In this document: positions 1-64,000 of the stretch, in pieces | Numbering within the stretch: the stretch's first letter is position 1 | How the letters are laid out: every line of letters starts with the position of its first letter | Source: Pseudovibrio brasiliensis | GTDB taxonomy: Bacteria > Pseudomonadota > Alphaproteobacteria > Rhizobiales > Stappiaceae | NCBI RefSeq assembly: GCF_018282095.1 | Contig: NZ_CP074126.1 | Location: 4,500,341 to 4,564,340, forward strand | Direction: 5' to 3' | DNA: 64,000 nt | Notes under the pieces: model-generated | Told to the model about the DNA's origin: nothing | Database searches by the model: none | What the model saw: only the letters and a program-made list of their open reading frames with translations | Position numbers and translations under genes: made by a program

Positions 1-16
1 GAGAAATCACTGGATC

Positions 17-616
17 TTAATCAGTGAGGCCGAGGGAAAGACCACCACCTCCAAGTAGTTTTGGCTGGCTTGTACAATCCCATATGCCCGCCAGAAGACC
101 GGCAGCATCGCGCGCCAGCTTGTTCGCGTCCTTGGCAGAGCGCGCATCCACGTAGCCAATGTGACAGGTCTTGCCCTGCCCCAGCTGCGTGATCACCAGC
201 ACCTGCCCACGATAAAACCCATCCGCATCCGCTTTTTCAGCCCCCGCAACATCCGCCGGAATGTCCGTGTGCCACCGCAAAATGGTCGCCACCGGCTCCC
301 CATCTTCCAGCACCCACTCGATGGTGGTGCCGAGCCGGTTCCACGGGCTCAGGCCCTGCGTGGCAGCAGGCTCGTCCTGCGCCGTATCACCAAAACTGAC
401 GAAGAACCGCAGGTCGCCTTCAGCCACATACACGGGGATACCGTTATACCCCTGACACATCCACACGGCAGAGCCTTCTACACTATCAGAGGTCACGTCC
501 TGAAGCTCGCAAGTCTCGTTCAAATCCAGGGTGGAATAAACACTCTCAGCCCAAGCCTGACTGCACATAAAAATTCCGGTCATGGCAACAATGAGGAACT
601 GAAAATTCTTCAACAT
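17..616 (-). CDS. secreted protein of unknown function
   Basis: The 199-residue product starts with a signal peptide: a hydrophobic stretch at residues 6-19 and a probable cleavage after AWA (21-23). The mature part has four cysteines (C36, C54, C151, C181), enough for two periplasmic disulfides, and ends in a glycine-rich tail. I recognise no domain. It is divergent from the pyrophosphatase gene, with 135 bases between the two starts. The stop lies close to the left edge, so its downstream neighbour is not visible. Export is a sequence-based inference; the function is unknown. Confidence 0.7.
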   Translation of the reverse strand: MLKNFQFLIVAMTGIFMCSQAWAESVYSTLDLNETCELQDVTSDSVEGSAVWMCQGYNGIPVYVAEGDLRFFVSFGDTAQDEPAATQGLSPWNRLGTTIEWVLEDGEPVATILRWHTDIPADVAGAEKADADGFYRGQVLVITQLGQGKTCHIGYVDARSAKDANKLARDAAGLLAGIWDCTSQPKLLGGGGLSLGLTD

Positions 617-693
617 TAAGCACCCACTTATCCCAGAGTTATTCGTCAGAAATTACTTGGACGAATTACGCAAGCTCAACAGCGAAATATATC

Positions 694-721
694 TTGCAAG
701 ACGCCGGTGCCCCTGTAATAC
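694..721 (+). promoter_or_regulatory. candidate sigma-70 promoter of ppa
   Basis: A TTGCAA box (694-699) and a TAATAC box (716-721) are 16 bases apart and end 30 bases before the ppa start codon. A GGAG ribosome-binding site follows at 739-742. Found by eye only. Confidence 0.4.
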
Positions 722-751
722 AGGCAGCAAATGAAATTGGAGTATACATAA

Positions 752-1288
752 ATGCGTATCGATCGTATTCCCGTCGGTAAGAACCCGCCTGAGGACATCA
801 ATGTAATTATTGAAGTTCCGGTTGGCGGTGAGCCGATCAAATACGAGATGGAAAAAGAATCCGGCGCAATGTACGTCGATCGCTTCCTCTACACCCCTAT
901 GCGTTACCCAGGCAACTACGGCTTCGTCCCACACACCCTGTGCGGTGATGGCGACCCAATTGACGTCGTTGTTGTGAACCAGCGTCCAATCGTTCCAGGC
1001 GCTGTCATGAGCTGCCGTCCGATCGGCGTTCTGATTATGGAAGACGAGTCCGGCCAGGATGAAAAGATCATTGCTGTCCCAAGCAGCAAGCTGACCCGCC
1101 GTTACGAGTCCGTACACACCATCGAAGACCTGCCTGAAATCACCATCAAGCAGATCGAGCACTTCTTCGAGCACTACAAAGATCTGGAACCGAACAAGTG
1201 GGTGAAGATCACCGGCATTCACGGTGCTGAAGAGGCAAAGCGCCTCATCGTAGAAAGCATCGAGCGCTACGGCAAAGAAGAAGGCTAA
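752..1288 (+). CDS. ppa: inorganic pyrophosphatase
   Basis: Family I soluble inorganic pyrophosphatase, 178 residues, the usual bacterial length. It hydrolyses the pyrophosphate released by biosynthetic reactions and so pulls them forward. The family signature with its metal-binding aspartates is present near residues 66-71 (DGDPID), and the conserved NYGFVP stretch lies just before it. The ATG at 752 is supported by GGAG nine bases upstream. A strong terminator follows, so it appears to be transcribed alone. Confidence 0.97.
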
Positions 1289-1310
1289 GCCTTTCTCCTT
1301 TGAGACCTAC

Positions 1311-1349
1311 AAAAAAGCCCGGAGCTGCGTAGAGCCCCGGGCTTTTTTC
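1311..1349. terminator. bidirectional terminator between ppa and the dsbB-like gene
   Basis: A GC-rich inverted repeat (AAAAAAGCCCGG against CCGGGCTTTTTT) with runs of A and T on its two flanks lies between two converging genes, so it can stop transcription from both sides. Confidence 0.9.
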
Positions 1350-1370
1350 ATATCATCAATACGATGAAGC

Positions 1371-1898
1371 TTACCGCTTGCGTGGCAGCACCAGACCGCA
1401 CACGGCAATGAAGCTCATGGCAGTCGCATAGATCACGTTCAGGCCAGCAAACGACAGGCCGAAGATGCGGAACTGAGCAACAGAGCAGCTCACCACTTTG
1501 GTGGTTGCAAGGCTCTGCAGCATATTCGCAGCGGACCCCAGCTCCATGCTGCCACCAGCGGCACAGTCATTCGGGCCAAGCCAAAGTTCCCACTCCGCGC
1601 CAGCCTGATAGAAGCCAACACCGCCGCCATACAGGAAGCCAACCGTAGCACCCAGCAGCGCCAGCACGGAAACCCAGCGCAGCTTCTCAGTGCGCGTGAA
1701 GATCAGCGCCAGAATACCCAGCACCAGACCAGCGTAATAAGGGTTACGCTGAATGAGACACAGCGGGCATGGCTTAAAGCCGCCAATAAGCTCAAAACCC
1801 CACGCAGTTGCCAATGCAGTGGCACTTCCCAGTGTCACCAGCGCAGCACCAGAGGTGAGCGGGTCTTTCAGAAGCAGCGCAAAAAAGCGTCCTAGCAT
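1371..1898 (-). CDS. DsbB-family disulfide bond formation protein
   Basis: A 175-residue inner-membrane protein with four hydrophobic helices. The CPLC redox pair is at residues 44-47, in the context expected for DsbB, and a second pair of cysteines (C112, C138) sits in the second periplasmic loop. DsbB proteins pass electrons from DsbA to quinones and so drive disulfide formation in the periplasm. No dsbA is visible nearby. It is followed by the ppa/dsbB shared terminator. The exact orthology within the DsbB family is not certain. Confidence 0.88.
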   Translation of the reverse strand: MLGRFFALLLKDPLTSGAALVTLGSATALATAWGFELIGGFKPCPLCLIQRNPYYAGLVLGILALIFTRTEKLRWVSVLALLGATVGFLYGGGVGFYQAGAEWELWLGPNDCAAGGSMELGSAANMLQSLATTKVVSCSVAQFRIFGLSFAGLNVIYATAMSFIAVCGLVLPRKR

Positions 1899-2004
1899 TT
1901 CCAGTTAACCTCTCCGGCGAGCTTCCAGAAACCCTCTGTCTCCGGCAAACCCGCACGATCACAACGAACAAGGCGGCTGTTGCGTCTCACAAAACGCCAG
2001 CGGC

Positions 2005-2583
2005 CTAGATAAACTTTATCAGAGCGAAGCCACCCAACAGCAGCACCACAAACACAGTGAACACCAGCGCAAGCCGCTTCTCGATGAAATCCCGAATAGC
2101 CGGGCCAAACAGGTACAACAACCCTGCAACCACAAAGAAGCGGATACCGCGCGAGATGATGCTCGCCACGATGAACACTGGAAGATTCAGAGCAAAAACG
2201 CCACTCGCAATAGTTATTACTTTATACGGAAATGGCGTCAAACCAGCGATAAACACAAACCACCAGCCCCAGTCATCAAAGATCTGAGCAAACTGGTCGA
2301 ACTTATCCATGTAGCCGTAAAACGCGAGGATAGGCTTAGCCACTTCCTCAAACAGCACTGCGCCAATCAGATAGCCCAGCAAACCACCCAGCACAGAAGC
2401 AATGGTGCACAGCCCGGCATAAAACCAAGCCCGATGACGCTTGCTCACGCACATCGGAATAAGCAGCAGATCCGGCGGTAGTGGAAAGACAGAGCTCTCA
2501 GCAAAAGCAACTGCGCTCAATGCATGGGGTGCACGCGGTCCGGCAGCAAGAGAGAGGGTCCAGTCATAAAGGCGACGCAGCAT
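2005..2583 (-). CDS. YqaA/DedA-family membrane protein
   Basis: A 192-residue protein with about five hydrophobic segments and the SNARE-associated (VTT) type core: an amphipathic F/E/P-rich stretch near residues 28-40 (ESSVFPLPPDLLL) and a later GLTPFPYK motif. DedA/YqaA proteins are thought to move lipids or support membrane homeostasis. It lies 106 bases upstream of the dsbB-like gene on the same strand and could be cotranscribed with it. The substrate cannot be read from the sequence. Confidence 0.82.
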   Translation of the reverse strand: MLRRLYDWTLSLAAGPRAPHALSAVAFAESSVFPLPPDLLLIPMCVSKRHRAWFYAGLCTIASVLGGLLGYLIGAVLFEEVAKPILAFYGYMDKFDQFAQIFDDWGWWFVFIAGLTPFPYKVITIASGVFALNLPVFIVASIISRGIRFFVVAGLLYLFGPAIRDFIEKRLALVFTVFVVLLLGGFALIKFI

Positions 2584-2800
2584 AAGTCAGCAGTGCTCCA
2601 AACAATCAATCATTCAATCGAAGAATACAGTTCATTTCACCGTGCGGTAACATTCAATAACGGCCCCACGCTGGAGTCCTACCCCAATCAACAGCAGCAA
2701 TCACAGGAATATGGCTGGAAATGTGACCTCGCCCTTTTTATCCCCCGTAAATATATATGATAACAGGAACACAAATGCTGTGGTTAGCTGAATCAAAATA

Positions 2801-2829
2801 TTGACGCCACACCCCATCTCGATATATTT
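2801..2829 (+). promoter_or_regulatory. candidate promoter of tRNA-Leu
   Basis: A TTGACG box (2801-2806) and an ATATTT box (2824-2829) are exactly 17 bases apart. They end 17 bases before the mature 5' end of the tRNA. Confidence 0.55.
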
Positions 2830-2846
2830 CGCCCTTACCAACCGTT

Positions 2847-2931
2847 GCCCCTGTGGCGGAACTGGTAGACGCGTCGGATTCAAAATCCGATTTCTTCGGA
2901 AGTGCCAGTTCGAGTCTGGCCAGGGGCACCA
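2847..2931 (+). tRNA. tRNA-Leu (anticodon CAA)
   Basis: The acceptor strands GCCCCTG (2847-2853) and CAGGGGC (2921-2927) pair, followed by A and an encoded CCA (2929-2931). The anticodon stem TCGGA/TCCGA closes a seven-base loop with CAA at 2881-2883, which reads the UUG codon. The long variable arm and 85-nt length fit a class II leucine tRNA. It has its own promoter-like boxes. Confidence 0.97.
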
Positions 2932-3030
2932 CTCTTCTCTCCCAAAAATTTCAGCGGCTTTCAACCAACGCTACACGTGCGTGTTGTAGACCAATTCTTT
3001 ACCACCTCAAAATCAAAGAATTGCAGAAAC

Positions 3031-3046
3031 GTACCACGAATGGTAC
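3031..3046. promoter_or_regulatory. inverted repeat upstream of the toxin-antitoxin operon
   Basis: A perfect GTACCA-CGAA-TGGTAC palindrome lies about 110 bases before the toxin start. Type II antitoxins usually repress their own operon by binding such a repeat. The role as operator is inferred from position and symmetry only. Confidence 0.35.
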
Positions 3047-3156
3047 ACCTTCCATATGAATTAAACACGCAGTATCCGCGGATTGTTTGAGGTCATATCT
3101 ACTGATTAAGTCTGTTGCAGCACCATTGCCAGCTGCTATCCAACGGACAATCCAGA

Positions 3157-3537
3157 ATGATAGGCCCTAAGCGACTCCAAGCGTATTTCTTCAAAACAGA
3201 TAGCGGAAACGAGCCGGTAAGAGACTGGGTTCTTAGCTTATCTTTGGACGACAAAAAGCAAATAGGTAAGAGCATTCTCAAAATTGAAATGGGCTGGCCT
3301 ATTGGAATGCCGTATTGCAGACCCATGCAAAACGGATTGTTTGAAGTTAGATGCAATCTGGAGAGCAAGCGTATTGCTCGCATACTCTTTACCATTGAGA
3401 ACAATCAGATGGTTCTTTTGCACGGCCTCGTAAAAAAGGCACAAAAGACACCCAAGCAGGACATAGATCTTGCAGTTCAACGAATGAAACAAATTCATCG
3501 CCAACTGGAGAAAGAAGCCAATGACAAATCAAAATAA
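3157..3537 (+). CDS. RelE/HigB-like toxin (Gp49 type)
   Basis: Using the second ATG (MIGPKRLQ) the product is 126 residues. An upstream in-frame ATG at 3115 would add 14 residues that do not look like the family. The body matches the phage Gp49/HigB-like group of the RelE superfamily: a VRDWV helix, a central G-L-F-E-V-R strand, and a late K-K-x-x-K-T-P motif. Such toxins cleave mRNA at the ribosome. The next gene overlaps it by 17 bases and encodes a helix-turn-helix protein, the toxin-first order of higBA loci. Activity is inferred. Confidence 0.85.
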   Translation: MIGPKRLQAYFFKTDSGNEPVRDWVLSLSLDDKKQIGKSILKIEMGWPIGMPYCRPMQNGLFEVRCNLESKRIARILFTIENNQMVLLHGLVKKAQKTPKQDIDLAVQRMKQIHRQLEKEANDKSK

Positions 3538-3829
3538 CATCGGCTCATCCTTTGATAGTTTTTTGAATGATCAAGGTATTTTGAAAGTTTGCGAAGAGCG
3601 CGCTGAGATTGAAATCCTCGTCGATCAGATCAAAGCAGCTATGGAAGAGCGAAACATAAACATCACTCAAATGGCTGAGTTGATGGGAACAAGTCGGGCC
3701 CAGGTTAATCGCCTGCTTGATGCCACAGCTGAATCCAACATTAATCTCCAAACACTGCGCAAAGCAGCGAACGCCGTTGGCAGACGTTTAAGCCTTACAC
3801 TTGAAGAACCTTTGCAAGAATCTGCCTAA
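3521..3829 (+). CDS. HigA/XRE-type antitoxin
   Basis: A 102-residue protein with a Cro/C1-type helix-turn-helix in its middle and C-terminal part (ITQMAELMGTSRAQVNRLLD, about residues 48-67). The acidic N-terminal half may carry the toxin-binding element. It overlaps the toxin gene by 17 bases, which points to translational coupling. The likely role is to neutralise the preceding RelE-like toxin and repress the operon. Its stop is four bases from the end of the converging xerD gene. Confidence 0.85.
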   Translation: MTNQNNIGSSFDSFLNDQGILKVCEERAEIEILVDQIKAAMEERNINITQMAELMGTSRAQVNRLLDATAESNINLQTLRKAANAVGRRLSLTLEEPLQESA

Positions 3830-3833
3830 TCAC

Positions 3834-4757
3834 TCACGCCAGCGGGTGATGATCTTCCACCAGCTTCTGCAGGCGCTCTTCCAGCACGTGGGTATAAATC
3901 TGCGTTGTTGAGATGTCCGCATGCCCAAGCAGCTGCTGCACCACACGCAGATCAGCACCGTTCTGCAACAGGTGTGAAGCAAAGGCGTGGCGCAGCACGT
4001 GCGGGGAAACCTTGTTGCGGTCAATGTCCGCTTCCAACGCAAGTGCCTTCAGATCACGCCCAAACGCCTGCCGCGTAAAATGTCCGCTCTCACCATGGGA
4101 CGGAAACAGCCACACACTGTCCGCATACGCACCAACCGCAGCACGTAAACGCACATACTCAACCATGGCAGATTGCGCCCGGGGCGACAGCGGAACAGCA
4201 CGCTCCTTCCCGCCCTTGCCTTTCACGGTGATCAAACGACTGTCACGGATCGCAGCAGAGACAGGCAGAGAAACAAGCTCGGAAACACGAAGCCCTGTGG
4301 CATAAAGAACTTCCAGCAGGGTGTAGATGCGCGCAGCTCTGATCTGCTTGGCATCACTATCATGCGTGATATTAGCTAACTCTTCGGCCTTGCCAATCAG
4401 CCGATCCACCTCTTCCTCACTCAAAACATTCGGCAAAACCGAGGCTTTTCGCGGAGAAGCAACGGTCCGTGTCGGGTCATCATCGCGAATATCTTCTGCA
4501 TAGCAGAACTGATAGAACTGGCGCAGAGCAGAAAGACGGCGCGCCTGAGAGGATGCGGCAAAGCCGCGGTCTGTCAAATCAGAAAGGTAGGCACGCACAT
4601 CTGTCACCTGCACAGCCAGCAGATCAACACCTTGCGTTGTCAGGAAACTATCAAAATCTTCCAGATCGGTTCGGTAGCTTTCCAGCGTGTTGAACGCACT
4701 CACGCGCTCAACGCTTAGCATTTCAAAAAAGCGTTCAGTCTCAAGAGTTCGACGCAT
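3834..4757 (-). CDS. xerD: tyrosine recombinase XerD
   Basis: Site-specific recombinase that, with XerC, resolves chromosome dimers at dif. From the ATG at 4757 ([12 protein letters not shown]) it is 307 residues, close to XerD of other alphaproteobacteria; an upstream in-frame start would add 22 atypical residues. The N-terminal SAM-like fold spans about residues 1-90. The catalytic set is complete: R157 (ATGLR), K181 (KGKGGKER), H253 and R256 (HVLRH), H279 (GHAD) and the nucleophile Y288 (TQIYTHV). It looks like the housekeeping recombinase, not a phage integrase. It is divergent from aroK, as often seen in this order. Confidence 0.93.
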
Positions 4758-4764
4758 AAAAAGC

Positions 4765-4905
4765 CTATTCGAAGCCTTCCTTTTGAATTTCGACGATAAT
4801 TTCGCGTGGCTCCGGCTCAACATAGCTGACGAGCAGGTACATGCTCAGCACAGCGCCCGTAACGATCAAACCTATTATAGACAGCAATCGCATCAATGTT
4901 GGCAT
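4765..4905 (-). CDS. small single-span membrane protein upstream of xerD
   Basis: From ATG 4905 (MPTLMRLLS) the product is 46 residues: a short basic start, one hydrophobic helix of about 20 residues, then an acidic, proline-containing tail (YVEPEPREI). An ATG at 4893 is also possible. It ends eight bases before the xerD start on the same strand, so the two may be cotranscribed. I recall short proteins of this kind at this position in related genomes, but know no function. The 355 bases from here to aroK hold both gene starts; I could not fix a promoter there. Confidence 0.6.
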
Positions 4906-5261
4906 AGCAGAACCGGATGCTCCCGTATAACTTGACCGCGCATCTCCGAAAAGTGGTCGCCGGTTTTCGGATAAAGATACACGACACGATAAGGTTTTGA
5001 AGCACGTCACTCTCATGCTTCAAGTCACCCCGAAACAGGTGGGGTGTAGCAGTATACTTTACAATCAAAAATAGACCGTTTCACTGTACAGGTTCAACCC
5101 AAAGGCACTCCGTGTACCGCCTATTTCGCGATTTCCCCTCAGTGCATGGCCCATACCCCGCACATTCTGTAGAAAAGTAACCGTTAAATCCTCTCAAACA
5201 CACTTAGCCTAGAACCTTGACAGGACACTGTGTGATAATGTCAAAGCGTAAGTAAGAGTAG

Positions 5262-5906
5262 ATGAATCGGCGAGGGCGTGGCGTGACTGCAAACGACACA
5301 AAGTCAGACAAAAAACGTCAACGGCAGCAAAACATTTTAATGCGCCTGGGCGATAAGCCGATTGTACTTGTTGGCATTATGGGGTGTGGCAAATCCACAG
5401 TAGGACGCCGTCTGGCTCAATATCTCTCTCTCAACTTCGTTGATGCAGATTCAGAGATTGAAAAAGCAGCAGATCGTTCTATCTCAGAGATATTCGCTGA
5501 ACACGGTGAAAGCTATTTTCGGCAAGGTGAAAAGCGTGTCATCGCCCGCCTGCTGGACGAAGGACCACAAGTCCTCGCAACGGGTGGCGGTGCCTTCATC
5601 AATGAAGAAACACGCTCCCGCATCAAAGAAAAGGGCATCTCCATCTGGATGAAGGCTGAGCTGCCTGTCATCATGACCCGCGTGCGCAAACGCCCGACCC
5701 GGCCATTGCTGCAAACCGCGGATCCTGAGGCAACCATGCAAAAGCTGATGGATGAGCGCTATCCGATCTATGAAGAAGCGGACATGACAATCTGGTCACG
5801 CGATGTGACCCATGAAGCAGTGATGGAAGAAATCCTGATCGCTCTGGAAAAAGGACTACCGCCTCTCCCTGATGAGGCATCTGAAAATAATGGGGTTGGA
5901 AAGTGA
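5262..5906 (+). CDS. aroK: shikimate kinase
   Basis: Phosphorylates shikimate with ATP in the pathway to chorismate and the aromatic amino acids. The 214 residues include the Walker A loop GIMGCGKS (38-45), the substrate-binding DAD pair (61-63), a GGG loop (108-110) and the lid-region arginines (RKRPTRPLL). A basic N-terminal extension of about 30 residues precedes the core; a later start could be used. Its last bases overlap aroB (GTGA), and corC overlaps aroB in turn, so the three form one operon. Confidence 0.95.
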   Translation: MNRRGRGVTANDTKSDKKRQRQQNILMRLGDKPIVLVGIMGCGKSTVGRRLAQYLSLNFVDADSEIEKAADRSISEIFAEHGESYFRQGEKRVIARLLDEGPQVLATGGGAFINEETRSRIKEKGISIWMKAELPVIMTRVRKRPTRPLLQTADPEATMQKLMDERYPIYEEADMTIWSRDVTHEAVMEEILIALEKGLPPLPDEASENNGVGK

Positions 5907-7027
5907 CAGAAGAGAATAAAGCCACAGTCGTCAATGTTGAACTCGGCGACCGTAGCTATCCAATCCTCATTGGCCGCAATCTGCTTGAACGCGCCGGAGA
6001 AGAAATCTCCAACCGCCTACCCGGCTCCAAAACAGTCATCATCACAGATGAGACTGTCAAGAAGCTCCACCTGAAGACACTGGAAGAAAGCTTCCAGTCC
6101 GCTGGTGTTGAGTACAGCACGCTTGTTGTACCGGCGGGCGAAAAAACCAAACGCTTCGAAATCTTCGAGCGCCTCTGTGATGACATCCTCGCCCTGCGCC
6201 TTGAGCGTGGCGATGCCGTTGTTGCCTTAGGCGGCGGTGTTGTCGGCGATCTCTCCGGCTTCGTCTCTGGCGTTGTGCGCCGTGGCATGAAGTTTGTGCA
6301 GGTCCCAACCACCCTGCTCGCACAAGTCGACAGTTCCGTTGGCGGCAAAACCGGTATCAATTCCCGCCATGGCAAAAACCTGCTTGGTGTCTTCCATCAG
6401 CCCGCTCTGGTGCTGGCGGACACATCCGTTCTGGATACGCTTAGCCCACGCGATTTCCGCGCTGGCTATGCAGAAGTGGCCAAATACGGCCTGATCAATG
6501 ATCCGGACTTCTTCGAATGGCTGGAAGCCAATTGGGAAGGTATCTTCGCTGGTGGGCCTGAACGAGAACACGCAGTCGCACATTCCTGCCGTGCCAAAGC
6601 AGCTGTTGTTGCGGCGGACGAACTAGAATCCGGCAACCGGGCACTGCTCAATCTCGGCCACACCTTCGGCCACTCGCTGGAAGGTGCTGTCGCCTACGAG
6701 ACTGAACGACTGGTGCACGGAGAAGGCGTTTCCATCGGCATGGTACTGGCCCATGAATTTTCTGAGCAGCTTGGCCTGTGCCCGGCAGAAGACACCAAAC
6801 GTGTCATCGCGCACATGGAAGCTGTTGGCCTACCAACCCGCATTGATCAAATCCCTGGGCAGTTACCGCCAGTTGATACTTTTATGGACCTAATCGCACA
6901 GGACAAAAAAGTAAGTCGCGGTCAGCTCACTTTTATCCTTACAAAAGGGATCGGCACTTCCTATGTCGATAAAACTGTAAGCGCGGAACCCCTCCGCGCG
7001 TTTCTTGAGGAGAAACTCGGCAAATGA
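5903..7027 (+). CDS. aroB: 3-dehydroquinate synthase
   Basis: Second step of the shikimate pathway: converts DAHP to 3-dehydroquinate using NAD and a divalent metal, usually zinc or cobalt. The start is a GTG that overlaps the aroK stop by four bases. At 374 residues it has the normal length. Visible motifs are the nucleotide-binding GGGVVGDLSGF, the substrate-binding VPTTLLAQVDSSVGGKTG segment, and the metal ligands in EVAKYG, GHTFGH and HGEGV. It precedes corC with a four-base ATGA overlap. Confidence 0.97.
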   Translation: MTEENKATVVNVELGDRSYPILIGRNLLERAGEEISNRLPGSKTVIITDETVKKLHLKTLEESFQSAGVEYSTLVVPAGEKTKRFEIFERLCDDILALRLERGDAVVALGGGVVGDLSGFVSGVVRRGMKFVQVPTTLLAQVDSSVGGKTGINSRHGKNLLGVFHQPALVLADTSVLDTLSPRDFRAGYAEVAKYGLINDPDFFEWLEANWEGIFAGGPEREHAVAHSCRAKAAVVAADELESGNRALLNLGHTFGHSLEGAVAYETERLVHGEGVSIGMVLAHEFSEQLGLCPAEDTKRVIAHMEAVGLPTRIDQIPGQLPPVDTFMDLIAQDKKVSRGQLTFILTKGIGTSYVDKTVSAEPLRAFLEEKLGK

Positions 7028-8322
7028 CGGACTACGCTTTTTGGGCTTCCGTTGTCGCAATTGCAATTTTACTCGTCCTATCGGGCTTTTTTTCCGGGTC
7101 AGAAACGGCCCTGACAGCTGCATCACGCGCACGCATGCATGCGCTGGTCAAATCCGGGAATAAAAGAGCGTCCATTGTTGCAGGACTGATCGAGTTCAGA
7201 GAGCGCCTCATCGGCGCCCTGCTGCTTGGCAACAACCTGGTCAACATTCTGGCCTCCGCACTGGCAACCTCCCTGTTCCTGAAGCTTTTCGGTGACGCAG
7301 GTGTAGCTTACGCCACATTGGTCATGACCTTGATGGTTCTGATCTTTTCAGAAGTGCTGCCAAAAACATGGGCCATCGCCAACGCAGAAAAATTCGCACT
7401 CAGCGTAGCTCCCGTCGTTCGTGTACTGGTCATCGTCTTCGGTCCGATTGTTGCTGCAATCGAGGTGATTGTTCGCCTTGTACTGCGCATTTTCGGCATT
7501 CGCATCGATGAGTCCACCGCTGTGCTGTCCGCTCACGAAGAGCTGCGCGGTACACTGGACCTTCAGCACAAAGAAGGCGGACTGATCAAAGCGGACAAAG
7601 ACCGTATCGGCGGCCTGCTGGATCTGGCGGAGCTTGAAGTCTCTGACGTCATGGTCCACCGCACCAAGCTGTTTGCACTCAATGCAGATCTGCCACCGGA
7701 AGAGCTGGTGGAAGAAGTGCTGGCCAGCCCGTTCACCCGTATCCCGCTGTGGCGCGATGACCCGGACAACATGGTCGGCCTGCTCCACGCCAAAGACGTG
7801 CTGCGCGCAATCGCAAACCTCAAAGGCGACATGGCACGGTTTGAGCTGGACAAAGTCATGAGCCCTCTGTGGTTCGTGCCGGACACCACCAGCCTTCAGA
7901 ACCAGCTCAACGCCTTCCTGAAGCGCAAAACCCACTTCGCCCTCGTGGTAGACGAGTACGGCGAAGTGATGGGCCTCGTCACACTGGAAGACATTCTGGA
8001 AGAGATCGTCGGTGAAATCGCAGACGAGCATGACATCGAACTGCCAGGCCTCAAACCTCAGGCAGATGGTTCCGTCATCGTCGAAGGTTCAGTCCCGATT
8101 CGAGATCTCAACCGCGCAACCGACTGGAACCTGCCAGACGACGAAGCAACCACCATCGCCGGTCTGGTTATTCACGAAGCCAAGATGATCCCTGAAGAGC
8201 GTCAGATCTTCACCTTCCATGGCTTCCGCTTCACAGTTCTGAGCCGGGAAAAGAACCGCATCACGCGTTTGCGCATGATGGCGCTCAACCCACTTCAGGA
8301 CGCGAAGAAAGCTTCCAAATAA
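7024..8322 (+). CDS. CNNM/CorC-family transport protein
   Basis: A 432-residue protein with three parts in order: an N-terminal DUF21/CNNM membrane domain of about four helices (residues 1-180), a pair of CBS domains (about 205-330) and a C-terminal CorC_HlyC domain (about 345-425). The family has been linked to magnesium or cobalt efflux and to haemolysin-like annotation in older databases. The ATGA overlap with aroB places it in the aroKB operon, an arrangement common in this order; why it travels with shikimate genes is not known to me. A terminator follows the stop. Confidence 0.9.
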
Positions 8323-8346
8323 AAATGGGCCCTGCGGGGCCCATTT
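8323..8346 (+). terminator. terminator of the aroK-aroB-corC operon
   Basis: AAATGGGCCC and GGGCCCATTT form a ten-base perfect stem with a TGCG loop directly after the corC stop codon. The T-run is short. Confidence 0.8.
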
Positions 8347-8495
8347 CTGTCTCTGCGGCTCCATAAAAAACGCAGAAATAACGCAAAGCGCTCAAATCAA
8401 CGCACATAACAACGCAAACGCGTGAAAGGCTAATGTCTACAACGTACTAGCCATTTGCCGCATTGATTTAGTGCTGCCAATATACCAAATATGAC

Positions 8496-8756
8496 TTAGT
8501 GAGATTTGGCCTCAATGGCGAGCGCATGAATGCCTCCGGCGATCTCCTCAGCCACGCATTCGTTTACTGCACGATGCATAGCGACGCGGGACATACCCTC
8601 AAAGGCTGTGGATATGATCTTGATCCGGAAGTGGGTTTGTCCCCCTTCGCGCCAGCCGCCATGGCCGCGGTGGCTCTCGGATTCGTCGGTGACTTCAAGA
8701 AGCTGCGGCTTGAACGCGGCTTCCAGTTTAGTGATCATGATGTCTCTTGTGCTCAT
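8496..8756 (-). CDS. bolA: BolA-family protein
   Basis: From the ATG at 8756 (MSTRDIM) the product is 86 residues, a typical BolA length; a longer frame runs upstream but lacks family character. The ESESHRGH stretch and the later H-R-A-V-N (MHRAVNECV) helix are typical of BolA. These proteins act with monothiol glutaredoxins in iron-sulfur trafficking and in stress and morphology control. It is divergent from the J-domain gene, with 131 bases between them. Confidence 0.92.
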   Translation of the reverse strand: MSTRDIMITKLEAAFKPQLLEVTDESESHRGHGGWREGGQTHFRIKIISTAFEGMSRVAMHRAVNECVAEEIAGGIHALAIEAKSH

Positions 8757-8887
8757 GTTTTCTGTATCTCTCACGAAGGAAACCGTCGTCAAGGCCTTGC
8801 CTAACAGGGTCACTTTTTTCTATTTATACCGGCTACCTGCTTTAAGGCAGGTGCTGTTCCAATCGCAAGGCAACTGAAAACCGAAAA

Positions 8888-9508
8888 ATGAAGCAAACTT
8901 CCTCCATTTTCGACAGCATTCGCGTTAAGTCAAATAAAGACCGCACTCAGAACACCGACGGGCCTAAGTGCGAATGGGACGGCTGTGACAAGCCTGGCAC
9001 CCACAAAGCACCGAAAGGTCGCGACCGGGAAGGCCAATACTTTCACTTCTGCGTAGACCACGTAAAGGCCTACAACAAATCATATAATTACTTCTCCGGA
9101 ATGGATGACGACAGCGTTCGCCAGTATCAGCGCGAAGGCATGACCGGACACCGTCCAACCTGGAAAATGGGTGTTAACTCCAAAGCAGACGCCGCCAACG
9201 CCCGCGATGGCAGCCGTTCCAGCATTGGTGGAGACAACGTCAACGACCCGCACGACTTCTTTGCCGGAGCCGCCGGAGGCCGCAGCCAACCACAGGAGCC
9301 GCAACGTAAGGTGCTGGCACTTGAGAAAAGGTCATTTGAAACTTTGAACCTTAGGGTAACTGCCCGTGGCGCCGAGATAAAAACCCGCTATAAAGAGCTG
9401 GTAAAGATTCATCACCCTGATGCCAACGGCGGAGACCGCTCCTCGGAAGACCGCCTACGCGAGATTATTCAGGCCTACAACGTGCTCAAGAAATCCGGTT
9501 ACTGCTAG
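8888..9508 (+). CDS. J-domain protein with N-terminal cysteine/histidine region
   Basis: A 206-residue protein. The C-terminal 60 residues form a J domain with an intact HPD (176-178) and a final helix (IIQAYNVLKKS), so it probably stimulates a DnaK-type chaperone. The N-terminal third has C28, C33, H39, C55 and H58 spaced like a possible metal site, and a conserved-looking WDGCDKPGTHKAPKGRD stretch. The middle is low-complexity. It lies 85 bases before cobS; this order (bolA, J protein, cobS, cobT) is common in Hyphomicrobiales. The client is not known. Confidence 0.85.
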   Translation: MKQTSSIFDSIRVKSNKDRTQNTDGPKCEWDGCDKPGTHKAPKGRDREGQYFHFCVDHVKAYNKSYNYFSGMDDDSVRQYQREGMTGHRPTWKMGVNSKADAANARDGSRSSIGGDNVNDPHDFFAGAAGGRSQPQEPQRKVLALEKRSFETLNLRVTARGAEIKTRYKELVKIHHPDANGGDRSSEDRLREIIQAYNVLKKSGYC

Positions 9509-9593
9509 GTCATCCGTTCGACTAGTTCCCAGATCTCTTATGATTTTCTAGATTTTCATTACCCCGATTTCGACGTGGGGCCGCGGAGGAAAA

Positions 9594-10580
9594 ATGATAG
9601 ATACGATGCAGACCGCTCAAACCCTGCCGACCGAAACTATTTCTGTACGTGAAGTCTTTGGCATCGACAGCGACATGGAAGTGAAAGCATTCGCTGAGCC
9701 GAATGAGCACGTTCCTGAAGTTGATCCAGACTATCTCTTTGACAAAGCAACAACTCTCGCAATTCTGGCAGGTTTTGCAAGAAACCGTCGCGTGATGGTC
9801 TCCGGCTACCACGGTACTGGTAAATCAACCCACATCGAGCAGGTCGCAGCCCGCCTCAACTGGCCTTGTGTGCGCGTAAACCTCGATAGCCACGTCTCTC
9901 GTATCGATCTGGTTGGTAAAGACGCCATCGTCGTAAAAGACGGCCACACCGTAACCGAATTCAAAGACGGCATCCTGCCATGGGCGCTGCAGAACAACGT
10001 AGCTCTCGTCTTCGACGAATACGATGCAGGCCGCCCGGACGTGATGTTCGTGATCCAGCGTGTTCTTGAGGTTTCCGGTCGCCTGACCCTCCTCGATCAG
10101 AACCGCGTCATCACCCCTCACCCGGCATTCCGCATGTTCGCGACTGCAAACACCGTCGGCCTTGGCGATACATCCGGCCTCTACCACGGCACACAGCAGA
10201 TCAACCAGGGCCAGATGGACCGCTGGTCAATCGTGACAACCCTGAACTACCTGCCTCACGACAACGAGGTAGAGATCGTTCTGGCGAAGTCTCCGCACTA
10301 CGGCGGCGCAGAAGGCCGCTCCATCATCTCCAAGATGGTTCGCGTTGCAGACATGACCCGCAGCGCCTTCATTAACGGTGAACTGTCTACCGTGATGAGC
10401 CCGCGTACTGTGATCACATGGTCAGAAAACGCTGAAATCTTTGGCGATATCGGCTTTGCCTTCCGCCTGACCTTCTTGAACAAGTGTGACGATACCGAGC
10501 AAGCGCTGGTCTCTGAGTTCTACCAGCGCTGTTTCGGGGAAGACCTTCCTGAATCAGCGGCAAACATCGTCATGAGTTAA
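9594..10580 (+). CDS. cobS: aerobic cobaltochelatase subunit CobS
   Basis: AAA+ ATPase subunit of the cobaltochelatase that inserts cobalt into hydrogenobyrinic acid a,c-diamide in aerobic cobalamin synthesis. The 328 residues include a Walker A loop (GYHGTGKST), a Walker B (VFDEYDAG) and a sensor-1 region (FATANT). It works with CobT, encoded ten bases downstream, and with CobN, which is not in this window. The start ATG at 9594 follows GGAGGA. The B12 made would serve the ecm mutase found later in the window. Confidence 0.95.
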
Positions 10581-10590
10581 GGGGAGTTAC

Positions 10591-12480
10591 ATGGCAGGTA
10601 CCAGCAACTCCTCACCCAAGAACAAACCTGCCAGCCAGCCATTCAAGCAAGCGATGGGCTCTACAGTTAGAGCCATCGCAGGCGAACCTGAGCTGGAGGT
10701 TGTTTTCTCACCGGATAAACCGGGCATGACCAGCGGGCGCGTACGCTTGCCGGAACCATCCCGCACGATGACAAAGGAAGAAGTCGCCGTAACCCGCGGT
10801 TTAGGCGACTCCATGGCTCTGCGCCTTGCCTGTCACGATCCGGCGGTTCACACCAAACACATCCCTCAAGGCGAAAACGCCCGTGCAATCTTCAATGCTG
10901 TAGAACAAGCCCGCGTTGAAGCACTTGGCGCGGTCCGTATGCCCGGCGCTGGCGACAACATCGACGCCATGCTCGAAGATCGCTATTTCAGAGGCAACTT
11001 CGCTGAAGTCACCGCCAAAGACGAAGCTCCTATGCAGGATGCAATCGCCCTACTGGTGCGTGAACGCCTGACAGGCCGCGAGATTCCTAAAAGCGCGCAG
11101 CGCATGGTGGATCTCTGGAGACCTTTCGTTGAAGAAAAGGCTGATCACGAGCTGAACAAACTCGTCACCCGCATGGATGATCAGATCGCATTTGCCAAGC
11201 AGATGCGCGATCTCCTCACCTCCCTCGACATGGCCGATGAGCTGGGCGAAGAACCAGAGGACGACGACGAGAACAACGACGAAAGCCGGCAGGATCAAGA
11301 GGATCGCTCCGATACCTCTGGCGACATGCAGGAAGATCAAGGAGAGCAGGAAGGCGCTCCTGAAGAGATGGAGCTTTCCGGCGAAGAGCAGGAAAGCGGC
11401 GAAACCGAAGGCGTTGACAGTGAGATGCAGGACATATCCGAAGACGATATGTCCGATCAGGCTGAAGAGCCGGGCGAACAGGAACGCCGGGATCACCCGT
11501 TCTCCAACCAGCCTTCTGCTGACGAGTACCGCGTCTTCACGCAGGCCTTCGATGAGATCATCGCAGCTGAAGATCTCTGCGATCAGGAAGAGCTGGATCG
11601 CCTCCGCGGCTTCTTAGATAAGCAGCTTGCATCTTTATCTGGTGCTGTCTCCCGTCTGGCCAACCGCCTGCAGCGCAAGCTCATGGCGCAGCAGAGCCGG
11701 TCCTGGGACTTTGATCTGGAAGAAGGCATCATCGACAGTGCCCGCCTCCACCGTGTCGTGATCGACCCGTTGCAGCCTCTTGCGTTCAAATGGGAAAACG
11801 ACACCGAGTTCCGAGATACCGTCGTGACACTGGTGCTCGACAACTCCGGCTCCATGCGCGGTCGCCCGATCACCGTTGCAGCCACGTGCGCAGATATTCT
11901 GGCGCGCACGCTGGAACGTTGCGGCGTGAAAGTGGAGATCCTCGGCTTCACCACGAAGGCGTGGAAAGGTGGTCAGTCCCGTGAGGCTTGGCTCAAGGAT
12001 GGCAAACCATCCAACCCGGGCCGCCTGAACGACCTCCGCCACATCATCTACAAGTCCGCAGACGCCCCTTGGCGCCGCGCCAAGCGCAACCTCGGCCTGA
12101 TGATGCGTGAGGGTTTGCTGAAGGAAAACATCGACGGTGAAGCTCTGGACTGGGCACACAAGCGCTTGCTTGCACGTCCGGAACGTCGCCGCATCCTGAT
12201 GATGATCTCAGACGGCGCACCGGTAGATGACTGCACACTCTCTGTGAACCCAGGCAACTATCTGGAAAAGCACCTGCGCAATGTGATTGCAGAAATCGAG
12301 AACAGATCTCCAGTCGAACTGATCGCAATCGGCATCGGCCACGACGTAACCCGCTATTACAAACGCGCGGTTACAATCGTTGACGCTGAAGAATTGGCAG
12401 GCGCAATGACAGATCAGCTTGCTGACCTGTTCGATGAGCACAGCAGCCAAGATCACGGCAGACGTCGCGGACGCCGATGA
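10591..12480 (+). CDS. cobT: aerobic cobaltochelatase subunit CobT
   Basis: Partner of CobS in cobalt insertion, related to the ChlD subunit of magnesium chelatase. The 629 residues contain a very acidic low-complexity segment at about 216-303, rich in D, E, Q and S, and a C-terminal von Willebrand A domain whose MIDAS motif DNSGS starts near residue 417. Length and layout match CobT of other alphaproteobacteria. Its stop overlaps the next start by four bases (ATGA). Confidence 0.95.
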
Positions 12481-13598
12481 AGCTATCTCGACGTATATTT
12501 TTGACAGGAGCAGCGGCCGCAGCAACAACTGCAGTCGCTGCTTCTTTGCCTTTTAGCGAGAGTGAAGCGCAGCAAAGCGGTTTTCAGCCAATGAAAATCC
12601 GCTCGAAAGAGATCAAACGCTTCAAGTTCTCTGGTGGCCAATCAGAGCAATACGGCCCTCTCCTGTTTCTGGGCGGCCTTGAGCTAAGCAGTTCCAATGG
12701 ACGTTTCGGTGGCTACTCCGGCCTGCTAACGCTCAACAACGGCACAGATATCATCGCCGTGTCTGATCGTGGGCACTGGCTGCGTGGCCAGCTCTCACAA
12801 TCATCCCGTGGAAAGCCTATAAAGCTTCTCAACGCTGAAACAGCCACCTTGCTGGACAGCAAGGGCAGAAAACTCAAAAAGACATCCAGAGCCGATACAG
12901 AAGGCCTGAGCATTGGCGGCTCTGCCAGAGCGCCTCGCATCTTCGTAAGCCACGAAGGCAAAGGTGGCATCATGACGTATCCTCTGAACCTGAAAACAGG
13001 CGAAGAGCGCGCAAAACATCTGCTGATCCCGAAAGAGATCAGAGATCTTGCCAGAAACAAAAGCCTTGAGTCCGTCGCAGTTGGCCCACCAAACTCTCCC
13101 TTATCAGGATCGATCATCACCATCGCTGAGCGTGGAAAGTCACTGGATCACCACAGACCTGCATGGATCATTGGCGGCCCTAAGGAAGGTAAGTTCTGGA
13201 TTAAGAAGCAGGGCAACTACGATGTCACGGACGCAGCATTCCTGCCCAACGGCGATCTGTTGATCCTTGAGCGCCTGTTCAACCTCTCAGAAGGCCTTGG
13301 GATGCGCATCAGGCAGCTTGATGGCTCTAACCTGAGGCCAGACCACCTCCATACAGGAAAGACGCACCTGACCGCTGATTTCAGCTATCAGATTGACAAC
13401 ATGGAAGCCCTGAGCGTTCACAAGAACGCCTTCGGAGAAACTGTTCTATCCCTCATGTCAGATGACAACAGATCATTCCTGCAACGTACAGTCCTGCTGC
13501 GCTTTGTTCTGACAGATAATGATCCTTTCAGAGAACCGTTTGAACGCGCTCCCAAAGAAGCGAAGATCGTTCCTAAGCCCAAGTCTAAGCCGAGGTAA
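12477..13598 (+). CDS. Tat-exported esterase-like (phytase-family) protein
   Basis: A 373-residue protein that starts with a twin-arginine signal (SRRIFLTG, then an alanine-rich hydrophobic stretch, cleavage probably near residue 31). The body resembles the 'esterase-like activity of phytase' family, with repeated beta-propeller-like strands ([23 protein letters not shown]). The enzymatic activity is unproven for most members. The four-base overlap with cobT suggests cotranscription, but nothing in the sequence ties it to B12 synthesis. Confidence 0.82.
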
Positions 13599-13630
13599 AC
13601 TGGCTTTAACAGCACTCCAGAAACAAAAAA

Positions 13631-13653
13631 GGCACCGGAACCAATCCGATGCC
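13631..13653. terminator. terminator between converging genes
   Basis: GGCACCGGA and TCCGATGCC form a stem around ACCAA, with an A-run before it and T-rich sequence after it. It sits between the ends of the esterase-like gene and the transporter gene. Confidence 0.7.
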
Positions 13654-13680
13654 TTCTTAAATTCTTTTGAAACGATCAGC

Positions 13681-14331
13681 TTATCCGCGCTGCGGAGTAG
13701 GTACCGCGCCGATTACTCCCAAAGCGATGCGGTAAGGAACAAGCATGCTCATCGCTACGAGGATCTTCACGCTGAAGTCGCCAACTGCCCAGGAAACCCA
13801 ACGAGGAACTTCCAGAGCGAACACACCAAACAATGGCGCGACCTCTACCGCAAATGCATCGTGATAACCCAGAAACGCAAACTGTGTAGCAAAAGCGAGG
13901 CTAAAGAACAGTGCGGTATCGAGCATGGTGCCAAGCGTGGAGGAGACTACAGGAGCCTTCCACCAGCGACCATCACGAAGACGATGGAACACAGTCACGT
14001 CAAGCAACTGAGCAATCAGAAATGCACTTCCTGATGCAATTGCAATGCGTGGTGTTGCCAGAACGATAGAAAGAGCAACAGCAACAGCGAAGCCCGCATA
14101 CACGACTTTGCGCGCAGCTGCTGGACCAAACTGTCGGTTAATCAAATCAGTTACAAGGAATGCCACCGGATAGGTGAAAGCACCCCATGTAAGCAGGTCT
14201 GCCAGATTAACAGCCCCGAGCATTCCCTGAACAGGAAATTGAACGAGGTAGTTCGAAGCGACGACCACTGCGGTCATTGCCATAATGGCAAGAGCCAGTG
14301 GTCGAGCAGTATTCGACTTAGTCACGCTCAA
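13681..14331 (-). CDS. queuosine precursor transporter (YhhQ/VUT family)
   Basis: A 216-residue membrane protein with about six hydrophobic helices and the family features: NYLVQFP near the start, the LTWGAFTYPVAFLVTDL segment, and R-W-W after the central loop. YhhQ proteins bring in 7-cyano-7-deazaguanine or its precursor for queuosine in tRNA. It is read toward the convergent terminator and lies 22 bases downstream of rpmB on the same strand. The substrate is inferred from the family. Confidence 0.85.
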   Translation of the reverse strand: MSVTKSNTARPLALAIMAMTAVVVASNYLVQFPVQGMLGAVNLADLLTWGAFTYPVAFLVTDLINRQFGPAAARKVVYAGFAVAVALSIVLATPRIAIASGSAFLIAQLLDVTVFHRLRDGRWWKAPVVSSTLGTMLDTALFFSLAFATQFAFLGYHDAFAVEVAPLFGVFALEVPRWVSWAVGDFSVKILVAMSMLVPYRIALGVIGAVPTPQRG

Positions 14332-14352
14332 TCCCTTTCAAGAATGATGTGA

Positions 14353-14640
14353 TTAAGCAGCTGCCTGACGACGCTTGATTTCAGTGCGCAGCAGGCGTGC
14401 TTTTGGAGAAAGCTCAGCTTCTGCAGCTTTCATCAAGAATGCGTCCAGACCACCACGGTGCTCAACAGAGCGCAGTGCGTGTGCAGAGATGCGCAGCTTG
14501 TAGGTTTCGCCGAGAGTATCGCTCATCAGGGAAACGTTGCAGAGGTTTGGCAAGAAGCGACGACGGCTTCTGTTGTTTGCGTGAGACACGTTGTTGCCGG
14601 TCATCACGTCTTTACCGGTAAGTTCGCAGCGGCGTGCCAT
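14353..14640 (-). CDS. rpmB: 50S ribosomal protein L28
   Basis: The ATG at 14640 gives [10 protein letters not shown], the expected L28 start, and a 95-residue product; an ATG three codons upstream is in frame but atypical. The body has the family's basic RSRRRFLPN stretch and a C-terminal extension typical of alphaproteobacterial L28. It is read from its own promoter-like boxes through a structured leader of about 110 bases. Confidence 0.96.
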
Positions 14641-14664
14641 GAGGGTCACCCTTTTAATTTGTAG

Positions 14665-14684
14665 GCGCCCTCATTTTTGGGCGC
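14665..14684 (-). promoter_or_regulatory. hairpin in the rpmB leader
   Basis: GCGCCC and GGGCGC form a six-base GC-rich stem with an eight-base loop about 25 bases before the rpmB start codon. Ribosomal-protein leaders often carry structures used for feedback; no match to a known leader family is claimed. Confidence 0.35.
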
Positions 14685-14761
14685 ATTCTGTTAAAACCGG
14701 CAGGTCGCGGACACCACGGTCACGCGGAACCACCTCCGGCCCTGTACGGAAAAGTTGGCTT

Positions 14762-14790
14762 GCTATAATTAGTACAGCAGAATTCGTCAA
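14762..14790 (-). promoter_or_regulatory. candidate promoter of rpmB
   Basis: Reading the minus strand, TTGACG (14790-14785) and TATAGC (14767-14762) are 17 bases apart. This is one of the best sigma-70-like matches in the window and lies about 120 bases before the rpmB start. Confidence 0.6.
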
Positions 14791-14898
14791 GGCTTTGCTG
14801 CCTATTTGCCTGTTCGAAGCCCACTTTTCAATCAAAACTCGAACAAACTCACATCTCTTAACCACCGTGTTACCATGTTTAGGTAGTTTCATATTTCA

Positions 14899-15843
14899 AT
14901 GAGTTTGAATTTTTTGTTCAGTTTCCTGAGTTCTCAGGCTGCAAGGCGCCGATGTCTGCGGCTGCGGAGGTACAGTATCGTGCGAGTATCAGTTTCAAAG
15001 ATTTGCAGTTTTGCAGGCAAATCGAGCGTAATAGCCGTCGCAGCACTCTCATTTGGCACACTATCCACAGCTGCACTGGGGAAAACAGAGCGCCTTGGCG
15101 GTGTCTACAATATTTCTTATGCAGGTTTCACTGTGGGAAAGGGTTCTTTCTCACTCATCCTCAGAGACAACGCCTACTCCGCGAAAGTCGGTATGGAACC
15201 AGCTGGCATCGGAACGCTCTTCTCCACAGGTAAAGGCGGAGCGCAGGCAACAGGCTGGATGAAGGGCGCCAAGGTTTTGCCAAGCACCTACACCATGGCC
15301 TCCCGCGCATCCAATCGTGACTTCTATGTTAATCTCGGCCAGGGCTCCGGTCATGTCCGCACAACACAGGTCACTCCGAAATATAAACCTTCCAAGACCC
15401 GCGTTAAGGTTACCGGCCAGCACAAACTCAATGCGATGGACCCGTTGAGTGCAGCGATCGTTCGCGCACCCTCCCGCAACAAAGTGCTTGATCCATCAGT
15501 ATGTAATCGCAAACTACCAATCTATGATGGCTGGGCGCGCTTCAACATCAATATGAAGTTTAAAGAGGTGCGTGAGGTCTCCAGCAAAGGCTACAACGGT
15601 CCAGTCGTTGTTTGCGCTGCGCGCTGGGAGCCGATTGCCGGGCACCGCCCGGAAAGAAAGTCAGTTCAGTATCTGGCCAACAATGCCAACATTGAAACAT
15701 GGCTGGCACCTATCGGAAACACTCGTGTTCTCATTCCTTATAAGGTCTCTATTCCGACTGCGACAGGCACACTCGTTCTGGAAGCAACAAAGCTCAATAT
15801 GCCGCAAACGTCAGGGCTTCGCAAAAAAACAGCTTCCCGATAG
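14899..15843 (+). CDS. DUF3108-family exported protein
   Basis: A 314-residue protein. The ATG at 14899 gives a long basic leader; a GTG at 14980 would begin just before a normal signal peptide (hydrophobic stretch at about residues 43-58, then AALGK). The mature part matches the DUF3108 pattern of an outer-membrane or periplasmic beta-structure: YNISYAGFTVGKGS near its start, then a WMKG and DPLSA. The role is unknown. It is divergent from rpmB and upstream of accA. Confidence 0.75.
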   Translation: MSLNFLFSFLSSQAARRRCLRLRRYSIVRVSVSKICSFAGKSSVIAVAALSFGTLSTAALGKTERLGGVYNISYAGFTVGKGSFSLILRDNAYSAKVGMEPAGIGTLFSTGKGGAQATGWMKGAKVLPSTYTMASRASNRDFYVNLGQGSGHVRTTQVTPKYKPSKTRVKVTGQHKLNAMDPLSAAIVRAPSRNKVLDPSVCNRKLPIYDGWARFNINMKFKEVREVSSKGYNGPVVVCAARWEPIAGHRPERKSVQYLANNANIETWLAPIGNTRVLIPYKVSIPTATGTLVLEATKLNMPQTSGLRKKTASR

Positions 15844-16020
15844 GATTTGCACTTTAATCCCAGATCTTCTTGTTTGATGGGGTTCAAACACCCACATTTG
15901 TGATGCAAAGCCTTGACAGATGACCCAGCTGTCGCCAGTGTCGCGCCAAAATTATAGCGCGGTCCAACGCCTTTTAGTCGGCGGGTCCAGCCCGCTGATT
16001 GTTACGAGTGAATATCCAAT

Positions 16021-16977
16021 ATGCGCAGTTACCTCGAATTCGAAAAACCAGTTGCTGACCTTGAAGGTAAAGTACAGGAATTGAAGATCCTGGCTGAAGG
16101 TGGGGAAGCGGTTGATGTGGAAGACGAGATTGCCCGTCTCCAGGAAAAAGCAGATCAGGCACTCAGCGACATCTACTCCCGCTTGACGCCTTGGCAGAAA
16201 ACTCTGGTAGCCCGCCATCCAGACCGTCCACATTCACTGGACTACATCAACGCTCTGATCACAGACTTCACACCACTTGCCGGTGACCGTAAATTCTCCG
16301 AGGATTGCGCAATTATTGCAGGCTTTGGTCGTTTCCGCGGTCAGTCCGTTGCAATTCTTGGTCAGGAAAAAGGTAACGACACCGAAAGCCGCCTGAAGCA
16401 CAACTTCGGCATGGCTCGTCCGGAAGGATACCGTAAAGCTGTCCGTATCATGGAACTGGCTGATCGCTTCAACATCCCTGTTGTCTCCTTCGTAGACACC
16501 GCAGGCGCATACCCAGGCATCGGCGCTGAAGAGCGCGGTCAGGCAGAAGCAATCGCTCGCTCTACCGATATGTGCCTTGGCCTTGGCGTTCCAAACATCT
16601 CCATCGTCATTGGTGAAGGCGGCTCCGGCGGCGCGATCGCGATCGCAACCACCAACCACGTAGCAATGCTGGAACACTCCATCTACTCTGTGATCTCTCC
16701 GGAAGCAGGCGCATCCATTCTGTGGCGCGACAGCACCCGCGCACAAGACGCAGCTACCAACATGAAGATCACCGCAGAAGACCTCTCCGGCTTCCGCATC
16801 ATTGATGAGATCATCAAAGAACCAATCGGTGGCGCACACCGCGCAAAAGAGATCGTCATTGATCGCGCAGGATCCACCATTGAGAACGCTCTGAGCAAGA
16901 TGGCTGGTCAGTCTGCAGACGACCTTAAGAAGCAGCGTCGGGAGAAGTTCTTACGCATAGGTCGTGAACTCGGCTGA
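16021..16977 (+). CDS. accA: acetyl-CoA carboxylase carboxyltransferase subunit alpha
   Basis: Alpha subunit of the carboxyltransferase that, with AccD, makes malonyl-CoA, the first step of fatty acid synthesis. The 318 residues cover the normal length: an N-terminal helical region (LEFEKPV), the crotonase-like core with VDTAGAYPG, GEGGSGGA and ISPEA motifs. A terminator 46 bases after the stop suggests a single-gene unit. No clear ribosome-binding site was seen before the ATG. Confidence 0.97.
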   Translation: MRSYLEFEKPVADLEGKVQELKILAEGGEAVDVEDEIARLQEKADQALSDIYSRLTPWQKTLVARHPDRPHSLDYINALITDFTPLAGDRKFSEDCAIIAGFGRFRGQSVAILGQEKGNDTESRLKHNFGMARPEGYRKAVRIMELADRFNIPVVSFVDTAGAYPGIGAEERGQAEAIARSTDMCLGLGVPNISIVIGEGGSGGAIAIATTNHVAMLEHSIYSVISPEAGASILWRDSTRAQDAATNMKITAEDLSGFRIIDEIIKEPIGGAHRAKEIVIDRAGSTIENALSKMAGQSADDLKKQRREKFLRIGRELG

Positions 16978-17022
16978 TTCGAACCTACGATTTATTGTGG
17001 GTATCCACTAAATTTTTTATAA

Positions 17023-17056
17023 AAGGCATCAGATATACGTCTGATGCCTTTTTTGT
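17023..17056 (+). terminator. terminator after accA
   Basis: AAGGCATCAGA and TCTGATGCCTT form a long stem around TATACG, followed by TTTTTG. Confidence 0.88.
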
Positions 17057-17219
17057 TTGATCCAATCAAACTCGGGGGAAAGTGCATCTTGGGGAATACC
17101 CCTCAATCTCAGAGAGAATGATCTGTGGTAAGATTCGATCAACCTTAACCCAGATAGTCTAAGTTTAGAGTCGAGATTGGGGTTTGGGCAAACTAGCCCC
17201 AGCATGGTGGGTCAAGCAC

Positions 17220-18392
17220 ATGATTAAAGTGTTTCAGGGAGAGACTGGCAAGAAGAACGTAAAGCGCGCTGCCGCGCTTGCGCTGGCACTAACGCTAGCC
17301 GCTTGTCAGGGAACAGAGTTTGGCGCTGAAAAGCACCAGCAGCCTGTCAGCAAAAGCCTTTCCAACCGCATGAAGTCCAAGGACATGGAGCTCAAGTCTC
17401 CAATCATGGTACGTCTGTTCAAGCAAGAGTCCGAGCTGGAAGTCTGGAAGCAGACCAAGTCCGGTGAGTATGCACTGCTTGAAACATTCGATATCTGCAA
17501 ATGGTCTGGTAAACTCGGTCCTAAGTTCAAAGAGGGTGACCGACAGGCTCCTGAAGGCTTCTATGAAATCACGCCGGGCCTGATGAACCCGTTCTCATCT
17601 TACTATTTGGCATTCAATCTCGGCTTCCCAAACAAGTTTGACCGTGCTCACGGACGCACCGGCTCAAACCTGATGGTCCATGGCGCCTGTTCATCACGTG
17701 GCTGCTACGCAATGACCGATGAGCAAATCGCCGACATCTACTCCCTTGGCCGCGACAGCTTCCTGGGTGGTCAGAGAAAGTTTCAGGTGCAGGCGTTCCC
17801 ATTCCGCATGACACCAGAAAACATGGCAAAGAACGCAAGTTCCGAACACTATGAGTTCTGGCGTATGTTGAAGCGTGGTTACGACCACTTTGAGGTCACG
17901 AAACGCCCACCAGCCATTGAAGTCTGCGATAAGAAGTATGTCTTCAACGCGAAGGCAGACCGCCGTGGCACTAAGTTCAATTCCCGCGCAGCCTGCCCAG
18001 CTTACACAGTACCTGAGCATATCGCAGTCGCAGTTGCTGAAAAGCAAGCCAGAGACGCGCGTGAGACAGCCGAAATCCAGATCGCAATGGAAAACAGCAA
18101 ACGCCGCAAAGAGAAGATTGCAGCGTTCTTTGGTGGGACTTCCACAACCGATGTTGCAAAGGCAGAAGCACCAAATGCAACGCCTGTGAATGTAGAAGCA
18201 GCAAAAGTTCTGGCACTAGCAGCCGAAGAGCCATCCCCGGCTCCAAAGAAAGCATCTGAAACAGAGCGTGCCTTCAACTACTTCACATCCCTGTTCTCAA
18301 ACAGCCGCATTGGCGAAGAGAACAAGGTTGTAGCAGAAGTTAAGGATCCGTTCCCAGCTGCCCCTGCTCCACGCATCAAACCGCAATTGTGA
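17220..18392 (+). CDS. YafK-type L,D-transpeptidase lipoprotein
   Basis: From ATG 17220 (MIKVFQG) the 390-residue product has a lipobox (LAAC, C27 region), so it is probably lipid-anchored; a TTG at 17184 is less likely. The catalytic domain spans about residues 55-240, with H154 (VHGAC) and the nucleophile C162 in SRGC. The E. coli relative YafK/DpaA cuts or forms links to peptidoglycan. A C-terminal tail of about 150 residues is rich in A, K, E and P. The activity of this tail is unknown. The next gene, an FkbM methyltransferase, starts 74 bases downstream. Confidence 0.82.
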   Translation: MIKVFQGETGKKNVKRAAALALALTLAACQGTEFGAEKHQQPVSKSLSNRMKSKDMELKSPIMVRLFKQESELEVWKQTKSGEYALLETFDICKWSGKLGPKFKEGDRQAPEGFYEITPGLMNPFSSYYLAFNLGFPNKFDRAHGRTGSNLMVHGACSSRGCYAMTDEQIADIYSLGRDSFLGGQRKFQVQAFPFRMTPENMAKNASSEHYEFWRMLKRGYDHFEVTKRPPAIEVCDKKYVFNAKADRRGTKFNSRAACPAYTVPEHIAVAVAEKQARDARETAEIQIAMENSKRRKEKIAAFFGGTSTTDVAKAEAPNATPVNVEAAKVLALAAEEPSPAPKKASETERAFNYFTSLFSNSRIGEENKVVAEVKDPFPAAPAPRIKPQL

Positions 18393-18466
18393 CGCTGCGT
18401 TAATCGAAACCTAGCTTGGCTCATGTACGCTGATCTCAATGAAGATCAACAAGTCAGGTTAGGCAG

Positions 18467-19291
18467 ATGCCAGGCTCAAAAACCTTCTTTGGCAAGTACC
18501 ACAGCAAAGAGTACATCAACGAACGCCGCCACCTGCGCGGCCTTCTGGGCTATTACATCAAGTACATCCCCATGTCGTGGGGTGTCCGGCTTGGCCTCTC
18601 CTCCGGCATCTTGACCAGATATGGCGTTGAACTCACCCCTAATGTCTTCGACGCAACCTTCCGCATGTGCTGCGAAGGCGGTTACGGCACATTTCTCTCC
18701 AGCTATATGGTGGACTACGAAAAGCCTTTCATCATGCTGGACATCGGTGCCAATCAGGGCCTTTTCAGCCTGCTTGCCGCCCAAAACACCAAATGCCAGC
18801 AAGTCATAGCCTTTGAACCTGTTGCCACCACATTTCAGCTGCTGGAACAGAACATCGAGCTCAACCTTGCCACTTCCCGGATCAAGGCAGTGCAGGCAGC
18901 TGTGTCTGATCATGCTGGACAAGCCCGGATCTTCCTCAGCAAGACCCACAGCGGTGGCGCCTCGCTTAGCCAAAGCACAGTTCACTCCTCTGACAAAACA
19001 GAGGAGATTGAAACCGTATCAGCGCAGCAACTCAATGAGATGGTGACGGATGATGTTGATGTGGTGATTAAGCTGAACGCAGAAGGCCACGAAGAAACCG
19101 TCATCAAAGAACTCATCAAGACGAACTTCTTCCCGCAGGTTCAGGCGATCTTCTATGAAAGAGATGTTCGGTGGGTTGATCCCAACATGCTCAAAAACTT
19201 GTTGGAAGAACAAGGCTTCAAGAGCTTCAAACGTGTTGGTAAGGAGCCGCGCCTCGATGTCCTTGCAAGCAGGGAAGCCGACGAAACTTAA
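18467..19291 (+). CDS. FkbM-family SAM-dependent methyltransferase
   Basis: A 274-residue protein with the FkbM methyltransferase core in its second half: MLDIGANQGLFS (SAM-binding loop, about residues 88-99), IAFEPV, and a late KLNAEGHE strand with an acidic residue. FkbM enzymes O-methylate sugars or small molecules. No sugar or secondary-metabolite genes flank it, so the substrate is open. It ends overlapping the last bases of the opposite-strand DUF429 gene by four bases. Confidence 0.85.
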   Translation: MPGSKTFFGKYHSKEYINERRHLRGLLGYYIKYIPMSWGVRLGLSSGILTRYGVELTPNVFDATFRMCCEGGYGTFLSSYMVDYEKPFIMLDIGANQGLFSLLAAQNTKCQQVIAFEPVATTFQLLEQNIELNLATSRIKAVQAAVSDHAGQARIFLSKTHSGGASLSQSTVHSSDKTEEIETVSAQQLNEMVTDDVDVVIKLNAEGHEETVIKELIKTNFFPQVQAIFYERDVRWVDPNMLKNLLEEQGFKSFKRVGKEPRLDVLASREADET

Positions 19292-20049
19292 GCCCAGATA
19301 GCCATCCGCAACCCGCGCTCATCACGCCTGAAGTCAGCGGGGAATGGTTCCGCTTGCCCAATCCACAACCGCTCTGCAATCACTGCATTAACAGCAGCAT
19401 CCATCAGATCATCTCGCGCAGCCCCTTTAGGCGGCTTCTGATCCAGAAAGCTGGCGGTATAGTCATACTGCACAAGCAAGTCCCGTCTTGCATCTAAGCC
19501 AGCAGGGAAGCTGCTCCCTTTGACCTTCTTAGGGATCGCAATCGGTTCTTGCCCGTTCAAACGCCAGAAGGCTACCTCAGGATGAACTTCAAACACCAGC
19601 TCTTCCAGCTCAGGTGTCATCAGCTGGTCAATCTCGCGGATTTTCGGAAAGATATGGAATGCCTGTTTGGAGACTTTCTTCGGCGGTGTGGAATGCGCCA
19701 AGGCAGCAGAGCATGCCTCACGATAGTCTTCGCAATAGATCGCAGCTCGTGCCGGAATGGAAAATACCGTCGATTGCCGCATCCCAAGAAGTGGACGAAC
19801 CGCCTTCTCCGGTCCGCGCCCAACACTGCCAATCTGCTCAGGCAGTCCAATCGGCATATCGACTGCAATCTTTTGAGGCTTAAACTCTGAAACCAGCAAC
19901 TCAGCAAAATGTGGGAAGATTTTCACTTCAGAAGGTTGGTCAGACCCAACCCAACGGAAAACAGCGATCCACCCGGCTTTGCAACCATCAACACCAGCCA
20001 CACAGACCGGTGCAGATTGAGCTGTCTCAGGCACGCTCAGGAGCCTCAA
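19288..20049 (-). CDS. DUF429-family protein
   Basis: The 253-residue product matches DUF429: the early GVDGCKAGWIAV motif, a RNase-H-like strand with an acidic residue, and a middle DMPIGLP motif. Members are predicted nucleases or related folds without a proven role. The start at 20049 lies 23 bases inside pdxY, so the two are translationally linked. It ends the ispG-pdxY operon. Confidence 0.8.
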   Translation of the reverse strand: MRLLSVPETAQSAPVCVAGVDGCKAGWIAVFRWVGSDQPSEVKIFPHFAELLVSEFKPQKIAVDMPIGLPEQIGSVGRGPEKAVRPLLGMRQSTVFSIPARAAIYCEDYREACSAALAHSTPPKKVSKQAFHIFPKIREIDQLMTPELEELVFEVHPEVAFWRLNGQEPIAIPKKVKGSSFPAGLDARRDLLVQYDYTASFLDQKPPKGAARDDLMDAAVNAVIAERLWIGQAEPFPADFRRDERGLRMAIWA

Positions 20050-20944
20050 CCACGCGGCGACTATTCACCAATGCCATCGGCTGGATCAGCGGATCCTGAT
20101 GCTCCGAGTAAAGCAAATCATCCGAACCAACTTTCACAGAGCGAGCAACCAGCTCAAAAGTTGAAGCAGTCGCTTTCTTCAGCGCCTCTTCATCACTCTG
20201 GCCACTCAAACTGCGCGCCAGATAAAGCGCTGCCAGCAAATCGCCAGTGCCATGCGGAGCGCCCTGCACTTCTGCATGCTCAATCGCCAGACTTCCACGC
20301 GGGCCAACCAGCAGGTTGGAAATGGAATTACGCCGGATCGCAGGAGAAGACGTCACAATCGTCCGCTCCACCTGCAGCGTACGCGCTGCCGCAACAGCTT
20401 CATTTTCCATCTCCGTACCAAACCCACTCAGCCACGCAAGCTCATAGCGGTTTGGCGTAATAACATCTGCCAAAGGCAACAGCTGATCGCGAATAGCTTC
20501 AGCGATAGGCTCAGCAACATAAAGCCCGCCTTTATCACCGATCACAGGATCGCAGAGATAAACCGCATCTTCGTTACGGCTCTTCACCTCTTCCACGATC
20601 TTCGCCACCTCAGTAACCTGTGCTGCGTTTGCCATGTAACCAGAGATGACGCCTTTGACGGAGCTTAGCCGGTCACTGACACAAATCTGCTGGGCAATCT
20701 GTGTAAACGCTTCTTCACTGGCGGAAATTCGTTCACCTGCACCTTGTCCAGGATGCCACGGCAGCAAAATAGTAGGCAACATCCAGACATTGAAACCCAT
20801 GCGCTCCAGTGCAAACACAGCGCTACGCGTGCCAACACAGCCACTGACGACCTGCGAGGAGATCACCAGAACCGAAGGTTTTTCCTTCGGTGCATTGTCT
20901 CTGATTTTATGCTCTACTTTTTTGACAAACCGCTCAAGCGACAT
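20027..20944 (-). CDS. pdxY: pyridoxal kinase
   Basis: Ribokinase-family kinase that phosphorylates pyridoxal to pyridoxal 5'-phosphate in the vitamin B6 salvage route. The 305 residues include the substrate-binding SSQVVSGCVGTRSA near the start, DPVIGD, TPNRYE, and the catalytic-loop GTGD (about residues 227-230). Its ATG is immediately after the ispG stop, so the two are cotranscribed. PdxY and PdxK are hard to tell apart by eye. Confidence 0.92.
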   Translation of the reverse strand: MSLERFVKKVEHKIRDNAPKEKPSVLVISSQVVSGCVGTRSAVFALERMGFNVWMLPTILLPWHPGQGAGERISASEEAFTQIAQQICVSDRLSSVKGVISGYMANAAQVTEVAKIVEEVKSRNEDAVYLCDPVIGDKGGLYVAEPIAEAIRDQLLPLADVITPNRYELAWLSGFGTEMENEAVAAARTLQVERTIVTSSPAIRRNSISNLLVGPRGSLAIEHAEVQGAPHGTGDLLAALYLARSLSGQSDEEALKKATASTFELVARSVKVGSDDLLYSEHQDPLIQPMALVNSRRVVEAPERA

Positions 20945-22222
20945 CTAGGAAATCTCGTGTTCTGAAGAAACGCCGGTACCATAGCGCTTCTCGATATAAT
21001 CCAGAACCATCGCTTTAAATTCATTAGCGATGTTCGGCCCACGCAGGGTAACAGTTTTAACACCGTCAACAAACACAGGTGCAGCAGGTGTTTCACCCGT
21101 ACCCGGCAGGGAAATACCAATGTCAGCGTGCTTGGATTCACCCGGACCATTCACGATACAGCCCATAACCGCAACGTTGAGCTCTTCAACACCCGGATAC
21201 TGTTCACGCCATTTCGGCATGCTCTCGCGAATATGTTCTTGAATATCCTGTGCCAACTCCTGGAAGACGGTGGAAGTTGTACGGCCACAGCCCGGACATG
21301 CCGCAACAATCGGCACAAAGCTGCGGAAGCCCATAGTCTGCAACAATTCCTGAGAAACCTGAACCTCACGGGTACGATCACCACCCGGCTCAGGTGTCAG
21401 AGAAATACGAATAGTATCACCAATACCCTGCTGTAGCAGAATGCCCATGGAGGCAGAAGAAGCCACAATACCCTTCGTTCCCATGCCAGCTTCAGTCAGA
21501 CCAAGGTGAAGCGCATAATCACAGCGCTGCGCCAGATCGGTGTAAACAGCAATCAGATCCTGAACCTGAGACACCTTCGCGGACAAGATGATCTTATCGC
21601 GGCCAAGTCCCAGCTCTTCAGCACGTTGAGCAGATAGCAAACCAGACTGACAAATCGCTTCCCGCATCACTTCCTGCGCAGTCAGCGGAGAGCCCTCTTC
21701 CTGGTTTTTGTCCATCAGATGGGTCAGCAGCTCTTGATCAAGAGAGCCCCAGTTCACGCCAATGCGCACAGGCTTATCGTGCTTCATCGCCATTTCGATG
21801 ATCTGACCGAACTGCTTATCCTTCTTGGTTTTGAAACCAACGTTCCCCGGGTTGATCCGGTACTTGTCGAGCGCTTCAGCACAATCAGGATGATCTGCGA
21901 GCAGCTTGTGCCCGATGTAATGGAAGTCACCAACCAGCGGAACATTGACACCGATGCGCTGTAAACGCTCTTTAATACGCGGCACAGCAGCGGCAGCTTC
22001 ATCACGGTCAACCGTAATACGTACCAGCTCAGAGCCAGCACGCGCCAATGCAGACACCTGCGCGACAGTGGAATCCACGTCTGCAGTATCGGTATTAGTC
22101 ATGGACTGAACAACAACAGGCGCTTCACCGCCAACAATCACCCCACCAACGTCGACAGCCACAGAACGACGGCGCGGAAACGGGGAAGAAATATAGGTTT
22201 GGCTCTTGTTAGTCATGATCAT
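20945..22222 (-). CDS. ispG: 4-hydroxy-3-methylbut-2-enyl diphosphate synthase
   Basis: The penultimate step of the MEP isoprenoid pathway; it reduces ME-cPP using a 4Fe-4S cluster. The 425 residues include the VQSMTNT motif near the start and the cluster ligands in CPGCGRT and CIVNGPGE. The start ATG at 22222 may be replaced by a nearby ATG. It heads an operon with pdxY and a DUF429 gene. Confidence 0.96.
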
Positions 22223-22357
22223 TCCACTGGGATAAATCTTTAGGCAAGCAAGTGCAGCATGCAGCCCGCCCTGTCAACTTTTTAGCGCACTCTCAACTCA
22301 GTTTGATGTCATCTCCAGACACCATCATGCTCCCCAAGATTTCACAGTAAACCTCTC

Positions 22358-22391
22358 CCCGGAATGATGCTAGGTCCTCAGCATCATCGGG
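22358..22391. promoter_or_regulatory. inverted repeat between ispG and bdhA
   Basis: In the 371-base gap between divergent ispG and bdhA, ATGATGCT (22364-22371) and AGCATCAT (22380-22387) are a perfect repeat around an eight-base loop; CCCG and CGGG extend it outward with a two-base bulge. No T-run follows on either strand, so it is not an ordinary terminator. It may be an operator or a transcript hairpin. Nothing else stands out in the gap. Confidence 0.3.
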
Positions 22392-22593
22392 AAACACAAA
22401 ATGCCAGAGAGCTTTTGACGCAACGCACGCATCTCTAACCTTACATTAAGGACAAAAGACAGATTGGCCGTCACTTCTGACCTTTTTGCACTGCACGCTA
22501 GATAACTATGCTTTTTGCTAATGCAACCAGACTAAAAAGTGGCGCAAGCTCGCACCAACTCATTTTTCAATACATTTGGTCAGGAGACTCAAA

Positions 22594-23376
22594 ATGCTCT
22601 CAGGGAAAACCGCTGTAATCACAGGCTCCACCTCCGGCATCGGCCTTGCCTATGCCCGTGCAATGGCGGAGCAAGGCGCCAACATCATGATCAACGGCTT
22701 TGGGGATGCAGACGCAATTGAGAAAGAGCGCGCAGGTATCGAAGCCGACTTTGGCGTGAAATGCGTTTACTCTTCAGCAGATATGACCAAACCTGACGAA
22801 ATTCACGCCATGATCCACGAGGCACACAAAACCCTTGGCTCTGTCGATGTTTTGGTCAACAACGCAGGTATTCAGCACGTTGAAGCGATTGAACATTTCC
22901 CGGTTGAAAAGTGGGATGCCATCATCGCGATCAACCTGTCATCCGCATTCCACACCATCCGTACGGCAGTGCCTTACATGCGCGAAGCGGGCTGGGGCCG
23001 TATCATCAACACCGCCTCCGCACATGCCCTAGTGGCTTCTCCGTTCAAAGCAGCCTACGTCTCAGCCAAACACGGCATCGCAGGCTTGACCAAAACAGTT
23101 GCGCTGGAAGTGGCAGAAAATAACATTACGGTGAATGCCATCTGCCCGGGTTATGTCTGGACTCCTCTCGTCGAGAAGCAAATCCCAGACACTATGAAAG
23201 CTCGCAACATGACGGAGGAGCAGGTGAAAAAAGAAGTCCTGCTAGCCGCACAGCCAACCAAAGAATTCGTAACCGTAGATCAGGTTGCTGGTCTTGCCGT
23301 GTTCTTGTGCTCTGATACAGCAGCTTCAATCACTGGCACGCTGTTGCCAATTGATGGTGGCTGGACAGCTCAATAA
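22594..23376 (+). CDS. bdhA: 3-hydroxybutyrate dehydrogenase
   Basis: Short-chain dehydrogenase that interconverts 3-hydroxybutyrate and acetoacetate with NAD. From the ATG at 22594, which follows CAGGAGA, it has 260 residues. The cofactor loop TGSTSGIG is at about residues 9-16, the NNAG at about 89-92, and the catalytic Y-x3-K (YVSAK) near 153-157. The length and the C-terminal LPIDGGWTAQ fit BdhA. The next gene, a patatin-like protein, starts 52 bases downstream; both may take part in polyhydroxybutyrate use. Confidence 0.9.
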   Translation: MLSGKTAVITGSTSGIGLAYARAMAEQGANIMINGFGDADAIEKERAGIEADFGVKCVYSSADMTKPDEIHAMIHEAHKTLGSVDVLVNNAGIQHVEAIEHFPVEKWDAIIAINLSSAFHTIRTAVPYMREAGWGRIINTASAHALVASPFKAAYVSAKHGIAGLTKTVALEVAENNITVNAICPGYVWTPLVEKQIPDTMKARNMTEEQVKKEVLLAAQPTKEFVTVDQVAGLAVFLCSDTAASITGTLLPIDGGWTAQ

Positions 23377-23428
23377 CCAAACCTATGATTTCCCAGCTGT
23401 TCTAATCTGGCGACCCACGGAGGTCCAT

Positions 23429-24469
23429 ATGGCAACGCCTCGGAAGACTGCAAAGAAAGAACGGAAGAAAATCAATCTAGCCTTACAAGGTGGAGGAGCC
23501 CACGGCGCCTTCACCTGGGGTGTTCTGGATTGGCTCCTGGAAAACGAAGACTGGGAAATCATCGGCATTTCAGGCACTAGCGCCGGTGCCATGAACGCCG
23601 TTGTGATGGCAGATGGCCTCGTGGAAGGCGGTCAGGAAGGTGCTCGCAAAGCCCTCACCCGCTTCTGGAAGTCAGTCAGCGCAGCTGGTGAAACCAGCCC
23701 GTTCCAGCGCAACCCGCTGGATGTGTTCATGGGAAACTGGAGCTTGGACAACTCCCCCATGTACCTCGCCTGGGATCTCGCTTCACGCGTTGTCTCGCCA
23801 TACCAGCTCAATCCTATGAACTACAATCCGCTCCGTGATCTCGTCGAACAGCAGATCAACTTCGAACGTGTTCGTAGCTGTAAGGAAGTGGATGTCTACG
23901 TCGCTGCCACCAATGTGCGCACAGGGAAAATCAAAATCTTCGCCAATGACGAGCTGACACTCGACGCTGTTATGGCCTCCTCTGCCTTGCCACATATGTA
24001 CCAAGCCGTCGAAATTGGAGACGAAGCGTATTGGGACGGCGGCTTCATGGGCAACCCGCCGCTCTTTCCTTTGTTCAAACAAGGTGGACACACCGACGTT
24101 CTGCTCATCCAGATCAACCCGGTTGAAAGAAACGAGCTGCCGCACACCGCCCAGGAAATCTCAGAGCGCCTGAACGAGATCACATTCAACTCCACCTTAT
24201 TACGCGAGCTGCGTGCGATCGAGTTTGTGACCCGACTGATTCAGGAAGGTCGTCTGGACACGGACCAATACACCCGCGTGTTCATGCATCGCATCGAAGC
24301 AACAAAGGATTTAGCCCCATTTGGCGCTTCATCAAAATTAAATCCACAATGGGAATTTGTTGAATTGCTCCACGACATCGGTAGGCAGGCAGCTAAAAAA
24401 TGGGCCCACGATAACTACGACCATATTGGCAAACAAAGCACGCTCAACCTCGATCACGAGTTTAACTGA
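23429..24469 (+). CDS. patatin-like phospholipase
   Basis: From ATG 23429, which follows GGAGG, the product has 346 residues. The basic start (ATPRKTAKKERKK) precedes the patatin fold: oxyanion loop GGGAHGAF, nucleophile motif GTSAG (the serine is catalytic) and the dyad aspartate in DGGF. Patatin enzymes cleave acyl esters. Its position after bdhA suggests a role in storage-polymer or lipid mobilisation, but the substrate is inferred only. Confidence 0.88.
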   Translation: MATPRKTAKKERKKINLALQGGGAHGAFTWGVLDWLLENEDWEIIGISGTSAGAMNAVVMADGLVEGGQEGARKALTRFWKSVSAAGETSPFQRNPLDVFMGNWSLDNSPMYLAWDLASRVVSPYQLNPMNYNPLRDLVEQQINFERVRSCKEVDVYVAATNVRTGKIKIFANDELTLDAVMASSALPHMYQAVEIGDEAYWDGGFMGNPPLFPLFKQGGHTDVLLIQINPVERNELPHTAQEISERLNEITFNSTLLRELRAIEFVTRLIQEGRLDTDQYTRVFMHRIEATKDLAPFGASSKLNPQWEFVELLHDIGRQAAKKWAHDNYDHIGKQSTLNLDHEFN

Positions 24470-24682
24470 GCGTAAACGCAATGGTTAACACTCCCAAACC
24501 GCGTTGCAAATTGCGAAGCAGCAAAGGTAATCAAGCTGTAAAATTAACCTGCATTTGGGATGAAAACGACGCAGTCACCCCAGATCTTGTGCCAAATATC
24601 TCTCGCAAAACTGGCACAGCTTTTGCTCTTAAATAAGCAGCTGATATCAAGGTACTGCGTAATCAGCTTTAGAGAATATAGA

Positions 24683-24719
24683 GAGGGTTTTTGAGCGTTC
24701 TTTCAAAGCCCTCTTTTTC
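24683..24719 (+). terminator. terminator-like hairpin downstream of the patatin gene
   Basis: GAGGGTTTT and AAAGCCCTC pair (one G-T pair) and are followed by TTTTTCTTT. It lies about 210 bases past the patatin stop, so it could end a long 3' untranslated region or a small RNA. Confidence 0.65.
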
Positions 24720-24795
24720 TTTGGCCAATGCATCCACGCTACACACAGGCCTATTCGAAAAAAATCGTTTTATCCCTAAAAAACTCTTTCAAAAA

Positions 24796-24850
24796 AATCA
24801 GCGTGCCAACCTTTTGGCAAGATTTTGGCGTTAGGAAAGACACGCTGATT
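24796..24850. repeat. nested inverted repeats in a non-coding region
   Basis: AATCAGCGTG (24796-24805) and CACGCTGATT (24841-24850) are a perfect ten-base inverted repeat. Inside it, TGCCAA-CCTT-TTGGCA (24804-24819) forms a second hairpin. The 574-base gap between the patatin and YkuD genes holds this element and the terminator above; short open frames here do not look coding. Confidence 0.4.
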
Positions 24851-25043
24851 GTTGAGTTATGCGTATTCAGCGCTACGGCGGGAGAAGCAGGCGTTTGCGA
24901 CCCGACTTGCTTCTTCCGCTCACAAGCCTTCAAGCACATCTCTTAACCCTTGATTTAGTAAGGAACCCTCGCTCTAGCAAGGGCAAAGGGCCTTATTCGA
25001 CGGATATCACACCACGATCCGCGTTACACGTAAAGAGTGTTCA

Positions 25044-25478
25044 CTATTTCACGATTACAATCTTAGCGTTTGAAGGCCCATTCGCCTGAATCAAACTAAA
25101 CAGCCTCTTCGCATTTTTCGGGTGCAACCGAACACAACCATGCGACGCAGGCGCTCCCAACCGCTTGACCACATCCGTTCCATGAATGGCATAGCCTTTG
25201 TAGAAGAACACTGAGTAAGGCATCGGAGCGCCATTGTACTTCCTGGAGAAATAACGCTTATGCATCCGGGTTGGCTTAAAAGTTCCCACGGGCGTCCTGT
25301 ACCCACGCCGCGCGGTCGAGACAGGCCATGAGTGACGCACCTTCCCATCGACAAAAATCCGCATGGTTTGTTCGGAGATATCAATTTTGGCCAGCACTTT
25401 GGAAGACGAAGCCTTCGCTGGCACCATAAGAAGTAAACAAATAAACAGCAGTCCAGAGATAGTAATTATTGTACGCAT
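25044..25478 (-). CDS. YkuD-type L,D-transpeptidase
   Basis: A 144-residue exported protein: a signal peptide at residues 1-23, then a compact YkuD domain. The catalytic motif is complete, with the HGTD histidine and the nucleophile cysteine in SHGCVRL about 20 residues later. Such enzymes make 3-3 crosslinks in peptidoglycan or attach proteins to it. This is the second L,D-transpeptidase of the window and, unlike the YafK-type lipoprotein, has no extra domain. Confidence 0.88.
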   Translation of the reverse strand: MRTIITISGLLFICLLLMVPAKASSSKVLAKIDISEQTMRIFVDGKVRHSWPVSTARRGYRTPVGTFKPTRMHKRYFSRKYNGAPMPYSVFFYKGYAIHGTDVVKRLGAPASHGCVRLHPKNAKRLFSLIQANGPSNAKIVIVK

Positions 25479-25733
25479 ACTGAAGCCCCCTCACTCAACT
25501 CAATACTCATCGTGAACTAACACGAGCCCTAACCTGAGTCTTTCATTAAGTTATTCTAAGGGGATTATTACCGACGAAGACAAAGCTGATACTTCAATAA
25601 TGAGGTAATACAACTCTCAATATCAATACTGCATACATGCCTCTGTTTTCATGAATATACACCCAGCTTCACTTCAAGCAGTGTTTTATTTTTAGATAGC
25701 TAGATGAAAACTCACCACGAGCAACTAAAAGAA

Positions 25734-25757
25734 AAGCCCGGAACCAGATCCGGGCTT
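25734..25757 (-). terminator. terminator of the MipA-like gene
   Basis: AAGCCCGGA and TCCGGGCTT form a nine-base stem; reading the minus strand it is followed by TTCTTTTAG. It lies 34 bases past the stop of the MipA-like gene. The rest of the 312-base gap up to the YkuD gene shows nothing else. Confidence 0.8.
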
Positions 25758-25790
25758 CATTCATAAATCGATCTGTAAGCGCTAGTCGCT

Positions 25791-26573
25791 CTAGAACATG
25801 TCCCAGGCAAAGCGATAGGTGGCGCCAAAACCAACGGACCACATGTTATCGTTCTGAGTGATAGGGCTATCCGCAGCCTCACCAATCAAACGATCATATC
25901 CACCCTGCAGGTGTAAACCAATTGTGTCGGTGAGTGCATAACTTGCACGAACGACACCGCCAACGCTCTTAAACCCACCTTCAGCAGTATACGGGCCTCC
26001 AGCAACCCCAGCCGGCACGCTGAAATAAGTGTTCATGTAAGAGCCGTCCGCTGCATCAACACGCGGACCGAACACAAATGTCAGGCGGTCAGTTACCTCA
26101 GTAATCACATCGATACCGGCACGACCAACAAATCCACGGTGACCGTTAAAGCCATGGCGCACTTCAATAAAGGCACGGAACCAATCATGACGGAAACCAC
26201 CACCAAGACCAATTTCACCAGCCCAAGGCACACGGCTCGTACCATCCAAAGATCTGGAATCTGAGGGATTACGCTCACCTACAAAGCCAAAGGATGGGTA
26301 GATAAAGATACCCTGCGTTTCCCCTTCTTTCACCTGACCAAAGCCTGGCAGATAAAACCTGGAAAAGGCAATCAACGGCAACGGGTAGATGATGTACTCA
26401 TCGGCGCCGTCATATTTTGGATTAACAAATCCAGCAACACCGATATCCATTACGTATCTCTTGCTGGCTTGCTCGTCAGTCAGATCGCCCGGCGTGAAAT
26501 TATCTTCTGCCAGCGCGTGACTGGAAACGGAAGCAAGCGCTAAGCCTGCAAGAATACGAAATGAGGCGGTCAT
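25791..26573 (-). CDS. MipA/OmpV-family outer-membrane protein
   Basis: From the ATG at 26573 the product is 260 residues with a signal peptide (MTASFRILAG, cleavage near ALAE). The body is an alternating beta-barrel pattern ending in a terminal phenylalanine (FAWDMF), as expected for an outer-membrane protein. GGGFRHDWFRAF and similar strands fit the MipA/OmpV family, first described as a scaffold for murein enzymes. An upstream in-frame ATG at 26600 is less likely. Confidence 0.82.
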   Translation of the reverse strand: MTASFRILAGLALASVSSHALAEDNFTPGDLTDEQASKRYVMDIGVAGFVNPKYDGADEYIIYPLPLIAFSRFYLPGFGQVKEGETQGIFIYPSFGFVGERNPSDSRSLDGTSRVPWAGEIGLGGGFRHDWFRAFIEVRHGFNGHRGFVGRAGIDVITEVTDRLTFVFGPRVDAADGSYMNTYFSVPAGVAGGPYTAEGGFKSVGGVVRASYALTDTIGLHLQGGYDRLIGEAADSPITQNDNMWSVGFGATYRFAWDMF

Positions 26574-27018
26574 AGGTGCAGCCTTGATCGGAAGAAACAA
26601 TTACCACTTATGATATACGTTTTAACCCGATTTGCAGACCTGTAGTTTCAGGAGTTTTCTACAGACTGTTGCGCATAGGCACCACAAAAATGAACCAGAG
26701 ACAGTTTTTTCATCCCTTTTCACATTGGGTGAGTAAAACATGGTCATCAATTCCACGTGAAGCTGGCGCATTTTCTTCAATATCTTCAGTAAACACCCCG
26801 ATGAAAAGCCCAGTTGAATCAAAGAGCACACAATCTTTGCAGATATTTTCCTAGGCTTCTGGACAAACGCAACGTCAATTTCAAATATTGGGAAAAATAA
26901 TCCGCTTGGTTTCAGAGCCTATGCCGATTATTCCTAGAAAATTCAGTGATAGTGGCTGTTTCTCTATCCAACACGAAACAAAAACAAAGCCCCCAGCCAT
27001 TTGAAAGGTGCCAAACAC
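26574..27018. other. non-coding gap before sdaA
   Basis: This AT-rich stretch of about 440 bases lies between the divergent starts of the MipA-like gene and sdaA. Short frames on both strands have no recognisable content. I could not fix a promoter, RNA or repeat in it. Confidence 0.5.
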
Positions 27019-28434
27019 ATGTTTCTCAGTGTCTTTGAAATTTTCAAGATCGGCATTGGCCCGTCATCATCCCACACAATGGGCCCCATGACCGCCGCTG
27101 CACGTTTTCTGGATGAACTGAGAGATGGACGACGGATATGGCCCGGCGCCGGCGCACCAAAGCGCCTCCGCTGCACACTTCATGGCTCCCTTGCATGGAC
27201 AGGCAAAGGCCACGCAACAGACAGAGCCGTTGTACTGGGATTGGCAGGCTGCACCCCGGAAACATTGGATCCTGATGAAGCCGAAGCCCTTGAGAAGAAG
27301 ATCGCCAAGGAAAAGAAAGTTCACCTGCCAGACTTACCTGAGCTGGATTTCGATCCGGACAAAGACGTGGTCTTCGATTTCGAAAAGAACCTGCCCGGCC
27401 ACGCAAACGGCATGGTGATCGAAGCATACGATGCTCAGGATCGCCTCCACCTGCAGGAAACCTTTTACTCCATCGGCGGTGGTTTCGTTCTGACGGAAGA
27501 AGAGCTTGACCGCATGAAAGCAGCGGAAGCGGCTGGCAATGACGCTCCCGATGAAATCAAAGGCATGCCTTATCCATTTGCCACAGCAAAAGAAATGCTG
27601 GAGATGGGTCAGAAATCCGGCAAAACCATCGCTCAGATGAAACGCGCCAACGAGATCACCTCGCTTGACCCACAAGAGCTGGACAGCAAGCTCTGGCAAA
27701 TCTGGGAAGTTATGGACGGCTGCATGGAGCGTGGCCTCAACACGGAAGGTGAGCTACCGGGCGGACTGACCGTAAAACGCCGCGCAGCAGCTATCAAGCA
27801 GCAGTTGGAAGATGAGCGCGGCAACAACATGAGCATGCCTCATGTCGCCAACGACTGGCTCTCCGTTTACGCCATGGCTGTGAATGAAGAAAACGCAGCA
27901 GGCGGTAAAGTCGTCACCGCGCCGACCAATGGCGCTGCTGGCGTTATTCCGGCAACCGTCAAATATTATCGCGAACATTGCCCGGGCAGCAATGATGAAG
28001 GCATCAAAACCTTCCTGCTCACCGCAGCAGCAGTTGGCGGCATCATCAAACACAACGCCTCTATCTCCGGCGCGGAAGTGGGGTGTCAGGGCGAAGTCGG
28101 CTCAGCAGCAGCTATGGCAGCGGCAGGTCTCTGTGCAGCTCTTGGCGGCACCAATGAGCAGATTGAAAACGCGGCAGAGATCGCGCTGGAGCATCACTTA
28201 GGCATGACCTGTGACCCAGTTGGTGGCCTCGTTCAGGTACCATGCATTGAGCGCAATGGCCTTGGTGCCATCAAAGCAGTTTCAGCGGCCTCACTGGCAC
28301 TGCGCGGCGACGGCTCTCACTACATGCCCCTCGACAACTGCGTAGAAGCCATGCGCCAAACCGGCGTTGAAATGAACGACAAGTACAAAGAAACCAGTAA
28401 AGGCGGTCTGGCAGTCAACCTGCCAGAATGCTGA
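27019..28434 (+). CDS. sdaA: L-serine ammonia-lyase (iron-sulfur type)
   Basis: Deaminates L-serine to pyruvate and ammonia using a 4Fe-4S cluster. From ATG 27019 ([12 protein letters not shown]) it is 471 residues, the length of single-chain SdaA. The start has the family's [13 protein letters not shown] motif; cluster cysteines are in the C-terminal half ([23 protein letters not shown]). A TTG six codons upstream is in frame but unlikely. It converges with mnmD, only four bases apart. Confidence 0.95.
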
Positions 28435-28438
28435 TCAA

Positions 28439-29140
28439 TCAAGCTTCGGTGGCGGCAGGTTTCTGCCCCACCATCATCTGGCGTTTGGTGCCATAGCCTT
28501 TGATGCGCTCAACATCAAAGCCCGCAGTCTGCAAGTTGCGGCGGACCCATCCGGCAGCGGTGTAGGTGCCAAACGTACCGCCAACAGCAGTTTTCTCACC
28601 AACAGCCAACATCAAATCCCGGCCCCAAAGTTCCGGGTTCCGTGCCGGATTGAAGCCATCCAGGAACCAGGCATCCACTGGGAATGACAGCGTAGGCAGC
28701 ATTTCGCGCGCATCACCAACACCCAACAGCAGCCGCACTCCATCAATGGTAATTGGATTCCACCCCGGCTGAGGGTTCCACGCTGCCAGAAGTTTATCTT
28801 TGAGAGTTTTAAGCTCAGGCCATTGAGAAAGCGCTTTGTCGATCTCTGCCGCATCCATCGGATAGAGCTCAAACGAAACATAAGTCAGCTTCGTCCGCTC
28901 CGCCTCAGGCAAGCTTAGCAAAAGCTCCAGAGTGGCCAGAAAATTAAGTCCGGTTCCAAATCCCAACTCAGCAATGGTAAATGACGGGGCACCCTTCCAG
29001 CGTTCTGGAAGCTTGTTACCCTGCAGAAATACGTAGCGCGTTTCGCCTAATCCACCGGCTTTGGAGTAATAAGTATCTCCAAACTGCGACGCATACGGCA
29101 CATTCGCATCATCCCATTCCAATTTTGGGCGCTCTGTCAT
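28439..29140 (-). CDS. mnmD: tRNA 5-methylaminomethyl-2-thiouridine methyltransferase MnmD
   Basis: A 233-residue stand-alone version of the methyltransferase half of MnmC. It carries out the last methylation of mnm5s2U34 in tRNAs for Lys, Glu and Gln. The core has ELGFGTGLNFL (SAM binding), and the WFLDGFNPARNPELW signature typical of this family. The oxidase half of E. coli MnmC is absent here; an FAD oxidase gene lies divergently 68 bases away. Confidence 0.92.
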   Translation of the reverse strand: MTERPKLEWDDANVPYASQFGDTYYSKAGGLGETRYVFLQGNKLPERWKGAPSFTIAELGFGTGLNFLATLELLLSLPEAERTKLTYVSFELYPMDAAEIDKALSQWPELKTLKDKLLAAWNPQPGWNPITIDGVRLLLGVGDAREMLPTLSFPVDAWFLDGFNPARNPELWGRDLMLAVGEKTAVGGTFGTYTAAGWVRRNLQTAGFDVERIKGYGTKRQMMVGQKPAATEA

Positions 29141-29208
29141 ATGTCTAAGCCAAATCTCTAACGTACAAATCGGTTGGGCTTATACCCCAACCTGGGAAAT
29201 AAAAAAAC

Positions 29209-30327
29209 ATGACCTACGATATAGTTGTTGTTGGTGGGGGAATTTTCGGACTCAGCGTCGCTAAAGCCGCACTCGGAAAAGGCTTGAAAGTCGCACTTCT
29301 GGAAAAGAACACGATTGCTTCAGGTGCAAGTGCTGGTCTCGTCGGCGCTTTGATGCCTCACGTTCCTAGTCAATGGAACGATAAGAAGCAGTTTCAGCTG
29401 GACGCCCTGATCGAACTCTCCGATATCGTAGCAGAGCTTGAAGAAGCCACAGGCATGTCCGTCGGCTACAGTCGTGCGGGCCGATTGATCCCGCTCTACA
29501 CCGAACACAAGCTCGAACACGCCCTCTCCCGCGTTGAAGAAAGCAAGCAGCGTTGGAGAAGCGATGAAACCGGCTTCACCTTCAACGTGGTGAAAGAAAC
29601 ACCATTTAGCGACTGGCTCACACCGGAAGCAGCACCGCTCGGCATCATCTGGGATACTCTGGCGGCACGCGCCAATCCACGCCTCGTGTCAGCTGGCCTC
29701 AAAGCTTTCCTCGAAACCCGTATCGATATCATGGAACACACTGAATTCCTCAGCTTCGATGAGACCACCAGCACCGTCTCCCTCGGCAACGGCGAGACCC
29801 TGACAACAGATCGCGTCGTTCATTCCGCAGGCTATGAAGGATTTAGGCCGCTCAGCGAAATGGCAGGCAAAACCATCGGCATGGGCGTAAAAGGACAATC
29901 CCTTCTGCTGGAATACAAAGCTGAAAAACCTCTGCCAGTAATCTACGATGATGGTATCTACGTTGTCTCCCACGCCAACGGAACGGTCGCTATCGGCTCT
30001 ACTTCAGAGCAGGAATGGACCAGCAAAGAGCCTGTAGAAGCAGACATCCAGACCATGCTCAAAAAAGCAATTGGCTTTTGCCCTTCTCTGAAAGGTGCTC
30101 CCATCATCACCCGATGGGCTGGCATCCGTCCAAAATGCAAAAAACGTGATCCATTGGTTGGCCTCATTCCAGGCACCGAGAAAACGTGGGTGGCAACCGG
30201 TGGCTTCAAAATCTCTTATGCCATCTCTCACCGCATCGCAGCTTGTCTGATGCAGGAAATGTTCCCGGAACAGGGCAAACCAATTCACCTGCCAGAGAGC
30301 TTCAAGCCTGCTTTCCACTTTGGCTAA
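29209..30327 (+). CDS. FAD-dependent oxidase, likely MnmC oxidase partner
   Basis: A 372-residue DAO-family flavoprotein. The dinucleotide-binding motif VVGGGIFGLS is at residues 7-16 and SGASAGLVGALMP follows at about 39-51, resembling the SGASG-x-GALYP region of the MnmC oxidase domain. A late WAGIRPKCKKRDPLVG and a C-terminal GGFKISYAI complete the fold. Because it is divergent from mnmD, it is a good candidate to remove the carboxymethyl group in the same tRNA modification, but a glycine or sarcosine-type oxidase cannot be excluded. Confidence 0.8.
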   Translation: MTYDIVVVGGGIFGLSVAKAALGKGLKVALLEKNTIASGASAGLVGALMPHVPSQWNDKKQFQLDALIELSDIVAELEEATGMSVGYSRAGRLIPLYTEHKLEHALSRVEESKQRWRSDETGFTFNVVKETPFSDWLTPEAAPLGIIWDTLAARANPRLVSAGLKAFLETRIDIMEHTEFLSFDETTSTVSLGNGETLTTDRVVHSAGYEGFRPLSEMAGKTIGMGVKGQSLLLEYKAEKPLPVIYDDGIYVVSHANGTVAIGSTSEQEWTSKEPVEADIQTMLKKAIGFCPSLKGAPIITRWAGIRPKCKKRDPLVGLIPGTEKTWVATGGFKISYAISHRIAACLMQEMFPEQGKPIHLPESFKPAFHFG

Positions 30328-30554
30328 AGCAACTCACTATTGCCCGTAAGAGGTTTCCCACTCCATTTCAGGGGCATACCGCTACCGGCAATTGGCATTT
30401 TTTCATGGGCTCATTGCGGAAATTAGCTCTAAATATAGAAAAATGAGGCATACTGGATCTTGCAGGTGCCTCAGTTCAAAGTTACATGAAGAACAACTCT
30501 GTTTCCTGAGCTCTGTCTTAAAGGAAGCAATTTAGAAAGTTCATCTCCGCAAAC

Positions 30555-30863
30555 TTGGAGTTTAACCAGTCCATGCGCGCTATTCTTGATGTCGTTTTCA
30601 TCATCTTAAATCTTTACACGTGGGTCATTATTGCAAACGTGATCTTCTCGTGGCTCTACGCGTTCAACGTGGTGAACTCGCACAATCAGTTCATCGCTAT
30701 GATCGGACAGACGCTCTACAATCTGACAGAGCCGCTCCTGCGACCGATCCGCCGGTTCCTGCCTGCAATGGGTGGACTGGACCTTTCACCGATTGTGCTG
30801 CTGCTCGGCATCTTTCTCATCGAGCGCGTCATCGGCCTCTATATCTACCCCTACGTCTTCTAA
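30555..30863 (+). CDS. YggT-family membrane protein
   Basis: A 102-residue membrane protein with two hydrophobic spans. The motif NPYDQFI-like segment (NSHNQFIAM), and LTEPLLRPIRRFLP in the loop between the spans are characteristic of YggT. It has been tied to osmotic tolerance and division in some species, but no exact role is known. It is three bases from the yggU-like gene, a pairing common to proteobacteria. Confidence 0.9.
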   Translation: MEFNQSMRAILDVVFIILNLYTWVIIANVIFSWLYAFNVVNSHNQFIAMIGQTLYNLTEPLLRPIRRFLPAMGGLDLSPIVLLLGIFLIERVIGLYIYPYVF

Positions 30864-30866
30864 GAA

Positions 30867-31184
30867 GTGGCAGACGAACGCCCTTGGAAACTGCAGGCTG
30901 ACGGAATTCTCATTACCGTCCGCCTCACCCCCAAATCCTCCAAAGATCAGATTGAGAAATTCGGCGTACAGTCTGACGGACGGCCGCTTGTTTTAGCGAG
31001 AGTTCGCGCAGTGCCGGAAAAGGGCGCAGCCAACAAAGCCGTTGCAGCCCTGTTTGCAAAAGCACTCTCTGTTCCAAAATCTTCAACTGAAGTGATTGCG
31101 GGCTCCACGGCCCGCATAAAAACTCTACGTGTTCTGGGTGACCCGCAGGATCTGGCAAAAAGGCTAGAAGATCATCTCTCCTAG
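30867..31184 (+). CDS. DUF167/YggU-family protein
   Basis: A 105-residue cytosolic protein beginning at a GTG three bases after the yggT stop. The family marks are RLTPKSSKD near the start and VRAVPEKGAANKA in the middle. The fold is known from structural genomics, but the function is not. It ends the small yggT-yggU unit and converges with the UPF0434 gene. Confidence 0.88.
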   Translation: MADERPWKLQADGILITVRLTPKSSKDQIEKFGVQSDGRPLVLARVRAVPEKGAANKAVAALFAKALSVPKSSTEVIAGSTARIKTLRVLGDPQDLAKRLEDHLS

Positions 31185-31196
31185 CCTTTAAAGTAT

Positions 31197-31388
31197 TTAG
31201 TCTTCCAGCTTACGTGCTTCTTCTTCCAACATGATCGGAATGCCGTTCCGAATTGGGTAAGCCAGCTTAGCAGCGCGAGAAATCAACTCCTGGTTCTCAG
31301 CGTTGTACTCAAGCGTTGTCTTCGTCACAGGGCAGACCAACAACTCCAGAAGGCGTCGGTCCAGCTGTGGCGCTTCAAATTCGCTCAT
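31197..31388 (-). CDS. Trm112/UPF0434-like small protein
   Basis: From ATG 31388 it is 63 residues with the YcaR-like core: [14 protein letters not shown] then [11 protein letters not shown]. Only one cysteine remains of a typical zinc-binding set, as in many bacterial members. Eukaryotic and archaeal Trm112 activates methyltransferases; the role in bacteria is not settled. It lies 33 bases after the Lon-N domain gene on the same strand. Confidence 0.88.
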
Positions 31389-31421
31389 AGAGCCCTCATT
31401 CATTTCTTATCATTACCTGCA

Positions 31422-32111
31422 TCACTGAAGAGTGCTGCCAGCACCACCATTGCCACGTGCCAGCTCCACTTCAGCCAGCGCAATCAGCGTATCCGCACGC
31501 ACTTTCAGATTCTCTGTTTCCAACAGAGCCTGCTTCTCTTTAGGTCCATAAGGACTCATCATGCACAGCGCATTGACCAATACCTCGGTCGAAGCAGAAT
31601 TCACGCTATCCCAGTCCGCTTCCAGATCATTCACGCTCAAATACTCCTTGAGCGTTGAAAGCAGCAGCTCACGGTCCACATCGTCTTCACCAAGGCCTGT
31701 CTTCAGATCACTGGCAAATCGGGTCGGATCCACATGCCCACGACGGAACGGCGCACGCTCTTCCAACTCACCACGAAGCTCAAAGCGGGAAACACCGGAA
31801 AGTGTAATCAGATAGCGGCCATCGCCACTCTCCTGGAAACCAGTAATACGCCCCATACAGCCAACGGTGCAAAGCTTTGGCCGTCCGGCCAGCTCTTCAT
31901 CGCTTGTATCAAACTGCGGCTGAATCACACCAATCATCCGGTCAGTGCGCAAAGCACTGTCGATCATCGCGGTGTAGCGCGGCTCAAAAACATTGAGAGG
32001 CATATGGGAGCGCGGGAGCAAGATAGCTCCCGGCAAAACAAACAACGGCACAACCTGCGGCAGATCATCCAGACCTGCGTAGGTCGCATTTCCAACAGTC
32101 ATCGAGGCCAC
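31422..32111 (-). CDS. Lon substrate-binding-domain protein
   Basis: A 229-residue protein consisting of only the N-terminal domain of Lon protease (PUA-like fold): VVPLFVLPGAILLPRSHMPL followed by FEPRY is the typical opening. There is no ATPase or protease part, so it may bind substrates or other partners. It sits 34 bases downstream of the thioredoxin-TPR gene on the same strand, suggesting a shared transcript and a shared quality-control role. Confidence 0.88.
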   Translation of the reverse strand: MASMTVGNATYAGLDDLPQVVPLFVLPGAILLPRSHMPLNVFEPRYTAMIDSALRTDRMIGVIQPQFDTSDEELAGRPKLCTVGCMGRITGFQESGDGRYLITLSGVSRFELRGELEERAPFRRGHVDPTRFASDLKTGLGEDDVDRELLLSTLKEYLSVNDLEADWDSVNSASTEVLVNALCMMSPYGPKEKQALLETENLKVRADTLIALAEVELARGNGGAGSTLQ

Positions 32112-32145
32112 TTAAGTGCTCTCCGCTCTTATCATTAGGCCAAGA

Positions 32146-33141
32146 TTACGAGAATAAAATTGAGGAGAGTTTACGGCGACCATAAACAGCACCTGCATCT
32201 TTGAAGCCCCAGGCCTCAAAAAACTGCAGCAACTGCTTGCGTGCACCATCTTCATTCCACTCGCGGTCACGGCGAATAATTTCAATCAGCTCATCAACAG
32301 CACCGGTCTTGTCGCCCTTGCCGCTCAATGCAAGCGCAAGGTCAAAACGGGCTTGATGATCATCTGCATTTGCTTCCACACGCCCACGCAGCTCAGAAAG
32401 GTCATCCAGTCCTTCAGACTGTTCAGCCAGTTCCAACGCAGCCTTAGCCGCAATAAACTGCTGAGAATCCTGCTTATCTTCCGGAACCATATCGAGCATC
32501 TGCTTGGCATGTTCTTTCTCACCTAGAGCGAGATAGCACATAGCAAGGCCGCTCAGTGCATGCACGTTACCAGCATCAATGGAAAGCGCGCCACCGTAAA
32601 GCTGCGCAGCTTCTGGATAGCCTTCCGCATCACGAAGCTCATCAGCCTTCTCAAGCATCACTTCCAGATCGCTCGGACCAATCTTCACACCGATACGGTC
32701 GAGGAACTTTTTAACTTCCCCCTCGGTCTGCGCGCCCATGAAGCCATCAACAGGCTGGCCACCTTTAAACGCAAACACAGCCGGGATCGACTGAACACCC
32801 ATCTGACCCGCAACTTCCGGGTACTCTTCGATGTTCATCTTCACCAGCTTAACAGCACCGTTCGCTTCCTTGACCACTTTCTCAAGCGTCGGAGTAAGCT
32901 GTTTACACGGACCACACCAAGGTGCCCAGAAATCAACGAGAACAACCTGATTACGGGAGCCCTCGATTACATCCTGCACAAAGGTCTGAGTGGTCGTATC
33001 TACAATCAAGTCAGCCGCAGCTGCAGGAGCAGTGGATGGAGAAGCCGCACCAGCCTGTGTGTTAGTCTGGTAACCACCGCCATATCCACCACCAAGGGAG
33101 CCTCCAAAGCTACCACCTACGGAATAACCGGATCCACTCAT
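32146..33141 (-). CDS. thioredoxin-TPR co-chaperone (CnoX/YbbN-like)
   Basis: A 331-residue protein. Residues 1-45 are a glycine-rich, repetitive extension (GGSFGGSLGGGYGGGY), followed by a thioredoxin domain with an active-site WCGPC near residues 75-79, and a C-terminal region of TPR-like helical repeats (about 155-320). In E. coli CnoX protects unfolded proteins during oxidative stress and passes them to chaperones; there the site is SxxC, whereas here a full redox CGPC pair is kept. The glycine-rich start is unusual. Confidence 0.87.
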   Translation of the reverse strand: MSGSGYSVGGSFGGSLGGGYGGGYQTNTQAGAASPSTAPAAAADLIVDTTTQTFVQDVIEGSRNQVVLVDFWAPWCGPCKQLTPTLEKVVKEANGAVKLVKMNIEEYPEVAGQMGVQSIPAVFAFKGGQPVDGFMGAQTEGEVKKFLDRIGVKIGPSDLEVMLEKADELRDAEGYPEAAQLYGGALSIDAGNVHALSGLAMCYLALGEKEHAKQMLDMVPEDKQDSQQFIAAKAALELAEQSEGLDDLSELRGRVEANADDHQARFDLALALSGKGDKTGAVDELIEIIRRDREWNEDGARKQLLQFFEAWGFKDAGAVYGRRKLSSILFS

Positions 33142-33262
33142 TATCTTGACCCTTTACCTGAACTGGGAGCTGCTTTTATCAGCGCTCCGCATATCAAAAT
33201 CTTTAACTGCTGCCTAAAATGGTCTTAGACGAGACCAATTACAATTGGCGATCACTCAGTTT

Positions 33263-33790
33263 TTATAGATCTTCAGTGACTTTCTGCGCCTCTGCAGACA
33301 CCGCAAGCACTCTGGCATCATGCCCACATGCCTTTGCAAATGCCATCAACCCATCTGCCGAAATCGCTGTAGAAGCGTTGTTCAGCAGCGGATGGAAGTT
33401 CAGAACTTCCTGCTCCATCATGTCCGCGTCAAACACAACAGAAACCCGCTGCGCCTCGCGATCATTGATCAGAGAAAACGGCGTCACAGATCCCGGCGTT
33501 ACACCCAGAACCTCTTCCAACAGATCAGCCTTACCAAAAGAAACACGACCAGATGCACCAATGATGCTGGAGATCTTTTTCAGATCAATCGTAGCATCAT
33601 GAAGCGCAACAACCAAAAAGAGATTCCCCTTCTTGTCTTTCAGAAAGAGGTTTTTGGTGTGCCCACCAGGAATACGATCATGCAAGTCAGCAGACTCAGC
33701 AACCGTGAAAACCGGTTCATGATCAATGGTAGAAACCGGAATATTCAGCTCTTCCAAAAAGGACATCAGTTGCGAACGGCTTGCTGGCAT
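33263..33790 (-). CDS. YbaK/ProX-type tRNA-editing protein
   Basis: From the ATG at 33790 (MPASRSQL) it is 175 residues; a longer frame upstream is not family-like. The YbaK/ProRS-editing fold is shown by VSTIDHEPVFT, GGHTKNLFLKDKKG and the GSVTPFSLIND stretch. Free-standing relatives remove wrongly attached alanine (or similar) from tRNA-Pro. The gene is upstream of the thioredoxin gene on the same strand, 121 bases apart. Confidence 0.88.
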   Translation of the reverse strand: MPASRSQLMSFLEELNIPVSTIDHEPVFTVAESADLHDRIPGGHTKNLFLKDKKGNLFLVVALHDATIDLKKISSIIGASGRVSFGKADLLEEVLGVTPGSVTPFSLINDREAQRVSVVFDADMMEQEVLNFHPLLNNASTAISADGLMAFAKACGHDARVLAVSAEAQKVTEDL

Positions 33791-33867
33791 GTAGAAGAAC
33801 CTCCCCAAAGTCTCTGAGATAAACCAAGTATTTGCCACATAAATGCTGCACCGTTTTAAGGCACCCA

Positions 33868-33904
33868 TAAAAAAAGGCAAGCAGTCCATAAGAACTGCCT
33901 GCCT
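33868..33904 (-). terminator. terminator of the dihaem peroxidase gene
   Basis: On the minus strand AGGCAGGCAGT and ACTGCTTGCCT form an 11-base stem with one wobble pair, followed by TTTTTTT. It lies 27 bases beyond the peroxidase stop. Confidence 0.88.
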
Positions 33905-33931
33905 CTCGCAAACCGGGGGCGAATAGTTTGC

Positions 33932-34996
33932 TTAGTGAGCCGTCATGACAGACGGATCAGGGAGTGGTGTAGAATCTGTCCGAACCGGAAGGATCGGATA
34001 CTCAACAACCGGCTGCTCACCTGTAAGGGTCTTCAGGAAAGCAGTAATCGCATCAATATCTTCATCAGTCAGTTCTGCACCCAGCTGAGAGCTGGCCATA
34101 ATGGCAACTGCCTGTTTCAGATCCCAAACTTTACCAGAATGGAAGTAAGGGGCTGTCAGCTCGATGTTACGCAGTGGAGATGCACGGAAAACGTACTCTT
34201 CCTCAGCGGTTTGAGTGACAGCAAAGCGGCCTTTGTCGTTTACCGGAAGAACATCAGCTCCTGGTTTCTCAACCACACCAAATGGGTAGTACCCTTCACC
34301 ACCAATGTTCACACCACCATGACAAGCCGCACAGCCGGTGTCCATAAACGCTTGAAGTCCCTGCTTTTCCTGAGCACTGAGCGCGTTTTCATTGCCCTCA
34401 AGGAACAGGTCAAACTTGGATGCAGGCGTGATCAGGGTTGCCTCATAAGCTTCAATAGCCTTCGCCATGTTGTCGAAGTTCGTCGCTTTATCTTCACCGG
34501 GAAATGCTCTTGCAAACTGCTCGGTGTAGCCAGGCATACTGTTCAGCACAGCTTCAACCCGCTCTGGCGTACTGGCCATTTCAACACCAGCCTGCACAGG
34601 GCCTTTTGCCTGCTCCTTCAGGTCTTCAGCACGACCATCCCAGAACTGAGCAAGGTTGAACACAGCATTCAGAACGGTAGGCGCATTGCGCGGCCCCTTC
34701 TGCCATCCATGGCCGATGGATGTTTCCAGATTGTCATCCCCACCCATGCCAAGGTTGTGACAACTGTTGCACGACAACAAACCAGAGAGCGATAACCGCG
34801 GATCAAAAAACAGCTTGCGCCCCAGATCGATTTTTTCGCGGGTGATTGTGTTGCCTTTTACAGCAGGTACAGCGTGCGGGATCGGCTTGAAGTAAGAGCG
34901 CGCCTCTTCCAACAACTCAGACTGAGCCAAGGCTCCTCCCTGAGCAGCTAAGCTGAGAACAGATGCGCCAATCAATGTCTTAATTATAGCTCGCAT
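33932..34996 (-). CDS. dihaem cytochrome c peroxidase
   Basis: Periplasmic peroxidase of the CcpA/MauG family, which reduces hydrogen peroxide with electrons from cytochrome c. The ATG at 34996 follows GGAGGAATTC and gives 354 residues; longer frames lack a family start. The signal peptide ends near ALAQ (residue 25). Two haem attachment sites are visible: CNSCH at 76-80 and CAACH at 222-226. Three TTAGA-N-TCTAA palindromes lie upstream, suggesting control by iron or haem status. Confidence 0.93.
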   Translation of the reverse strand: MRAIIKTLIGASVLSLAAQGGALAQSELLEEARSYFKPIPHAVPAVKGNTITREKIDLGRKLFFDPRLSLSGLLSCNSCHNLGMGGDDNLETSIGHGWQKGPRNAPTVLNAVFNLAQFWDGRAEDLKEQAKGPVQAGVEMASTPERVEAVLNSMPGYTEQFARAFPGEDKATNFDNMAKAIEAYEATLITPASKFDLFLEGNENALSAQEKQGLQAFMDTGCAACHGGVNIGGEGYYPFGVVEKPGADVLPVNDKGRFAVTQTAEEEYVFRASPLRNIELTAPYFHSGKVWDLKQAVAIMASSQLGAELTDEDIDAITAFLKTLTGEQPVVEYPILPVRTDSTPLPDPSVMTAH

Positions 34997-35027
34997 GAAT
35001 TCCTCCATCATCACGAGATAACGGATT

Positions 35028-35256
35028 TTAGAATCGCTATAAACAAAAGCACATTGATGCAACCGCTTGACATTTACTATAGGATTTTCAAAACTAAAAA
35101 CCCCACATAACGCTACCCACAGCGATGCAATATTTAGATTTATAAAAAACATTCAGAATATGAATTGAGTGTATACTTATAAATACTTCAATATTAGAAA
35201 AGTCTAATCATACAGCATGCACAGTTCATCTCTTTTTGAATTTAGAATAACTCTAA
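35028..35256 (-). promoter_or_regulatory. three Irr-like palindromes upstream of the peroxidase
   Basis: TTAGA-ATAAC-TCTAA (35242-35256) and ATTAGA-AAAG-TCTAAT (35193-35208) are perfect inverted repeats, and TTAGA-ATCGC-TATAA (35028-35042) is a one-mismatch copy 32 bases before the start codon. They resemble the iron-control element bound by Irr in alphaproteobacteria (TTTAGAA-N-TTCTAAA type). The rest of the roughly 775-base gap up to the first tRNA-Gly is AT-rich, with a 106-codon frame (35356-35676) that I do not believe is a gene. Confidence 0.45.
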
Positions 35257-35691
35257 TATAGTATTCTGATTGAGTACTCTCAAACCCTGCAACTTGCGTT
35301 TCCTAAGGGCAGCACTGGATCGCTGAAAAAGTTCTCAGCAAGTATACAAATCTGTATGTGCGACATACTGCCCCCACTTACAAAATGTGATCTCTTCCAA
35401 TCAGCTACAGTTTTCTTTGCCATGATCTCGCGGTGTTTTTCCCGGTTGGACAAAAAATTTCCTGATCCCATTGAGATATATGAGAGAACTAATTTCTTTT
35501 TTGCAGCTCATCGCCTCAATTTTCGACAAAATCACATAGGTTATTTTGAGCTGATGCAATTATTTCCACAACAGGAAAAACACCTTATAATTTCATGTAA
35601 GCTATTGTATTTAAACACATTACAAGATCAGCTTCACAACAGTTACGTCCACAAGCACTTGGAAATCCCACAATGAATTTCAAATTCCTTG

Positions 35692-35720
35692 TTGCATTCA
35701 CCCCGAGCTTTTGTCATATA
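35692..35720 (+). promoter_or_regulatory. candidate promoter of the tRNA-Gly pair
   Basis: TTGCAT (35692-35697) and CATATA (35715-35720) are 17 bases apart and end about 50 bases before the first tRNA. Confidence 0.4.
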
Positions 35721-35771
35721 GCTCCCACCTCACCGACGGGGCCGCAACAAACGGTCCTAGCGAAACAGAAT

Positions 35772-35846
35772 GCGGGCGTAGCTCAGGGGTAGAGCATAAC
35801 CTTGCCAAGGTTAGGGTCGTGAGTTCGAATCTCATCGCCCGCTCCA
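35772..35846 (+). tRNA. tRNA-Gly (anticodon GCC), copy 1
   Basis: The acceptor GCGGGCG pairs with CGCCCGC; a T discriminator and CCA are encoded (35843-35846). The anticodon stem TAACC/GGTTA holds GCC at 35804-35806. The T stem is GTGAG/CTCAT. Length 75 nt. Confidence 0.97.
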
Positions 35847-35894
35847 GTTTCTCTAAGAAACTGAGTTTTCGCGAAGTTGGAATTTTTTGGATAT

Positions 35895-35969
35895 GCGGGC
35901 GTAGCTCAGGGGTAGAGCATAACCTTGCCAAGGTTAGGGTCGGGCGTTCGAATCGCCTCGCCCGCTCCA
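35895..35969 (+). tRNA. tRNA-Gly (anticodon GCC), copy 2
   Basis: Identical to copy 1 except in the T stem, which is GGGCG/CGCCT. The changes are paired, so the stem stays intact. Anticodon GCC is at 35927-35929 and CCA at 35967-35969. The two copies are 48 bases apart and share a terminator. Confidence 0.97.
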
Positions 35970-35981
35970 AAAAAACAAAAG

Positions 35982-36004
35982 AACCGCCGCAAGGCGGTTT
36001 TTTG
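35982..36004 (+). terminator. terminator of the tRNA-Gly pair
   Basis: AACCGCC-GCAA-GGCGGTT is followed by TTTTTG, 12 bases after the second tRNA. Confidence 0.92.
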
Positions 36005-36034
36005 TTATCTGGACTTCTCTTTCCATACAAAGCA

Positions 36035-37156
36035 CTACACGGTTTCTTCCTCTTCCAGCCAAGGAGGGAATGGTGTGTTCTCAGCAGACATGATGTTCAT
36101 GAACTGCGATTGAAAATAATTCGTCCGTCCCAACACAGGCATGAACTTCTGCCGGAAAAGACGAATAGCAGTATTGTTGGAAGCCAGAAACCGCGTCCCA
36201 GAATCCACCGTCTTCAAAACGTCTGCTGCAACTGGCCTGCGATCCAACATATATTGATGCGTATGACCCGTTGAAACCTGCCAGGCCAGCCACGCAGCAT
36301 CCTCGATCCCTAAGTTCATCCCTCGCCCACCAAATGGTGAGTGTACATGCGCAGCATCCCCGACCAGAAACACGCGGCCTTTCTGGTATAGGTTCACCAG
36401 CCTGTGCGAGATGCGAAAGGTTGATTTCCAGTTGACCTTATTGACCTTCAGGATCGGCGGCATGTTCTCCAACGGATCAACATGATCCGCAACGATCCTC
36501 GCCCGCGTTGCAGAAAACGGGATGACTCCAAAGATATTCGGCGACCGATCAAACATAGTCGGCCCATCCATGGAAAGCGTCGGCTCCAGCTCCACATCTG
36601 CCAGCCCCCAATCCTGCGGGTAGGAGCTGCCTGAGAAGGTTAATCCCATCTGTGAACGTACAACAGAGTGCGCCCCATCAGCACCAATCACCATCGGCGG
36701 ATGAAGCACTTCTTCTTTACCGCTGCTTGTTTCAAGCACAGCAGTAACCTTGTCATCCTTCTGCTCCAACCGCAGCAGCTCACATTCCCGTTCAACCGGA
36801 ATGCCTTGCTCAGTCAAATGCCGCTCTAAAATAGTCTCGGTCTCATACTGAGGCAGAGCCAGCATGAAATTGAAAGGCCCACCCAACTCAGAAAGGTCTA
36901 CTTCCAGCAGCTCGTCACTCGGCCCACGAAAATGGACATGGTTCATCCGCCAACCCTTCTCCAGCAACCTGTCAGTCACACCGGAAGGCGTCAGTATTTG
37001 CATTGTTCTGGGATTGATGGCGAGTGCGCGGGACTGTGCATGAGGACGCGAGTTCTTATCGATGATGCGGGGCGTAAACCCACGCCGCTTCAACTCAATT
37101 GCAGCAGTCAGCCCACTGGGCCCTGCTCCAACAATCAAAATGCGTCCTCTTTGCAT
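36035..37156 (-). CDS. FAD-dependent aromatic-type monooxygenase
   Basis: A 373-residue class A flavoprotein monooxygenase. The FAD-binding GAGPSG is at residues 9-14, the DG motif (VIGADGAHS) lies in the middle, and the GDAAH-x-SPFGGRGMN motif is in the C-terminal half. Related enzymes hydroxylate phenols or similar rings with NAD(P)H and oxygen. It is a single-domain member without the C-terminal thioredoxin-like domain of phenol hydroxylases. The substrate is unknown. Confidence 0.85.
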   Translation of the reverse strand: MQRGRILIVGAGPSGLTAAIELKRRGFTPRIIDKNSRPHAQSRALAINPRTMQILTPSGVTDRLLEKGWRMNHVHFRGPSDELLEVDLSELGGPFNFMLALPQYETETILERHLTEQGIPVERECELLRLEQKDDKVTAVLETSSGKEEVLHPPMVIGADGAHSVVRSQMGLTFSGSSYPQDWGLADVELEPTLSMDGPTMFDRSPNIFGVIPFSATRARIVADHVDPLENMPPILKVNKVNWKSTFRISHRLVNLYQKGRVFLVGDAAHVHSPFGGRGMNLGIEDAAWLAWQVSTGHTHQYMLDRRPVAADVLKTVDSGTRFLASNNTAIRLFRQKFMPVLGRTNYFQSQFMNIMSAENTPFPPWLEEEETV

Positions 37157-37328
37157 TGCAATCCTACCGTACAGAAGGCTTTACACGGCAAGCTTATGCA
37201 AAAGACGCTGTTGGAGCGTTGAACCAGTAGCGCGAACTTTAATCACTCTTGGAGGAGCCTGTTTGCCCTTCTTGACCAGGCATAGGATTTAGCGTTTACC
37301 TGCGCCATCAAGCTCTAAAGGATGGTTA

Positions 37329-37739
37329 TTGATGACAACGCCCTGCCCGTGCCAATCAGGAAAAGACTTCGAAGTCTGCTGTCAGCCTTTTCTGGAAGGC
37401 AAAGCCCTGCCTGAAACCGCGGAGCAACTAATGCGCTCCCGCTACAGCGCTTATGCGACACAGAACGTTGATTACCTGAAAGAAACACTCTGGCCGCGCT
37501 ATCAGAAAGCCTTCAGCCCTATCGAAATTGCCGAATACGCCCAACAAACCCAATGGGTTGGCCTCGAAATTCTGGCAACCGAAAAGGGTCAGGCTGACGA
37601 CGCTAAAGGCAGCGTCCTGTTCTGCGCCAAATATCTGGCCCACGGGCAATTTGGAGAACAGCGCGAACTCAGCCTCTTCAAAAAACGTAAAGGCCGCTGG
37701 TACTACGTTGAACCTTTAGAAGAAGGTGCTCGCCTCTAA
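37329..37739 (+). CDS. YchJ-family SEC-C protein
   Basis: A 136-residue protein with the UPF0225/YchJ pattern: an N-terminal SEC-C-like metal motif (CPCQSGKDFEVCC) followed by an LMRSRYSAYA helix and an NTF2-like fold ending in WYYVEPLE. Four cysteines in the first motif should bind zinc. The function is not known. A terminator follows. Confidence 0.88.
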   Translation: MMTTPCPCQSGKDFEVCCQPFLEGKALPETAEQLMRSRYSAYATQNVDYLKETLWPRYQKAFSPIEIAEYAQQTQWVGLEILATEKGQADDAKGSVLFCAKYLAHGQFGEQRELSLFKKRKGRWYYVEPLEEGARL

Positions 37740-37773
37740 AGGCACTTTTCTCATTCTATAGACGCAATTTCTG

Positions 37774-37808
37774 ACGAAGACCCACACGAAAGCGAGGTCT
37801 TCGTTTTA
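37774..37808 (+). terminator. terminator after the YchJ gene
   Basis: ACGAAGACC and GGTCTTCGT form a nine-base stem followed by TTTAC. The following 400 bases up to the next gene hold nothing else that I can recognise. Confidence 0.7.
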
Positions 37809-38216
37809 CTTGATGCATAAAGCTGGCTCACATCAGCCAATACTCCTCCCCGGCACCAACTGAAGCTCTAAAACTAGGCCCAAAGTGGAAGGCATGACCG
37901 AGGGTAATCCTCGCTTAATCAGGCCTAATCCGTCCATTTCAGCTCATTTCAGAGTGCATTTCCTAAGCCAGCTACGAGTTTCCCACACCTTTAGGTTGCA
38001 CGCCTTGGCACCCCTCTTTTTCCGATAAACATACCTTTGCGTAACGACTTAGCAGAATCGCTACAAGGTTCGCACCAGCTCCACTGCATCCAATCTTATT
38101 AAAATTCGAAAAAAAACTATTTCAAAATATCAGATTCTATGTGTATGACGCACAAATACAAACACACATCGGACATCTTATAAATGAACGTGATTCACGC
38201 TAATAGAATGGAATTC

Positions 38217-38612
38217 ATGAAGTGGAGATCATTAATACAAAGCACACCGAATACAGTAGGATCAGGATGTGATATCTACGAGTCTACTAAAGAATTACAT
38301 TTAAATGACGGATCACTCGCTCTTATAAGTAAACCTAATCATGAATGCATAGAATTACTACAAAACTTTTCTCACAAAGAACTTACAGAAACTCAGTACC
38401 TTCAGTTCCGTGCCTACAAACTTGTCGAGACAGGTTTTGGAGGCCGCCGATTTTGGGCAGTTAAGATCGTCGCAGGCAAACATCCAAAAAATCCTGGCTT
38501 GCGATTGGCAACTGTTGGATGGGTCAAAGGCACCACAATGAAACGCGCGTTCACCGAAATAAAAAAAGTACTCAAAGGTGACGCACAAATCTGCAAAGAC
38601 CCACGCCATTAA
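38217..38612 (+). CDS. AT-rich orphan gene, hypothetical
   Basis: From the ATG at 38217, preceded by GGAATTC, the product is 131 residues; an upstream ATG at 38184 would add 11. It is basic in its C-terminal part and ends KDPRH. No signal peptide, membrane helix or known domain is visible. The first half is clearly more AT-rich than its neighbours, which may mark a recent arrival. There is no evident partner gene nearby. Confidence 0.5.
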   Translation: MKWRSLIQSTPNTVGSGCDIYESTKELHLNDGSLALISKPNHECIELLQNFSHKELTETQYLQFRAYKLVETGFGGRRFWAVKIVAGKHPKNPGLRLATVGWVKGTTMKRAFTEIKKVLKGDAQICKDPRH

Positions 38613-38791
38613 ACATCAAAATAAGCTGGCAAATAGCCATTGCTGAACACATCACTCCAGATCACTGAAATGCACGCGCTAATATAACTTTCTTCAGCCT
38701 CAAGTCCGAAAGTTCCCTGCGAACGGCCCCCGACCACACCAAACAACAAATCAAAATCGATGGCTCATAAAACAGGCTACGATCGCAGCAC

Positions 38792-39145
38792 CTACCCCTT
38801 TAACTCCTTAGCAGGCAAACCAGCCACAAAGCTCATGCTTAAAGAAATCCACTCCCGAAGCGCCGCCTGATCACACACCTCAGCCGCAACAAACACCAGT
38901 CCACCCATTCGCCGACCACCAAGCTCCACAATCTCGGCCCCTTCACGTCCAAGAGCCTCCGCTTCATTGTCTTTGCCAACCCGAAACATAAAGCGAGGCT
39001 CTTCACTCTTAATCCGATGCGCCCCAGCCAGCATGTTCCCATCCAAAAAGAAGCAAAGACCACCCATCATCCGCTTCTCCGAAATCCCCATGATCCCCTC
39101 CAACTCCACCCGAAGCCGATCACTAAGTTCCTCATCATAAACCAT
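38792..39145 (-). CDS. TfoX N-terminal-domain protein
   Basis: A 117-residue protein with the TfoX/Sxy N-terminal fold: the KRMMGGLCFFLDGNML motif and FRVGKD are typical. The family is named after competence regulators in gamma-proteobacteria, but stand-alone copies in alphaproteobacteria have no proven link to competence. Its start overlaps the end of the coiled-coil gene upstream by 11 bases. Confidence 0.82.
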   Translation of the reverse strand: MVYDEELSDRLRVELEGIMGISEKRMMGGLCFFLDGNMLAGAHRIKSEEPRFMFRVGKDNEAEALGREGAEIVELGGRRMGGLVFVAAEVCDQAALREWISLSMSFVAGLPAKELKG

Positions 39146-39383
39146 GAGAACGCCCTTCCGATGTGATTGTCTCAGCCACTTTACAAACTAGGACAGTCAG
39201 CACCTCGCCAAGAGGAGCCGGTCCCTGCTCAGTTTGGGCGGATGCAGGGACCGGCGCAAGCTGAACTGCTGAGGGGAGGCGTCCCTCTAACACCGCTAGG
39301 CGGTGGCGCAGCTCTGCAATTTGCGATGTTTTCGCGTTCATATCACTCTCGGCAACTTCATTTTGTTCTCTATATGTTCTCAT
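39135..39383 (-). CDS. small coiled-coil protein overlapping the tfoX-like gene
   Basis: From the ATG at 39383, which follows GGCGGA, it is 82 residues; a start 10 codons upstream is also possible. Residues about 18-36 have a heptad pattern (QIAELRHRLAVLEGRL) typical of a short coiled coil; the rest is A, P and Q rich. The overlap with the TfoX-like gene suggests the two are read together. No family is recognised and a long palindrome sits inside the frame. Confidence 0.45.
   Translation of the reverse strand: MRTYREQNEVAESDMNAKTSQIAELRHRLAVLEGRLPSAVQLAPVPASAQTEQGPAPLGEVLTVLVCKVAETITSEGRSHGL
39217..39255. repeat. 12-base perfect palindrome
   Basis: GCCGGTCCCTGC (39217-39228) and GCAGGGACCGGC (39244-39255) flank a 15-base loop. 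Just beyond, CACCGC-TAG-GCGGTG gives another hairpin at about 39291-39305. Both lie in the coiled-coil reading frame, so the RNA would be strongly folded. Confidence 0.6.
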
Positions 39384-39585
39384 ATTGATTCCGCCAAATT
39401 GCGCAAGAGTCAAGCACCAAAAACCATCAAGATATCAGCATAAAAATTTCACAGCGCTAAGACTTCAGCTAAGCCTCTGTTTTCATTTGGAGACAGATCG
39501 AGGCAGCAGTCCCGGCATCTCACATTCTGAAAATATTAATTTTCATACTAGTAATAATTGACCAGAAATAATTAGGGCATATCGC

Positions 39586-41007
39586 GTGCAAGAACTCCTC
39601 TTCAAATGGGCAGCGGTGCTTTTACCCCACAGCACCCATGCAAAACTGCTGCCGATTCTGGAAAAAATACTCAGCACTCTCTTCAGCAAAGGCGAAGCTG
39701 GAGGAGCGCAGCGGTCTGCTTTGCTCGTCTTTACTCTTCGTGTCGCCAGCGCTGCGCTCGCTTACATCATGCAGGTCATTCTGGCCCGTTGGATGGGAGC
39801 CTCAGAGTACGGCATCTTCATTGTTGTTTGGACGGTCGTCATCATTTTGAGCGTCTTTTCAGGGCTCGGCTTCTCAGTCTCCCTCCTCCGGTTCATCCCG
39901 GAGTATCTGGAAAAGAAGCAATACGAACTCCTCAATGGCCTACTCTTTAGCGCCCGCTTCCTTGTTCTGCTCAGCTCAACAACCATCGCCGTCATTGGTG
40001 TTGCAATTGCCTGGCTCTTCTCTGATTTCATCAGCAACGCTTACATCCTACCGCTTTATCTGATCGCCGTCTGCCTGCCCATGCACACCTACACCGGCAT
40101 GCTGGAAGGCATTGCCAGAGCACAAGATTGGCAGCTCAAAGCCATGGTGCCAGACTTCATTGGACGGCCCCTGCTGGTGCTGGCCTTTATGCTGATTGCA
40201 CTCTGGATGGATTATCCACCAACTGCGGTAACAGCTTGCATTGTCACCATCGCAGCTGTCTGGACCATCACCTTTGTCCAGACAATCATGATGGAAATAT
40301 CCCTACATAAGATCCGTCAACCTGCTCCACGCAAGCTGCAGATTAAGTCGTGGCTGCTGATATCCGTGCCGATGCTAGCGGTCGATGGCTTCTTTCAGCT
40401 CATCACCAGCTCTGATGTAATCCTGATCGGCCTCTGGCTGTCTCCGGATCAAGTCGGCATCTATTTTGCTGCATCACGGACCCTCGCATTGATGCACTTT
40501 GTTTATTATGCCGTCCGCGCCGCCAGCGCTCCACGCATGGCGCGGCTCTACCATTCCAACGACAGAGCTGGTCTCAAAAACTTTGTAGGCAGTGCTGCCA
40601 AAATGACCTTCTGGCCAACACTGCTGATGGCTGGTTTCATTATGGTTGTCGGGCCTTTCCTCCTCTCCTTGTTTGGTGAGGATTTCGCTCAAGGCACGCC
40701 AATTCTCTACATTCTCATTATCGGCGTCCTTGCCCGTGCATCTGTCGGCCCCGTAGATGCACTGTTGACTCTTTCAGGTCACCAAAACACCTGCGCTAAA
40801 ATTTACGCCACAGTCTTCGTTGTGAACCTCATTCTCAACTCTGCACTCATTCCGGTATTAGGCCTTTACGGAGCGGCTTTGGCGACCACTCTGGTCATCA
40901 TTTTTGAAGCATGTGTTCTTTATCGCAGCGCCTACAGACTTTTGGGCCTGCACACATTCATTTTGCCATTGAAGAGACGGGAAACTCCAGTCAATGAAGC
41001 AGGATAG
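39586..41007 (+). CDS. Wzx-type polysaccharide flippase
   Basis: A 473-residue membrane protein of the oligosaccharidyl-lipid flippase (MOP) superfamily with about 12 hydrophobic helices from residue 45 onward; LARWMGASEYGIF is a typical early motif. It is expected to move lipid-linked sugar units across the inner membrane. The start is a GTG. The next gene overlaps it by 14 bases and encodes a GNAT-like protein. No glycosyltransferase lies nearby, so the sugar is unknown. Confidence 0.85.
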   Translation: MQELLFKWAAVLLPHSTHAKLLPILEKILSTLFSKGEAGGAQRSALLVFTLRVASAALAYIMQVILARWMGASEYGIFIVVWTVVIILSVFSGLGFSVSLLRFIPEYLEKKQYELLNGLLFSARFLVLLSSTTIAVIGVAIAWLFSDFISNAYILPLYLIAVCLPMHTYTGMLEGIARAQDWQLKAMVPDFIGRPLLVLAFMLIALWMDYPPTAVTACIVTIAAVWTITFVQTIMMEISLHKIRQPAPRKLQIKSWLLISVPMLAVDGFFQLITSSDVILIGLWLSPDQVGIYFAASRTLALMHFVYYAVRAASAPRMARLYHSNDRAGLKNFVGSAAKMTFWPTLLMAGFIMVVGPFLLSLFGEDFAQGTPILYILIIGVLARASVGPVDALLTLSGHQNTCAKIYATVFVVNLILNSALIPVLGLYGAALATTLVIIFEACVLYRSAYRLLGLHTFILPLKRRETPVNEAG

Positions 41008-42121
41008 CGCCACCATCAAACTGCTGATACCCGGCAAGGACAAAGCTGCAGACCATCTGTGGCAAGACCTTTCCCAACATGCGTTGGAGCCCAATCCGTT
41101 CTTCTCCAGCAGCTTCGTAACGGCCTTCAACAAACACAAGGCAAACCACTCTATCAAACTGTTATTGGCGCTGGATCCTTCCGGCACCAAAGCCCTTGCG
41201 GCTCTGCCGATCATGATGGTTAGGCGCGGTCTTCTCTTTAAACTACCCAGTGCGCTGGCTGGAAATTATGGCCCACTGGGTACTCTGCTTCTCTCCGAAG
41301 AAGCAACACCAGCAATCCTGAGCAATCTACTTGAGGCAGCCTGTAACCTAAGCCCAGCAAAAACACTGCTGCTTCCATATCATGGAACAGAGGGTGCTAC
41401 CTATAATCAGCTGCAGAACACCCTGAGCATGTATGGCTGGCAGCAACAAATTTCCACTCAGGAAACCCGCGCACTCCAGCCAGCTGGCCCCGAGGGACAA
41501 GCTGCGTTTGATGCCTTGAGTAAGCGATCTTCATGGAAGGGCGCCTTTAAGAACCAACGTCGACTGGAAAAGCAAGGCACACTCTCCTTCTCCATGCTGG
41601 AGACTTCAGAGGATACTCAAAGAGGCCTTGAAGAGTTCTTGAAGCTTGAATCAGCAGGATGGAAGGGCAAGCAAGGCACGGCCCTGCTCTCCAGAGAACC
41701 TGACGCAGCCTTTACCCGCGAGATGGTCACTCAAGCGAGCAAAACCAATGGCATTCGCATTGGTCAGCTACTCTTGGATGACAGGCTAATCGCGACCAAC
41801 ATCCTGCTCCGCGAACAAGGCCGCATCTTCGGCTGGAAAACAACGTTTGACGAAAGCCTCGCCAAGTTCTCTCCCGGGCAACTGCTCATCTATTACAGCA
41901 CACAGAAGCTCTTGGAAGACCCGGATTTCTCCGGTGCAGACTCCCTTTCAACACCAGACAACCAAATGGCCAACAAAGCCTGGACAGCAAGGTTCTCCTA
42001 CACAACGCTCCTCATAGGCAAAGGCCCACTAGCTCGCATTGCAATGTGGGAAGCAGAAGCAGGTGCTCGCCTAAAACAAGCATTGAAGAGCAAACTGAAG
42101 AAACTGCTAGGCCGCAAATAA
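40994..42121 (+). CDS. BioF2/CelD-like GNAT acetyltransferase
   Basis: A 375-residue protein with the Acetyltransf_6 (BioF2/CelD-like) double-GNAT layout: a KNQRRLEKQG helix in the middle, then a FLKLESAGWKGKQGTAL motif. Such proteins are often found with exopolysaccharide or cellulose genes. The overlap with the flippase gene points to translational coupling, so it may modify the same glycan. The substrate is inferred only. Confidence 0.8.
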   Translation: MKQDSATIKLLIPGKDKAADHLWQDLSQHALEPNPFFSSSFVTAFNKHKANHSIKLLLALDPSGTKALAALPIMMVRRGLLFKLPSALAGNYGPLGTLLLSEEATPAILSNLLEAACNLSPAKTLLLPYHGTEGATYNQLQNTLSMYGWQQQISTQETRALQPAGPEGQAAFDALSKRSSWKGAFKNQRRLEKQGTLSFSMLETSEDTQRGLEEFLKLESAGWKGKQGTALLSREPDAAFTREMVTQASKTNGIRIGQLLLDDRLIATNILLREQGRIFGWKTTFDESLAKFSPGQLLIYYSTQKLLEDPDFSGADSLSTPDNQMANKAWTARFSYTTLLIGKGPLARIAMWEAEAGARLKQALKSKLKKLLGRK

Positions 42122-42124
42122 ACG

Positions 42125-43768
42125 CTAGCCTTCAACCAACTCAGCTTCTTCCTGCGCTCTGCTGCGCAAAATCCGGCGAATAACCTTACCGCTGGTCGTC
42201 AAAGGCATCTCGGAGACAAACTCAATCTCACGCGGATACTCGTGGGCAGAAAGGCTCACACGCACATACTGACGAATATCATCCACCAAACCTTCACTCG
42301 GCTCATAACCGTCTTTCAGCACAACATAGGCCTTCACGATCTCGGTGCGCACAGGGTCCGGCTTGCCAACCACAGCGGCCAGTCCAACAGCCTCATGTTT
42401 GATTAGGCAGTCCTCAATCTCAGTCGGTCCAATACGGTACCCTGCAGAGGTGATCACATCATCATTGCGCCCGACAAAGTGGAAATAGCCATCAGCATCA
42501 ACGACACCCTGATCACCTGTCAGCATCCAGTCACCCAGAAACTTTGTCTCATCCGCATCTGGCCGCTGCCAGTAGCCGAGGAACATAACCGGCGTACCAC
42601 GGCGAACCGCAATCTCACCTTGCTCCTCAGGCTCACAAATGGAACCATCCGGGCGAATGACAGAAACCTCATGCCCCGGCACCGGCTTGCCGATTGCACC
42701 AGCACGAGACACGCCTAAGCCAGCTCCGGAACCAAGAACGAGATTGCATTCCGTCTGGCCATACATCTCGTTTGGAGAGACACCAAGAGCTTCCTGACAC
42801 CAGACAAACGCCTCGCGCCCCAAAGCTTCACCAGCCGAGCATACCGAACGCAATTGAAGCTTATCTGAGTACTTACGATGATCTACACTGCGCATCATCT
42901 TTAAGGCCGTCGGCGGAATAAACGCATTGCGAACACCGTGACGCGCCATCAGGTCAAAGGCACCTTCCGGATCAAACTTATCAATCCGCGCAGTCACAAC
43001 AGGCACCCCAAACTTCAACGAAGGCAGAAGGGCATTCAACAAGCCGCCAGCCCACGCCCAATCTGCGGGCGTCCAGAACAAATCACCTGCTTGAGGCAGC
43101 ATTTCATGCGCCATCTGGATGCCCGGCAGATGCCCGAGCAACACACGATGAGCGAGCAGAGCACCTTTCGGTTGCCCCGTCGTGCCTGAGGTATAGATCA
43201 TCAGTGCAGGATCATCTGGGCCTGTCTCACAGCCCTCAAACTGTTCAGAACCTCGCTCTAGTAAGCTCCAGAACTCAAGAGCACCGTCACCAGCTCCATC
43301 AACGCAGAGCACGTGCTCAAGAAACGGCAGTTGCTCGCGAAGCGCAGAGAGCTTTTCAAGCCCTGCTTGATTGGTGATCACCACCTTCGCACCAGCATTC
43401 TCTAACCGATACCGCAGCGCTTCTGGCCCAAACAAGGCAGCCAGTGGCACAGCAATCGCGCCAAGCCGATAAATGGCAAGATGAGAGACAGCTGTTTCTG
43501 GAGCCTGTGGTAGCAGCAAAGCCACACGGTCTTGCGAAGTGACGCCTAAAGACCTAAGCGCATTTGCAAGTTGGCAGGAGTTTCTTTTAAGGCGGCCATA
43601 ACTCCACTCTTCTACATCACCAGAAGGCAGCACATGCAGCAATGCGGCGCGATCCGGCTCAACATCAGCCCAACGATCACACGCATCCTGAGCAATGTTG
43701 TAGCGCGCAGGAACATTCCAACGAAACGCCGCGCGCAATTCCTCGTATGAAGTCAGTGGTGGCAGCAC
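42125..43768 (-). CDS. acyl-CoA synthetase (AMP-forming)
   Basis: A 547-residue adenylate-forming ligase. Visible motifs are the P-loop YTSGTTGQPKG, the MYGQTECN segment, TGDQG, the hinge GRNDDVITSAGYRIGP and the C-terminal lysine motif TTSGKVIRR. The sequence resembles acetate/medium-chain (MACS-like) synthetases more than long-chain ones. It converges with the flippase operon, with three bases between stops. Confidence 0.88.
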   Translation of the reverse strand: MLPPLTSYEELRAAFRWNVPARYNIAQDACDRWADVEPDRAALLHVLPSGDVEEWSYGRLKRNSCQLANALRSLGVTSQDRVALLLPQAPETAVSHLAIYRLGAIAVPLAALFGPEALRYRLENAGAKVVITNQAGLEKLSALREQLPFLEHVLCVDGAGDGALEFWSLLERGSEQFEGCETGPDDPALMIYTSGTTGQPKGALLAHRVLLGHLPGIQMAHEMLPQAGDLFWTPADWAWAGGLLNALLPSLKFGVPVVTARIDKFDPEGAFDLMARHGVRNAFIPPTALKMMRSVDHRKYSDKLQLRSVCSAGEALGREAFVWCQEALGVSPNEMYGQTECNLVLGSGAGLGVSRAGAIGKPVPGHEVSVIRPDGSICEPEEQGEIAVRRGTPVMFLGYWQRPDADETKFLGDWMLTGDQGVVDADGYFHFVGRNDDVITSAGYRIGPTEIEDCLIKHEAVGLAAVVGKPDPVRTEIVKAYVVLKDGYEPSEGLVDDIRQYVRVSLSAHEYPREIEFVSEMPLTTSGKVIRRILRSRAQEEAELVEG

Positions 43769-43876
43769 ACCAAAATTCCTCTAGGCCCAAAATAATTAGT
43801 GAGGAGAGTGTACCGCTGCAGCGCACAATGAGAAACTGGCCTTTGGTCGTTCTTTTAGCAAGAACCCGAAAGGGGG

Positions 43877-44389
43877 TTAACGTGGTCCGGCGACAACCAA
43901 ACTCCAGAAAACTTTATACTTTGAGCGCGGGGCATAAGCCGTTGCAATGCCAATGCGCGTTCCCTTCGCATCCAGCATCACCGCATTATGCTTTGGAGAG
44001 TCACGCCAACCAGAAAAAGCCTCTGCCCATCTGCGATAACCAGCACTCAGGTTATTGACCGCATGCACATCACCCTGCCCGGCATTCTTCATCAGAACAG
44101 AAAGCTTCAGATCACCCTTACGGGCCGCATTTACATCCTCAGCACGGGCCATGCCATCAGCCTGAGCCTGCGCAACTCGCATCAACTCAGGATCAATAGT
44201 GACAGAAGGAAGATCCTTTTGCGAGCGATAGCTGGAGATCATGGAAGCCACGGTGCTCGCATCAATCTGCGCAGAATGGCTCTCCAGATTTTGATAGTAG
44301 CTAGGCGTTTCATCCGTGCTGACACAACCAGAAAGCGTCACACCAGCAGCAAGAAAGAGAGCAATGCCCGCACCACGAAACAACTTCAT
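43877..44389 (-). CDS. CAP-domain lipoprotein
   Basis: A 170-residue protein with a lipoprotein signal (lipobox LSGC, C22). The rest is a small CAP/SCP-like domain: LMRVAQAQADGMA, the AGYRRWAEAFSGWRDSPKHNAVML stretch (H of the H-x-N type), then a final strand pair. Bacterial CAP proteins are exported and mostly of unknown function. Confidence 0.85.
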   Translation of the reverse strand: MKLFRGAGIALFLAAGVTLSGCVSTDETPSYYQNLESHSAQIDASTVASMISSYRSQKDLPSVTIDPELMRVAQAQADGMARAEDVNAARKGDLKLSVLMKNAGQGDVHAVNNLSAGYRRWAEAFSGWRDSPKHNAVMLDAKGTRIGIATAYAPRSKYKVFWSLVVAGPR

Positions 44390-44486
44390 GCAAAATCACT
44401 TTTCGGCAAAATTCGAATCTCAGAGCCACACTACCTACTAAATAAGGCAAACCAAGCTCAAACTAAAAACACACGCATAAGTGAAT

Positions 44487-44515
44487 AAAAAAAAGCCGGG
44501 CGAACCCGACCTTTT
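44487..44515 (-). terminator. terminator of the betaine-type ABC operon
   Basis: On the minus strand GTCGGG-TTCG-CCCGGC is followed by eight T. It has a UUCG-type stable loop and lies 21 bases after the proV stop. Confidence 0.92.
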
Positions 44516-44535
44516 GAAACAAACAGAGAGAATGC

Positions 44536-45807
44536 TCAGGAAGCTTCTTTCAAAGCATGAGGCTTAGATGGAGCTATCGCCTCATCCTTGGCTTTCTCTT
44601 CAGTACCGTCATCTGCTTCTTCAGAATGCTCTTCTGGTGGCGTCAGCACACTGCCCATCTCTTCAGGGCTTAGAACACCCATGAGACGCCCATCTTCGCA
44701 CACAACAGGAACCGGATAATCCGCTTCCAGAGTGGTTGGCAATGCTTCTTCCAAAGTGCTTTCCAGCTCCACTGCATTACTGTCATCAGCAAAGGCATAA
44801 AGAGACGGACTATCACCAGGTTTAGCAACTTCCTCAGCGAGGGCTTCCTGCGTAACGATACCGCGGAACTCTTTGTTCTCAATCACATAGCCGAAGTCTT
44901 CGTCATGGCGACGCATATCAGCCAGTGCTTTTTCCATGTTGTCATGGGTAATGCGCAAGGCTGGCGGCTGCATAACGGTGTCAACTGTCAGCACCCGAGC
45001 ACGGTTCACATCACGAACAAACGCACGCACATAATCATCGGCAGGCTCAAGCAGAATTTCAGGTGGCGTACCAACCTGAGACAAAACTCCATCCTTCAGG
45101 ATCGCAATCTTGTCACCAATACGCAGCGCTTCATCCAGATCATGCGTGATGAACACGATGGTCTTATGAAGCTTTTCCTGAAGCTCAACCAACTGGTCCT
45201 GCATCTGAGAGCGGATCAACGGATCTAGCGCAGAGAACGCCTCATCCATCAGCAGAATGTCAGCATCAGTCGCGAGTGCACGGGCAAGGCCCACACGCTG
45301 CTGCATGCCACCAGAGAGCTGGCTTGGATACTGATCTTCAAAACCAGCAAGCCCTACCGTCTCAATCCATTCACGAGCTGTCTTCTCACGGTCCGCTTTC
45401 GCAATGCCCTGCACTTCCAGACCATAAGCCACGTTCTGCACCACAGTACGGTGCGGCATCAGGCCAAAGCGCTGGAATACCATGGACATGCGATGGCGGC
45501 GGAAGTCTTCCAGCTCTTTCATGGAAAGGCCCATAACATCCTCGCCATCAACCAGAATGTGCCCGTCAGTAGGCTCAATCAGGCGGTTGAAGTGGCGGAT
45601 GAGCGTGGACTTGCCAGAACCGGAAAGGCCCATGATCACAAAGATCTCGCCCTTCTCAATGCTGAGAGAGACATCATGCAAACCAAGGGTGTGGCCAGTT
45701 TCAGCAAGAAGCTGGTCTTTGCCCATGCCATCCTTAACTTTGGCAAGCTCCTTGTCAGGCGCACTACCAAAGATCTTGGTTATGTTTTGTACTTCGATCA
45801 ATGCCAT
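44536..45807 (-). CDS. proV: glycine betaine-type ABC transporter ATP-binding protein
   Basis: A 423-residue ATPase of the ProV/OpuAA type. The Walker A GLSGSGKST, the LSGGMQQRVGLARAL signature and the Walker B ILLMDEAFSALDP are complete. A C-terminal CBS pair (about residues 275-395) probably senses ionic strength, and a charged tail follows. It is last in the X-W-V operon, nine bases after proW. The substrate could be glycine betaine, proline betaine or choline. Confidence 0.92.
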   Translation of the reverse strand: MALIEVQNITKIFGSAPDKELAKVKDGMGKDQLLAETGHTLGLHDVSLSIEKGEIFVIMGLSGSGKSTLIRHFNRLIEPTDGHILVDGEDVMGLSMKELEDFRRHRMSMVFQRFGLMPHRTVVQNVAYGLEVQGIAKADREKTAREWIETVGLAGFEDQYPSQLSGGMQQRVGLARALATDADILLMDEAFSALDPLIRSQMQDQLVELQEKLHKTIVFITHDLDEALRIGDKIAILKDGVLSQVGTPPEILLEPADDYVRAFVRDVNRARVLTVDTVMQPPALRITHDNMEKALADMRRHDEDFGYVIENKEFRGIVTQEALAEEVAKPGDSPSLYAFADDSNAVELESTLEEALPTTLEADYPVPVVCEDGRLMGVLSPEEMGSVLTPPEEHSEEADDGTEEKAKDEAIAPSKPHALKEAS

Positions 45808-45816
45808 GTTAGCGCC

Positions 45817-46686
45817 TCACCCTGTTACCTTGCGATGCGCCTGCATCCGTTGTCCGGCAGACTGTGTGATACGGTCAAACACAACAGCAAGAACAACAAT
45901 TGCCAAGCCGCCGAGCAAACCCTGCCCTGCATCATTGCGCTGCAATCCAAGCAGAACGGTTTCACCGACGCCACGTGCACCAATCATGGACGCAATCACG
46001 ACCATAGCCAACGCCATCATCATAGTCTGGTTAATACCCTGCATGATGGATGGAAGCGCCAGTGGGATCTGAACACCCTTCAGGATCTGCCAGCGCGTGG
46101 CACCAAAGGCCCGGCTCGCCTCAACAACCTCAGCATCAACATAGCGAATGCCAAGATCAGTCAGGCGGATGAGCGGCGGAGCGGCATAGATAACGGTCGC
46201 TAGAATAGCTGGCACCTTACCCAGACCAAACAACATCGCCGCCGGAATGAGATAAACAAAACTCGGGATCGTCTGCATCAGATCCAGCACCGGATTGAGC
46301 AAAGCTCTGAAACGGTTTGAACGGGCGGAGATAACACCAAGCGGTACGCCAATGATTACGGAAATGAACACAGCAACCAACAGAATTGCTACTGTCTGCA
46401 TCGCCTTTTCCCAAAGGCCGAGCGTACCAATAAACCACATCGCGGCCACCATCACCGCGCTAAGCCCCCAACGGCGGCTAGCAGCAAAGGTGATCAGCCC
46501 GATGCACACCAGAATGATAACCGGGTCAGCCCCACGCAGGAGCCGCTCCAGCCTCACCAGCAAAAACAGGATGGAGTTGGAAAAGGCTTCAAATCCATCG
46601 CCGTAGTTCACGACGAGAAAGTCAACCAGATCGTTTGTGGAAGTTCGGATAGGTTTCCCAAAGTCGGGAAACTCGACGAAAGCCAT
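45817..46686 (-). CDS. proW: glycine betaine-type ABC transporter permease
   Basis: A 289-residue ProW-like permease with about seven hydrophobic helices and the EAA-type loop (EASRAFGATRWQILKGVQIPLALPSI). It forms the channel with proV. It starts 95 bases after the proX stop; a hairpin lies in that gap. Order X-W-V is that of some rhizobial choline transporters. Confidence 0.92.
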   Translation of the reverse strand: MAFVEFPDFGKPIRTSTNDLVDFLVVNYGDGFEAFSNSILFLLVRLERLLRGADPVIILVCIGLITFAASRRWGLSAVMVAAMWFIGTLGLWEKAMQTVAILLVAVFISVIIGVPLGVISARSNRFRALLNPVLDLMQTIPSFVYLIPAAMLFGLGKVPAILATVIYAAPPLIRLTDLGIRYVDAEVVEASRAFGATRWQILKGVQIPLALPSIMQGINQTMMMALAMVVIASMIGARGVGETVLLGLQRNDAGQGLLGGLAIVVLAVVFDRITQSAGQRMQAHRKVTG

Positions 46687-46709
46687 GTGATCCTCTTATT
46701 CTTAGCAAG

Positions 46710-46734
46710 GATCACGGAACCAGGTCCCGTGATC
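46710..46734 (-). repeat. intercistronic hairpin between proX and proW
   Basis: GATCACGG (46710-46717) and CCGTGATC (46727-46734) pair around a nine-base loop. There is no T-run on the minus strand, so it resembles an mRNA-stabilising hairpin at the 3' end of the proX message, not a terminator. Confidence 0.6.
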
Positions 46735-46781
46735 GTTTTCTTCTTCGCTAATTCTCAAAAAGCAGTCAGGTCTCTTTGAAA

Positions 46782-47807
46782 TTACAGAGCAGATTTCACA
46801 CGCTCAGCGACATCGGCCGGAACCCAGCCTGTCCAGATTTCTTCGTTGTTTTTCAGGAACTCAACTGCAGCATCGTCGGTGGTGCCACCGGTGTCCTGCA
46901 TGTAGGCCAGCGCTTTGGAAACGTCGTTACTGGTGGTCTCATAAGCAGTCAGGAACTCAACCAGTTTAGGCGCTTTCGTATGAAACTCGGTGTTTACAAA
47001 AACGTGCGTAGCAGAAAGCGGGTACGCAACAGCTTTGGTCACCTTGGACGGATCAGTCTCAGCAGACAGCTCATCCCAGACTTCCTTGTTGTATGCAGGC
47101 TCTTCTAGCTGGATCAGATCATCAGCAACCTTACCCATCACCCAGGTTGGACCCCAGTAGTAAAACAGGATCGGCTTCTTACGGCGGATGTTGGATTCAA
47201 TCGCAGCAGCCAGCGCAGCACCTGTGCCCGGACGGAAGTTCACATAAGTATCGTTCAGCTTGTAAGCATTCAGCTTCTTGGAGTTGATAACCTCACAGCC
47301 CCAACCAGCGATACAGTTGTAGAAGCGGCCTTTCTCTGGCTCTTCCGGATCAGAGAACACGTCTTTGAACTTTGGAAGATCAGCAACGGACTTCAGGCCC
47401 TTTGCAGGCGCATCGTCACCCTCAACCAGATACTTCGGCACAAACCATGCCTGCGTCGCATCAGGGAAGTTCACACCAAGATCAACAAACTGGTTCTTCG
47501 CTTTGCCTTCAGCAAGAGCTTCAGTCACGTTGTCTGGCCAGATTTCCATGGTCACGTCGATATCGCCGCGTGCCATACCGTTCAGAAGCGGAATGGTAGA
47601 GCCTGGAATTACGTCAGTCTGGCAACCGTACCCCTTCTCAGCAATGAACTGAGCAACGGAGTTATGAAACGCATTGGAGTCCCAGTCCAAACCAGCAAAA
47701 ACAATAGGACGGTCCAATTCACAAACAGGATCTGCAGCTTCTGCTGATGAGACAGCAAAAGGTAGTGCAACTACGCACGCAGCGAGAGCAGATTTAAAAT
47801 TCAACAC
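46782..47807 (-). CDS. proX: glycine betaine-type ABC substrate-binding protein
   Basis: The GTG at 47807 follows GGAGG with good spacing and gives 341 residues with a signal peptide (MLNFKSALAACVV, cleavage near SAEA); a TTG four codons upstream is less likely. The mature protein is an OpuAC/ProX-like fold, with aromatic residues in YYWGPTWV typical of quaternary-amine boxes. It binds the compatible solute in the periplasm and delivers it to ProW. Confidence 0.9.
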   Translation of the reverse strand: MLNFKSALAACVVALPFAVSSAEAADPVCELDRPIVFAGLDWDSNAFHNSVAQFIAEKGYGCQTDVIPGSTIPLLNGMARGDIDVTMEIWPDNVTEALAEGKAKNQFVDLGVNFPDATQAWFVPKYLVEGDDAPAKGLKSVADLPKFKDVFSDPEEPEKGRFYNCIAGWGCEVINSKKLNAYKLNDTYVNFRPGTGAALAAAIESNIRRKKPILFYYWGPTWVMGKVADDLIQLEEPAYNKEVWDELSAETDPSKVTKAVAYPLSATHVFVNTEFHTKAPKLVEFLTAYETTSNDVSKALAYMQDTGGTTDDAAVEFLKNNEEIWTGWVPADVAERVKSAL

Positions 47808-48335
47808 GGATGCCTCCAAACAACCAAAACAATTTTTTTGTTCGGTCAGAGAGAAAAGCCGCCAAAGACAGCTTGTCGTTCTGGCCGTAATGCTAAGTCA
47901 AAAACTCAGCAATTGCAGGACACACTAGGTTGAGCGCATCAACTGCACGATTAAAAATAGATATATTCAAATTTCTGTCAACTTAGACATCTGCTCCAGA
48001 TATTTTTGCAAAATAAATCAAAAAAGAAATACTTTATAAATACAGAGAATATGAAGTTATAAACCTTATATAACGCCTTACTACCACCAATTAAAACGCA
48101 AAATAAGAGAAAAAAAATTTACGGAAGCAAAACAACTATTTTAAGCTTTCTTTTACAGAAAATTCCCACGGAAAATTCAGGTAATTTCACAGTAAATCCA
48201 AATAAAAAAACGGCTCTGAATAGAACCGCTCAATCGCACAAATTACAAAAAGAAAAATACAGAGAAATTCTACGCGGATTTGCTAATATTGAATGGCCAT
48301 TCAATAAAAAAATATAAGAAAGAAACTTATAAGAA
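47808..48335. other. AT-rich non-coding region upstream of proX
   Basis: About 530 bases of strongly AT-rich sequence between proX and ccr, read toward each other's upstream side. One hairpin, CGGCTC (48211-48216) and GAACCG (48223-48228), is followed on the minus strand by TTTTTTT and could be a second terminator for ccr read-through or end a small RNA. The proX promoter must lie here but is not obvious. Confidence 0.45.
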
Positions 48336-48372
48336 AAAGGAAGTTGGCAGCACGCACACCCCAACTTCCTTT
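48336..48372 (-). terminator. terminator of ccr
   Basis: AAAGGAAGTTGG (48336-48347) and CCAACTTCCTTT (48361-48372) form a perfect 12-base stem 11 bases past the ccr stop; on the minus strand TTTCTTAT follows. Confidence 0.9.
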
Positions 48373-48383
48373 GTTAAGCCTGC

Positions 48384-49679
48384 TTAGTTTTGAGTGGCTT
48401 CCATAACATCCTCAAGAGAACGCAATCCAGTCTTAGGGGAACATACTAAAACCGACATGTTTCCTGGGGCGTGCTGGTTCTTCCACATTTTCATATGAGC
48501 CTGCGGAATCTGCTCCCATGAGAATACTTCACTCATGCAAGGGTCGATACGGCGATCAATCACGAACTTGTTCGCCTCACTCGCTTGCTTCAGGTGCGCG
48601 AAGTGAGACCCCTGAATACGCTTCTGACGCATCCATACGTAACGCGCATCAAAGGTGATGTTGAAGCCGGTCGTACCCGCACAGAACACCACCATACCGC
48701 CACGCTTAACCACCAATGCAGAAACTGGGAAGGTCGCCTCACCCGGGTGCTCAAACACCATATCGACGTCGTTGCCTTTACCGGTAATCTCCCAAATGGC
48801 CTTACCAAACTTACGGGCTTCCTTCGTCCAGGCATCAAACTCAGGCGAGTTAACCTTCGGCAACTGGCCCCAGCAATTGAAGTCCTTTCGGTTGATGACG
48901 GCCTTAGCGCCAAGCGACATCACATATTCGCGCTTGCTCTCATCCGATATCACCCCGATCGCATTCGCCCCCGCAGCTGCAATCAACTGCACCGCAAACA
49001 CACCAAGACCACCGGAAGCACCCCAAACCAGTACGTTCTGACCCGGCTTCAGCTCATGCGGTGCATGGCCAAACAGCATGCGGAAAGCAGTCGCCAATGT
49101 CAGCGTATAACAAGCGCTTTCTTCCCAGGTCAGATGCTTCGGACGATGCATCAACTGCTGAGATTGAACGCGTGCAAACTGCGCGAACGATCCATCAGGT
49201 GTCTCATAACCCCAGATACGCTGGGAGCTGGAGAACATTGGATCACCACCGTTACATTCCTCATCGTCGCCGTTGTCCTGGTTACAGTGAACAACAACTT
49301 CATCGCCGACTTTCCAGCGCGTTACCTTGGAACCAACGGCCCATACGATGCCAGAAGCATCAGATCCCGCAATGTGATACGGCGTTTTGTGAACGTTCAA
49401 CGGAGAAATCGGCTCACCAAGAGCAGCCCAAACGCCGTTGTAGTTCACACCAGCAGCCATCACCAGAATGAGCACTTCGTGGCTGTCCAACTCCCATGTT
49501 GGCACCACTTCTTTGACCATTGCTGTATCAGGGGAACCATGGCGATCCTGGCGAATGGCCCACGCCCACATGTTCTTTGGAACATGTCCCAGTGGTGGAA
49601 TTTCACCAATCTCATAAAGGTCCTTGAACTCAGAGCCTCCCTCTGACCCAGCTTCGACAACCCGTGCAACGGAACTCAT
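48384..49679 (-). CDS. ccr: crotonyl-CoA carboxylase/reductase
   Basis: Key enzyme of the ethylmalonyl-CoA pathway: reduces and carboxylates crotonyl-CoA to ethylmalonyl-CoA with NADPH and CO2. The start ATG at 49679 follows GGAGGAGAATATC, giving 431 residues. It is a member of the MDR superfamily; visible are the NADPH-binding WGASGGLGVFAVQL and the MFGHAPHEL and FEHPGEATFP stretches characteristic of Ccr. It is divergent from ecm, the mutase of the same pathway, across a 300-base gap. Confidence 0.95.
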   Translation of the reverse strand: MSSVARVVEAGSEGGSEFKDLYEIGEIPPLGHVPKNMWAWAIRQDRHGSPDTAMVKEVVPTWELDSHEVLILVMAAGVNYNGVWAALGEPISPLNVHKTPYHIAGSDASGIVWAVGSKVTRWKVGDEVVVHCNQDNGDDEECNGGDPMFSSSQRIWGYETPDGSFAQFARVQSQQLMHRPKHLTWEESACYTLTLATAFRMLFGHAPHELKPGQNVLVWGASGGLGVFAVQLIAAAGANAIGVISDESKREYVMSLGAKAVINRKDFNCWGQLPKVNSPEFDAWTKEARKFGKAIWEITGKGNDVDMVFEHPGEATFPVSALVVKRGGMVVFCAGTTGFNITFDARYVWMRQKRIQGSHFAHLKQASEANKFVIDRRIDPCMSEVFSWEQIPQAHMKMWKNQHAPGNMSVLVCSPKTGLRSLEDVMEATQN

Positions 49680-49695
49680 GATATTCTCCTCCAAG

Positions 49696-49917
49696 TTTGC
49701 GTTGCGCCCTTCCCTCATGAGAGTGAAAGCATGTCCTTCTGCTAACGCTTCCAATCCACTATTTGCTGCAACGCAAAACAATACAACCTGTCAATATCGG
49801 CTATTTGGGAATTATCATTACAAAGAACTCACAAAATATATACAACTATTGCTTAACTTGCGAAGAATACTTCTTCTAATGTTGCATTGCACCAACCACT
49901 AAAACCTATGCAAAGGT
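49696..49917. promoter_or_regulatory. TTTGC/GCAAA motifs in the ccr-ecm divergent region
   Basis: TTTGC-TGCAAC-GCAAA at 49762-49777 is an inverted repeat; TTTGC occurs at about 49696 and GCAAA at about 49912. Regulators of propionyl- and acetyl-CoA assimilation of the RamB/PccR type recognise TTTGC-rich sites, so these are candidate operators. Found by eye; no statistics. Confidence 0.3.
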
Positions 49918-49979
49918 GTGGGCAGAATAGAGATCTTGTCCCTTATAAAATGCAGGGAGGATCAGGGAGGCAATAGACT

Positions 49980-51977
49980 ATGAGTACCGGTTCACCTAAA
50001 GGTGCATTTAAAGACCGTCCGTGGATGTTCCGCACATACGCAGGACACTCAAACGCTGCAGACAGCAACCGGCTCTACCGCACGAACCTGGCGAAGGGGC
50101 AGACGGGCCTTTCTGTCGCGTTCGATCTCCCGACGCAGACAGGCTATGACCCGGACCACCCGCTTTCACGCGGTGAAGTCGGTAAAGTAGGCGTACCAGT
50201 CTCGCACCTAGGCGACATGCGCACGCTCTTCAATGAGATCCCATTGGAGCGCATGAACACTTCCATGACGATCAATGCGACAGCCCCTTGGCTGCTGGCG
50301 CTCTATGCTGCTGCCGCAGATGAACAGGGCGCAGACCGCTCTTTGCTTGCAGGCACCACGCAGAATGACCTGATCAAGGAATATCTCTCCCGCGGCACTT
50401 ACGTCTTCCCACCTGCCCCGTCCATGCGTCTCACAACCGATGTTATTTCATGGACATACACGAATATGCCCAAATGGAACCCGATGAACGTGTGTTCCTA
50501 CCACCTGCAGGAAGCAGGAGCGACACCAGTACAGGAACTCTCCTTTGCTCTCGCCACAGCAATCGCCATTCTGGATAACGTCCGCGCCTCTGGCGTGGTG
50601 TCCGAAAGCGATTTCCCTAAGCTCGTGGGCCGCATCTCCTTCTTCGTGAACGCAGGCATGCGCTTCATCACTGAGATGTGCAAAATGCGAGCATTCACAG
50701 AGCTTTGGGATGAAATCTGCCGCGAACGCTACGGTGTTGAGGAAGAGCGCTACCGCCGCTTCCGTTATGGCGTTCAGGTCAACTCACTGGGCCTGACAGA
50801 GCAGCAACCGGAAAACAACGTCTACCGCATCCTCGTGGAGATGCTCGCCGTTGTACTCTCCAAGAACGCCCGTGCCCGCGCTGTCCAGCTGCCAGCATGG
50901 AACGAAGCCCTTGGCCTGCCACGCCCGTTCGACCAGCAATGGTCCCTGCGCATGCAGCAGATCATGGCCTACGAGACCGACCTGCTGGAATATGCAGACA
51001 TCTTCGATGGCTCCAAGGAAATTGAAGCCAAAGTCGAATTGCTCAAAGAGCAAGCCCGAGAAGAACTCGCCCGCATTGCAGAGATGGGCGGAGCTGTTGC
51101 GGCTGTCGAGTCCAGCTACATGAAGCAGAAACTTGTAGAGTCTAACTCCAAACGTCTGGCAGGCATCGAGTCTGGTGACCAGATCGTTGTCGGCGTCAAC
51201 AAATGGACCGAAACCGAGCCTTCACCGCTGGCTTCTGACGAAGACGGCGGCATCCTCACCGTGCCTGAGCATGTGGAAGAAGAAGCAATCCAGCGCATTC
51301 AGGCATGGCGTGCTGAGCGTGATGACAACGCGGTTCAAGCAGCCCTTCAGGAGCTACGTGCTGCGGCTTCATCTGACACCAACATCATGGAAGCCTCCAT
51401 CAAAGCTGCTAAGGCTGGAGCAACCACAGGCGAATGGGGCGCAGCCCTGCGTGAAGTCTTCGGCGAATATCGCGCACCAACCGGCGTTGGCAAAGCAGCA
51501 CCTGATGACAACGAAAACCTCGCTGACGTCCAGCAGAAAGTCTCTGCTCTTTCAGAGAAGCTGGGCCGCCGCCTCAAGTTCCTTGTTGGCAAACCCGGGC
51601 TCGACGGCCACTCCAATGGCGCAGAACAAATCGCGGTCCGCGCTCGTGATTGCGGCATGGAAGTTGTCTACGAAGGCATCCGCCTCACACCAGCGCAAAT
51701 CGTCAATGCTGCTCTGGAAGAAGGCGTCCACGTCATCGGTCTGTCCATCCTGTCCGGTTCACATCTGGCACTGGTTCATGATGTGCTCGATAAGATGAAG
51801 GAGAACGGCCTGGAAGACATCCCGATCATCCTGGGCGGCATCATTCCATCCGAAGATGCGGAAGAGCTGAAAAAGGCAGGCGTTGCAGCCGTTTACACAC
51901 CAAAGGACTTCCACCTGACAGAGATCATGTCAGACATCGTCCGCATCGTGGATGAGCAGGTCAACGAAACCGTCTGA
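49980..51977 (+). CDS. ecm: ethylmalonyl-CoA mutase
   Basis: Coenzyme B12-dependent mutase that converts (2R)-ethylmalonyl-CoA to (2S)-methylsuccinyl-CoA. The 665 residues comprise the barrel domain with FDLPTQTGYDPDHP near residues 45-58 and a C-terminal B12-binding domain, where LDGHSNGAEQ carries the D-x-H-x-x-G cobalamin ligand motif and LSILSGSH follows. This end distinguishes it from a small-subunit-only protein. It starts after a doubled GGGAGG site. The length and motifs fit Ecm (older name MeaA). Confidence 0.93.
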   Translation: MSTGSPKGAFKDRPWMFRTYAGHSNAADSNRLYRTNLAKGQTGLSVAFDLPTQTGYDPDHPLSRGEVGKVGVPVSHLGDMRTLFNEIPLERMNTSMTINATAPWLLALYAAAADEQGADRSLLAGTTQNDLIKEYLSRGTYVFPPAPSMRLTTDVISWTYTNMPKWNPMNVCSYHLQEAGATPVQELSFALATAIAILDNVRASGVVSESDFPKLVGRISFFVNAGMRFITEMCKMRAFTELWDEICRERYGVEEERYRRFRYGVQVNSLGLTEQQPENNVYRILVEMLAVVLSKNARARAVQLPAWNEALGLPRPFDQQWSLRMQQIMAYETDLLEYADIFDGSKEIEAKVELLKEQAREELARIAEMGGAVAAVESSYMKQKLVESNSKRLAGIESGDQIVVGVNKWTETEPSPLASDEDGGILTVPEHVEEEAIQRIQAWRAERDDNAVQAALQELRAAASSDTNIMEASIKAAKAGATTGEWGAALREVFGEYRAPTGVGKAAPDDNENLADVQQKVSALSEKLGRRLKFLVGKPGLDGHSNGAEQIAVRARDCGMEVVYEGIRLTPAQIVNAALEEGVHVIGLSILSGSHLALVHDVLDKMKENGLEDIPIILGGIIPSEDAEELKKAGVAAVYTPKDFHLTEIMSDIVRIVDEQVNETV

Positions 51978-51988
51978 CCCCAATGTAA

Positions 51989-52927
51989 TCACGCAGGTTG
52001 GGCAAGCTGAACAAGCTTCTGCCCAACCAACCGGATGCCAGCCGCATCCTTGAACCGCTCTATCATCGCCTCAATAAAAATCTCGGCCTTGCGCGTCATC
52101 TCCTCACGGGATGGATAAACGAGATAAACCGGCTTTTCCTCGCATTGATAATCAGGAAGCAACCGCTGCAACTGGCCGGTTTCCTCATAATCCTGCATCA
52201 TAAACAAAGGCATACGTGTGAAACCAACTGAGTTCAAAAGCGCCTGCACCATCACCTGCGGATGCCCAGCGACAAACTCAGAATTTACGCAAACCTCATG
52301 CCGTTTCCCGTGCCTGAAGAGCTCCAGAGAATCGACCAGTTTCTCGTTCCGATATTGGATATAATTCAGCTCTGACAAAGCCTCAGGAATCTGCGGTACA
52401 CCATGCCTGGCAAGATAGTCCGGACTTGCCGCCAGACAGGTCTCAACAATCGCAATTTTTCTGGAAAAACCAGAGGTATCACCCGTTGCACCTGTGCGAA
52501 TGGCCAGATCAATCTCATCCTCGACCACATCAATAAACTGATCTTCCATCCTGATGGAAACTGAAAGTTCCGGATAATCCTTCCGAAGATCAAAGATCAG
52601 CGGCGTGATGATGTCACCGCCCATAGGTTGAGAAACAGAAACAACCAGCGATCCACTCTCAGCAGCAACCTGTTCCTGAACAGCCTCAAACATCAGAGCA
52701 CTCTGGCGCAGCATCTTCTGGGCATGCTCATAAACGATCTTGCCCGCCACAGTTGGCTTAACACCTTTGTTCGTTCGGAAAACCAGTTCCTGCCCCACCT
52801 GCGCTTCCAGCAGGTTCAACTGCTGGCTCATTGCAGGCTGACTGATGTGGCGCTGACGAGCACCGCCGCTTAGCGACCCGTTGTCGATGACGCGAACAAA
52901 ACTCTCCAATAAATTCAGAAGATCCAT
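51989..52927 (-). CDS. LysR-family transcriptional regulator
   Basis: A 312-residue regulator from ATG 52927 (MDLLNLLESF). The N-terminal winged helix-turn-helix (residues 1-60, with ISQPAMSQQLNLLE) is followed by a periplasmic-binding-like effector domain. LysR proteins often control a divergent gene; here the neighbour is the metallo-hydrolase, about 110 bases away. It converges with ecm, so it is less likely to control that. Confidence 0.9.
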   Translation of the reverse strand: MDLLNLLESFVRVIDNGSLSGGARQRHISQPAMSQQLNLLEAQVGQELVFRTNKGVKPTVAGKIVYEHAQKMLRQSALMFEAVQEQVAAESGSLVVSVSQPMGGDIITPLIFDLRKDYPELSVSIRMEDQFIDVVEDEIDLAIRTGATGDTSGFSRKIAIVETCLAASPDYLARHGVPQIPEALSELNYIQYRNEKLVDSLELFRHGKRHEVCVNSEFVAGHPQVMVQALLNSVGFTRMPLFMMQDYEETGQLQRLLPDYQCEEKPVYLVYPSREEMTRKAEIFIEAMIERFKDAAGIRLVGQKLVQLAQPA

Positions 52928-53035
52928 GATCTGCCCCATAAGCACTGCTTATATCCAAGATAAGGCTTGGCCCTCTGCACTTCCAGCATCAACCCAACAA
53001 TATTGCTCCCATCGCTTGTAGATGAGGAGCCTTTC

Positions 53036-54016
53036 ATGACACTTTCACGCCGATCTTTTTTATCCGCAGCCGCCTCTGTTGCAGGCGCAGGCGCAATTGC
53101 CCCTGCAATGTCGAGCATTGCACTGGCAGCAGCACCCAAAATTGGCGCACAAGTTCCTGGCATCTATCGTTTCTCGGTAGGAGACATTGAAGTAACGGCA
53201 ATTCTTGACGGACACTTGGGATTAGATCCGTCATTGGTCGTGGGATTTGACCAGAAGGTAGCGGAAGAAACTCTAAAGCAGAACTTTCGTAGCCCCAATA
53301 CAGGGGACATGTCTATCTCTGTAAACGGATATCTCATTAATACGGGGGAACATCTTATCGTTGTCGATACCGGCACTGCCGACTTGATGGGCCCAACTCT
53401 GGGCCGCTTCCACCAAAACCTGAAGAACGCCGGGTATAATGCCGCTGATGTCGACGCAGTCGTTCTGACACACCTGCACATCGACCATATCGGCGGGGTT
53501 GTCTCCAAATCAGGAGAAAAACTCTTCCCCAATGCAGAGTTTGTCGTCCATGAGATTGAACACACGTTCTGGAACGACGAAAACACACGCGCACGCTTCC
53601 CCAAAGACCTGCAGAACTTCGTAGATCTCGCCCAGAAAGCTTCAAAGCCTTACGACAACAACAAAACACTCATCAGTAAGGATGGTGAATTCATCAAAGG
53701 GCTGGATGCCGTTCTGCTCCCCGGCCATACACCGGGCCACATGGGCATCCGCATTCACTCCAACAATGAGGAAGTACTGATCTGGGGCGATACAATCCAC
53801 TCCTCAGCCCTCCAGTTCGCCAATCCTGATTGGACAATCGCCTTCGATATCGATCAGGACATGGCCCGCAAAACGCGTAGAACAATACTGGATCGCGTCT
53901 CAACCGACAGAACTCCGGTGATTGGCATTCACCACGACTTCCCCGGCCTTGGCCACGTCCGCAGGGTTGGTGATGCCTTCGCCTATGTGGAAACCAGCTG
54001 GCAGCATAAGCTCTAA
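53036..54016 (+). CDS. Tat-exported MBL-fold metallo-hydrolase
   Basis: From ATG 53036, which follows GAGGAG, it is 326 residues. A twin-arginine signal (SRRSFLSAAASVAGAG) is at the start. The metallo-beta-lactamase fold is clear: THLHIDHIGG (metal ligands), a later HTPGH, then a final HHDFPG. Members hydrolyse lactones, esters or other substrates; this one is periplasmic. A terminator follows the stop directly. Confidence 0.9.
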   Translation: MTLSRRSFLSAAASVAGAGAIAPAMSSIALAAAPKIGAQVPGIYRFSVGDIEVTAILDGHLGLDPSLVVGFDQKVAEETLKQNFRSPNTGDMSISVNGYLINTGEHLIVVDTGTADLMGPTLGRFHQNLKNAGYNAADVDAVVLTHLHIDHIGGVVSKSGEKLFPNAEFVVHEIEHTFWNDENTRARFPKDLQNFVDLAQKASKPYDNNKTLISKDGEFIKGLDAVLLPGHTPGHMGIRIHSNNEEVLIWGDTIHSSALQFANPDWTIAFDIDQDMARKTRRTILDRVSTDRTPVIGIHHDFPGLGHVRRVGDAFAYVETSWQHKL

Positions 54017-54022
54017 AAAACA

Positions 54023-54050
54023 AAAGCTCACGAGACACCTCGTGAGCTTT
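54023..54050. terminator. terminator between converging genes
   Basis: AAAGCTCACGAG-ACAC-CTCGTGAGCTTT is a 12-base perfect stem with T-run to the right and A-run to the left, between the hydrolase and the SH3-like gene. Confidence 0.92.
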
Positions 54051-54053
54051 TTC

Positions 54054-54623
54054 TCATTGAGCAGGCGACAACGGTGTTGCCGGTACAGATGGCGGCGCTA
54101 TTGGCTGTGCCGGTGTAAGCGGAATAGACGGCGTAACAGGCGGAGCGATCGGTTGCGCTGGCGTTAAAGGAACAGCTGGCACTTCAATTGGCCGTGATGG
54201 CTGCAACGGATAAGCCGGGATCTCACGCCGTGGGTGTGGGTAAGGGCGCCAATGCGGATAGCGTGGATAGATCGGATACCGCCGATAGATAAATGGCAGT
54301 CCCACATAAGGCGCAACATATGGAAGGGTACGTGAGTAATGCGGTCCCTCTACGCCATAACGGATATACCGCGCAGAAACCCAGCCCGGCGCACCACGGA
54401 AGGTCAGATCACACCATGAGCCGTTCTTGGTGCAGTAGTTGATGAACACCACACCACCTGCCGGAATGGTCGTGATCACAGGATACTTGGTTCCCGGCCC
54501 TGTTCTCATGTTCACACCAGTTGTCGTGTAACCAGCATGACCACTCTGCGCAAAGGCAGCGTTGGAATAGATGATAACGGCCAGAAGAACGAGGCCAGCC
54601 AGCACCCAGGCTATAATCTTCAT
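54054..54623 (-). CDS. exported SH3-like protein with proline-rich repeats
   Basis: From ATG 54623, preceded by GGAAGGGG, it is 189 residues: signal peptide (MKIIAWVLAG), a bacterial SH3 domain with VNMRTGPGTKYPVI near residues 35-50 and GWVSARYIRYG, then a Tyr/Pro/Arg-rich stretch and tandem repeats of about LTPAQPIAPP near the end. Bacterial SH3 domains often bind cell-wall or metal ligands. It lies 28 bases after the proline-rich gene on the same strand. Confidence 0.82.
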   Translation of the reverse strand: MKIIAWVLAGLVLLAVIIYSNAAFAQSGHAGYTTTGVNMRTGPGTKYPVITTIPAGGVVFINYCTKNGSWCDLTFRGAPGWVSARYIRYGVEGPHYSRTLPYVAPYVGLPFIYRRYPIYPRYPHWRPYPHPRREIPAYPLQPSRPIEVPAVPLTPAQPIAPPVTPSIPLTPAQPIAPPSVPATPLSPAQ

Positions 54624-54651
54624 AATGACCCCTTCCTGTTGCTCTGAACAA

Positions 54652-55092
54652 TCAACGGCCATAAGCCGGACCTCCATAAGAAGGTCCTCCAAATCCCGGC
54701 CCAGCGGGGGCACCACCAGCAGGCGGCAAACCAGTTATCGGTGGAGCGGGAGGCAACGGACCGGATGGCCCCGGTATTGGCGGTGGCAATGATCCCGGAC
54801 GTGCAGAACCCGCAGGATAAGCACCGGGAGGCGGGTTGAAGGAAGGATAATCAGCGCCTCGATCCGTTGGCAGATACGGCTGCGCCTGCCCCGGTCTCAG
54901 GCTATCACCCGGCTCAACGGGCCGATCAAGGGGCTTGATGGGTGGGATGATATTGCTGCGCTCACTGAACTGAACCTGCCGGAATCCCGGATAATCAACG
55001 GAACCCGAGCGTGTCGACAAACTGCTGGCACTCACAGATTGAGCCACCATACCCGCTGCAAGACAACAGCCTACAAACATTGCGTATTTCAT
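54652..55092 (-). CDS. exported proline/glycine-rich protein
   Basis: A 146-residue protein with a signal peptide (residues 1-22). The mature part is mostly disordered: P-G-A repeats (PPPIPGPSGPLPPAPP) and a C-terminal glycine-rich run (GFGGPSYGGPAYG). No known domain is visible. It is upstream of the SH3-like gene and both are probably on one transcript. A role at the envelope is inferred. Confidence 0.7.
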   Translation of the reverse strand: MKYAMFVGCCLAAGMVAQSVSASSLSTRSGSVDYPGFRQVQFSERSNIIPPIKPLDRPVEPGDSLRPGQAQPYLPTDRGADYPSFNPPPGAYPAGSARPGSLPPPIPGPSGPLPPAPPITGLPPAGGAPAGPGFGGPSYGGPAYGR

Positions 55093-55332
55093 TTGACCCT
55101 GATCCTAACTGCAGGCTGGCCAAAACTTACAGCCAGCATAATTAGGAGAAGAGTGCCACCAAGGGGCTAACAACGTGCCCTGACAAAACATCGGGTTTTA
55201 GAAGCAATTTATGTCTTGCCTTGAAGAATATAACGTGAACAAACTTACAGTTCACATCAGTTTTTCTGGCCAGAACCGCGCCTAACCCTTAGGTTTAGGC
55301 CATGATTCTCCAAAGCAGGTAAGAACGCCCCC

Positions 55333-56136
55333 ATGACGAAGCGCCTCAAAATTGTAACGTGGAACATTAACTCAGTCCGTCTCCGTCTTCCGATCGTCGA
55401 GAAAATGTTACTGGACCACGCCCCGGATGTGTTGTGCCTGCAGGAAACAAAATGCCCGGATGGCAGCTTCCCGACAGCGGCGATCAACAAACTGGGCTAC
55501 CGCCATGTAGAGGTGCACGGCCAAAAGGGCTACCACGGCGTTGCCCTGCTCTCACGCGTACCGCTGGAAAATGTTGAGCGCAAAGAGTTCTGCGAAATGG
55601 GCGACACCCGCCACATCGCAGCTGATGTTGCATTCAATGGCGGCAAGGTCCGCATCCATAACTTCTATGTCCCAGCGGGTGGTGATGTGCCGGACCCAGA
55701 AGTCAACGACAAGTTCGCCCACAAGCTCAAGTTTCTCGATGAAATGGAAAGCTGGTTCAAGGGCTTCGACGGCCAGTCCATCGTTGTTGGCGACCTGAAC
55801 ATCGCCCCTTATGAAAATGATGTATGGTCCCACAAACAGCTCATCAAAGTGGTGTCCCATACCCCGCTGGAATGTCAGCGCCTAGAAGATGTGCGTGAAG
55901 CTGGCAACTACGTCGACACCATGCGCAAGCATATGCCAATGGATCAGAAGATCTACACCTGGTGGAGCTACCGTGCCAAAGACTGGTCCGCATCAGATAA
56001 AGGTCGCCGCCTTGACCATGTCTGGATGACACCGGAAACAGCGCAGCACACCAAAGACGTCCAGATCATGCGTGATGCCCGCGGCTGGGAAAAACCATCC
56101 GACCACGCCCCAGTCATGGCTGTGCTGGAAGCTTAA
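55333..56136 (+). CDS. xthA: exodeoxyribonuclease III
   Basis: AP endonuclease and 3' exonuclease of base excision repair. The 267 residues contain the family's motifs: WNINSVRLR near residues 9-17, CLQETKC, GDLNIAP, the YTWWSYR loop and the final SDHAPV with the catalytic histidine. A terminator follows. Confidence 0.96.
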   Translation: MTKRLKIVTWNINSVRLRLPIVEKMLLDHAPDVLCLQETKCPDGSFPTAAINKLGYRHVEVHGQKGYHGVALLSRVPLENVERKEFCEMGDTRHIAADVAFNGGKVRIHNFYVPAGGDVPDPEVNDKFAHKLKFLDEMESWFKGFDGQSIVVGDLNIAPYENDVWSHKQLIKVVSHTPLECQRLEDVREAGNYVDTMRKHMPMDQKIYTWWSYRAKDWSASDKGRRLDHVWMTPETAQHTKDVQIMRDARGWEKPSDHAPVMAVLEA

Positions 56137-56166
56137 TCTGCTAACACGCAATACGATGTGAGTAAG

Positions 56167-56190
56167 AAGCGGGAGCATTCTCCCGCTTTT
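56167..56190. terminator. terminator between xthA and the quinone oxidoreductase gene
   Basis: AAGCGGGAG-CATT-CTCCCGCTT is followed by TTTCTG and preceded by A-rich sequence; the two genes converge on it. Confidence 0.9.
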
Positions 56191-56204
56191 TCTGTATCTA
56201 CGCT

Positions 56205-57179
56205 TTACGGAATAAGCAGTACTTTGCCCTTGGCTCTGCGGCTAGAGATCTCCTCCAGACCTAGAGCGATATCCTCAAACCGATACTCAGCGTGGATATG
56301 CGGCTTCAACTTGCCCTCAGCCACCCATTGGAACAGCTGCTCACAATCTTTGTGATGCTCCTCAGGTTCACGAACCACCGCATCTCCCCAGAACACACCG
56401 AGGATGTCACAGCCCTTCAGCAACGCCAGATTAGCCGGGATCCTCTGAATAGTGCCGGACGCAAACCCAACGACCAGATAACGCCCGCGCCAGCCAGTGG
56501 CCCGCAAAGCATCATCTGCATAGTCGCCACCGATCACATCATAAACGACCTCAAGCCCTTTGCCGTCTGTCAGGTCCTTCAGCTTCTGCTTCAGCCCACC
56601 TTGGGAGTAATCAACCAACTCATCAGCACCACAAGCTTTTGCATGAGCCAGCTTATCTTCAGAAGAAGCGCAGGCAATCACCCGCGCCCCCATCAGCTTG
56701 GCAACCTCAACAGCTGCCTGCCCGGCCCCACCGGAAGCTCCCAGCACAGCAACGCTTTCGCCCGGCTGCAAATGCGCCCTGCTGCGCAACCCGTGGATCG
56801 CCGTACCATACGTGATCAAAAGACCAGCGGCATGTTTGAGCAAAACTGCATCAGGCACCAAAACCACTTCATCCTCAGGAGCAATATAAAGCTCACGTGC
56901 TGCACCCCACTTCGCATAGGACGCCACACGATCCCCAACCTTAAAGCGGGTCACGCCTTCCCCCACAGCCTCAACAATTCCAGCCATCTCACCTGATGGA
57001 GAAAACGGAAGCTCAGGCTTGAACTGGTATTTGCCCTGAATGATCAGAGTATCAAAATAGTTGAGTGCCGCTGCTTTCACGCGAACCAACACCTCTCCCG
57101 GTCCTGCACTCGGATCTTCCAGTTCCCGAACAACCAGATCTCTCGGCCCACCAAGTTTTTCGCAGATAACAGCTTTCAT
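56205..57179 (-). CDS. NADPH:quinone oxidoreductase (zinc-free MDR)
   Basis: A 324-residue MDR-family protein without the zinc cysteines, like QOR. The cofactor motif GASGGAGQAAVEVAK is at about residues 145-159, and the N-terminal GEVLVRVKAAALNYFD is typical. It probably reduces quinones or 2-alkenals with NADPH. The start ATG at 57179 has no strong ribosome-binding site. Confidence 0.88.
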   Translation of the reverse strand: MKAVICEKLGGPRDLVVRELEDPSAGPGEVLVRVKAAALNYFDTLIIQGKYQFKPELPFSPSGEMAGIVEAVGEGVTRFKVGDRVASYAKWGAARELYIAPEDEVVLVPDAVLLKHAAGLLITYGTAIHGLRSRAHLQPGESVAVLGASGGAGQAAVEVAKLMGARVIACASSEDKLAHAKACGADELVDYSQGGLKQKLKDLTDGKGLEVVYDVIGGDYADDALRATGWRGRYLVVGFASGTIQRIPANLALLKGCDILGVFWGDAVVREPEEHHKDCEQLFQWVAEGKLKPHIHAEYRFEDIALGLEEISSRRAKGKVLLIP

Positions 57180-57349
57180 GAAATACAGCCCTCTCTCTTA
57201 CCCGCAAAATTACACGCGCTACGGCCAAACCTCAAAACCGCCATTGGTGTCACTTTACGATTAAAGCACTCAAGGACGCCCGTAGGCTTGCAGGAACACC
57301 GTACTTGGAGGTATGAAGCGCACAACATCAACAACGAGAACAACTGGGC

Positions 57350-57910
57350 ATGCGCGGTTATTTTGCTATTGGCTCTGAAGGGCTTTCCAAATCCATGAAT
57401 GTTGGCACGCTGATGCGTACAGGTCATGCATTCGGAGCAAGTTACTTTTTTACAGTCGATGCGCACATCAAAGGGCTTGGATCAGCCATGAAGGCCGACA
57501 CCTCCAAAAGCCCGGACCACCTGCCATACTTCGCCTGGAACTCAGTTGATGAAATGCAGTTCCCACGCGGCTGTAAACTCGTCGGCGTCGAACTCACCGA
57601 CGATGCGATTGAACTGCCAAGCTTCGGTCATCCGCTGCAAGCAGCCTACATCCTTGGCCCTGAGCGCGGTTCCCTCTCCAAAGAGATGCAGGAACGCTGT
57701 GACTACATCGTCAAAATCCCCACCAAGTTCTGTCTGAACGTTGGTGTCGCTGCTGCTTTGGTTTTGTATGACCGCTACATGGCACACGGAAAATACGCCG
57801 AACGCTCTATAACCGCTGGGGCACCTAAAGATCCGCTACTAGAACACGTTCATGGCGCTCCGATCTTCCGAACAGGTCGAAAAGTTCCGGGCTTCGACAG
57901 CAACTCCTGA
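57350..57910 (+). CDS. SpoU-family RNA 2'-O-methyltransferase
   Basis: A 186-residue SPOUT-class protein with three typical motifs: NVGTLMRTGHAFGAS near residues 17-31, YILGPERGSLS in the middle and NVGVAAALVLYDR near the end. Such enzymes methylate rRNA or tRNA; the target is not readable. A weak hairpin follows the stop. Confidence 0.86.
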   Translation: MRGYFAIGSEGLSKSMNVGTLMRTGHAFGASYFFTVDAHIKGLGSAMKADTSKSPDHLPYFAWNSVDEMQFPRGCKLVGVELTDDAIELPSFGHPLQAAYILGPERGSLSKEMQERCDYIVKIPTKFCLNVGVAAALVLYDRYMAHGKYAERSITAGAPKDPLLEHVHGAPIFRTGRKVPGFDSNS

Positions 57911-57923
57911 GTGATTCGAGATC

Positions 57924-57962
57924 AGGTTGCCATTCCTGATATGTATCCTCGAAAGGCAACCT
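57924..57962 (+). terminator. weak terminator-like repeat after the SpoU gene
   Basis: AGGTTGCC and GGCAACCT pair across a 23-base loop and are followed by TTTAATTC. The remaining 530 bases up to the IalB-like gene are AT-rich and show no gene or RNA that I recognise. Confidence 0.4.
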
Positions 57963-58492
57963 TTAATTCTCACCATGGCAAATGCCTTGCGTAAATTTTT
58001 AAATTATCGCGCTTGGCCTGACACTGCCTCTCCACATTACAAATTCGTAATTCTTAACGGCTCTTTGCTTTGCATTTTCTCTCAATCTGTGAACACTATG
58101 TGGAAAGGCGCCCATATTTTTTACTGGGTGAAATGCTGCCAATTAATTTGAAAAGACATCTGAAAGTCTGAGCTTTTAAAGGCAATTAGCGCTTATTTAC
58201 TAGCGCGTTAAATACAGCAAATAATCAACTTGCATATCTACTGTCTTCCGTCACTTAAAACGGAAATTCATTAGTGGCTTTACGCTTGATATTATGGCTG
58301 TGCGTGCCACACTCCCGCCAGATTTCTGTTGCCAGCATTCATGGAGCGGTTCAAAGGCAAATAATTTTTTGCCTCTGTAAAAACAGGGTATCAACCCTTT
58401 TGTAACCATCTTTAAAGTAACCCTAACATTAAGTTTTATGGGTTTTCGCACAGAATCTCAGATTTTGTCGTACGCAACGCGGTTTGGAGAAG

Positions 58493-59002
58493 ATGCAAGC
58501 ACGTATCCTGATAACTGCCTTAATGGCTCTTGGTATCTCGGGCGCGACTGCAAATGCGCAGTCTCCTGCCCTCTTGAAAGAAAACAAGGATTGGGCAACC
58601 TACACCTTTAACACCCAGAGCGGTGGTAAGGTGTGTTACGCCATTTCCGCGCCAACACAGTCACTGCCGACTGATAGAAACCATGGAGAAGTTTTCTTCT
58701 TCGTTTCTACCCGTCCAAGTGAAGGCGTTGCCAATGAGCCAAGCTTTATAGTGGGTTATCCATTTAAAGAAGGCTCCCTGGTCACGACCAATGTTGATGG
58801 TCAGCAGTTCACCATGTTCACCAAAGGTGACGGCGCATGGGTTCAGAACGCAGCGGAAGAGAAGCGATTGGTTGACGCCATGAAAGCAGGCAGTTCCATG
58901 TCTATTTCTGGCGAGTCCGCTCGCGGCACCAAAACTTCCTACAAGTTTTCCTTGAGCGGCATCACTGCTGCTGTAAGGGATGCTACCAGCGCCTGCCAGT
59001 AA
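58493..59002 (+). CDS. invasion-associated locus B (IalB)-family protein
   Basis: From ATG 58493, preceded by GGAGA, the 169-residue protein starts with a signal peptide (MQARILITALMALG, cleavage near ANAQ). The mature part matches the IalB family: an early WATYTFNTQSGGKVCYA, then repeated beta strands and a final cysteine (C168), probably paired with the earlier one. In Bartonella IalB helps erythrocyte invasion; environmental relatives are common and their role is not known. Confidence 0.85.
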   Translation: MQARILITALMALGISGATANAQSPALLKENKDWATYTFNTQSGGKVCYAISAPTQSLPTDRNHGEVFFFVSTRPSEGVANEPSFIVGYPFKEGSLVTTNVDGQQFTMFTKGDGAWVQNAAEEKRLVDAMKAGSSMSISGESARGTKTSYKFSLSGITAAVRDATSACQ

Positions 59003-59101
59003 GGCGCTGACACTCAGAATTGTTTGAGAGCATAGAGATCTCTTGCCTGCGCCAGCTTGCCGCCACGCAATTTGAGATCTGGGATTTTCAAACTACGCGA
59101 T

Positions 59102-59152
59102 TTCGGCTATAAGCGTGCCGAATACGTAGGCGGTTGCTGCTGGCGACCGCCT
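59102..59152 (+). repeat. two consecutive hairpins upstream of rlmN
   Basis: TTCGGC (59102-59107) with GCCGAA (59117-59122) is followed by AGGCGGTTGC (59128-59137) with GCGACCGCCT (59143-59152), a ten-base stem with one wobble pair. No long T-run follows. They lie in the 295-base gap between the IalB-like gene and rlmN. Confidence 0.5.
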
Positions 59153-59297
59153 CTTCGCATGTTTAGCAGCGAGCAATGGGCACTCATATCCCGCTTTTTC
59201 CTGCTAAACCGTATTGCTGAAGAGTGAGGCACATTCTTCGGGATTGAATACGCAAAGAACATAAGCTTAAAGCCGAGCATCTAAAAACAACTGGTGA

Positions 59298-60560
59298 ATG
59301 ACCATGGCGGTATCGTTAGACATCGCGCACAAATCCGCTGATCCGGCGGCGACCAGCGCAGCAAATTCCACTCCTGCAGCAGATCCGGTGCAGGAAGAAA
59401 AGCCATCCCTTATCGGCCTCAGCCGTGAAGAGTTGGGCAATGCTCTTGCTGCAGTAGGTGTCCCAGAACGTCAGATCCGCATGCGCGTGAACCAGCTGTG
59501 GCACTGGCTCTACGTTCGCGGCATCTCTGACTTCAGCAAGATGAGCAACGTCTCCAAAGACCTGCGCACCAAGCTGGACTTCGCATTCACCATCGCCCGT
59601 CCGGAAATCGTCACCGAACAGATCTCCGTAGACGGCACCCGCAAATGGCTGTTCCGCTTCCCATCCCGCGGCGCTGGTAAACCGGTTGAGGTAGAAACTG
59701 TCTACATCCCGGAAGAAGACCGCGGAACGCTCTGCATTTCCTCTCAGGTTGGCTGTACTCTCACCTGCACCTTCTGCCACACCGGCACGCAGAAAATGGT
59801 TCGCAACCTGACCGCTGAAGAGATCCTCGCACAGCTGATGCTCGCTAAGGACCGTCTCAACGACTTCCCGGATGCAGATGCACCGGAAGGTGGTCTGGAC
59901 GCATCCACATCCAACCGTCGCCGCATCACCAACATCGTGATGATGGGCATGGGCGAGCCGCTTTACAATTTCGAGAACGTCAAGAAAGCGCTTTTGATCG
60001 CATCCGATGGTGATGGCCTGTCCCTTTCCAAGCGCCGCATCACTCTGTCAACATCTGGCGTAACTCCAGAAATTGCACGCACCGGTGACGAAATCGGCTG
60101 CATGCTGGCGATCTCCCTACACGCGGTCAACGATGAGCTGCGCAACGAGCTGGTGCCGATCAACAAGAAGTACAATCTGGAAACGCTGCTTCAGGCATGC
60201 CGTGACTATCCGGGCCTGTCCAACGCAAAGCGCATCACCTTCGAATACGTGATGCTGAAAGGCGTCAACGACAGCCTCGAAGATGCGAAGAAACTGGTAC
60301 AGCTGCTCAAAGGCATTCCGGCAAAGATCAATCTGCTGCCGTTCAACCCATGGCCGGGCTCTCCATATGAGTGCTCCGATTGGGAACAGATCGAAGAGTT
60401 TGCAGACGTTGTGAACCGCGCAGGCTACGCTTCTCCAATCCGTACCCCACGTGGCCGCGATATCTTCGCTGCCTGTGGCCAGCTGAAGTCCGCTTCTGAG
60501 CGTCTCCGTAAATCAGAGCGTGAAGCTCTTGAGAAAGCCCAGACCCAGGGCGACGCCTAA
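59298..60560 (+). CDS. rlmN: 23S rRNA (adenine-C2)-methyltransferase RlmN
   Basis: Radical-SAM enzyme that methylates A2503 of 23S rRNA, and A37 of some tRNAs. The 420 residues contain the cluster motif [15 protein letters not shown], and a late conserved cysteine (AACGQL) that carries the methyl intermediate. An A- and P-rich extension of about 35 residues precedes the core; a second ATG two codons in could be the start. A terminator follows. Confidence 0.95.
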
Positions 60561-60584
60561 CCACGGCTCAGCAATAATCATTCA

Positions 60585-60620
60585 AAAGGCTGGTGATTGA
60601 GATAAGCGCCGGCCTTTTTT
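60585..60620 (+). terminator. terminator of rlmN
   Basis: AAAGGCTGGTG and CGCCGGCCTTT form a long stem with wobble pairs, followed by TTTTTT. Confidence 0.85.
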
Positions 60621-60694
60621 TGCGTTCACTCCATGTGCACAGACTTCAGATATCGTGGTTCTCAGGACAGATGCGATAACTGGACATCACCCCC

Positions 60695-61813
60695 ATGACC
60701 GACAAAGCACATCCATCACAAAAGAACGCCACAACCACAGGCATGAAAGGCAAAGGGTTCTACAATAAGAACTCCGCCACACAGCAAGCCACCATTGCCT
60801 ACGTGTACCCATGGCTACACGAAGCTGTCGGCAACCTGCCAATGCCAACAAACGGATCACCACTCCGATTTATCGATTACGGATGTTCTGAGGGAGCCAA
60901 CTCCATGCAAATCATGGCTCAGCTCACGGAAGCGACCAGACAGCATGGCACCAATTCAGTTCAGACAATCCATAGCGATCTGCCCAGCAACGACTATTCC
61001 ACCCTACTCCACGCCATCGGTAACCGCACCCAGCCTCCCTATACTGATCCAACCGTTTTTGGCAGCATCGTTGGCGGATCTATGTTCAACCAGCTGCTGC
61101 CTCACGGCTCTGTGCATCTGGCGACGTCCTTCAATGCCACAGTATTCCTCTCTGAACGCCCGCTTGAACGCCTACCCGACTACGTTATGCCCAACGGCCC
61201 AAACCTCTCAACTGAGAGAGGCTCTATCTCAGCGCAAGATAAGGAGGTCTGCGAGAAACAAGCCGCCCATGATCTGGAAACATTTCTCAAAGCACGTGCA
61301 AACGAACTCGCCCCCGGCGGCAAACTCATGCTGCAAACTGTCGGCAGAAATGAACATGTCTCAACCGCAGATGGGATCGTAAACCTATTCAACCTGTCTC
61401 TGCTCGATCACGTCGCCGACGGCTCAATCTCTCAAGATACCTATGAGCGCTACTATCATCCCGTCTATATTCGCAGCCTGAAACAGCTCACAACACCCGT
61501 AAAACCTGAGAGTGGGACGTTGTCTCACCTGTTCACCATCGACAAAGCAGAATGTTACGAAACACCGGTCCCCTTCGTAGAGCAATACAAGCAAGACAAT
61601 GATGCTTCCGCCTACGCCCGGCAAATGGTGAACTTCTATCGAGCTTTCACCGAAGCCCCCCTGAGAGCAGCCCTCTCACATCTCCCAAACACCACAGAGC
61701 TCCTCGACAGCATCTATGCCCGCGGCGAACACCGCGTCCGTGAAGCCCCCCACCTCTACGACTTCCACTTCATCAGCGTCGCCATGCTGCTGACAAGGAC
61801 GGAGAATGGGTGA
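60695..61813 (+). CDS. SABATH-family SAM-dependent carboxyl methyltransferase
   Basis: A 372-residue protein whose motifs match the SABATH family, best known in plants (salicylate, jasmonate and benzoate methyltransferases). GKGFYNKNSATQQ is at residues 19-31, the SAM loop DYGCSEGANS at 61-70, SDLPSNDYSTLL at 94-105, GGSMFNQLLP at 127-136 and SVHLATSFNA at 139-148; the family's ALH-type cap region follows. It probably methylates a carboxylate of a small acid. The neighbours give no hint of substrate. No ribosome-binding site is clear. Confidence 0.85.
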   Translation: MTDKAHPSQKNATTTGMKGKGFYNKNSATQQATIAYVYPWLHEAVGNLPMPTNGSPLRFIDYGCSEGANSMQIMAQLTEATRQHGTNSVQTIHSDLPSNDYSTLLHAIGNRTQPPYTDPTVFGSIVGGSMFNQLLPHGSVHLATSFNATVFLSERPLERLPDYVMPNGPNLSTERGSISAQDKEVCEKQAAHDLETFLKARANELAPGGKLMLQTVGRNEHVSTADGIVNLFNLSLLDHVADGSISQDTYERYYHPVYIRSLKQLTTPVKPESGTLSHLFTIDKAECYETPVPFVEQYKQDNDASAYARQMVNFYRAFTEAPLRAALSHLPNTTELLDSIYARGEHRVREAPHLYDFHFISVAMLLTRTENG

Positions 61814-61985
61814 TACAGGGCATTTCTTAGATAAATAACTGGCGATAGCTACTACTATGGAGCACCGCTGCTGTTTGCTGCATACCCATCTATTGCCTGC
61901 AATCTTATTTTTACAGGCAATTGCTGGTATCTGTTGTGTCTTACATGCTCATTTTTCAAGTAGTGAAAGCTCTAAAGAACTTCAA

Positions 61986-62338
61986 ATGGAAGCCACGTTA
62001 GAAATCCAGCAAAAAGAGCTCTGCTCCAAACACTCTGCAGAATTTGTCTCTTCTTCCAGCACTTCAAAAGTTGGAATATCTCGGAATGTCAGAGAGAGAG
62101 AGTATTGCCAATCAACGGTTTACGTCTCCCACCCGTTGGAGACACCAATGGTTGGTATATTTATGCAGGCGAAGAACTATCATCTAATCCAGACTTTTTC
62201 GTCCCCTTACATACCTTACATCTGGACGAATGGTGTCCCTCAATAAGAAAATACCTAGGGCTTGGTCCCGGTTAGCGCTTTCTCGTAGCTGGTGATTATG
62301 AGGACGTTTGGTTCGATGAGAGTTTACTGAAGAGCTAA
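61986..62338 (+). pseudogene. broken Imm33-like gene
   Basis: Two reading frames together resemble a protein of about 117 residues. The first frame gives LCSKHSAEF and [13 protein letters not shown]; then the match continues in another frame from about 62099 with [44 protein letters not shown] and KYLGLGPG, a TAG stop at 62273-62275 where related proteins have Trp, then RFLVAGDYEDVWFDESLL. The frame changes in an AG-repeat tract at 62091-62100. I recall such proteins as Imm33-like; the family name is from memory. It looks non-functional. Confidence 0.6.
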
Positions 62339-62471
62339 GCAAGCTACATGAAAGCTCAGCGCATCCGTAGCCTCAAATTTCAGAAACTTTCTACACTTCC
62401 ATTGTGTTGTGATAAGCAGCCCCCACATTCAACACGGACTTCCTGACTTCACAGATATAAAGGATTGCACA

Positions 62472-63011
62472 ATGATCGACGGAACCAAGCTCTTTTTTCA
62501 GCTGCTCCGTATCGCATTAGGCTTCTCATTGGCAATCATCGCAGCCGGTCTGTTCTTATCTTGGGGTTTCTTCAGAACCTTGAGCGTTCATGGTGGACCT
62601 GAGGCAGATATCATTCAGCTCATCGCGATCACGTGGAGCACGATTATCTCCGCAAGCGTGATTGGAGCTCTGTCGCTCATCCCAAGTGGTTTTGCTATTG
62701 GCTTTGCTGAACTGATGAAATGGCGAGGCGTCATCTACCACGTTTCCGCAGGTGGCCTCATCGCCCTCGTGCTCTGGGGCATCGGCGGCGTTCTCCCCGC
62801 TGACTTGTTCTACGCCTCAAACGAAGCAGGCAGCATCATCGCCTACTCCGCACCAGGAACCCCAACACCACCAACCGAAGGCCTCCGTCCCGGCTCATCC
62901 GTAGCAGCCTCCGCAGGCTTCATCGCCGGTTTCATCTACTGGCTCATCGCAGGCAGAGCATCAGGCAGCTGGTGGATGGACAAACGACCTTCAAACGAAG
63001 ATCCGAGATAA
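62472..63011 (+). CDS. four-helix membrane protein, hypothetical
   Basis: From ATG 62472, preceded by AAAGGA, the product is 179 residues with about four hydrophobic helices (about residues 8-30, 48-75, 92-110, 147-165) and a polar tail. No domain is recognised. It is read toward a shared terminator. Unlike the decayed gene before it, the frame is intact. Confidence 0.7.
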   Translation: MIDGTKLFFQLLRIALGFSLAIIAAGLFLSWGFFRTLSVHGGPEADIIQLIAITWSTIISASVIGALSLIPSGFAIGFAELMKWRGVIYHVSAGGLIALVLWGIGGVLPADLFYASNEAGSIIAYSAPGTPTPPTEGLRPGSSVAASAGFIAGFIYWLIAGRASGSWWMDKRPSNEDPR

Positions 63012-63021
63012 AGCCCTAAGA

Positions 63022-63049
63022 AAAAGCCGAGGCACTGACCTCGGCTTTT
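63022..63049. terminator. bidirectional terminator
   Basis: AAAAGCCGAGG and CCTCGGCTTTT form an 11-base stem with A- and T-runs on both sides, between the membrane protein and the P-type ATPase. Confidence 0.92.
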
Positions 63050-63055
63050 CTTTTG

Positions 63056-64000
63056 CTATTCTGCGCGATCCTTCAGCAATCGCAGGGCGTTGGTCACCAC
63101 GATCAGCGTAGCCCCCACATCCCCGAGGATCGCAGCCCAGAGGCTGGCGAAGCCGAGGGCGGTCAGGATTACCAGCAGGCCTTTCACAATAAACGCGAAA
63201 GCAATGTTCTGGTGGATGATCTGGAGCGTCCGTTTTGAGTGATGGATCAGCCACGGCAAGCGGGAAAGATCATCTTTCATCAACGCGATATCTGCTGTCT
63301 CAATCGCAGCATCCGAACCAATCGCTCCCATTGCCACGCCAAAGCTCGCCCGGGCCATCGCAGGTGCGTCGTTCACACCATCACCGATCATCGCCACAGT
63401 CTCATATTCATGAGAGAGCTGCTCAACAGCGGCAACCTTATCTTCCGGCAGCAACTCAGCGCGCACCTCATCGATACCAACAGAAGCCGCAACCCGCTCC
63501 GCCGTTGCCTTGTTGTCACCCGTCAGCATAACCAGCTTTTCAACACCAGCTTTATGCAGCTGAGAAACCAGCTCCTCTGCAGTGTCGCGAACAGTATCGG
63601 CCAGCGCGATCAGGCCACAGACGTGGGCATCGGTGCCAACCGCAACCACGGTCTTGCCTTCAGCTTCCAGCTCACGCGCCTTGGCATCTGCTTCACCAAT
63701 ATCGAAGTCTTTTTCATTCAGGAACCGGCGAGACCCAAGCCAATAGCTCTTGCCATTGTGCTGACCAGAAAGGCCACGCCCTGGCAACAGCTCAACATTC
63801 TCAGCAGGCTGATACGCGACGCCATCTTCCTTCGCACGTGTCAGGATCGCCTCTGCCAGAGGGTGGGAACTGCGGGCTTCCAGAGAAGCTGCACGCACAA
63901 GAAGCTCTTCCACACTATGGCCGGACAGCGGGTATACATCCGTCACTGTTGGCAGGCCGTTGGTGATGGTGCCGGTCTTATCAAAAGCCAACGCCTTCAA
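63056..64000 (-). CDS. heavy-metal P-type ATPase, C-terminal part
   Basis: The 3' portion (about 315 codons) of a P1B-type ATPase; the 5' part is beyond the right edge. The visible piece starts just before the phosphorylation motif DKTGTIT, continues through the nucleotide-binding domain (SSHPLAEAIL, GDGVNDAPA) and ends with the last two membrane helices and DVGATLIVVTNALRLL. That final motif is typical of zinc/cadmium/lead exporters (ZntA/CadA), not copper ones. The metal is inferred from that. Confidence 0.9.
   Translation of the reverse strand: MKALAFDKTGTITNGLPTVTDVYPLSGHSVEELLVRAASLEARSSHPLAEAILTRAKEDGVAYQPAENVELLPGRGLSGQHNGKSYWLGSRRFLNEKDFDIGEADAKARELEAEGKTVVAVGTDAHVCGLIALADTVRDTAEELVSQLHKAGVEKLVMLTGDNKATAERVAASVGIDEVRAELLPEDKVAAVEQLSHEYETVAMIGDGVNDAPAMARASFGVAMGAIGSDAAIETADIALMKDDLSRLPWLIHHSKRTLQIIHQNIAFAFIVKGLLVILTALGFASLWAAILGDVGATLIVVTNALRLLKDRAE

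What the first reader, a model, noticed from the sequence alone, without database searches (positions are those of the whole stretch)
60695..61813. A plant-like SABATH methyltransferase in an alphaproteobacterium
Five separate SABATH motifs are present in order, including SDLPSNDYS and GGSMFNQLLP, which closely resemble plant salicylate/jasmonate carboxyl methyltransferases. The family is sparse in bacteria as far as I know. A marine, host-associated bacterium that methylates a plant- or alga-like acid would be of ecological interest. The gene is intact, with no neighbours that explain it.
Basis: partly seen in the sequence, partly recalled or inferred. Interest (0 to 1): 0.6.

Follow-up and report, generated by a model that had tools for sequence, protein, structure and literature searches.

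The report
Bacterial SABATH methyltransferase, altered active site
A Pseudovibrio bacterium carries a relative of the plant enzymes that turn acids such as salicylate into methyl esters, but it belongs to a bacterial branch with a changed acid-binding site, so what it methylates is unknown and nothing marks it as a plant gene.

Summary
Window 60695-61813 (+) is one intact 372-aa gene of the SABATH/Methyltransf_7 family (Pfam 134.9 bits, cut-off 29.8), under purifying selection. The 'plant-like' reading is not supported. The nearest solved relative is mycobacterial fatty acid O-methyltransferase (E 1.2e-27), not plant salicylate methyltransferase (7e-15). In trees the protein lies in a bacterial clade, 'A' (35 rows), apart from plants, the FAMT group and a third bacterial group; the order of these four is unresolved. 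The host is a Pseudovibrio. The family is rare in the phylum (4 of 397 sampled genomes) but common locally (11 of 16 in the genus, 38 of 87 in the family). Clade A keeps the carboxylate Gln (Q30, 35/35), has Phe/Tyr instead of the carboxylate Trp, and an invariant Asn147 where plants have Tyr/Phe. Most likely it is a SAM-dependent carboxyl methyltransferase of a small acid with a re-made acid clamp; the substrate is unknown. A clade-A paralogue (46%) sits in a conserved cluster with a benzoate-CoA-ligase/diazotase-like fusion and a formate/nitrite transporter, hinting at aromatic acids.

The parts
60695..61813 (+). SABATH/Methyltransf_7 methyltransferase gene, 372 aa, clade A
   Evidence: tree; dN/dS
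60782..60784 (+). codon of Gln30, counterpart of the carboxylate-binding Gln (SAMT Q25, LAMT Q38)
   Evidence: Alignment; Q in 35 of 35 clade-A rows
60974..61000 (+). SDLPSNDYS motif (residues 94-102), including Asp95, which is Asp in all 80 aligned rows
61073..61102 (+). GGSMFNQLLP motif (residues 127-136); Met130 replaces the Phe seen in the plant, FAMT and C groups
61133..61135 (+). codon of Asn147, invariant in clade A (35/35); Tyr/Phe in plants, Trp in the FAMT group, Thr in group C
61145..61147 (+). codon of Phe151, at the place of the carboxylate-binding Trp (SAMT W151, LAMT W163)
   Evidence: F 28, Y 7 of 35 in clade A; W 6 of 6 plant rows
60584..60618 (+). hairpin and T-run between rlmN and the gene, probable terminator, so the gene is likely transcribed apart from rlmN
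   Evidence: Fold -17.7 kcal/mol, z -2.97; the consensus scan, limited to loops of 3-8, did not list it and found no promoter-like site just upstream of the gene
59298..60560 (+). rlmN gene, conserved left neighbour (context only)
   Evidence: TIGR00048 394.6 bits, cut-off 290; the methyltransferase is the next gene in 8 of 8 syntenic Pseudovibrio loci

Best explanation
A stand-alone, SAM-dependent carboxyl O-methyltransferase of the SABATH family that makes the methyl ester of a small carboxylic acid. Shown here: family, intactness, purifying selection, conserved SAM-site residues (Tyr23, Ser27, Asp61, Gly63, Asn69, Asp95, Ser129), a bacterial clade of its own, and a changed carboxylate site. 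Inferred: the acid is held by Gln30 and Asn147 instead of Gln and Trp, and the methyl group is passed directly to the carboxylate as in other SABATH enzymes. Substrate guess: an aromatic acid of benzoate/anthranilate size somewhat more likely than a medium-chain fatty acid, from the cluster of a 46%-identical paralogue only.
For: PF03492 134.9 bits; homology to FAMT and plant SABATH structures; SAM-site residues conserved in 34-35 of 35 clade-A rows, Q30 35/35, N147 35/35, F or Y at 151 35/35; NG86 dN/dS 0.056-0.086 against four orthologues; beside rlmN in 8 of 16 Pseudovibrio genomes. Aromatic hint: paralogue in a four-genome cluster beside a benzoate-CoA ligase family protein (TIGR02262 394.7 bits, cut-off 375.25).
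Against: In plant LAMT the W163F and H162A mutants have negligible activity (passage of PMC10420828, citing Petronikolou 2018), and this protein has Phe and Val at those places naturally. No substrate, product or expression data. The one structure model was useless (mean pLDDT 37), so the role of Asn147 rests on alignment alone. The paralogue's context need not carry over to this gene, and the window genome lacks the fused ligase of that cluster.
Confidence: 0.6

Rival explanations
1. It is a fatty acid O-methyltransferase like mycobacterial FAMT, making medium-chain fatty acid methyl esters.
For: Nearest solved relative of the single sequence and of the clade-A profile; FAMT is described as active on C8, C10 and C12 fatty acids and their 3-hydroxy acids (passages of PMC9744835).
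Against: Positions fixed in the FAMT group (R132, W151, Q154, W155, 6 of 6 rows each) are G, N, G/V/A and F/Y in clade A; FAMT-like proteins exist in the same order and fall in another clade.
Confidence: 0.2
2. It is a plant- or alga-derived salicylate/jasmonate-type methyltransferase gained by horizontal transfer.
For: Motifs resemble plant ones; the AU test does not reject plants + clade A as one side of the tree (p 0.625; 78/31 support in the careful tree).
Against: Plant rows form one clade at 100/100 and clade A another at 100/100; 11 clade-A rows of Pseudovibrio form one group within a wider bacterial clade; GC 53.5% against 51.9% for the window; carboxylate Trp replaced.
Confidence: 0.04
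3. The acceptor is not a carboxylate: a SABATH N- or O-methyltransferase in which loss of the Trp marks a new acceptor.
For: The Trp is replaced in all 35 clade-A rows; plant SABATH members include N-methyltransferases (CkTcS, CkTbS, xanthosine methyltransferase; titles).
Against: The plant N-methyltransferase rows also keep this Trp (W in 6 of 6 plant rows), so its loss is not the mark of N-methylation; Gln30 is kept in clade A but only in 3 of 6 plant rows.
Confidence: 0.15

Closest known systems
Mycobacterial fatty acid O-methyltransferase (FAMT, PDB 5f2k/5f2n/5f2o)
   Same: Same family, 368 against 372 residues; best solved match (1.2e-27, 100 bits); Gln of the carboxylate site shared
   Different: Different clade; Arg132, Trp151, Gln154 and Trp155 of the FAMT group all replaced
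Plant salicylate and loganic acid carboxyl methyltransferases (SAMT 1m6e, LAMT 6c8r)
   Same: Same family and motif order, SAM-site residues, Gln25/Gln38
   Different: Trp151/Trp163 is Phe, SAMT Tyr147 is Asn, Phe130 is Met; separate clade
Group C bacterial members (30 rows, 21 of them from the window's own order)
   Same: Same Pfam family, similar length
   Different: Ala instead of the Gln, Thr instead of Asn69 and of Asn147, His at 150 (30 of 30 each), Tyr 18 or Trp 12 at 151; separate clade

Membership tests
SABATH / Methyltransf_7 (PF03492) | Profile match over the curated cut-off across most of the protein | tested here: met
   134.9 bits against 29.8, profile 14-335 of 335
SABATH / Methyltransf_7 (PF03492) | SAM-site residues of solved members (SAMT Y18, S22, D57, N65, D98, S129; list recalled) | tested here: met
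   All six identical in the window protein
SABATH / Methyltransf_7 (PF03492) | Carboxylate clamp Gln + Trp | tested here: inconclusive
   Gln30 present; Trp is Phe151 in the window, Phe/Tyr in 35 of 35 clade-A rows; the clamp also varies elsewhere in the family (3 of 6 plant rows lack the Gln)
SABATH / Methyltransf_7 (PF03492) | SAM-dependent methylation of a small acid or N | not testable with these tools
   No biochemistry
Plant SAMT/JAMT clade | Groups with plant members in a tree | tested here: not met
   Falls in clade A, 100/100, beside a plant clade at 100/100; plants + A as sisters is not excluded
Plant SAMT/JAMT clade | Salicylate-site residues Tyr147, Met150, Trp151 of SAMT (list recalled) | tested here: not met
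   Asn147, Val150, Phe151
Mycobacterial FAMT | Groups with FAMT in a tree | tested here: not met
   FAMT and three rows of the window's order form their own clade, 100/100

The most novel reading that the evidence does not exclude
Clade A is an alphaproteobacterial SABATH branch with a re-invented acid clamp (Gln30 + Asn147 instead of Gln + Trp) that caps aromatic acids as methyl esters. One branch of it works in a nitrite-fed diazotisation cluster (benzoate/aminobenzoate-CoA ligase fused to an AvaA6-like diazotase, thioesterase, exporter, formate/nitrite transporter) in Pseudovibrio, a genus with denitrifiers (recalled), and the window enzyme is the stand-alone sister acting on a related aromatic acid.
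Probability: 0.12. Interest if true: 0.65.

Novelty: new variant of a known kind. Interest (0 to 1): 0.4.

Why it matters
SABATH enzymes are known mostly as plant scent and hormone enzymes. A bacterial branch that works without the carboxylate Trp would show that the family's acid recognition has been solved more than once, and its product (a volatile or signalling methyl ester from a genus often found with sponges and other marine hosts, recalled) could be looked for directly by headspace analysis. The listings of six searches of the open-access library showed no paper on bacterial SABATH members other than FAMT. Three of these listings were capped at 20-25 of thousands of hits, and most subscription journals are not held, so this is weak evidence of absence.

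Tried and rejected
Structure model: AlphaFold on window + four orthologues (alignment A4) gave mean pLDDT 37.1, pTM 0.29; not used, and no fold search was run.

Plant origin by tree: unsupported, but the deep order is a star: plants + A p 0.625 with a log-likelihood 4.39 higher than the free quick tree; in the careful tree plants + A is present at 78/31, plants + FAMT group p 0.375, plants + group C p 0.368. The tree program warned of long branches meeting and of odd letter make-up in several rows, plant rows among them.

Neighbourhood as a guide to the window gene's function: led nowhere. In 8 of 8 syntenic Pseudovibrio loci it follows rlmN. In 13 fetched regions of a second genus of the family, relatives of a YcjX-like, a DUF697, a VWA_CoxE and an MFS gene occur in 13, 11, 10 and 13 of 13 (names from one Pfam-scanned member each); none of these four is biosynthetic, and the other neighbours were not scanned. 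L041 (Lachnoclostridium), returned as a relative, has no Pfam match and was dropped. Phages: no match; plasmids: 3 records, 24-31% identity. NCBIfam: no family for the window protein at E up to 1. A motif check on two plasmid copies picked up no motif. Promoter scan: no site just upstream of the gene, counts as in shuffles.

Rows left out of the trees: duplicates (L007, L037-L040, L016), L041, matches beyond the loci fetched, and L094-L098, L105 and L107. The 75-row tree also leaves out plant 3b5i, L012, L017, L018 and L106 for long branches; the 36-row tree is a hand-picked 36 of the 80.

Full report
WHAT IS THERE. The ORF at 60695-61813 (+) is intact, 372 aa. Pfam Methyltransf_7 (PF03492, SAM dependent carboxyl methyltransferase) scores 134.9 bits over residues 55-368, cut-off 29.8. 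NCBIfam has no model for it at E up to 1. It is the only such match in its genome at E <= 0.001. Against solved structures the best matches are fatty acid O-methyltransferase 5f2o/5f2k (E 1.2e-27 and 2.2e-27), then plant SAMT 1m6e (7e-15) and other plant members. With a profile of 31 clade-A sequences FAMT is again first (153.8 bits; SAMT 107.0).

WHOSE GENE. Orthologues at 85-95% identity are in Pseudovibrio denitrificans, P. ascidiaceicola and two Pseudovibrio strains without a species name, so the window is from Pseudovibrio (Stappiaceae, Hyphomicrobiales in NCBI's taxonomy). PF03492 is found in 11 of 16 genomes of the genus, 38 of 87 of the family, 34 of 397 sampled from the order, and 4 of 397 sampled from the phylum, the window's own genome among them each time; 0 of 14 control genomes. 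A clade-A profile finds 16 of 387 genomes sampled from the class, of which three score like clade A (605.6 bits for the window's own genome, 571.4 for G1024, 448.7 for G1101) and the rest 171 bits or less.

TREE. 80 rows (quick IQ-TREE, LG+C20): 35 clade-A rows lie on one side of a branch (SH-aLRT 99), six plant rows on one side (100). Clade A holds 14 rows of the genus, 19 of a second genus of the family and 2 of other families. A careful tree of 36 of these rows gives clade A 100/100, plants 100/100, FAMT group 100/100, group C 100/99 (bootstrap/SH-aLRT). The order of these four is not resolved: plants + A is in the best tree at 78/31, plants + FAMT group p 0.375, plants + C p 0.368; on a 75-row set plants + A gave p 0.625. 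So the gene is a member of a bacterial clade. A recent plant origin has no support; a deep plant/clade-A sisterhood is not excluded, and no algal or fungal rows were at hand.

ACTIVE SITE. On an alignment of all 80 rows: SAM-site residues are conserved (Tyr23, Ser27, Asp61, Gly63, Asn69, Asp95, Ser129). The carboxylate Gln (SAMT Q25, LAMT Q38) is Gln30, 35 of 35 in clade A, 6 of 6 in the FAMT group, 3 of 6 in plants, Ala in 30 of 30 of group C. The carboxylate Trp (SAMT W151, LAMT W163) is Phe151; clade A has Phe 28, Tyr 7. Position 147 is Asn in 35 of 35 of clade A, Tyr/Phe in plants, Trp in the FAMT group, Thr in group C. Position 130 is Met 34, Ile 1 where plants, FAMT group and C have Phe. 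In LAMT, H162 and W163 bind the carboxyl group and the H162A and W163F mutants have negligible activity (passage of PMC10420828 read, citing Petronikolou 2018; the original was not read). The window protein has Val and Phe there. Either the acid is held differently, with Asn147 (four residues before Phe151) the obvious candidate, or the acceptor differs. The roles of SAMT Gln25, Tyr147, Met150 and Trp151 in salicylate binding are recalled (Zubieta 2003; paper not held).

SELECTION AND LOCUS. NG86 dN/dS against four orthologues is 0.056, 0.064, 0.076 and 0.086 (dS is about 1 for three of them); a fifth, more distant one has dS 2.7, saturated. The gene is the next one after rlmN (TIGR00048) in 8 of 16 Pseudovibrio genomes. 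In five others rlmN is followed directly by genes that otherwise lie beyond the methyltransferase (G005, G006, G007, G010, G015); two are rearranged (G003, G014) and one contig ends (G013). Between rlmN and the gene a hairpin with a T-run folds at -17.7 kcal/mol, z -2.97; a consensus scan did not list it, nor any promoter just upstream. GC is 53.5% against 51.9% for the window.

FUNCTION. Shown: family, integrity, selection, conserved SAM site, altered acid site. Inferred: methyl ester formation from a small acid. Substrate: not known. The only contextual clue comes from a paralogue 46% identical. In three Pseudovibrio genomes (L073, L074, L111) and G1024 of another family (L108), a clade-A gene ends a run of a 1066-1074-aa AMP-binding protein, thioesterase, EamA exporter and formate/nitrite transporter, divergent from SDR, GST, Pyridox_ox_2 and SDR genes. 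Pfam names come from members in L073, L074 and L111; the L108 genes are placed by 64-85% identity to these. The transporter passes Pfam's cut-off (L073) but not NCBIfam's (L111, 129.6 against 232.3). The AMP-binding protein of L111 meets the benzoate-CoA ligase family model, whose best stretch is the N-half (394.7 bits, cut-off 375.25); relatives of that half lie beside kynA in the five Aminobacter plasmid rows listed (one looked at). The C-half alone has as best NCBIfam model AvaA6 3-aminoavenalumate diazotase, 311.8 and 344.8 bits in two genomes against 138 and 155 for the next model, but far below that model's 975 cut-off. AvaA6/CmaA6-type enzymes use ATP and nitrous acid (passages of PMC10777205). 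The full-length fusion was found in 3 of 87 family genomes and 1 of 387 class genomes (two candidates scored per genome). The window genome has a relative of the N-half only, 52% identical, 364.0 bits and so just under the benzoate-CoA ligase cut-off, next to an enoyl-CoA hydratase family gene and an acyl-CoA dehydrogenase-like gene. So an aromatic acid is a reasonable first guess for clade A, no more.

KNOWN OR NEW. Family known; mycobacterial FAMT is a known bacterial member. The window protein matches no NCBIfam model, and the listings of six literature searches showed no paper on such bacterial members other than FAMT (the first three capped, subscription journals mostly not held). One listed review was checked for the terms and treats plant SABATH enzymes only in the passages shown (PMC6730481). 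I rate it a new variant of a known kind: same family and probable chemistry, different acid site.

Noticed in passing
L111:518-10454, L073:2-9971, L074:8546-18500, L108:9001-18840: Conserved cluster, four genomes of two families: benzoate-CoA-ligase/AvaA6-diazotase-like fusion, thioesterase, EamA exporter, formate/nitrite transporter, clade-A SABATH, with divergent SDR-GST-Pyridox_ox_2-SDR; possible nitrite-fed diazotisation of an aromatic acid.
   Followed up: partly
window 61820-62440: In the window strain the YdjM-like gene that follows the methyltransferase in L037-L040 is replaced by about 0.6 kb found in none of the other 15 Pseudovibrio genomes.
   Followed up: partly
L075:7390-9790 and L076:9135-10265 (G003), L017, L018: One Pseudovibrio genome (G003) has five family members: a tandem clade-A pair, a third clade-A copy, and two very divergent long-branch copies that fall in group C.
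   Followed up: no
L012, L063, L106: A small, fast-evolving further bacterial group (3 rows), two of them with a 'SHWLS' motif; its place in the tree is unsure.
   Followed up: no
L130 (Novosphingobium resinovorum plasmid pSA2, 5007-6068): A SABATH relative (30.5%), annotated hypothetical, overlaps the end of an LLM flavin oxidoreductase gene and lies about 3 kb from an aromatic ring-hydroxylating dioxygenase gene on a conjugative plasmid.
   Followed up: no
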